IMG/VR virus record: IMGVR_UViG_3300030109_006404
Span: 1-26,985 of that record
Strand: one strand, 5' to 3'
Source: a virus
DNA length: 26,985 bases
Position 1 is the stretch's first letter, and each line of letters begins with the position of its first letter. Positions 1 through 26,985 of this stretch are shown in pieces. Below the pieces are notes generated by a model. It saw only the letters and a list, made by a program, of their open reading frames with translations, was not told the origin of the DNA and searched no databases. Made by a program: the position numbers and the translations under genes.

Positions 1-1062
1 AGAATCCACGGTCTTTTTGTAGGTAAATTTGTCACGCAATTTTGTCCCTTCTGTGTTAACTTGTCCCACTTTTTTCTCTGCCTCTTCCATTGCTGAAAGT
101 ATAGTTTTCCCATCTAACTTGTAATAATTACCTTGATTAAATGGAGCGCCCTCTTTGAAAAATACATTATCGTAGCACGGTTGTTTTCCTATGGGGTCTA
201 CAAGTATTGCGTTGTCTTTTGTGGCCCAATCTTTATGTGAACTACAGTTACTTACTAGAGACCATTTGCCTAAAGCTGTAGCATTAAATGCAGGTAAATT
301 CCAACCTTCTCCATTTGATAAGCCAGATAAATCAATATCAATGTTATTCATTAATATGTTAACCTCTTCATTTGTTTTAAGATGAGGTAAAAAATTAATA
401 TTATTCCAATGATTATTCATGGTGCAACTATTTATAGCTTGTTGCATTTGTTCTTGAGCTAGAAATGAATTATTAACTAAACAACTCAATTGATATTTAG
501 GGTTATTACCGTACTTATTCAGCCATAGCTGTATTAAAGCTTGAGTATTTTTTCTTCTTTCAAATTTTCCTATTAACCCAAAATGAATAACTTCTTTATC
601 AAATTCTTTGGGTATTTCTTTAAAATCAGGATCAAATCCAAGAGGCACGGCAGAAACGTTTGTGCAACCTTTTTCTTTAAATACATTGGCTGCTTCTGTA
701 GAAGAAAAGAAAACATGTTTTTGCATTTTTACAATATTAACTTCTTCAGTAGTTGGAGAATCTAGCTCATAAAAAGTGTACAAGTACTGATTTTCACCTA
801 GAGTTTTTTCCGACCCATTTAGATGCCAAAGTTTCAGGGTAGGTGTGTTTTTATCAAGCTTTGCTAACCTTTGAGCTGCTATTGAAGATGTCCATTGTTT
901 AAAATCATTATCAATAGTATTAAAAGCGGAAAAATCTCCTTGATCACCTATAGGGTGAAGACTAATGTCAATTTCTTCTTGTTTTAAAAGTCTTAAAAAA
1001 TTTACAGAGACGTTTCCAAAGCTCAATGAATTTATAGGAGCTTCAAAGTTTAATTTTTTCAT
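1..1062 (-). CDS. Glycosyltransferase, GT4/GT-B type (partial, runs off left edge)
   Basis: This leftward reading frame starts with ATG at 1062 and stays open for 354 codons to base 1, so the C-terminus is missing. Seen: a GT-B-like layout, with a segment around residues 140-170 reading AVPLGFDP then HFGLIGKFERRKN, and later a D-x-D-x-S-x-L-S-N-G-E-GWNLPAFNA stretch. In GT4 family enzymes these correspond to the start of the C-terminal Rossmann domain and to the sugar-nucleotide binding region with its E-G-x-x-x-P signature. The likely role is transfer of a sugar from a nucleotide donor; donor and acceptor cannot be told. The start lies 20 bases inside the sigma factor gene in another frame, so the two are probably translationally coupled and share a leftward transcript. 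No signal peptide or membrane segment is visible. The fold family is fairly sure; the substrate is unknown. Confidence 0.75.
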   Translation of the reverse strand, partial: MKKLNFEAPINSLSFGNVSVNFLRLLKQEEIDISLHPIGDQGDFSAFNTIDNDFKQWTSSIAAQRLAKLDKNTPTLKLWHLNGSEKTLGENQYLYTFYELDSPTTEEVNIVKMQKHVFFSSTEAANVFKEKGCTNVSAVPLGFDPDFKEIPKEFDKEVIHFGLIGKFERRKNTQALIQLWLNKYGNNPKYQLSCLVNNSFLAQEQMQQAINSCTMNNHWNNINFLPHLKTNEEVNILMNNIDIDLSGLSNGEGWNLPAFNATALGKWSLVSNCSSHKDWATKDNAILVDPIGKQPCYDNVFFKEGAPFNQGNYYKLDGKTILSAMEEAEKKVGQVNTEGTKLRDKFTYKKTVDS

Positions 1063-1669
1063 TTTCTATTTTAGATTTTATTTCTTTTATAGCTTTATCG
1101 TGAATGTTTATACAACCTTGAGCTGAGAGATTTACTTTTTCTGCTACTAATTTCCAAGGTTTCAATTTACAGCCTTTGCCGTTGAAATATCTTTCATTAA
1201 ATATTGTTTTAAGCCTTTCATCCTTATGTTTAAATATTAAATTTAAAATTCTCTTAAATGAATCATTAAACACACAATTTTCATCAGGTCTTTTTGATCT
1301 ATCTTGCTGATTATTCTTTTTCTGTTCTTCCCTTTCCTCAAAACTTACAAGTCTTAAATTTTTTTTGTTTTTAGTTTTTTGAGTTAGACACATATACTTG
1401 GTTTTATTTGCCAAGTGTGTAGAGAATTTAGCCTTTTGAGGGTTGTATTCTAGAGCTGCTTTATAAATAACATAATCTTTATCTTCCATAATATCGCTAA
1501 TTTGATTGAAAGATAACCCGTTATAGCCAAACTTTTTAAGCATGTCTACATAAATACCAGAATGCCTAGAAATTAACTCTTCAAGAGCTAATTCGTCATT
1601 TTTTTCTCGTATCAAGACTGCTAAGTCGGTGTCTGTCAGGGAATTAGTCAATAAACTACTATAGTTCAT
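1043..1669 (-). CDS. Sigma-70-like RNA polymerase sigma factor
   Basis: A 208-residue protein that looks like a short sigma-70 family factor directing host RNA polymerase to phage promoters. Seen: an N-terminal part resembling region 2 (residues about 17-50, LAVLIREKNDELALEELI, the usual start of region 2.1, and about 74-100, LEYNPQKAKFSTHLANKTKY, which matches the Y-[DN]-P-x-[KR]-x-x-F-[ST]-[ST] core of region 2.3-2.4). A C-terminal helix-turn-helix resembling region 4 is at about 135-200 (W-K-L-V-A-E-K-V-N-L-S-x-Q-G with I-H-x-x-A-I-x-x-I). Regions 1 and 3 are absent or very short, as in alternative and T4 gp55-like late factors. It is transcribed leftward from the divergent control region and overlaps the next glycosyltransferase by 20 bases. 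No Shine-Dalgarno site precedes the ATG. Late-gene control is inference. Confidence 0.75.
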   Translation of the reverse strand: MNYSSLLTNSLTDTDLAVLIREKNDELALEELISRHSGIYVDMLKKFGYNGLSFNQISDIMEDKDYVIYKAALEYNPQKAKFSTHLANKTKYMCLTQKTKNKKNLRLVSFEEREEQKKNNQQDRSKRPDENCVFNDSFKRILNLIFKHKDERLKTIFNERYFNGKGCKLKPWKLVAEKVNLSAQGCINIHDKAIKEIKSKIENEKIKL

Positions 1670-1702
1670 AAATAAAAAAAATCAACTTTTTTTTGATTTT
1701 TG

Positions 1703-1730
1703 TTGACAGGGTTAAAAATATTTCTACCAT
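1703..1730 (+). promoter_or_regulatory. Candidate sigma-70-type promoter toward nrdB
   Basis: A perfect TTGACA hexamer at 1703-1708 is followed, after 16 bases, by TACCAT at 1725-1730, which keeps four of six positions of TATAAT. The first CGTAACC element begins two bases after the -10 box, so a protein bound there would cover the likely start site. The -10 match and spacing are only fair, so the call is tentative. Confidence 0.4.
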
Positions 1731-1790
1731 ACGTAACCAGTAAGGTTACGATATAACGAATATCTTCACTCTATTAACGTAACCTTTACG
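1731..1790. promoter_or_regulatory. Operator-like dyads built from CGTAA half-sites
   Basis: A perfect 7-base inverted repeat, CGTAACC (1732-1738) and GGTTACG (1744-1750), is separated by 5 bases. A second dyad, CGTAA (1778-1782) and TTACG (1786-1790), is separated by 3 bases and repeats the left arm ACGTAACC. Further single copies of the half-site lie at 1810-1814 and, reversed, at 1897-1901 just before the nrdB start codon. Such repeated dyads next to a promoter are typical of operators for a dimeric DNA-binding protein. They do not resemble the NrdR box. Which protein binds is unknown. Confidence 0.5.
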
Positions 1791-1791
1791 A

Positions 1792-1828
1792 AAAATATTT
1801 ATATTACTTCGTAATATATAAATATTTT
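1792..1828. promoter_or_regulatory. AT-rich stem-loop with TATAAATA on both strands
   Basis: Bases 1792-1807 pair with 1811-1828 as two 8-base-pair stems separated by a 2-base bulge, with a 3-base loop. One arm reads TATAAATA on the plus strand (1817-1824) and the other reads TATAAATA on the minus strand (1803-1796). This octamer is identical to the T4 late promoter -10 element. It may therefore be a back-to-back pair of promoters for the phage sigma factor, or simply an AT-rich hairpin acting as a bidirectional terminator or RNA leader. The octamer occurs by chance elsewhere in this AT-rich DNA. Confidence 0.4.
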
Positions 1829-1903
1829 AGCTTCGCTTAGTTTTTTTAGAAAAACTTAGTTGACTTAATTCTCTGGCCGTATAACCTCGTGTAAATTTAC
1901 GCA

Positions 1904-2875
1904 ATGATTTTTGAAGAACAAGTATCCAGAAAGCCAGATCATTACCCATGGGCGCAAGAATTTATTGAAGCTATGCATAATGGGTTTTGGACTGATAAAG
2001 AGTTTAGTTTCACAAGCGATGTTCAGGATTTTAAAGTTAATTTGAATGAGACTGAAAAAGAGATGGTTATTAGAACACTGTCTGCAATAGGTCAAATTGA
2101 GGTAGCTGTTAAAAAGTTTTGGAGTAAACTTGGAGATAATTTACCACACCCTAGTTTAACAGACCTTGGCTATGTTATGGCTAACATAGAGGTCATTCAC
2201 AATAATGCTTATGAGCGCCTACTAAAAGTTTTAGGGCTTGAAGATATTTTTGAGCAAAATTTGAAATTAGATTTTATTGAAGGTCGTGTAAAATATCTCA
2301 GAAAATACAATCATAAATTTTACAAAGATTCAAAAAAACAATATGTTTATTCAATCATTCTTTTCACGCTTTTTGTGGAGAATGTTTCTCTGTTTTCGCA
2401 GTTTTATATTGTTAACTGGTTTAATCGTTATAGGAATGTACTTAAAGATACTGGACAGCAAGTCAAGTATACGAGAAATGAAGAGAACATTCATGCGTTG
2501 GCTGGGATTATGATTGTAAATACAATTAGGGAAGAGCATCCAGAGTTATTTGATGAGGAGTTAGAGGAAAGAATTTTACAAGAAGCTCAAGCAGCTTTTA
2601 AAGCAGAATCAAAAATTGTTGATTGGATGATTAATGGTTTTGATGAAAAAGGTTTGAGCGCTCCAGTTTTAAAAGAGTTTATAAAAAATAGAATCAACGA
2701 ATCTTTAGAGCAGATAAATTTTAAAAAAGCTTTTGAGATTGACAAGTCTTTGTTAGAAGATACAGTATGGTTTGAAGAAGAATTATTAGGCAATAATGCC
2801 ACTGACTTTTTCCACACTAGGCCCGTGGAGTATGCAAAAAATTCTCAAACATTTGACGCTGACGATTTATTTTAA
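1904..2875 (+). CDS. nrdB: Class I ribonucleotide reductase small (radical) subunit
   Basis: This 323-residue protein is the R2 subunit that holds the metal-radical cofactor and passes the radical to NrdA for making deoxynucleotides. Seen: the expected ligands E96-x-x-H99, E159 and E194-x-x-H197; the radical tyrosine Y103 four residues after H99; and an acidic first ligand most likely E66 in the context QIEV, where E. coli has Asp. The C-terminal tail FDADDLF is the type of flexible acidic-aromatic tail that docks on R1. There is no N-terminal ATP-cone. The length is within the usual range for the family. The start ATG has no clear Shine-Dalgarno site and a TTACG element lies directly before it. 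The stop codon overlaps the nrdA start by one base (TAATG), which implies translational coupling in a B-A order. The identification is secure; the metal type is not deducible. Confidence 0.95.
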   Translation: MIFEEQVSRKPDHYPWAQEFIEAMHNGFWTDKEFSFTSDVQDFKVNLNETEKEMVIRTLSAIGQIEVAVKKFWSKLGDNLPHPSLTDLGYVMANIEVIHNNAYERLLKVLGLEDIFEQNLKLDFIEGRVKYLRKYNHKFYKDSKKQYVYSIILFTLFVENVSLFSQFYIVNWFNRYRNVLKDTGQQVKYTRNEENIHALAGIMIVNTIREEHPELFDEELEERILQEAQAAFKAESKIVDWMINGFDEKGLSAPVLKEFIKNRINESLEQINFKKAFEIDKSLLEDTVWFEEELLGNNATDFFHTRPVEYAKNSQTFDADDLF

Positions 2876-4521
2876 TGAAAGACTACTACTGGTTAAACGA
2901 AGATTCTATAAAATTTCTTGAGAGAGGTTATCTTAAAGAAGGGGAAAGCCCAGAGAAAAGAATAAGAGACATAGCTGAAGCGGCTGAAAAATACTTAAAA
3001 CAAGGAGGATTTGCCGACAAGTTTGAAAGGTATATGAAGCAAGGTTTTTATTCGCTTGCTAGTCCAGTATGGTCAAATTTTGGCAGATCCAGAGGCTTAC
3101 CAATCTCTTGCAATGGTGTCTACATTGAAGATAAAATGCATTCTATTTTAGAAAAACAAGCTGAGGTTGGAATGCAAACGAAACATGGATCAGGAACTTC
3201 TGGTTACTTTGGTTCTCTTAGAGGTAGAGGTGTACCTATCAGTGTTGGCGGAGTATCTGCTGGGGCTGTTTATTTTATGGAGCTATTTGATAAGGTGGCA
3301 TCTATCGTTTCTCAAGGTCACGTTAGAAGAGGATCTTTTGCTGCCTATCTTCCTATCGACCATCCAGATATAGAAGAGTTTCTTAGAATTAGGAGTGAAG
3401 GTAACCCAATCCAAGAAATGTCTTTTGCGGTCTGCATTGACGATGAGTGGATGCAATCAATGGTTGATGGTGATAAAGATAAAAGAAAAGTTTGGGCAAA
3501 TGTCATAAAGAAAAGATTTGAAACTGGATATCCTTATATTTTCTTTACAGACAACGCAAACAAGCAAGCTCCAGAATGTTATAAAGATAAAGAGTTAAAA
3601 ATACATGCATCAAATCTCTGTAGTGAGATAGCGCTTCACTCATCAGAAGAAGAGTCTTTTGTTTGTTGTTTATCTTCTCTTAATTTGCTTCGGTGGGATG
3701 AGATAAAAGAAACTGATGCTGTAGAAACTCTAGTTAAATTCTTAGACGCTGTCATGGAGGAGTATATCTATAAAACAGAAAATATTCCTTTTATGAAGTC
3801 TTGTCATAACTTTGCTAAAAGACAAAGAGCTTTAGGTATGGGGGTGTTAGGATGGCATTCATTACTACAATCGAAAATGATTTCCTTCGAAAGTATGGAA
3901 GCTAAATTTTTAAATGCTGAAATACATAGTATAATAAAAGATAGAGCAGATAGAGCGACTCATGAATTAGCCGATGAGTTTGGAGAGCCAGAATACCTTA
4001 GAGGTTATGGAAGAAGAAATGTAACTACGATGGCGATAGCTCCAACAACGTCTAGTTCGTTTATACTTGGTCAAGTCTCTCCATCTATAGAACCTCTTAA
4101 CAGCAATTATTTTACTAAAGATTTAGCTAAAGGTAAATTCACTTTTAAAAACAAATTCTTAGAGGATCTTTTAGAAGAAAAGGGTAAAAATAATCAGACT
4201 ACTTGGAAGTCTATTTTAGTTAAAGGTGGCTCTGTTCAGCATTTAGATTTTTTATCAGAAGAAGAAAAATCTGTTTTCAAAACTTTTGGAGAAATTTCAC
4301 AAAAAGAAATAGTCATTCAAGCTGCACAAAGGCAAAAACATATTGATCAAGGGCAAAGTTTAAATGTTATGATCGCTCCAAAATGCCCGCCAAAACAAGT
4401 TAGTGAGTTGTTGATTTATGGCTGGGAGCAAGGGGTTAAGAGTTTTTACTACCAAAGAAGTGCTAATCCCAGCCAAGAGTTAGCTAGATCTATACTTGAT
4501 TGCAGTTCTTGTGAAGGATAA
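2875..4521 (+). CDS. nrdA: Class I ribonucleotide reductase large (catalytic) subunit, compact
   Basis: A 548-residue R1 subunit that reduces ribonucleotides in the cytoplasm using the radical made by NrdB. Seen: redox cysteine C79 (PISCNG), the active-site cluster N247-L-C249-S-E251, the second redox cysteine C264 (VCCLSS), the radical-transfer pair Y525-Y526 and a C-terminal C543-S-S-C546 shuttle. All catalytic residues are therefore present. The enzyme is some 200 residues shorter than E. coli NrdA; the protein begins almost directly at the catalytic domain and has no ATP-cone, the module through which dATP normally switches activity off. Substrate-specificity control may remain. It overlaps nrdB by one base and is followed by the leader of the glycan gene cluster. 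No thioredoxin or glutaredoxin gene is visible nearby, so host reductants are probably used. Identification secure; loss of dATP inhibition is inferred from the missing domain. Confidence 0.95.
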   Translation: MKDYYWLNEDSIKFLERGYLKEGESPEKRIRDIAEAAEKYLKQGGFADKFERYMKQGFYSLASPVWSNFGRSRGLPISCNGVYIEDKMHSILEKQAEVGMQTKHGSGTSGYFGSLRGRGVPISVGGVSAGAVYFMELFDKVASIVSQGHVRRGSFAAYLPIDHPDIEEFLRIRSEGNPIQEMSFAVCIDDEWMQSMVDGDKDKRKVWANVIKKRFETGYPYIFFTDNANKQAPECYKDKELKIHASNLCSEIALHSSEEESFVCCLSSLNLLRWDEIKETDAVETLVKFLDAVMEEYIYKTENIPFMKSCHNFAKRQRALGMGVLGWHSLLQSKMISFESMEAKFLNAEIHSIIKDRADRATHELADEFGEPEYLRGYGRRNVTTMAIAPTTSSSFILGQVSPSIEPLNSNYFTKDLAKGKFTFKNKFLEDLLEEKGKNNQTTWKSILVKGGSVQHLDFLSEEEKSVFKTFGEISQKEIVIQAAQRQKHIDQGQSLNVMIAPKCPPKQVSELLIYGWEQGVKSFYYQRSANPSQELARSILDCSSCEG

Positions 4522-4558
4522 TTTCCTTTTCTAAAAGCATGGTGTATATACAGTCACT

Positions 4559-4678
4559 ATGGCTGAATTATACACAATAATAACAGAGGAGCAGGATACG
4601 CAAGATCTTGACTTTACATCTGATGATACCTTAACTTTTATTTTAGGTAGAATAGATCAAGAAATCTCTGAAGATTAG
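4559..4678 (+). CDS. Small acidic protein, 39 residues, unknown function
   Basis: A short frame begins with ATG at 4559 and ends with TAG at 4676-4678. The product is strongly acidic (starts MAELYTIITEE, ends DQEISED), has no cysteine, no membrane segment and no motif I recognise. It sits 37 bases after nrdA in an otherwise unassigned gap and on the same strand as everything around it. There is no good Shine-Dalgarno sequence upstream. Its coherent, charged composition argues for a real gene, but length alone cannot prove it. Confidence 0.45.
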   Translation: MAELYTIITEEQDTQDLDFTSDDTLTFILGRIDQEISED

Positions 4679-4713
4679 TTGAAAAAAACAAACTTAATCT
4701 TAAAATAGAGAAG

Positions 4714-4733
4714 TCAGGGATTAAGCTCCTTGA
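4714..4733 (+). other. Hairpin in leader of glycan cluster
   Basis: TCAGGGA (4714-4720) can pair with TCCTTGA (4727-4733) with one G-U pair and a 6-base loop. It has no T-run after it, so it is not a standard intrinsic terminator. It lies just upstream of a GAGG site and a second, stronger hairpin. Confidence 0.35.
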
Positions 4734-4742
4734 GGTCATAGT

Positions 4743-4820
4743 ATGCCTCTGGGTCAAATAATTTTTGGCTCAGAGGTTTATGATTACTTTTGCCATAACG
4801 GTCGCAGACGAATTTTTTGA
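4743..4820 (+). CDS. Possible 25-residue leader peptide
   Basis: ATG at 4743 is preceded by GAGG at 4732-4735 with a 7-base spacer, one of the better ribosome binding sites in this window. The frame (starts MPLGQIIFGSE, ends RRRIF) stops at 4820, inside the first codons of the glycosyltransferase that starts at 4780 in another frame. Translating it would open the hairpin at 4746-4776, which covers the glycosyltransferase ribosome binding site. It may be a coupling leader, or chance. Confidence 0.25.
   Translation: MPLGQIIFGSEVYDYFCHNGRRRIF
4746..4776 (+). promoter_or_regulatory. Strong hairpin covering a ribosome binding site
   Basis: Bases 4746-4757 pair with 4765-4776 over 12 consecutive base pairs, two of them G-U in RNA, around a 7-base loop. 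The 3' arm ends in CAGAGG, three bases before the ATG at 4780, so the only candidate ribosome binding site for the first glycan gene would be buried in the stem. This resembles hairpins that limit translation of long read-through transcripts in T4-like phages. Without a T-run it is an unlikely terminator. Confidence 0.55.
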
Positions 4821-5391
4821 ATTTAAAAGGCTTATAAATTCTTTACAGCCTTACATTTATCCACAAGAAGAGATTGTTGTGCTTGCAGATAAAAATAAAG
4901 TTACAAAAGAAATAGAGGAACATTGTGATCTATGTGGATTAAAAATTAATTTTTTTAATTTTCAAAATGATTTTTCTGAGTTTAAGAATGAGCTTTTTAA
5001 TCTGTCTACAAAAGATTATCTATTCCAAATTGATGCTGATGAACAAATACCGCCATCTCTTATAAATATTTTAAGACAAGTGGCATCTCAAAATAAAGTT
5101 GATTTACTTTGGATTCCTAGGATAAATATTGTGCATGGGGCTACGGAAGAAGATGTTCAAAATTTCAATTGGGATATAAATGAACTTGGCTGGGAGGGTT
5201 TTCCAGACTATCAATCTAGATTTGTATCTACAAAAGGGCATATAAGATGGAAAAATAAAGTTCATGAAATCTTAGATGGTGCAGGAAATCAAGCTAGGAT
5301 AGAAGAAAAGCCAATAGAACTTTATTCTATTCTTCATGTAAAACATATAGATAAACAAAAGAAACAAAATAGCTACTATGACACAATCTAA
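4780..5391 (+). CDS. Glycosyltransferase family 2 (GT-A fold)
   Basis: A 203-residue inverting-type glycosyltransferase. Seen: the N-terminal MITFAITVADEF strand, then a D85-A-D87 motif in the context FQIDADEQIP, which binds the divalent metal and the nucleotide-sugar diphosphate, and a later RWKNKVHEIL stretch matching the acceptor-side V-H-E signature of GT2 proteins. I chose ATG at 4780 rather than the TTG at 4765 because the family starts right at the first beta strand and TTG lies inside the hairpin arm. At about 200 residues it is a bare catalytic domain without membrane helices, so it is probably cytoplasmic. It opens the glycan cassette and overlaps the next gene by 14 bases. Donor sugar unknown. 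Confidence 0.8.
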   Translation: MITFAITVADEFFEFKRLINSLQPYIYPQEEIVVLADKNKVTKEIEEHCDLCGLKINFFNFQNDFSEFKNELFNLSTKDYLFQIDADEQIPPSLINILRQVASQNKVDLLWIPRINIVHGATEEDVQNFNWDINELGWEGFPDYQSRFVSTKGHIRWKNKVHEILDGAGNQARIEEKPIELYSILHVKHIDKQKKQNSYYDTI

Positions 5392-6196
5392 AATTTTAGT
5401 TAGAGGAGAAGGTGGATTAGGTGATTGTTTATTAGCCAACAGATTCATACCAGCTATAAAAGAAAAACATCCGAACTCTGAGATAACTTTTGCTTTAGAT
5501 AATGATAGAGGTGAAACATTTCAACTAGATGTATTATCTCATTTCTATCCAGATATGAGTGATAATTACTCATTTTTTTCTGATCATAATCCAGATGATT
5601 TTGATTATTTTTATGATTTACACATAGATAAAATGCTATGGACAACTTATGATTTTGATTGGTTGAGTAGATTTTATTATTTTCCAAAGCCTAAAGTAAA
5701 AATAGAAAAACAAGATTACGTTTGCCTTCATTTAACACATAATAAGTGGCCCCCAAAAAATTTACCTAAGTATTATATAGAACAGTTAGTAGAAGCAGTA
5801 AAAAAAGTTAATCCCTCTGTAAAAGCCATATGCACTGAATCTGAAATAAACTCTTTTTCAAATTGTTTAGATAAAGATGAAATAGTGTGTGCAGATATAG
5901 TTACAGCTTGTAAAACTGTAGCAGCAGCAAAAGCTTTTATAACAATAGATTCAGGATTCAAACATATAGCATATGCATATGGTGTGCCTACAATAGAAAC
6001 AGCGGATTACTATATTGAGGTAGGGCAAGTTCACCCAATGATTAAGGCTAGGTGGCTTCCTTTTAACGAGAGAGGTGTGCCTTTATTGTATAATGTTGAT
6101 TTTTTTAAGATAGCCTTACGTAATATCTTTAATAATAAAATATCTTCCATATTTCCTTTTCACAAAGACTCTAAGGAAACTTTTAATTTACAATGA
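5378..6196 (+). CDS. GT9/heptosyltransferase-like glycosyltransferase (GT-B)
   Basis: A 272-residue protein with the features of the ADP-heptose:LPS heptosyltransferase superfamily. Seen: a glycine-rich first loop, RGEGGLGDCLLANR (residues 9-22), where this family has G-[ML]-G-D-x-[IL]; a short linker; and a C-terminal Rossmann half with an ADIV-x-x-CKTVAAAK stretch and the D191-S-G-F-K-H196 motif followed by AYAYGVPTI, which is the donor-binding signature of the family. Length is somewhat under the usual 320-350 residues. It overlaps the GT2 gene by 14 bases and the next gene by 4 bases (ATGA). The HldD-like epimerase at 25289 could supply an activated heptose, but the donor is not proven by sequence. 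Confidence 0.65.
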   Translation: MTQSKILVRGEGGLGDCLLANRFIPAIKEKHPNSEITFALDNDRGETFQLDVLSHFYPDMSDNYSFFSDHNPDDFDYFYDLHIDKMLWTTYDFDWLSRFYYFPKPKVKIEKQDYVCLHLTHNKWPPKNLPKYYIEQLVEAVKKVNPSVKAICTESEINSFSNCLDKDEIVCADIVTACKTVAAAKAFITIDSGFKHIAYAYGVPTIETADYYIEVGQVHPMIKARWLPFNERGVPLLYNVDFFKIALRNIFNNKISSIFPFHKDSKETFNLQ

Positions 6197-7005
6197 TAAT
6201 AATATCAACATCAAGAGGTTTATTTAATCTAGAGGGTAATTTCTTTTTTTATGAAGACGAAGGAGTATCTTTTGGCCTAGCAAAAAGTCAAGGTACTTTG
6301 TATGCTGCTTTTAGATCGCCTAATGAAACAACTACAACTATTTGTGGTTTTGACAAAAATTTAAATAATATTAGTAAATTTACTATAGAGGGATGTGAAG
6401 ATGTTCATGGAATAGAGATATTAGATCAATCTTTATATGCTGTTTCAACTAGAACTAATCAGATTTTTGAAACTACTCTTGATGGAAAAATAGTAAAAGT
6501 GCATAAAAATCCTGTTGAATGTTCCTATCACTCTCCTCATATAAACACAATTAAAAAAAATAAAGATAAACTTTTACTATTATCTCATAGGGATGATAGC
6601 AATGAAGGTTCGTGCCTTTATTCTTTTAACCCTGCAAAAGAAGAGTCTTCCTGCGTTTGTAGGTCTCTAGGAGACCACTCTCACAGCATATTAAAATATG
6701 AAGAGGATATTTGGATTTGTGACTCTTTAGGAGGTGTAATTTTTAAATTAAAAGGGGACATTGAAGACAAAACGCAAGAAATAAGAAAGTTTAACGTTTT
6801 TAAAACTGATGGCAGCTATCTGTTGAGAGGTCTTGAGTTTGATGATAATTATATATACGTAGGCGCATCTGAAAAAGCATCAAATGCGGAGAGGCACAAA
6901 GGGTGTGACGGTTATGTTTTGAAAATTGATAAAAATGACAAACACAACATAAAAACAAAATTAATAAAAAATTGCGGGCAAATAAATGAAATATTACGTT
7001 ATTAA
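6193..7005 (+). CDS. Beta-propeller-like protein of unknown function
   Basis: A 270-residue protein with no catalytic motif I recognise. It is built of repeating short beta stretches separated by turns with N-x-I, D-G and L-x-G patterns (for example DQSLYAVSTRTNQIFETTLDG near residue 70-90, EDIWICDSLGGVIFKLKGD near 170, DDNYIYVGASEKASN near 210-220), which is how six-bladed beta-propellers of the NHL/SMP-30/DUF4915 sort look. There is no signal peptide. It is locked into the glycan operon by a 4-base overlap upstream and a 20-base overlap downstream, so a role in binding or processing a sugar is likely by context only. A structural fold prediction would be needed to confirm the propeller. Confidence 0.5.
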   Translation: MIIISTSRGLFNLEGNFFFYEDEGVSFGLAKSQGTLYAAFRSPNETTTTICGFDKNLNNISKFTIEGCEDVHGIEILDQSLYAVSTRTNQIFETTLDGKIVKVHKNPVECSYHSPHINTIKKNKDKLLLLSHRDDSNEGSCLYSFNPAKEESSCVCRSLGDHSHSILKYEEDIWICDSLGGVIFKLKGDIEDKTQEIRKFNVFKTDGSYLLRGLEFDDNYIYVGASEKASNAERHKGCDGYVLKIDKNDKHNIKTKLIKNCGQINEILRY

Positions 7006-7651
7006 TTTAGATAAAAGGTCCGACCGTTTTAAAAATTTTAGAGAGCAATTTTCTAAGATTTCAACGTTAAATAATTTAGTTAGAGTTTCTGGTGTTGAGT
7101 ATGAAGATGAAACTGGTGATGTTCAAATAACAAGAGCTGCTTGTTCCGCAGCACATTGCAATGCCATAAAATTAGGATTAGAAAGAGGGGAGGATAAATT
7201 TACAATATTTGAAGATGACATATTTTTTTATGATCATACCTTAGATCTAATAAATAAAAGTTTAGAATATTTAAAAGACAAAGATTGGGATCTTTTGTAC
7301 TGGGGGTGTGTTCCTAGAGCGGAGTTTACAGACGAGCCTTTAGTTAAAACTGAAGAAGATTTTATTTTAAAGGTTATGTGTGCAGGAACAGCACATGCTA
7401 TAACTTACAATAGGGAATTTGCTCTCAAATACGTAGAAAATTTTCCAAGTGGTTTTAAAAGAGGAGAATGGGTAAGATGGGCAAACTCAAACGTATGTCA
7501 CGACCATTTTTTAAAAAAATTTCAAATACAAGGTAAATCATATACACCCAATGAAATATGCGCTTGTCAATACAATGGGTATTCTGACATTGACGGAAAT
7601 GAAAGCAATAGACAAGACGTTATAGAAAAACAATTTGGAGATTATAAATGA
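6986..7651 (+). CDS. Glycosyltransferase family 25
   Basis: A 221-residue protein with the signature of GT25, the family of LPS and lipooligosaccharide galactosyltransferases. Seen: the start MKYYVINLDKRSDRF, where the family has the conserved I-N-L-D/x-R-x-D-R block; AACSAAHCNAIKLGLERG (residues 51-68), equivalent to the G-x-x-S-H-x-x-A helix; and F75-E76-D77-D78, the acidic motif expected to bind the metal and nucleotide sugar. A later AGTAHAITYNRE stretch matches the G-x-x-A-Y block. It overlaps the beta-propeller gene by 20 bases and the GT11 gene by 4. Donor and acceptor cannot be read from sequence, though galactose is common in this family. Confidence 0.85.
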   Translation: MKYYVINLDKRSDRFKNFREQFSKISTLNNLVRVSGVEYEDETGDVQITRAACSAAHCNAIKLGLERGEDKFTIFEDDIFFYDHTLDLINKSLEYLKDKDWDLLYWGCVPRAEFTDEPLVKTEEDFILKVMCAGTAHAITYNREFALKYVENFPSGFKRGEWVRWANSNVCHDHFLKKFQIQGKSYTPNEICACQYNGYSDIDGNESNRQDVIEKQFGDYK

Positions 7652-8429
7652 TATCATGTTTAGACATTTCTAATAGGGCTATAGGCAATGCTCTTTTTAA
7701 TTATTATTTTCTTTTAACAGTTGCTGAAAAAACTGGGTATAAAGCTTTTTATCCAAAATCTCAAGAATTTATGCATCATTCTGGGCAAAGAATACAGCAG
7801 CTTGAAGAAGGATTTGATATAAAAATAGAAAAAAAGAAAGCACTCTTTTGTCTAGAGAAATGCAGTATATTTATAGAGAACATCAAGATAACATGTACGA
7901 TGAAGGTGTTTTTAGTATAAATGACAATACTAATTTTGTTGGTTACTTTCAAAACAAAAAATATTTTGATTTATCTGATACTCAAGGCATTCAATTCAGT
8001 AAGTCCACAGTAGAACAATCAGAAAACATTTTGACAGATTTAAGCATAAACCCGTCTGATTTTGTTTCAATACATGTTAGAAGAGGCGATTATGTTCACA
8101 TAGATCGTCACCCTGTACAGGGTATGGACTATTACGAATCAGCAATATTAAAATTCCCTGAAAGAAAATTTTTAGTTTTTTCTGATGATTATGATTGGAT
8201 TAAAAATAATTTTAAATCAGATCGTTTTTTATGTTTTCCGCCTCAGCATAATGCTTTTATAGATTTATATTGTATGTCACTTTGTAAAGACTCTATAATA
8301 GCTAACTCTACTTTTTCTTGGTGGGCTGCTTTTTTAAATAAAAATTTAGATAAAAAAGTTACTTATCCAGATAATTGGTTTAAGGGTAGTGACATTGATA
8401 TATTCCCAGATAATTGGATTAGGTTATGA
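7648..8429 (+). CDS. GT11 fucosyltransferase-like protein split by a -1 frameshift
   Basis: Two frames together make one GT11 protein of about 260 residues. The first (from ATG 7648, open to 7920) carries the family's N-terminus, with GNALFNYYFLLTVAEKTGY matching the usual G-N-Q-x-F-x-Y-x-x-x-x-x-A-x-x-x-G. The second, in the -1 frame, carries the rest: DNTNFVGYFQNKKYF, the donor-binding HVRRGDY, and NSTFSWWAAFLN, the C-terminal signature. The shift point is an A7 run at 7829-7835; zero-frame codons there are GAA AAA AAG, so 7830-7836 is exactly A_AAA_AAG. One extra A would restore a single frame. It is thus a programmed or slippage-tolerant gene, a broken gene, or a sequencing error. Known members transfer L-fucose in alpha-1,2 linkage. 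It is joined by 4-base overlaps to its neighbours. Confidence 0.75.
7830..7836 (+). other. A_AAA_AAG slippery heptamer at the GT11 frame break
   Basis: The heptamer sits in the correct register of the upstream frame (codons AAA 7831-7833 and AAG 7834-7836). It is the same sequence that drives -1 frameshifting in E. coli dnaX. A Shine-Dalgarno-like AAGGA lies 17 bases upstream (7808-7812), further than the roughly 10 bases in dnaX, and only a weak hairpin (7843-7846 with 7854-7857) follows. The run could equally support transcriptional slippage. Confidence 0.55.
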
Positions 8430-8845
8430 CATTTATAAAAAACAACAAAGGGGAAACCTTACATATAATTTATCGCAGATCAGATTTAGAGTCTTTAGAT
8501 TTTAGGGAGGATATTTCTAGTGATAGTGAATTTTTACAACTTGCTGCAATAAAAATACCAAGTGAACATAAGTTTAGAGGACATAAGCATTTAAAATTAG
8601 TTAGAGAGACTGATATTACTCAAGAATGCTGGATCGTAATAAAAGGTAGAGTTAAAACCTTTCATTATGATGAGGATGATAATTTTTTAGAAGAAAATAT
8701 CTTAGAGGAAGGGGACTCTACCATTACTTTTAGAGGAGGACACAATTATCAAGCTTTAGATGAGGGCGCTCTAGTTTATGAAATTAAAACTGGTCCATAC
8801 ATGGGTCAGGCTAAGGATAAGGTTTTTATAAATGGTGAAGCTTAA
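8426..8845 (+). CDS. Cupin-fold protein
   Basis: A 139-residue single-domain cupin. Seen: the first cupin motif with H53-x-H55 (RGHKH) and E67 (TQECW), a turn glycine, and the second motif with H106 (RGGHNY). This two-His, Glu, His set is the classic metal site, so a metal-binding beta-barrel is likely. Small cupins in sugar clusters are often WbuC-like or nucleotide-sugar isomerases/epimerases of the FdtA/RmlC type; nothing here decides between these. It starts with ATG inside the ATGA overlap with GT11 and overlaps the next gene by 14 bases. A role in making or tailoring a surface sugar is inferred from context. Confidence 0.65.
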   Translation: MTFIKNNKGETLHIIYRRSDLESLDFREDISSDSEFLQLAAIKIPSEHKFRGHKHLKLVRETDITQECWIVIKGRVKTFHYDEDDNFLEENILEEGDSTITFRGGHNYQALDEGALVYEIKTGPYMGQAKDKVFINGEA

Positions 8846-9383
8846 TTTAGGTTGCGGGCCAACAAATTTTGGTAAAGACTGGATTCATATAGATTCTGGC
8901 GAGTTTGATCATATAGATAAAAGGTATAAATCTATAGTAGATTTAGATTTTAAAGCAGAGTCTGTCGATTTGATTTATGCCTCTCATGTTTTAGAGTATT
9001 TTGACAGAAAAGAAGCAACAAAAGTTCTACTAGAGTGGTTTAGAGTATTGAAAAAAGGAGGTATTCTTAGGTTGGCAGTTCCAGACTTTGAAACTATGGC
9101 AAATCTTTATTGTAAAGGTGACTATCCTTTAGATAGATTTCTTGGACCTCTATACGGTAAAATGTCTATGGCGAATAAAACTATATATCACAAAACTGTA
9201 TACGATATGTACTCAATAAAAAACATTCTTCAAAACATTGGTTTCAAAGACGTATGTAAGTTTGAGTGGAGAGATACAGAGCATTTTGATATTGATGATT
9301 GCTCTCAAGCATATTTGCCTCATATGGATAAAGATAATGGAACTTTAATAAGTTTAAACATAGAATGTAAAAGAAAAGATTAA
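8832..9383 (+). CDS. Class I SAM-dependent methyltransferase
   Basis: A 183-residue methyltransferase of the small Methyltransf_11-like kind. Seen: motif I LNLGCGP (residues 4-10), an acidic residue in WIHID at about 21 that would hold the ribose of S-adenosylmethionine, a post-motif block with YASHVLEYFDR, and the VLKKGGILRLAVPDFE stretch that marks motif III. It is shorter than most family members and has no extra domain. Genes like this are common in O-antigen and phage glycan clusters, where they methylate a sugar end; small-molecule or protein substrates are also possible. It overlaps the cupin by 14 bases and the FkbM-like gene by one base (TAATG). Confidence 0.8.
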   Translation: MVKLNLGCGPTNFGKDWIHIDSGEFDHIDKRYKSIVDLDFKAESVDLIYASHVLEYFDRKEATKVLLEWFRVLKKGGILRLAVPDFETMANLYCKGDYPLDRFLGPLYGKMSMANKTIYHKTVYDMYSIKNILQNIGFKDVCKFEWRDTEHFDIDDCSQAYLPHMDKDNGTLISLNIECKRKD

Positions 9384-10015
9384 TGACTGAATTAAGTAAA
9401 AATGAAATAAAAGACCTTGTTGGTAAAAACGATCCTTTAATTTTAGAAGTTGGGTCTTATGATGGTCAAGATAGTTTGGCAATGCTTCAAGTTATGACAG
9501 ATGCAGAAATTTATGCATTTGAAGCTGACCCTTTGTCAATTGAAGATTTTAAATCTTTAAATCACCCAGAACAAATTAAATTGATTGAAAAAGCTGTAGG
9601 TAGGGAAGATGGAAAGATTGACTGGTATCCCAGTGTTAGTAATTCAGGGAGGAGATGGTCTTTATCAAGTTCATTAAAAAAACCTTTAAATCACTTAGGT
9701 GCTTATCCAACAGTTTCTTTTAAACAAAATCCAGATCAAGTAGATTGCGTAAAGCTTGATTCTTGGGCAAAGGAAAATATTCAAGATAAAATTATTGATT
9801 TTATTTGGTGTGATGTAAACGGAGCAGAAGAGGAGATGATTTTAGGAGCCATTGACACCCTACAAAACAAAACAAGATTTTTTTATACAGAATGTTTTGA
9901 TACAGAGCTTTGGAAAGATCAAGTTAACAAAAAATGGATTTTAGAAACTTTAGATAATTTTGACTTTATTTCACAACATCACCATAATATTCTTTTGAAA
10001 AATAAGACTTTATAA
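9383..10015 (+). CDS. FkbM-family methyltransferase
   Basis: A 210-residue SAM-dependent methyltransferase. Seen: motif I ILEVGSYDGQDS near residues 20-31, AFEADPLSIEDF near 45-56 that fits the acidic ribose-binding position, IEKAVG near 68 where the family has the A-V-G turn, then VDCVKLDSWA followed by IIDFIWCDVNGAEEEMILGA, the hallmark D-x-x-K-x-D-x-x-G-x-E-x-x-x-L-x-G block of FkbM proteins with the usual K replaced by N in VNGAE. FkbM enzymes O-methylate sugars and polyketides. Position between another methyltransferase and an aminotransferase points to methylation of a sugar. One-base overlaps (TAATG) join it to both neighbours. Family secure, substrate unknown. Confidence 0.85.
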   Translation: MTELSKNEIKDLVGKNDPLILEVGSYDGQDSLAMLQVMTDAEIYAFEADPLSIEDFKSLNHPEQIKLIEKAVGREDGKIDWYPSVSNSGRRWSLSSSLKKPLNHLGAYPTVSFKQNPDQVDCVKLDSWAKENIQDKIIDFIWCDVNGAEEEMILGAIDTLQNKTRFFYTECFDTELWKDQVNKKWILETLDNFDFISQHHHNILLKNKTL

Positions 10016-10599
10016 TGGAAAAGGTAAAAGAGCTTGAAGATAAAATTTCCTCTTGGTTTGGAGCAAAATATGGCATAGCTGTTGACTCTTGCACACACGG
10101 GATTGAGTTGTGCATGAGGCTTAATAATGTAAAAAAACTTGTAGTTCCAAAAAGAACTTATATATCTATCCCTTTTTTAGCTAGTAAATTAAATATTCCC
10201 TTGGAGTGGAAAGATGAAAACTGGCAAGATTGTTATTACTTAGAAAAAACTAATATAATAGATGCCGCTGTACTATGGAAGAAAAATTCTTACATACCTC
10301 ACACTTTTATGTGTTTGAGTTTTCAGTTTCAAAAACATCTTAGCTTAGGGAGGGGAGGCATGATATTAACTGATAATAAAATATCAGCCAGACAGTTAAA
10401 AAAAATGAGTTATGATGGAAGAGAGCCAGATGTGCCTTGGAGAGATCAAAATATTTCAACTATCGGATATCACTATTATATGACCCCAGAAACCGCTGAA
10501 TTGGGTTTAGAAAAACTTCCAAAAGCAATAAATGAAAAACCTAGAGTTTGGACAATAGAAGATTGGCCAGACTTGACAAAACTTGACGTTTTTATATAA
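10015..10599 (+). CDS. Shortened DegT/DnrJ/EryC1/StrS-type aminotransferase
   Basis: A 194-residue relative of PLP-dependent sugar aminotransferases, which normally have about 370 residues. Seen: KYGIAVDSCTHGIELC (residues 18-33), the phosphate-binding start; D83 in IIDAAVLW, the residue that contacts the pyridine nitrogen; K107 in SFQFQKHLSLGRGG, the Schiff-base lysine with the G-E-G-G motif reading G-R-G-G; and GYHYYMTPETAELGLEKL, the family's G-x-N-x-R-M block. So the catalytic core is there but most of the C-terminal domain and part of the large domain are missing. It directly precedes the GDP-mannose dehydratase, whose 4-keto product would be a natural substrate for making perosamine. 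Activity with such a small fold is uncertain; it may be a sugar-binding remnant. Confidence 0.65.
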   Translation: MEKVKELEDKISSWFGAKYGIAVDSCTHGIELCMRLNNVKKLVVPKRTYISIPFLASKLNIPLEWKDENWQDCYYLEKTNIIDAAVLWKKNSYIPHTFMCLSFQFQKHLSLGRGGMILTDNKISARQLKKMSYDGREPDVPWRDQNISTIGYHYYMTPETAELGLEKLPKAINEKPRVWTIEDWPDLTKLDVFI

Positions 10600-10607
10600 T
10601 ATTTCAA

Positions 10608-11588
10608 ATGAAAAAGAAAAAAGCCCTTATCACTGGTATATCAGGACAAGACGGAAGTTATCTAGCGGAGTATTTGCTAGAGCAAGATTATGAAGTTTTC
10701 GGAATAATTCGTCGTCACTCCTTGGCTAGCACTCAAGAAACTAGAATAGATCATTTAGTGGGGAAAGGGCTAGTTAAAACAGATTATGCAGACTTACTTG
10801 ATGCTTCTTCTTTACATAGATTGATGGCTCTAATCAAACCTGATGAAATTTATAATTTAGCGGCTCAAAGTCACGTTAGAGTTAGTTTTGATGTTCCTCA
10901 GTTTACAATGCAAACAAATATGATTGGCACTCTAAATCTTCTAGAAGCATATAGGTTTGTATGCCCAGATTCTAAATTTTACCAAGCTAGCTCTTCAGAA
11001 ATGTTTGGCAACGAAATAGATGAGGACGGCTTTCAAAGAGAGACTACCAACATGAAACCTGTCAGCCCCTACGGTTGTTCTAAATTAGCTGCTTATTGTG
11101 TTGTTCGAAATTATAGAAATTCTTATAATCTTTTTGCTTCTAACGGTATTTTATTTAATCATGAATCCCCTAGGCGTGGGGAAAATTTTGTCACAGCTAA
11201 AATAGCAAAAGGTGTGGCAGAAATTGCTGCTGGTCAAAAAGATAAGTTAGTTTTAGGAAACTTAGATGCTTATAGAGATTGGGGTCATTCTAAAGATTAT
11301 GTAGAAGCTATGCATCTTATGCTACAACATCATGAACCAGATGAGTTTGTTATTTCTTCTATGGAAACTCATTCTGTTAGAGATTTTTGTGAGGCGGCTT
11401 TTAAATATTGTGATTTAGATTACAAGGATTTTGTTGAGCAAGACCCAAGATTTATGAGACCAGAGGAACTGGCAAGGTTAAAAGGTGATTCAACAAGAGC
11501 TAGAAAAGCTTTAAACTGGAAGCCTAAATTTACCTTTGAGACCTTAGTACAAGATATGGTTTCTTACTGGCAACAAAAAATAAGTTGA
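10608..11588 (+). CDS. gmd: GDP-mannose 4,6-dehydratase
   Basis: A 326-residue short-chain dehydrogenase that turns GDP-D-mannose into GDP-4-keto-6-deoxy-D-mannose, the branch point to GDP-fucose, rhamnose and perosamine. Seen: the NADP-binding TG10-I-S-G13-Q-D-G16 motif, the R-R-H-S loop typical of GMD, NLAAQSHVRVSFD, the catalytic SSSEMFG with S and E, and Y155-x-x-x-K159 (PYGCSK), followed by the family's FNHESPRRGENFVTAKI block and RDWGHSKDYVEAM. All active-site residues are intact and length is slightly under the usual 340-370. It lies 8 bases after the aminotransferase gene. It ends the glycan cassette. No GDP-fucose synthase (WcaG) is visible in this window, so fucose for the GT11 protein would need host or other genes. 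Confidence 0.95.
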   Translation: MKKKKALITGISGQDGSYLAEYLLEQDYEVFGIIRRHSLASTQETRIDHLVGKGLVKTDYADLLDASSLHRLMALIKPDEIYNLAAQSHVRVSFDVPQFTMQTNMIGTLNLLEAYRFVCPDSKFYQASSSEMFGNEIDEDGFQRETTNMKPVSPYGCSKLAAYCVVRNYRNSYNLFASNGILFNHESPRRGENFVTAKIAKGVAEIAAGQKDKLVLGNLDAYRDWGHSKDYVEAMHLMLQHHEPDEFVISSMETHSVRDFCEAAFKYCDLDYKDFVEQDPRFMRPEELARLKGDSTRARKALNWKPKFTFETLVQDMVSYWQQKIS

Positions 11589-11600
11589 CCTTAATTGAAG

Positions 11601-11626
11601 CTAGGCATAAATTACTGTATGCCTAG
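11601..11626 (+). promoter_or_regulatory. Hairpin enclosing a start codon
   Basis: CTAGGCATA (11601-11609) pairs perfectly with TATGCCTAG (11618-11626) around an 8-base loop. The ATG at 11619 that starts the zinc-ribbon gene is inside the 3' arm. Translation would need the hairpin to be opened. It marks the boundary between the glycan cassette and the replication block, where a switch in expression makes sense. No T-run follows. Confidence 0.55.
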
Positions 11627-12077
11627 AGGTTACAAAACCTGCCCAAAATGTGGAGACGACAAGGTTCCATCTTTTTTGAAAAAATGTAAATGTGGAGCTA
11701 AATTCACGCCTAAAAAAAAGAACAAAAAGCCGCCAAATGAAGGTCATATTAGGTTAAGAAATTTTATTACAAGGAGCTTACAAGGTAAATTATCCTCTAA
11801 AGAAATGGGGAGAGAGATGCATGTGGCTAAAATTATGTTAGATATTTGTCATGAGGATTATGACTTTTTATCTAAATTTAAAGTTCCTAGCTGGGTAAAA
11901 ACAACTTTACTTTGGTTTAAATCAAAGGATGGTAGAAAGCATTTAAAGACCAAATATAATGAATATTTATTTGAGCCTGAAATTAAAGAAGATATTTTCA
12001 TTGACGAAGGGGAGAAAAAAGGCGAGGATATATTAGAGATCAAACCAAGAACATTAAGACAGTTTTTAGATGAGTAA
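11619..12077 (+). CDS. Zinc-ribbon protein of unknown function
   Basis: A 152-residue basic protein. Seen: CPKCG at residues 8-12 and CKCG around 23-26, a C-x-x-C/C-x-C knuckle pair that should hold one zinc ion, followed by a lysine-rich linker (KKKNKKPP), a helical middle part and an acidic C-terminus (EPEIKEDIFIDEGEKKGED). I preferred the ATG at 11619 to an in-frame TTG at 11595, because the TTG has no ribosome binding site and adds only a loosely matching prefix. The gene overlaps the recombinase start by 8 bases. Position at the head of the replication block suggests a nucleic-acid binding role such as a mediator or loader, but no homology is clear to me. Confidence 0.55.
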   Translation: MPRGYKTCPKCGDDKVPSFLKKCKCGAKFTPKKKNKKPPNEGHIRLRNFITRSLQGKLSSKEMGREMHVAKIMLDICHEDYDFLSKFKVPSWVKTTLLWFKSKDGRKHLKTKYNEYLFEPEIKEDIFIDEGEKKGEDILEIKPRTLRQFLDE

Positions 12078-13197
12078 GAAAAAAGATAAAGGCAAGAGTG
12101 CTAGTGATTTTTCTAGCGAATATTTTAAATCGAATAAGGATGACCATTATAATTTTGCGAAAGCCGCAGAAGAGTATTTAGTCTCCAGTGGGTCTATGTA
12201 TATGGATCACGTTCTTAGCGGTGGATTTGGTGCAGGTCTACATAGATTTATAGGAGCAAATGAAGGTGGTAAAACTAACGCTGCATTACATGTGATGTTT
12301 AACATGTTAAAAAGTGTAAAAAAAGCTAAAGGGTTATTCATAAAAGCTGAAGGTAGATTAAGTAAAGAAATAAAAGAAAGATCTGGGTTAAAATTTGTAT
12401 ATGACCCATCAGAATGGGTCAGTGGAACATGTTTAGTTTTTGAATGTAATGTTTTTGATACTGTAATAGATTATTTAAGAGGTCTTCTTCAGAACAATAG
12501 TGAAGATGAAAGATTTTGCATAATTATAGATAGTATGGATGGAATGATAGCGAAAGATGACTTAGATAAAAGCACTCACGAAGCTAGGAAAGTTGCAGCA
12601 GGAGCTTTAATTACGTCAGATTTCTTAAAAAGAGTCAGTCTTGGAATGTCAAAGTTTGGACATATGTGTATTATGATATCTCAAGTGAGAGCAGCCATCA
12701 AAGCTAGTCAATATACAAAAAACGATCCTAATAATCAAACCAACAGTAGTGGTGGTAATGCTATTTTACATTATCCAGATTGGATTTTAGAATTTAAAAA
12801 AAGAAAACAAGCTGATCTTTTTTTACAAGATTCAGGAGCAACATTAAGTCTTACAAATAAACCTATAGGTCATATAGCGACAGTTCAGATACTTAAATCT
12901 ACAAATGAAACTACTGGCCAAACCGTTCAATATCCAATCAAGTATGGAAGAACAAATGGAAGATCAATATGGGTTGAGAAAGAAGTTATAGACATGCTTC
13001 TTATGTGGTCTTATTTGCAAAAGAGGAGTTCTTGGGTTACAGTGGATTCAACATTACTTGAACATTGCAAGGCAAATAAGTTAGATATGCCTGAAAAATT
13101 TCAAGGTACAAATAAAATCTTAGAGAACCTTGAGGAAAATCCTAAAATTAAAGACATCTTAAAAGATTTTGTACAGAAAGAAATAATGGCTCAATGA
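12070..13197 (+). CDS. RecA/UvsX-like recombinase
   Basis: A 375-residue strand-exchange ATPase. Seen: Walker A G62-A-N-E-G-G-K-T69, Walker B CIIID154 followed by SMDG, an MISQVRAAI block where RecA has its conserved Q that senses the nucleotide and starts the L2 DNA-binding loop, and SSGGNAILHYPDWILEF, the family's A-G-G-N-A-L-x-F block. The N-terminus is lysine-rich and polar, and the C-terminal 90 residues form an extra helical part. Length is between RecA (about 350) and T4 UvsX (about 390). It should form filaments on single-stranded DNA for recombination-dependent replication and repair. An ATGA overlap links it to the nuclease that follows. Which of the RecA or UvsX branches it belongs to needs a tree. 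Confidence 0.85.
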   Translation: MSKKKDKGKSASDFSSEYFKSNKDDHYNFAKAAEEYLVSSGSMYMDHVLSGGFGAGLHRFIGANEGGKTNAALHVMFNMLKSVKKAKGLFIKAEGRLSKEIKERSGLKFVYDPSEWVSGTCLVFECNVFDTVIDYLRGLLQNNSEDERFCIIIDSMDGMIAKDDLDKSTHEARKVAAGALITSDFLKRVSLGMSKFGHMCIMISQVRAAIKASQYTKNDPNNQTNSSGGNAILHYPDWILEFKKRKQADLFLQDSGATLSLTNKPIGHIATVQILKSTNETTGQTVQYPIKYGRTNGRSIWVEKEVIDMLLMWSYLQKRSSWVTVDSTLLEHCKANKLDMPEKFQGTNKILENLEENPKIKDILKDFVQKEIMAQ

Positions 13198-13607
13198 TTT
13201 TCCTTTGTACAAATGGCAGAAAGAAAAAAATAGCAAACTCAGTAAAATACCTAATAGACTGGGATGCTGACTGCAAAAGTGGCATTCAAAAAACAGTAAA
13301 AAATGTTTTATACGACAACTGGTTTGCTGATGTAGTCTTTGAAGAATTTCCAGTTGCAGGTACTAGGTTGACTTTTGATTTTTTTAATGCTACAAGGAAT
13401 ATAGCAGTTGAAGTTGATGGAAATCAGCATTACAAGTATAACAAATTTTTTCACTCTAATTCTAGGCAAAACTTTTTATCTCAACTTAAAAGAGACGAAA
13501 AGAAAGAATATTTTTGTGAAATTAACAATATAGAACTTATTAGAATTTTAGAATCTGAAATAGTTGAGGGCGAATTCCCTAACAAAACTTTTTTAAATAA
13601 TATATAA
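13194..13607 (+). CDS. PD-(D/E)XK-fold endonuclease-like protein
   Basis: A 137-residue protein with a restriction-endonuclease-like core. Seen: D62 in RLTFDFFNA, then E73-V-D75-G-N-Q-H79 in IAVEVDGNQHY, followed by KRDEKKEYFCEINNIELIRI, which is the pattern of DUF559/VSR-like nucleases where D, E and Q/H sit round the metal site. It starts in an ATGA overlap with the recombinase, and the next gene begins one base after its stop. Tight coupling to the recombinase suggests a role in repair or recombination, for instance cutting branched or mismatched DNA. Specificity is not readable. A homing nuclease is unlikely because the gene is neatly fitted into the operon. Confidence 0.6.
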   Translation: MIFLCTNGRKKKIANSVKYLIDWDADCKSGIQKTVKNVLYDNWFADVVFEEFPVAGTRLTFDFFNATRNIAVEVDGNQHYKYNKFFHSNSRQNFLSQLKRDEKKEYFCEINNIELIRILESEIVEGEFPNKTFLNNI

Positions 13608-13608
13608 C

Positions 13609-13833
13609 ATGTCTCTTGTTGAAGAAGAAAGCCTACTACCACAATCCTTGCTACAAAAACTTTATGATTCGACAGGATCATCTACAGGAGGCAATAAAGG
13701 ATTTTTACTTGTTTATGTAAACTCTGAAGGCGATCCCGTTATAAGCGGTAAAACAGAAAACTCTTGTGTAGAAATGGCTTTAACAAAGTTATTAGAATTA
13801 AGTCTTAAGAATGACGAAAGCTTAAGTAGATGA
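13609..13833 (+). CDS. Small protein, 74 residues, unknown function
   Basis: ATG at 13609 follows the nuclease stop by one base and the frame ends in an ATGA overlap with the helicase. The product begins MSLVEEESLLPQSL, has a Ser/Gly-rich turn (TGSSTGGNKG), a beta-like stretch FLLVYVNSEGD and a helical tail. No cysteine cluster, membrane helix or known motif is visible. Its place between recombinase/nuclease and helicase suggests a replication accessory factor, but this is context only. Confidence 0.6.
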   Translation: MSLVEEESLLPQSLLQKLYDSTGSSTGGNKGFLLVYVNSEGDPVISGKTENSCVEMALTKLLELSLKNDESLSR

Positions 13834-15365
13834 TAAATTCACAAAGTATAGAGAAAAATGTTTTAAGCTGCTTGCTTCAGCATCAGCACAAGTGGGAAGA
13901 AGTTGCTTCTTTTTTGACTGAAAGTGATTTTTACAGCACTGACAGCAAAGTAAATGTATCAATATTTAAACTGCTGAAGCATTCTTTAGATAATGCTGAA
14001 AAAATAGATGAACACATCTTGATAGAAAGATTAAATTCTTTAGGTGTTTCTTTTCCAGATAGTATAGACGTATCTGAGTATATTAGATCTATGGCCTTTG
14101 TTCCTACGTCGGAGGACATTTTAATTCCTAATGTAAAAGAATTAAAAAAATATACGGCTAGAAGGCATATATATAACGCTTGTGTAAAAGTCAGTAAATT
14201 TGTAAAATCTATTGATCCTAATATTCCTTATTCAGAAATAGTTGATGAGTGTGACAAAATTTACAATGATCAACTACAACATTTTGAAGTAGGAGAATCT
14301 GAGACTCAGAATCTCTTTGAGCTAATGAGTCCAATCATTGAGGAAAGAGGTAATAATCCTCAAAAGGAATTTGGAATGCTTGGACCTCACAAGAGGCTAA
14401 ACGAGATGTATGGATCTTTACTTTTAGGTGGCAATATTTCCGTCATAGTGGCAAGATCTGGGGTTGGTAAAACTAACTTCTGTATGGATTTCACGACAAA
14501 AGTTTCAAAGCAGTACAATGTACCTGTTCTTCATTTTGACAATGGAGAGATGAGTGAAGAAGAACTAATATTTAGACAGGCTTCTGCTTTAACAGGGTTA
14601 CCTATTTGGCTTTTTCAGACAGGAGAATGGAGAACAAATTCTTATAATAATATTCCTGCTGAAGATATTACCAAAAAAGTTAGAGAAACTTTAGATCAAG
14701 TAAAAGATATGAAGTTTTACTATGAAAACGTTGCTGGAATGACCCCTGATGAAATGTGTTCATTATTAAAAAGGTTTTACTACACAAAAATTGGTAGAGG
14801 CAATCCTTTGATATTTAGTTTTGATTATATTAAAAGTGATTTTTCTAAAATGGGCGACAGTCCTTGGCAACAGGTTTCTTACATGGTTCACAGATTTAAA
14901 CAGGCTATACATAGAGAATTATGCTTTGAGGGAAGTCCATGCGTTTCGATGATAACCTCAGTTCAAGCTAATAGATACGGAATAACAACCAATAGAAATG
15001 CTGATACTATAGTTGACGATGAAAGTGTTGTTTCATTGTCTGACGGTATTACACAATTCTGTTCCCATCTATTTCTTCTTCGAAAAAAAACTTTAGAAGA
15101 GATGCAGGATGATGGTAATAATTTTGGAACACATAAATTGATAAATCTTAAAGCTAGGCATTTAGGAAAAAATCCATTAAGAGCAATAAATGAAGTTGAA
15201 ATGGCTGACGGTTCTAAAAGAAAAAATTTTGTTAATTTAAAGTTTCAAAACTTTGCAATTGAAGAGAAAGGAGATCTTCAAGATGTTGTTAATTTTCAAC
15301 AGGGTAACAGCGTAGCGGTTGAAGCGAATGATGGAGACGAGGTTCCAATGATTTTAAGAATATGA
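13830..15365 (+). CDS. DnaB-like replicative helicase
   Basis: A 511-residue RecA-fold hexameric helicase that would unwind DNA at the phage fork. Seen: an N-terminal helical domain (residues 1 to about 150) beginning INSQSIEKNVLSCLLQ, as in DnaB; Walker A ARSGVGKT at residues 208-215; the DnaB-type block HFDNGEMSEEELIFRQAS (E after the second strand, with the R-Q-A-S pattern); LIFSFDYIK as Walker B; and SMITSVQANRYG, the H4 motif with its Q. LRKKT and a basic KARHLGKN stretch near the end fit the DNA-facing loop and arginine finger region. The acidic C-terminus is extra. It overlaps its neighbours by 4 bases on each side. No helicase loader is recognisable in the window. Confidence 0.85.
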   Translation: MINSQSIEKNVLSCLLQHQHKWEEVASFLTESDFYSTDSKVNVSIFKLLKHSLDNAEKIDEHILIERLNSLGVSFPDSIDVSEYIRSMAFVPTSEDILIPNVKELKKYTARRHIYNACVKVSKFVKSIDPNIPYSEIVDECDKIYNDQLQHFEVGESETQNLFELMSPIIEERGNNPQKEFGMLGPHKRLNEMYGSLLLGGNISVIVARSGVGKTNFCMDFTTKVSKQYNVPVLHFDNGEMSEEELIFRQASALTGLPIWLFQTGEWRTNSYNNIPAEDITKKVRETLDQVKDMKFYYENVAGMTPDEMCSLLKRFYYTKIGRGNPLIFSFDYIKSDFSKMGDSPWQQVSYMVHRFKQAIHRELCFEGSPCVSMITSVQANRYGITTNRNADTIVDDESVVSLSDGITQFCSHLFLLRKKTLEEMQDDGNNFGTHKLINLKARHLGKNPLRAINEVEMADGSKRKNFVNLKFQNFAIEEKGDLQDVVNFQQGNSVAVEANDGDEVPMILRI

Positions 15366-15889
15366 TTATACAAGTAGATATTACTAAAGATATGTTAGAG
15401 GAGGCAGAACATATGACTGCTGAAAATAAAGCTATGTTTGGCATTGGCGGTACTCACCGAAAAGATGTTAAGCGGCAAAAACTCACAGGTTTCTTGGCAG
15501 AAGTTGCTATAAACAGAAGTTTTCCAGATTTATCATATAGTGATAAACTTGCTGTAGATTTTAAATATAAAGGTTACACTTTTGACTCTAAGGCTCAAGG
15601 GTGTAATTCAAAACCTTTAAATTATTATAATGCTACATTGTATGAAGAGCAGAAAAAAAGAGGCACAGATTTTTATATTTTTAATCGCGTAAAAAACGAT
15701 TCTAGTTGCGTGTGGATTTGTGGAATAATTTCAAAACAAAGATTTTTCAATATCGCTAAATTAAAAAAAGCGGGAACAAAGTGCAATAATTTCACTTACA
15801 ACCAAAGTAGATATGAAATTCAATACGAAGATCTAACTGATTTAAGAGAGGCATTAAACTTGCTAAAATCAAACAAAACTGAAGAATAA
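15362..15889 (+). CDS. PD-(D/E)XK-like nuclease-fold protein
   Basis: A 175-residue protein with a weak restriction-endonuclease-like pattern: GFLAE47 in the first helix, a predicted strand with D66 (LAVDFKYKG) and D75-S-K77 (YTFDSKAQG), then an N-K/Y-rich part and YIFNRV as the next strand. E, D and D-x-K in this order fit the catalytic triad plus lysine of small phage nucleases that degrade or nick DNA. It sits between helicase and primase with a 4-base overlap upstream and a 5-base gap downstream. It could be a structure-specific nuclease, or an inactive relative used as a DNA-binding module. Family assignment rests on motif spacing alone. Confidence 0.5.
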   Translation: MIIQVDITKDMLEEAEHMTAENKAMFGIGGTHRKDVKRQKLTGFLAEVAINRSFPDLSYSDKLAVDFKYKGYTFDSKAQGCNSKPLNYYNATLYEEQKKRGTDFYIFNRVKNDSSCVWICGIISKQRFFNIAKLKKAGTKCNNFTYNQSRYEIQYEDLTDLREALNLLKSNKTEE

Positions 15890-15894
15890 AATTA

Positions 15895-16932
15895 ATGAAC
15901 TATAAAGAAGTATTAGAAAATCTTGGATATACCCTAACTGATCATGGGTCTTATTGGAGAACTAACGCTTTATATAGATCTGGAAATAATTCTACAGCCT
16001 TGCAAATCTATAAAGATTCTGGGGTCTGGAAAGATTATGTTGAGGATAGCATGTTTCTACCTTTTGAAGCTCTTGTTCAAAAAACCACAAAAACATCTAA
16101 TGTAAAATCTTTTTTAAAACATTTAAAAACAACTACCTCAAGTGTAAAAACTGAGAAAAAGCTATTGAAAGAAGAAAAAACATATGATCCTGTATGTCTT
16201 AAAAGGCTGCTGCCTCATTATGATTTTTATTTAAATAAAAATATTTCAAGACAGACCCTTTTAGATTTTAAATGCGGCCTAGCTCATTCTGGACCCATGT
16301 ATCAGAGGGTAGTTTTCCCAATATTTAGAGGGGATAATAAAATCCATGGATTTTCTGGTAGGAAAATCACTAAGGATGACAGACCTAAGTGGTTTCATAA
16401 AGGTAAAACAGCTAACTGGTTTTATCCTTACTTTACTATAGATGAAGTTCAAAAACAAATAAGCTTAAAAAAGCAAGTACATATAGTAGAATCCATAGGA
16501 GACTGCATGGCTCTTTATGATCGCGGCATAAAAAACGTTTTAGTTTCTTTTGGTTTAAATATGTCCCCTAAGTTTATTTCAAAATTATCAGGTTTAAATT
16601 TACAAAACATTTATATTTCTTATAATAATGACAGCGAATCAGAAAGAAATAGAGGATTTGAGGGTGCAGTAAAATCCATCTTTAAACTTGCAGACGCGGT
16701 AGATTTTGAAAAAATTTACTTTTGCCCTCCTGATAGCAATGATTTTGGAGATATGACAAAAGAGCAAATATATTTTTATGAAGATCGCTGTTTTTCTGCT
16801 GATCATCAAACCTCAATTCATAAGGTTATATCTATCGCAGAAGATATGGATAAAAGGGGTGTAAATAAATCTTTTTCTCAATCTCTAAAAAAGTTAAAGA
16901 AAAAATACAATTTTTATTATGGGAAGCCATGA
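15895..16932 (+). CDS. DnaG-type primase with TOPRIM core, zinc site degenerate
   Basis: A 345-residue primase that would make RNA primers for the DnaB-like helicase and pol III. Seen: RVVFPIFRGDNKIHGFSGRKI (family R-x-x-F-P-I...G-x-x-G-R block), PKWFHKGKTANWFYPYF, then the TOPRIM strand HIVE199SIGD and a second acidic motif reading N244-N-D246 instead of the usual D-x-D. The N-terminal domain (residues 1-60, with YWRTNALYRS and ALQIYKDSGVWKDYVED) lines up with the CHC2 zinc domain of DnaG but has none of the C/H ligands. Length is well under that of bacterial DnaG, with no helicase-binding C-terminal domain obvious. It overlaps the next gene by 14 bases. Primase identity is fairly secure; the unusual metal sites are noted as findings. 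Confidence 0.8.
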   Translation: MNYKEVLENLGYTLTDHGSYWRTNALYRSGNNSTALQIYKDSGVWKDYVEDSMFLPFEALVQKTTKTSNVKSFLKHLKTTTSSVKTEKKLLKEEKTYDPVCLKRLLPHYDFYLNKNISRQTLLDFKCGLAHSGPMYQRVVFPIFRGDNKIHGFSGRKITKDDRPKWFHKGKTANWFYPYFTIDEVQKQISLKKQVHIVESIGDCMALYDRGIKNVLVSFGLNMSPKFISKLSGLNLQNIYISYNNDSESERNRGFEGAVKSIFKLADAVDFEKIYFCPPDSNDFGDMTKEQIYFYEDRCFSADHQTSIHKVISIAEDMDKRGVNKSFSQSLKKLKKKYNFYYGKP

Positions 16933-17959
16933 GAACAAGCCGTTATCAGCGTCTAGGATAAAAACATTACAAACTTGTTCTTGGCAATACTGGTGCAAAT
17001 ATCATCTAAAACTTCCTGATAGATCAAACGAAGGAAGTCTTCGTGGTACTATATGTCATGCCATTTTTGAAAACCTTGGCAATCCAAGGCACAAAAAACA
17101 TTACACACGTATAATAAAAACGCAGAACACCTACGCTTCCCCACCTATAAAAAGAATGGTTGAGGCTTATGCTAAAAAACACGGTATAGATGATTTTGAG
17201 AATATGGATCTTATTAACCGAATGACTGTTGAGGGTTTGAACTGCGATTTTTTTGGCGCAAAAGATGGAAAACCTACAGAATCTATAAGCGAAAAAGATT
17301 TTGATATTTCTATAACAGAGGATGGTAAAAATTACAGAATTTTAGGATTTATAGACAAGTTATTTCTTTTTAAACGGAAAAGCTTGGCAATAATCAGAGA
17401 CTTCAAGACATCCAAACAAATGTTTTCAGGTAAAGATTTTACAGATAACATACAGAATTTGATGTATTGCTTGGCGGTTAAGCATCTTTATCCAGACTTT
17501 CTTAAAAGACAAATGGAGTTTTTGTTTTTAAAGTTTGATTGTAATAATGAAGGAATGATGAAAATGGAAGGTTTAAAGGAGGAAGAGTTAGAGGGTTTTG
17601 AATATTTCCTTACAGGCGTTCAAGAAATTATTAATAATTTTAATTCAGATTCTGCCACTAAAAATTTAGCTTATGGTAAGGGATACCTAGGAAGAGATGA
17701 CGGTTTTGCAGGTAGAGTTGTTTGTGGCAGAGCAGAGTATGAAGGGCAGTTAAAAAGAGATGGTAGCTTAATGTGGCACTGCCCATTCAAATTCCCAAAG
17801 AAGTTTTATGTGCTTTTGGATAAAAGTGGGGAAGTTTTATCCTCATCGGAAGATAAAAAATCTCTAGATGAAAAGAAAACAAAAGATCATAAAATAGAAA
17901 TGAGAAACTATGAAGGTTGTCCTGCTTTTTCTTTTGACAAGAGTGATGATTTGCTTTAA
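16919..17959 (+). CDS. RecB/Cas4-like PD-(D/E)XK exonuclease
   Basis: A 346-residue nuclease of the PDDEXK_1 type. Seen: LSASRIKTLQTCSWQYWCKYHL (residues 9 to about 30) is the S-x-S-x-[IL]-x-x-[FL]-x-x-C start seen in AddB/Cas4 proteins, followed by GTICHAIFE (family G-x-x-x-H). The catalytic centre is D146 (GFIDK) and D161-F-K163 (IIRDFKTSK), then Q-x-x-x-Y (NIQNLMYCLA) that closes the site. Cysteines 20 and 26 near the start and two more near the C-terminus could hold an iron-sulfur cluster, though the spacing is not the textbook one. It should degrade or resect DNA ends, supplying 3' tails for the recombinase or destroying host DNA. It overlaps the primase by 14 bases. Confidence 0.75.
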   Translation: MGSHENKPLSASRIKTLQTCSWQYWCKYHLKLPDRSNEGSLRGTICHAIFENLGNPRHKKHYTRIIKTQNTYASPPIKRMVEAYAKKHGIDDFENMDLINRMTVEGLNCDFFGAKDGKPTESISEKDFDISITEDGKNYRILGFIDKLFLFKRKSLAIIRDFKTSKQMFSGKDFTDNIQNLMYCLAVKHLYPDFLKRQMEFLFLKFDCNNEGMMKMEGLKEEELEGFEYFLTGVQEIINNFNSDSATKNLAYGKGYLGRDDGFAGRVVCGRAEYEGQLKRDGSLMWHCPFKFPKKFYVLLDKSGEVLSSSEDKKSLDEKKTKDHKIEMRNYEGCPAFSFDKSDDLL

Positions 17960-17968
17960 TATTCAAGT

Positions 17969-18670
17969 GTGATAATTCCACTTTTTAAAACAAGTTACAG
18001 TATTGGTAAATCTCTTTTGAGGGTCGAAGATATAATAGATATAGCTCAAGCAAATAAACTTAAAAAAGTAACTATTGTTGAAGATAACTTTTATGGATTT
18101 AGAACTGCCAACGCCGCCTTTCTTCATGCCAACATTCCCATGGTTTATGGGGTTAGAATCCCAGTTTTTCAAAGTGAATCAGAAAGATCAAGTAGATTAG
18201 TTTTTTTTGCAAAAAATAATAAAGGTCTGAATAATCTTCGAAATCTTTATAGTAAATCAAAATTAAGCGCATTAGAGGTTTTAAATATTTCTAATTTAGA
18301 AGACTCAGAGTTAGAGGATATAAAAATAGGTGTACCTTTTTATGATTCTTATATTTATAACAATATCTTTCATTTTGGCTTGTGCGATCTAAATTTAGAT
18401 AGTTATGACCATTTTTACATGGAAGAGGACAATAATCATCCTTTTGATTTTCAAATTAAAGAAAGATTAGAAAATTTAAATATAAAAACACAAAAAACAA
18501 AAACAATCTACTATAGGAACAGAGAAGATTTTGAAGCTTTTCAAATGTACAAGGCTGTGTGTGCAAGAAAGTTGGGGAAAGTTCCAACATATAGTAAACC
18601 AAATTTAAATGATTTTTGTTCAGACGATTTCTGTTTTGAATCATACTTAGAAAATAATGCTTCCATATAA
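17969..18670 (+). CDS. Stand-alone PHP domain of DNA polymerase III alpha
   Basis: A 233-residue protein equal to the N-terminal PHP domain of DnaE, encoded on its own. Seen: the start IPLFKTSYSIGKSLLRVED lines up with the family's H-x-H-S-x-Y-S-x-L-D-G block; ANKLKKVTIVEDNFYGF matches A-x-x-x-x-x-A-x-T-D-H-x-x-x-x-G; IPMVYGVRIPV matches the P-x-x-G-x-E block; and YYRNREDFEAFQMYKAV matches the end of the PHP part. The metal-binding His residues are replaced (K/T in the first motif, N in the second), so it is probably a structural, inactive PHP. It starts with GTG at 17969, nine bases after the previous stop, and overlaps the proofreading exonuclease by 14 bases. Pol III alpha is therefore a two-protein enzyme here. 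Confidence 0.75.
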   Translation: MIIPLFKTSYSIGKSLLRVEDIIDIAQANKLKKVTIVEDNFYGFRTANAAFLHANIPMVYGVRIPVFQSESERSSRLVFFAKNNKGLNNLRNLYSKSKLSALEVLNISNLEDSELEDIKIGVPFYDSYIYNNIFHFGLCDLNLDSYDHFYMEEDNNHPFDFQIKERLENLNIKTQKTKTIYYRNREDFEAFQMYKAVCARKLGKVPTYSKPNLNDFCSDDFCFESYLENNASI

Positions 18671-19271
18671 TCAAAAATATTTAGTTGTAGACACTGAGAC
18701 TGAGGGTCTTAATTTACATTCTTCTAAAACTTGGCAACTTTCTTGGATTGTTTGTCAAGGCAATAAAATTCTAGAAGAGTATGATAAATTTATAACGCAT
18801 AAAAACCTAAACATCCCAGAAGTTGTTAAAAAAATTACTGGATTTAACTGGGATAAGTATAATGAAAAATCAAAGTCTTTATCAAAGGTTTGGTCTGAAT
18901 TTGAAACATATCTTTATGACCCACAATATATTATAGTAGGACAAAATCTTTTGGGTTTTGATGTTTACATGTTGGCTCTTTTACAAAAAATGCTAGGTCA
19001 ACAACCTGATTATTCTTACTTACCTAGGATTTATGACACAAGAGCTTTAGCTAAAGCTTATAGAGAAAATTTAGAGAAACCTAAAGATAATCTGTTGAGC
19101 TGGCAATATAAATTAATAAATGACAGAAGTTTGAAGGCTAAAGTTTCTCAAGGCACTTTATTAAAATTCTTTGACATTGACCACGATGAGTCTAAATTAC
19201 ATAACGCTCTTTATGACATAAAAAAATGTTTTGAAGTCTTTTGTGAGTTAAAAAGAAGAATGAATTTATGA
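18657..19271 (+). CDS. DnaQ-like 3'-5' proofreading exonuclease
   Basis: A 204-residue DEDDh exonuclease expected to remove misincorporated bases for the adjacent polymerase. Seen: Exo I with D12-T-E14 (VVDTETEGL), Exo II with a conserved N and D102 (VGQNLLGFD), and Exo III with H182 and D187 (LHNALYDIK). All five catalytic positions are present, so it should be active. It is similar in size to the core of E. coli epsilon and lacks a long C-terminal tail. It is placed between the PHP gene and the polymerase gene, overlapping PHP by 14 bases and polymerase by 4 (ATGA). The location recalls PolC, where an exonuclease is inserted in the PHP domain, and E. coli, where epsilon binds PHP. Confidence 0.9.
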   Translation: MLPYNQKYLVVDTETEGLNLHSSKTWQLSWIVCQGNKILEEYDKFITHKNLNIPEVVKKITGFNWDKYNEKSKSLSKVWSEFETYLYDPQYIIVGQNLLGFDVYMLALLQKMLGQQPDYSYLPRIYDTRALAKAYRENLEKPKDNLLSWQYKLINDRSLKAKVSQGTLLKFFDIDHDESKLHNALYDIKKCFEVFCELKRRMNL

Positions 19272-21856
19272 TTTTTGATGACTGTACCATATATGATAAT
19301 TGTGAGCCAGCAGGTGTAGAGTTACCTAAAACTAATATTCCTGATAAAGTTTTAAAGGATTTAGGACTGACTAAAAAAAACTCCAAAATAGATGTATTTA
19401 CAGAACTGTGCGAAAGAGCAATCATAGAAAAAGGAATAGATAAACTTAAGAATAATAAGGTTTATTATAAAAGATGCAATGATGAAATTGCAACTTTAGA
19501 AGAGTTAGGATTTCTAGACTATATTCTTTTAAATTGGGATGTTTTAAATTTTTGTCATGAGAATGGAATACCAACAGGCGCAGGAAGAGGATCTGCCGCT
19601 GGGTCTCTTGTTTTGTATTTACTTGGTGTAACTAACATAGATCCCATACCTCATAATTTATTTTTTGAAAGATTTGTTTCTAAGTCTAGAGCTAAGAGGG
19701 TTACTGATAAAAACGGCAAAGAATTCTTAGTAGGAAGTCTTTTGCCTGATGTTGATTCAGATATATCTTACGACCAAAGGCATAAAGTTATTTCTTATAT
19801 TGAGGAGCAACATAAAGGCAAAACAGCAAAGATACTAACGTTCAATACATTTAGTTCTAAACTTTGTATAAAAGAATGCGTGAAATATTTCGATGAAGCA
19901 TCTGAGGAAAGAGCTATGCGAATATCAGATTCAATTCCAAAGCTTCATGGGCAAGTCCTCGCTTTAGAAGATGCTGCTCAAGAAAGTGAAAAATTTAGAG
20001 AATGGGTTAGGAAAAACAATAAAACATACAAAAACGCTTTAAAGGTTCAAGGTTTACCTAAAAATACAGGAGTACACCCATCAGGTATTGCAATTTGTTC
20101 TCAAAAAATATCAGATGTAGTTCCTCTTCAAAAAACTAAAGATGGAGACTTAGTAACAGGTTACAACATGGATGATGTAGCCGATCTTATGGTAAAGTTT
20201 GACATTTTAGGTCTTAGAACACTCACAATTGCTCATAAATGCTGTGAAAAAGTAAATATTGACATAGAGGATATTGATCCTAATAACTCGTTTATCTATG
20301 ATAAACTTCAATCATTCAGACATCCTGCTGGGTTATTTCAAATTTCTGCTGAAACTAACTTTAGAGTTTGTAAAGATGTAAAACCAGAGAATTTAAATGA
20401 GCTATCCGATGTTATAGCTTTAGCTAGACCAGCCGCTTTAGAGCATGTAAATACTTATATTGAACAAAAAAGAGCATTATCTAAATTAAATCTTCATCCA
20501 GAACTAGATAAAATTCTTTCGTGGTCAAAAAATGTTATCTTGTTTCAAGAACAGATTATGCAAATTGCTAATAAGGTTTTTGGATTTACTTTAGAAGAGG
20601 CGGAAACTCTTCGTAGGATAGTTGGCAAGAAGAAGGTGGACCAAATGCCACAATGGAGGCAAAAGATTTTTGATGCGGCCAAACAAAAAGGGTTAGATGA
20701 GCGTGTCGCAGAATTTTATTGGATATCATTAGAAGCTTCAGCACACTATTCTTTTAATAAGTCTCATAGTTTTGCATATGCAGACTTAGCTGCTAAAACT
20801 GTCTATCTTAAATATAAATATCCACAAGAATTTTTCTTGTCTATACTAGAATGTTCTGAATTTGAACCAGATCCCTTGGAGACTATTAGTTTAGTGAGTC
20901 AAGAATTAAAATCATTTAAAATAGATTTATTACCGCCATGTTTATACAAATCAGACTTTGACTTTAAAATAGAAGGTAGAGATATTAGATATGGATTAAG
21001 ATCTATAAAAGGTGTTTCAGATAAAAACCTAAAAAGCTTAATTGATTTTAGAGGTTTTAAATTTAACAATAGGTATGAAATATTTATGGCTGCTAAGGAA
21101 TGCGGTATCCCTATAAATGTTTTATCTTCTTTAATACAAGCTGGTTTAATGGATAATGCAAAGGAAGATAATTCTAAAAAAGTTAGCAGAAGTAAATTAG
21201 TGCTTGAAGCTCAATCGTTCAATCTTTTAACAGATAGAGAGAAAAGAAATTTTACCAAACAAGCGTCTAGGTTAGGTTATGATATTTTAGACGCTATTCA
21301 ACAGGCTTTATTGAATCGAATAATAGGTGATGATAATAGACAAATCATAACAGAGAGTCGATTTGCAACATTCAAGTCTAAATATTCGAAGTATAGAGAA
21401 ATGTACTATAAAAACAAAAATCATGAAAAATTTGCATCATGGACATATGAGCATAATCTTTTAGGGTTTTCATATTCATGTGATTTAAAAACATGCTTTG
21501 AGAATGATCCAGACATTGATAAATTATATTATTTATCTGAGTTAGAAGATCTAGCAAGTAGAACAAGTTTTTCTTGTGTTGCGGTTGTTAAAAACTTTTT
21601 AACAAAAGAGTCTCAAGCTGGCAATAAGTATATGATTCTTACTGTTTCAGATAATACGGGAACTCACAATATGATGTTTATAGATGCGAGGAATAATCAA
21701 AAATTTACTCAGTTTATGAGATCAAATAAACTTAAAAAAAGTGACGTAGTATTTTTGACAGCGACAAAATCAGATAGTACGTTCTTTATAGAAACTTTAA
21801 AAATAAAAGGCCCAGAGATTTACATGTACAAGAGGCAAGTTAAAAATAAAAAATAA
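19268..21856 (+). CDS. DNA polymerase III alpha, catalytic part without PHP
   Basis: An 862-residue family C DNA polymerase that should be the phage replicase. Seen: GAGRGSAAGSLVLYLLG and NLFFERF (the G-x-G-R-G-S block), catalytic D161-V-D163 in LLPDVDSD, ITFNTF-like KILTFNTF, third catalytic D312 in VKFDILGLRTL, LFQISAE, FQEQIMQIANKVFGF, LRRIVGKKK and FNKSHSFAYADLAAKTVYLK, then a helix-hairpin-helix part (IKGVSDKNL) and a C-terminal OB domain (FSCVAVVKNFLTK...MILTVSDNTG). The N-terminus begins just at the PHP-palm border of DnaE, so the missing domain is the one encoded at 17969. It overlaps the exonuclease by 4 bases; the Clp-like gene begins directly after its stop. I see no clear clamp-binding motif, and no clamp or clamp loader is in the window. 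Confidence 0.95.
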   Translation: MIFDDCTIYDNCEPAGVELPKTNIPDKVLKDLGLTKKNSKIDVFTELCERAIIEKGIDKLKNNKVYYKRCNDEIATLEELGFLDYILLNWDVLNFCHENGIPTGAGRGSAAGSLVLYLLGVTNIDPIPHNLFFERFVSKSRAKRVTDKNGKEFLVGSLLPDVDSDISYDQRHKVISYIEEQHKGKTAKILTFNTFSSKLCIKECVKYFDEASEERAMRISDSIPKLHGQVLALEDAAQESEKFREWVRKNNKTYKNALKVQGLPKNTGVHPSGIAICSQKISDVVPLQKTKDGDLVTGYNMDDVADLMVKFDILGLRTLTIAHKCCEKVNIDIEDIDPNNSFIYDKLQSFRHPAGLFQISAETNFRVCKDVKPENLNELSDVIALARPAALEHVNTYIEQKRALSKLNLHPELDKILSWSKNVILFQEQIMQIANKVFGFTLEEAETLRRIVGKKKVDQMPQWRQKIFDAAKQKGLDERVAEFYWISLEASAHYSFNKSHSFAYADLAAKTVYLKYKYPQEFFLSILECSEFEPDPLETISLVSQELKSFKIDLLPPCLYKSDFDFKIEGRDIRYGLRSIKGVSDKNLKSLIDFRGFKFNNRYEIFMAAKECGIPINVLSSLIQAGLMDNAKEDNSKKVSRSKLVLEAQSFNLLTDREKRNFTKQASRLGYDILDAIQQALLNRIIGDDNRQIITESRFATFKSKYSKYREMYYKNKNHEKFASWTYEHNLLGFSYSCDLKTCFENDPDIDKLYYLSELEDLASRTSFSCVAVVKNFLTKESQAGNKYMILTVSDNTGTHNMMFIDARNNQKFTQFMRSNKLKKSDVVFLTATKSDSTFFIETLKIKGPEIYMYKRQVKNKK

Positions 21857-24178
21857 ATGCTTCAATTACCCTTTACTCCTCACATACAAGGAATTATTCA
21901 AAAATCTAAAGATTTATCGGTAATTTTAGAAAGAAACGGCGTTGATTTAGATATATTCTTTCACTGCTTTGTTAGTGACTTAAGTTTATCTTGTACATCT
22001 ATATTCAAAAAGATTGGAGTTGATTGTGATGAACTTGTAAAAGATTCTAGGAATGTTTTGCATAAAAAAAGAAAAAATAAAAACGTATCTAGCAAGTTTA
22101 AAACGGATACTAGAAAATTTTTAAAGTTTTGTGAGAAACTTTGTAAAGATACTTATTCTTTAGATTATATTCCACCAGAGGTGATATTAATGAATTTCTT
22201 TGATGAGCAATTCACACCTAAAGTTTTAAAGGATTCTTTTCCAGAGGGAGTGGAGGCTGCTGACAGCGTAAGGTTTGGTGTAGTAGCTGAGTGTGCTTTG
22301 GTGATAAAAGATTTTGAAGCTGAGAAAATAGAATCAAAACTAAAAGAACTTGAAGAGACTCCTGATCATTGGATCGATATGTTCGATAACAATGAGATTC
22401 TATCTCAATTTGCTGAAAATCTTAATATAAAAGCTGCCGCTGGAGAGTTTGACAAGATTGTTGATTATGATGGTAAGATAGATGAACTAGCTACAATATT
22501 GTGTAGGAAAAAGAAACCAAATGCTATATTAGTTGGCCCAGCAGGTACAGGTAAAACTTCGCTTGTAGAAGGGTTAGCGACAAAAATAGCAGCAGGAGAC
22601 GCTCCAGAGCTTATAGCTAATAAAGTAATTTATTCTGTTAGTTTATCAAGCATGGTTGCTGGTACTGAATATAGAGGCCAGTTTGAAAAGCGATTAGAAG
22701 ATTTTGTAAATGAAGCTAAAAAATATACAAACTTAATTTTATTTATAGATGAAATACACACTCTAATTGGAGCGGGTGGAGCTAACAACAACTCTCTTGA
22801 AGCTTCTAATATTCTTAAACCAGAATTGGCTAGAGGAACAATAAGTTGTATCGGTGCTACAACTATAAACGAGTATACAAATACAATAAAGAAAGATACT
22901 GCCCTTGATAGAAGATTTGAAAGAGTTGTAGTAAAAGAGCCTTCTAAGTTTCAAATGGAGGAGATTTTACCTACTATTGTTTCTTATTATGAGGCATTTC
23001 ACGCTGTAAAGTATAGCGATGAATTTTTGAATAATATTATTAAGTATTGCGAAAAGTACACTCCAAATAAATATTATCCAGATAAAGCTATTGATGTTAT
23101 AGATCATTGCGGCGCTCAAGCTAAAGTTGCATTTTGGGATGTAAAACCTTCAATCAAAGAAATGCAAACAGAGATAGTTGAATCTGCACTTCATCCAGAA
23201 AAAGATCATTCAGCCTTGATAGAAAAGCTAAATAAGAGTTTAGAAAAGTGGGTCGAATCAGATGAAACAACAAATAAACCAGAAGTAACTGTTTTTCATT
23301 TAAAAGAATTCTTCGATAGAAAAATTAATCCACTAAGTAAAAAGAAAAAAATAAATAAAGTTTTTGATTGTGTTTCTAACTCTTTTGTGGGTCAAGCTAA
23401 CGTGCTTGAGGAGTTAAAACATGAAATAGTTTTAAGTAGTATAGGTGTTAGAACAACTAGAAAGTTTTCTACTCCAGAATGTTATGTTGTGAGTGGTGAT
23501 GACTCTAGCGGCAAATCATTATTTTGTGAGTTGTTAGAAGACTCTTTGCAAAAACATGGAGTAAATGTTTTATCTTATAATGGCATACATTTTTCAGATA
23601 ATTTTTCTCCACATAAAATAGCATCCTCCCAAGGTAACAATACTTCAATCTGCGAAAAGATTGTCATAACGCCAAATAGTGTTTTGATTATAGATGATTT
23701 TCATAAGATAGACAAAACTGCCGTGCCTATTTTTAATCAAATACTCAAAGAGGGTAAAATACAAATGAACAACGGGGATGTTGCTGATTTCTCTAATTGT
23801 AAAATATTTTTAACTAGCTGCTTATCTCATACTAGCCAACTTGGCTTTAATATAGAAAGATCTCGTAATGATGATCCTCTCATACATAAAGATATTTATT
23901 CTTTGATTAAGAACTCTTTTATTTTAAATGAATTAAAAACAAAAGATTTGCGTAGAATTTTGTGGAACAAGCTTAGAAACATAAAAAACAATTTAGAAGA
24001 TAATGGTGTTTACTTGGATTTCACAGTAAAGTATATTTGCACTAATATAAATGATATAAAAAATGACTCTTCGCCAATTAAAAGTTTAAATGAATTAGTG
24101 TTATCAAAAATCAAACCATTTATTTCTGATTGTATAGCTAATGGCAATGATAAAATAAAACTTTTTGTTGAAAAATGA
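21857..24178 (+). CDS. ClpA/ClpC-like AAA+ unfoldase
   Basis: A 773-residue protein with two AAA+ rings. Seen: an N-terminal region like the Clp N-domain (FTPHIQGIIQKSKDL and IFKKIGVDCDEL, residues 6 to about 60); D1 with Walker A G227-P-A-G-T-G-K-T234, Walker B FID298-E299-IH, the substrate-pore EYRGQFEKRL block and the arginine-finger motif LDRRFERV; D2 with Walker A G547-D-D-S-S-G-K-S554 and IID613-D614-FHKID, where the catalytic Glu of Walker B is Asp. No coiled-coil M domain is present, so it is ClpA/ClpC rather than ClpB. L662-G-F664-N follows the FLTSC block, exactly where ClpA/ClpC carry the IGF/VGF loop that docks on ClpP. No clpP is seen here. It starts next to the pol stop. Likely unfolds proteins for host ClpP. 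Confidence 0.85.
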   Translation: MLQLPFTPHIQGIIQKSKDLSVILERNGVDLDIFFHCFVSDLSLSCTSIFKKIGVDCDELVKDSRNVLHKKRKNKNVSSKFKTDTRKFLKFCEKLCKDTYSLDYIPPEVILMNFFDEQFTPKVLKDSFPEGVEAADSVRFGVVAECALVIKDFEAEKIESKLKELEETPDHWIDMFDNNEILSQFAENLNIKAAAGEFDKIVDYDGKIDELATILCRKKKPNAILVGPAGTGKTSLVEGLATKIAAGDAPELIANKVIYSVSLSSMVAGTEYRGQFEKRLEDFVNEAKKYTNLILFIDEIHTLIGAGGANNNSLEASNILKPELARGTISCIGATTINEYTNTIKKDTALDRRFERVVVKEPSKFQMEEILPTIVSYYEAFHAVKYSDEFLNNIIKYCEKYTPNKYYPDKAIDVIDHCGAQAKVAFWDVKPSIKEMQTEIVESALHPEKDHSALIEKLNKSLEKWVESDETTNKPEVTVFHLKEFFDRKINPLSKKKKINKVFDCVSNSFVGQANVLEELKHEIVLSSIGVRTTRKFSTPECYVVSGDDSSGKSLFCELLEDSLQKHGVNVLSYNGIHFSDNFSPHKIASSQGNNTSICEKIVITPNSVLIIDDFHKIDKTAVPIFNQILKEGKIQMNNGDVADFSNCKIFLTSCLSHTSQLGFNIERSRNDDPLIHKDIYSLIKNSFILNELKTKDLRRILWNKLRNIKNNLEDNGVYLDFTVKYICTNINDIKNDSSPIKSLNELVLSKIKPFISDCIANGNDKIKLFVEK

Positions 24179-24200
24179 AATTATAAGTAGATCATAAAGT

Positions 24201-24374
24201 ATGAGCGGCTCAGTAGCTAAGAGAATAAGAAAATTAGTTGGTTATCATCCAAAAAATGAAAATCCAATGCTAAAAAAACTTTACAAAACAATGAAAGGGC
24301 GTTACCATGCCCTTGGTCCTTCTGCATTTTGGAAAAGTGTTGAAGGTAAATTTAATCATAAAACTCATGAGTGA
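24201..24374 (+). CDS. Small basic protein, 57 residues, unknown function
   Basis: ATG at 24201 opens a frame ending with TGA at 24372-24374. The product is strongly basic (MSGSVAKRIRKLVGYHP at the start; KLYKTMKGRYHALGPSAFW later), so DNA or RNA binding is plausible. It has no cysteine and no membrane segment. The gene fills a gap of just this size between the Clp-like gene and the next small gene, whose start overlaps its end by 8 bases, which supports it being real. No homology is known to me. Confidence 0.6.
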   Translation: MSGSVAKRIRKLVGYHPKNENPMLKKLYKTMKGRYHALGPSAFWKSVEGKFNHKTHE

Positions 24375-24582
24375 TACAAATACAAAAACTAACGACGAAT
24401 GGAAAAAGCGCGAACTAGGCGCTCTTTGGAGAGTTGAAGGTAGAAACCAATCTTTCTATAGTGGAGAGATTGCTTTATCTGATGGTTCAAAGCAAAAAAT
24501 CGTCATCTTTAAAAATAAATTCAAAGAGCAAGGCACTAAACAGCCAGATTTAAGAATTTATCAAAGTATGGATACTGAATAA
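24367..24582 (+). CDS. Small phage protein, DUF736-like
   Basis: A 71-residue protein starting at ATG 24367, inside the end of the previous gene; an upstream GTG extension in the same frame is rejected because it would overlap a well-formed gene. Seen: the core KRELGALWRVEGRNQSFYSGEI, then QKIVIFKNKF and KQPDLRIYQS, which is a small beta-rich pattern like DUF736 and other short phage proteins (aromatic G-x-W, F-x-N-K, P-D-x-R). Such proteins may have an OB-like fold. The function is unknown. It is joined by a one-base overlap (TAATG) to the next gene. Confidence 0.65.
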   Translation: MSDTNTKTNDEWKKRELGALWRVEGRNQSFYSGEIALSDGSKQKIVIFKNKFKEQGTKQPDLRIYQSMDTE

Positions 24583-24803
24583 TGGATGCTGAAAAACAAG
24601 AAGAGTTAAAAGCTCTTTTAGTATCTGAAATGGTATCCAGAATCACGGTAGCGGAGGCTGTAAATATAATGCACAACATCGCTATTTCGGAAGTCGATAA
24701 AAATATCGCAAAAATGTCTGATGAGGAGAAACTCTCAGCTTTGGAAGAACTCACAAAAAGAGTAAACCCTTCTGAAGAAAATGAGTCAAATTTGGAAATT
24801 TAG
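24582..24803 (+). CDS. Small helical acidic protein, 73 residues
   Basis: A frame starting at ATG in a TAATG overlap with the previous gene. The product is rich in Glu and Lys and almost all helical by eye (MDAEKQEELKALLVSEM, KMSDEEKLSALEELTKR), with a short coil at the end. No cysteine, membrane segment or motif is recognisable. The C-terminal end overlaps the next gene by 23 bases. It is likely an accessory factor in the same operon; the role is unknown. Confidence 0.6.
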   Translation: MDAEKQEELKALLVSEMVSRITVAEAVNIMHNIAISEVDKNIAKMSDEEKLSALEELTKRVNPSEENESNLEI

Positions 24804-25296
24804 GTGTAAGACACAGAGAATGCCTTATACTCTTTCTTTTTTAGATCAAAAATTATATACCAGTCTATCTTTTGATGCTGATATAAAATTTCCTGAGTCC
24901 AGTGACTTTGTTAAGAAGTTTTGGATTTTAAAAGAATATAAAAAAGTAAGTTCAGATTTGGAGCTTTCAGAGTCTAAAGATTCTGACAAAGAAATTACAA
25001 GCTCTTCTTCTTATGAGATACACAAAAGGTTTCAAGGTGATGAACTTATCGTTGAGATAGTTCAAAGCCTTGCTTTTTGTGAAGAATTTAATTATTTTAG
25101 CAAGGCAGATTTTGATTTGCCTACAGGAGATGAAGAATTGGATAAAATGCTTAATGATATAAAAGATTCTGATTTTGACGAATCAGTTATAAAAGCTTCT
25201 ATCTTAGATAGTGTGCTTCAAGGCAACTATCCTCAAAATCCTGATGATAAACCAAAAGAGGAAGAAGAAGAGTCCTCTGAGGAATCAAGTGAATAG
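24781..25296 (+). CDS. Unknown protein with acidic C-terminal tail, 171 residues
   Basis: ATG at 24781 opens this frame, with an alternative ATG 14 codons later. The product begins MSQIWKFRCKTQRMPYTLSF, has a beta-like first half, a helical middle and a low-complexity tail of Glu and Ser (EEEEESSEESSE). Such acidic tails are known from single-strand binding proteins of phages, where they bind partner proteins, but I see no clear OB-fold pattern, so this stays a suggestion. It overlaps the epimerase gene by 8 bases and carries the epimerase ribosome binding site in its tail. Confidence 0.6.
   Translation: MSQIWKFRCKTQRMPYTLSFLDQKLYTSLSFDADIKFPESSDFVKKFWILKEYKKVSSDLELSESKDSDKEITSSSSYEIHKRFQGDELIVEIVQSLAFCEEFNYFSKADFDLPTGDEELDKMLNDIKDSDFDESVIKASILDSVLQGNYPQNPDDKPKEEEEESSEESSE
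25279..25283 (+). promoter_or_regulatory. Shine-Dalgarno site for the epimerase gene
   Basis: GAGGA lies 5 bases before the GTG at 25289. It decides the start: with this GTG, the protein begins just before its NAD-binding strand (MNRVLITGAGG), whereas longer versions add an unlikely lysine-rich prefix. Confidence 0.65.
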
Positions 25297-26125
25297 AGTT
25301 CTAATAACTGGAGCTGGCGGCTTTATAGGAGGTAACTTATCCGCATATTTAGAAGCTCGTGGGTTTCAAGTTGCAAGATTTGATATATCTTTAGGTAATA
25401 CTGGTTATCCAGATATCTTCAATCAAGACTTTGTAATTCATCTTGGTGCAAATTCAAGCACTACAGAAACCGATCTAAAAAAAATATTAGATCAAAACTT
25501 CGAATACTCTGCCAACCTTTACAAGATGTGTGAGGCTTATGAGATAAAGTTTCAATATGCTAGTAGCGCATCTGTTTATGGTGCATCTAAAACTTTCAAA
25601 GAAGATGAGTTTTGCAAGCCATTGAGTCCTTATGCTTTTAGCAAGTATATGTTTGATTGTTGGCTAATGAATCAAGAATATCCATACCAAGGTTTTAGAT
25701 ATTTTAATGTGTACGGTTTGGGTGAGGATAAAAAAGGAAAGCAAGCTAGTCCTGTTTCAAAATTTATAAAAGAAGCGCAGACAGGTGGTAAAATAAAGAT
25801 CTTTGAGAAAAGCGAAAAATATAAAAGAGATTTTGTTTCTGTAGATGATGTGTGTGAAATGCACTACAAGCTTTTGACAAATGACGCTTCAGGAATATTT
25901 AATATAGGCACAGGTAAGCCTATCTCCTTCAAAGATGTAGCAGAGATAATAAAAGAAAACTCTAACTCTGAGATAGAAGAAATACCAATGCCCAAAGAGT
26001 TAAAAGGGCAGTATCAAAAATTTACAAAAGCTGATATATCAAAGCTAAATGAAATAATTGGTGATTATGAGTGGAAAAGTGTAAGTGAATATGTAGAAGA
26101 AAACATTGATGCTTTCCTTAATTAA
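25289..26125 (+). CDS. HldD-like ADP-glyceromanno-heptose 6-epimerase
   Basis: A 278-residue extended short-chain dehydrogenase from a GTG start. Seen: G8-x-x-G11-x-x-G14 (LITGAGGFIGG), YASSASVYG, Y115-x-x-x-K119 in SPYAFSKYMFD, then FRYFNVYGLGEDKKGKQAS, RDFVSVDDVCEMH and GIFNIGTGKPISF. The stretch R-Y-F-N-V-Y-G-x-x-E-x-x-K-G-x-x-A-S and K-R-D-F-V-x-V-D-D-V are the specific marks of ADP-L-glycero-D-manno-heptose 6-epimerase (HldD/RfaD), which produces the heptose used in LPS inner core. It is shorter than E. coli HldD (310). Other NDP-sugar epimerases are possible. It overlaps the previous gene by 8 bases and the spanin-like gene by 17, and lies apart from the main glycan cluster. Confidence 0.75.
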   Translation: MNRVLITGAGGFIGGNLSAYLEARGFQVARFDISLGNTGYPDIFNQDFVIHLGANSSTTETDLKKILDQNFEYSANLYKMCEAYEIKFQYASSASVYGASKTFKEDEFCKPLSPYAFSKYMFDCWLMNQEYPYQGFRYFNVYGLGEDKKGKQASPVSKFIKEAQTGGKIKIFEKSEKYKRDFVSVDDVCEMHYKLLTNDASGIFNIGTGKPISFKDVAEIIKENSNSEIEEIPMPKELKGQYQKFTKADISKLNEIIGDYEWKSVSEYVEENIDAFLN

Positions 26126-26375
26126 AAGTGTTTTAAAATCAATTGAGCTATATTTATCTTTAAAAAATAAGCTCTTCTACATAGAATTAAGACATAACCA
26201 TGAAAAAACACGTAAAAGAATTATTCAAGAGATTGAAGATATTAGGGCTAGTGGCGGTGATGCAGACCGTGCTGATCTCTTGCGAGACGAACTCATCCGT
26301 GAAGACGCAAGTTTTAAATATTTATCAGCCTTCTACGCTGAGTCTAGAGAAGGGAAGTCCGATAAGGACAACTAA
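26109..26375 (+). CDS. Candidate inner-membrane spanin (i-spanin-like), 88 residues
   Basis: ATG at 26109 is chosen over an in-frame TTG at 26106. The first 28 residues (MLSLIKSVLKSIELYLSL onward) form a mostly hydrophobic, amphipathic helix rather than a textbook transmembrane segment; the remainder is charged and helical, consistent with a periplasmic coiled coil (TRKRIIQEIEDIRASGG, DLLRDELIRED). Alone this is weak evidence. The stronger hint is the gene in the +1 frame inside its second half, which encodes a lipoprotein; this is the Rz/Rz1 arrangement. Spanins fuse the inner and outer membranes at the end of lysis, which would mean a Gram-negative-type host. No endolysin or holin is recognised in the window. 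Confidence 0.5.
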   Translation: MLSLIKSVLKSIELYLSLKNKLFYIELRHNHEKTRKRIIQEIEDIRASGGDADRADLLRDELIREDASFKYLSAFYAESREGKSDKDN

Positions 26376-26469
26376 AGGTATTTACACTCCTGAAACCGAT
26401 GAGGTTTGGCACTCTGATGCGAGGTTCCGCAAACTTGAGCGCCAGTTATATTTTCCCAGCAATAAGTGA
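26200..26469 (+). CDS. Candidate outer-membrane spanin lipoprotein (o-spanin-like)
   Basis: An 89-residue frame in the +1 register relative to the i-spanin-like gene, starting 91 bases inside it and ending 94 bases after it. Seen: a positively charged start (MKKHVKELFKRLK), a hydrophobic stretch ILGLVAVMQTVLI and a lipobox L-I-S-C at residues 25-28, so signal peptidase II would cut before C28 and a lipid would be added. The mature part is short, polar and ends RQLYFPSNK. Having a lipoprotein embedded in a small helical gene strongly resembles phage Rz/Rz1. The role is inferred from layout and lipobox; sequence similarity between spanins is generally poor. Confidence 0.6.
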   Translation: MKKHVKELFKRLKILGLVAVMQTVLISCETNSSVKTQVLNIYQPSTLSLEKGSPIRTTKGIYTPETDEVWHSDARFRKLERQLYFPSNK

Positions 26470-26491
26470 GCTTTTTGTGTAATTAAGACAA

Positions 26492-26985
26492 ATGGCTTTT
26501 ATTACTGGAATTCCTATTAGAAATAGTATACACACCGAAGAATCCACAAGTGTGGCTGATTGGGGTAAATACAGGTCAGAATTAACTGGTCTTTATATTA
26601 CTGGTGAGGGTACTGGAGCGATGTATGAACAATATGCGGCGCAAGATTTTAGAGAGTACAATAAAAAAATACATGATTTAGGTCTTAATGAATTTAACTC
26701 AGACCTTTATTTGAGGCCGTTTGATGCTGGATTCAGATATACTCATGATCCATTATTAGGTAAATATAGCGAAGCTGCTGGAGCTTATTCTACAAAAGAT
26801 ATAGGTTTTGGAGGTCATCTAATGAGCATCAGAACAAATGCTGACGCACTAAACAGGGAAGCTTACGTTTTAGGTGATACTACTGGTAATATTTCATTAG
26901 AAGCCATGGTAGCACCAACAGGAACTGGATTCCCTGCTTATACATATGACCTTGGCAATACTTTCGGAACAGGATCTCAACAAGG
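26492..26985 (+). CDS. Unidentified gene, open at right edge
   Basis: ATG at 26492 opens a frame of 164 complete codons that runs past the end of the window. The product begins MAFITGIPIRNSIHTEE and is rich in Gly, Thr, Tyr and Asn with little charge clustering, as in many virion structural proteins. No known motif, signal peptide or membrane helix is seen. It lies 22 bases after the spanin-like pair and may begin a structural or late module. Only the N-terminal part is available, so no function is assigned. Confidence 0.6.
   Translation, partial: MAFITGIPIRNSIHTEESTSVADWGKYRSELTGLYITGEGTGAMYEQYAAQDFREYNKKIHDLGLNEFNSDLYLRPFDAGFRYTHDPLLGKYSEAAGAYSTKDIGFGGHLMSIRTNADALNREAYVLGDTTGNISLEAMVAPTGTGFPAYTYDLGNTFGTGSQQ

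Follow-up and report, generated by a model that had tools for sequence, protein, structure and literature searches.

In a large, widespread and diverse group of uncultivated bacterial viruses, the PHP domain and the polymerase part of DnaE are encoded by two separate genes with an exonuclease gene located between them. This arrangement, which a preliminary description had reported for a single stretch of viral DNA, is genuine and conserved in 205 loci. The PHP domain normally resides on the same chain as the polymerase. Taking all of our analyses together, the three separate proteins most likely assemble in trans into a Pol III core, in which the PHP protein would serve as a structural subunit.

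The three-gene locus and its conservation

The DNA analysed here (26,985 nucleotides, referred to as the window) is part of a 37,385-base (37.4-kb) IMG/VR virus record and harbors the PHP gene, the exonuclease gene and the polymerase gene in this order as three separate open reading frames. Indeed, the reading frames of the PHP protein, the DEDDh exonuclease and the family C polymerase and their overlaps of 14 and 4 bases are present as previously described, and the three proteins match the respective Pfam families. The following features, all of them located on the + strand, were assigned:

13830..15365, + strand, DnaB-like helicase (PHROG 19, E 2e-31; synteny)
15895..16932, + strand, DnaG-like primase (PHROG 47, E 3e-20; synteny)
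16919..17959, + strand, PD-(D/E)XK nuclease, upstream of the PHP gene (Pfam PF12705, E 3e-15)
17969..18670, + strand, stand-alone PHP-domain protein, 233 aa, GTG start, polymerase-type PHP with the metal site erased
18657..18670, + strand, overlap of the PHP and exonuclease genes, 14 nt (sequence)
18657..19271, + strand, DEDDh 3'-5' exonuclease, 204 aa, predicted proofreader
19268..19271, + strand, overlap of the exonuclease and polymerase genes, 4 nt, ATGA stop/start (sequence)
19268..21856, + strand, DnaE-type family C polymerase without PHP, 862 aa, palm-thumb-fingers-HhH-OB
21857..24178, + strand, ClpA/ClpB-like AAA+ ATPase (TIGR02639 ClpA, E 5e-102; synteny)

The genes for the DnaB-like helicase, the DnaG-like primase and the PD-(D/E)XK nuclease belong to a conserved replication module together with the three polymerase genes. 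The nuclease gene precedes the PHP gene in the listed clade members whose contig includes that flank, and the gene for the ClpA/ClpB-like ATPase is located directly 3' of the polymerase gene in part of the clade.

IMG/VR searches in which exonuclease, PHP protein and polymerase served as queries recovered relatives down to about 36% polymerase identity. Of these, 205 loci, which include some contigs counted more than once as well as seven loci from genome assemblies, and which correspond to 68 lineages at <90% polymerase identity, encode PHP protein, exonuclease and polymerase as separate reading frames in one order; none is fused, i.e. in no case does the polymerase chain carry a PHP domain. 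A search with the polymerase as the only query, which is unbiased as to the gene arrangement, revealed all three genes in 76 of 80 loci, the remaining four ending at a contig edge, and the PHP gene is present in every viral locus that extends far enough upstream. In a tree of 69 polymerases, 27 of them split representatives, the split polymerases formed one clade with a support of 100/100, and this clade has no unsplit member, which is what a single fission would produce.

The gene order is universal in the clade. The gene overlaps are common but not universal; the 14-nt overlap between PHP gene and exonuclease gene also occurs in the loci L002-L005 and many further relatives. Some members have at least one unrelated gene located between PHP gene and exonuclease gene or between exonuclease gene and polymerase gene, and the intergenic gaps reach up to 3.4 kb, most of these gaps containing other genes. 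Several of the genome bins with the three-gene set are labelled Flavobacteria, which is a weak hint at Bacteroidota hosts. No clade member was found among the 50,697 phage records of INPHARED, where the best polymerase matches are about 32% identical; those whose records were inspected turned out to be fused DnaE or DnaE split at other places. A tblastn search of the phage records with the PHP protein and the exonuclease of the window gave no match.

Domain content of the three proteins and position of the split

The polymerase matches the Pfam families DNA_pol3_alpha (1e-58), finger (1e-33) and HHH_6 (1e-13) and the NCBIfam DnaE models with E-values down to 2e-136. Its AlphaFold2 model (pLDDT 88.2) retrieved DnaE with an E-value of 5e-39 in Foldseek, compared to 2e-16 at best for PolC. 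The catalytic palm residues D161, D163 and D312 are invariant in 55 sequences and align with two motifs of E. coli DnaE, PDFDVD and VKFDFLGL. Besides, the model displays a beta-rich module at residues 767-846 as a C-terminal OB fold, for which the Foldseek matches are weaker. Based on the order of palm, fingers and HhH in the Pfam matches and on the modelled C-terminal position of the OB fold, the protein is assigned to the DnaE type. The chain stops shortly past the OB fold, and no C-terminal tau-binding domain was seen, a domain of low conservation (PMC3919608) that may have escaped detection; nor could a clamp-binding motif be placed confidently in the polymerase.

On a DnaE profile of 1071 positions, for which fused and concatenated sequences were combined, the PHP protein spans positions 4-243 and the polymerase positions 260-1070, and therefore only about 16 positions are unaccounted for; on PHROG 405, which represents full phage DnaE, the respective ranges are 50-262 and 313-1082. 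The suggestion that no part of DnaE was lost at the split is thus accurate insofar as almost nothing is missing. The cut corresponds to about residue 250-260 of E. coli DnaE, varying with the alignment, and the N-terminal stretch of about 20 residues of the polymerase (..CEPAGVELP) aligns to the tail of the PHP domain, from which we conclude that the boundary is located slightly before the palm. Contrary to the earlier assumption, the start of the polymerase and the PHP-palm border hence do not coincide exactly, since the cut falls within the last helices of the PHP domain.

The PHP protein matches Pfam PF02811 (E 2e-9), and according to the DnaE profile its PHP domain starts at residue 2. The AlphaFold2 model is that of a compact full domain (pLDDT 90.3, pTM 0.88), for which the best match among the PDB structures is E. 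coli Pol III alpha (2hnh, E 6e-12); the TMq against the alpha-epsilon chimera 4gx9_B is 0.77. All of the best 20 PDB matches are family C polymerases or the alpha-epsilon chimera; among the matches, PolC ranks below E. coli Pol III alpha and the chimera, and above the free-standing PHP enzymes. The model thus assigns a polymerase-type PHP fold to the protein. A sequence search of the PDB with a PHP profile returned chance matches only.

Active PHP domains contain nine metal ligands, HHDHEH[C/H]DH (PMC12926913), whereas the corresponding residues in the window are LKE-RRFTY. Among the 27 split representatives, none or one of the nine ligands is kept. The stand-alone PHP protein is thus predicted to be catalytically dead, with its metal site lost. 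It is not a decaying relic, a possibility that we rejected on the basis of its dN/dS of 0.036-0.135, which is similar to the values of the exonuclease and the polymerase; all three proteins are alike under purifying selection. The PHP domain is said to be universal in family C polymerases (PMC12926913) and is often inactive, its role being incompletely understood (PMC12926913, PMC3666897), and both the stability and the activity of E. coli Pol III depend on PHP integrity (PMC3666897).

The exonuclease matches the Pfam family RNase_T (E 5e-12). An alignment of 42 exonucleases contains ten invariant columns, which include D12, E14, D102, H182 and D187, so all five residues of the DEDDh site are kept and the catalytic site is intact. 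The likeness to E. coli epsilon that had been drawn earlier extends to these catalytic residues, found in 42 of 42 members, but not to the C-terminus, which follows 17-18 residues after the last catalytic Asp in each of them. Since an epsilon-type C-terminal tail for binding alpha and its PHP domain (PMC3666897) is absent from all 42 exonucleases aligned, the analogy to epsilon is weak.

Comparison with known polymerase arrangements

The polymerase core, the PHP fold and the C-terminal OB fold are common to the split system and the DnaE-type Pol III alpha of E. coli, Thermus and phages, the differences being that the PHP domain is a separate polypeptide here and that no C-terminal tau-binding domain was seen. 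Exonucleases of the DnaQ type are inserted in PolC, fused to the N-terminus of some Bacteroidetes DnaE1 or encoded separately (PMC12926913, PMC3919608). PolC of Gram-positive bacteria likewise comprises a PHP domain, a DEDDh exonuclease and a polymerase, but on one chain, with the exonuclease inside the PHP domain (profile position 75) and the OB fold located N-terminally (PMC3919608). Bacteroidetes DnaE1 with a fused exonuclease shares the combination of DnaE with an exonuclease domain and a disrupted PHP metal site, but it is also a single chain, in which the exonuclease is located N-terminal to the PHP domain via a linker (PMC3919608).

Among phages, a similar cut is annotated in the cultured actinophages Suzy of Gordonia (gp64/gp65) and Hiddenleaf of Microbacterium (gp58/gp59), where DnaE is split near the PHP-palm border with the PHP part upstream. 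However, these phages have no exonuclease between the two parts, their PHP site is intact (HHEHEHCDH), and the cut at E. coli residue ~283-287 is about 25-35 residues beyond that of the window. In Pbunavirus LMA2 (ORF56/ORF55), an annotated 3'-5' exonuclease gene overlaps dnaE and the PHP site is degenerate (RRDDEKEDP), but the exonuclease gene lies ahead of an unsplit DnaE. The phages P1201, phiST, phiT1, KLEB27-3 and MVC_VPHSA2 also encode dnaE as two genes; their cut is in the palm or fingers, however, and the PHP domain is still joined to a polymerase part. Hence, splits of phage dnaE as such are already known, whereas the combination of a dead stand-alone PHP protein, an exonuclease gene between the halves and the extension of this arrangement over a whole large and diverse clade did not occur in the literature searched, in which no split of phage DnaE that leaves PHP as a protein of its own turned up either.

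A further comparison is provided by the L007-like fused phage DnaE from IMG/VR, which is preceded by the same DnaB-primase-PD-(D/E)XK module, but in which the PHP domain is fused to the polymerase and has a metal site of HHEHEHCDH or nearly so; an exonuclease gene in its vicinity was not found. Of 16 split records, 11 contained a PF00929 (RNase_T-type) exonuclease, each at a single place, compared to one of 16 fused L007-like records. The family model missed the exonuclease in five of the 16 split records although the gene is present, and because it undercounts in this way, the apparent absence from the fused relatives is only moderate evidence. In addition, the polymerase tree does not place the L007 group nearest to the split clade, and the comparison is therefore suggestive rather than proof. 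In bacteria, variant PHP sites accompany separate proofreaders (PMC3666897), and the contrast between the two viral groups agrees with the idea that proofreading by PHP and by a DEDDh exonuclease replace each other (PMC3666897).

Proposed assembly and origin of the split polymerase

The explanation that we favor, and consider probable, is the fission of an ancestral phage DnaE close to where its PHP domain ends, the two halves now flanking a DEDDh exonuclease gene. The PHP protein would have become non-catalytic and would associate in trans with the polymerase as a structural subunit, the exonuclease would provide the proofreading that is no longer possible at the PHP site, and the translational overlaps may help to keep the production of the three proteins in step. 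We infer the association of the PHP protein with the polymerase, the role of the exonuclease as proofreader for the neighbouring split polymerase and the evolutionary order of events. A more far-reaching version, which we regard as possible but tentative, holds that the PHP protein is an obligate stand-alone replicase subunit on which the exonuclease docks in a manner unlike that of epsilon's tail, the two together being a detachable proofreading module that is joined non-covalently to the polymerase.

Alternatively, the PHP protein and the exonuclease could act as a unit of two in proofreading or repair, independently of the phage polymerase and for example on the host replicase, and the polymerase would work without PHP. 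The genes interposed among the three, which indicate that joint production is not required, and the higher variability of the PHP protein (7 invariant columns in 68 rows) compared to the polymerase are in line with such a unit. We nevertheless consider it unlikely, since the two halves add up to a nearly complete DnaE, the PHP gene is never missing where a viral locus reaches far enough upstream, and PHP is universal in family C and important for stability (PMC12926913, PMC3666897).

Much less probable still is an origin of the exonuclease from PolC with a gene order that keeps the PolC layout, be it as an intermediate between DnaE and PolC or as a fission product. Although PolC is the best-matching NCBIfam model for the exonuclease (E 2e-11) and the top PDB entry in a sequence comparison is annotated as PolC-type, DnaQ models match as well. 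The idea of a DnaE-PolC intermediate, put forward in the preliminary description, fails because the exonuclease of PolC is inserted at position 75 of the DnaE profile, about 170 profile positions from the split (243-260); furthermore, polymerase and PHP protein are DnaE-like, with the OB fold predicted at the C-terminus and not at the N-terminus as in PolC (PMC3919608).

Programmed frameshifting, which would join two or three of the products in one chain, seems at first to fit the overlaps of 14 and 4 nt and the different frames of the genes, but gaps of up to 3.4 kb, mostly gene-filled, separate the same genes elsewhere; as unrelated genes intervene in some members, frameshift fusion is excluded as a general mechanism, and we regard it as highly improbable. 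A sequencing or assembly error in one continuous dnaE, which together with fused relatives had been named in advance as grounds against the split, is refuted, since the same boundary with the exonuclease between the halves recurs in 205 three-frame loci, none of them fused, and nothing was found in its support.

The split clade thus comprises PHP proteins that are detached and whose metal site is erased, yet which are under purifying selection, and it provides a natural experiment on the function of the PHP domain. The structural role of PHP could be tested in this system by adding or omitting one protein, without any engineering of the polymerase. Moreover, the clade offers a counterpart in phages to the exchange that has been proposed between proofreading by PHP and by a DEDDh exonuclease.

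Breaks within the polymerase gene

In two distant members of the clade, the polymerase is further broken by a split intein (locus L006, 5986-9867; locus L122, 7641-11634), which interrupts both genes at the same site, SFNK|C...N|SHS, and a free-standing homing-endonuclease-like gene separates the polymerase/intein halves. These intein halves gave weak Intein_splicing/Hint matches in Pfam, and the arrangement resembles the published 'fractured gene' type. The split intein is absent from the polymerase of a near relative, L113. Outside the clade, the dnaE of Cellulophaga phage phiST (L357, 41632-45232) is cut within the palm, and its N-terminal half ends in a tail of about 50 residues, which by eye looks like an intein remnant.

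Genes inserted or flanking

PHP and exonuclease are separated in three lineages by a gene that was labelled GMP-reductase/IMP-dehydrogenase-like by eye, without a family search (L115, 6759-7736; L216, 4392-5366; L227, 6311-7294). A 121-aa SET-domain-like protein, which matches this domain with an E value of 6e-4, under the Pfam cut-off, is encoded at the same place in L113 (6752-7117) and L006 (5011-5376), as are, in L183 (2004-2522) and L193 (4844-5308), relatives of a 175-aa protein of unknown function, whose gene precedes the primase in the window (15362-15889).

Directly after the polymerase, part of the clade carries a ClpA/ClpB-like AAA+ unfoldase (window 21857-24178); in the deep-branching ones among the members listed for synteny, no such gene was observed. 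Between the UvsX-like recombinase and DnaB (window 13194-13607) there is a small nuclease, DUF559/Vsr-like, that resembles homing endonucleases of phages; several members have kept it.

A small protein between exonuclease and polymerase

One subclade encodes a conserved protein of 65-86 aa between exonuclease and polymerase (L145, 5724-5939; also L148, L191, L176, L156, L198, L178, L215, L146, L161 and L194). It has the pattern MASLDDIYD...KGK...KADVFY and no Pfam match, and is a candidate for a small fourth subunit.
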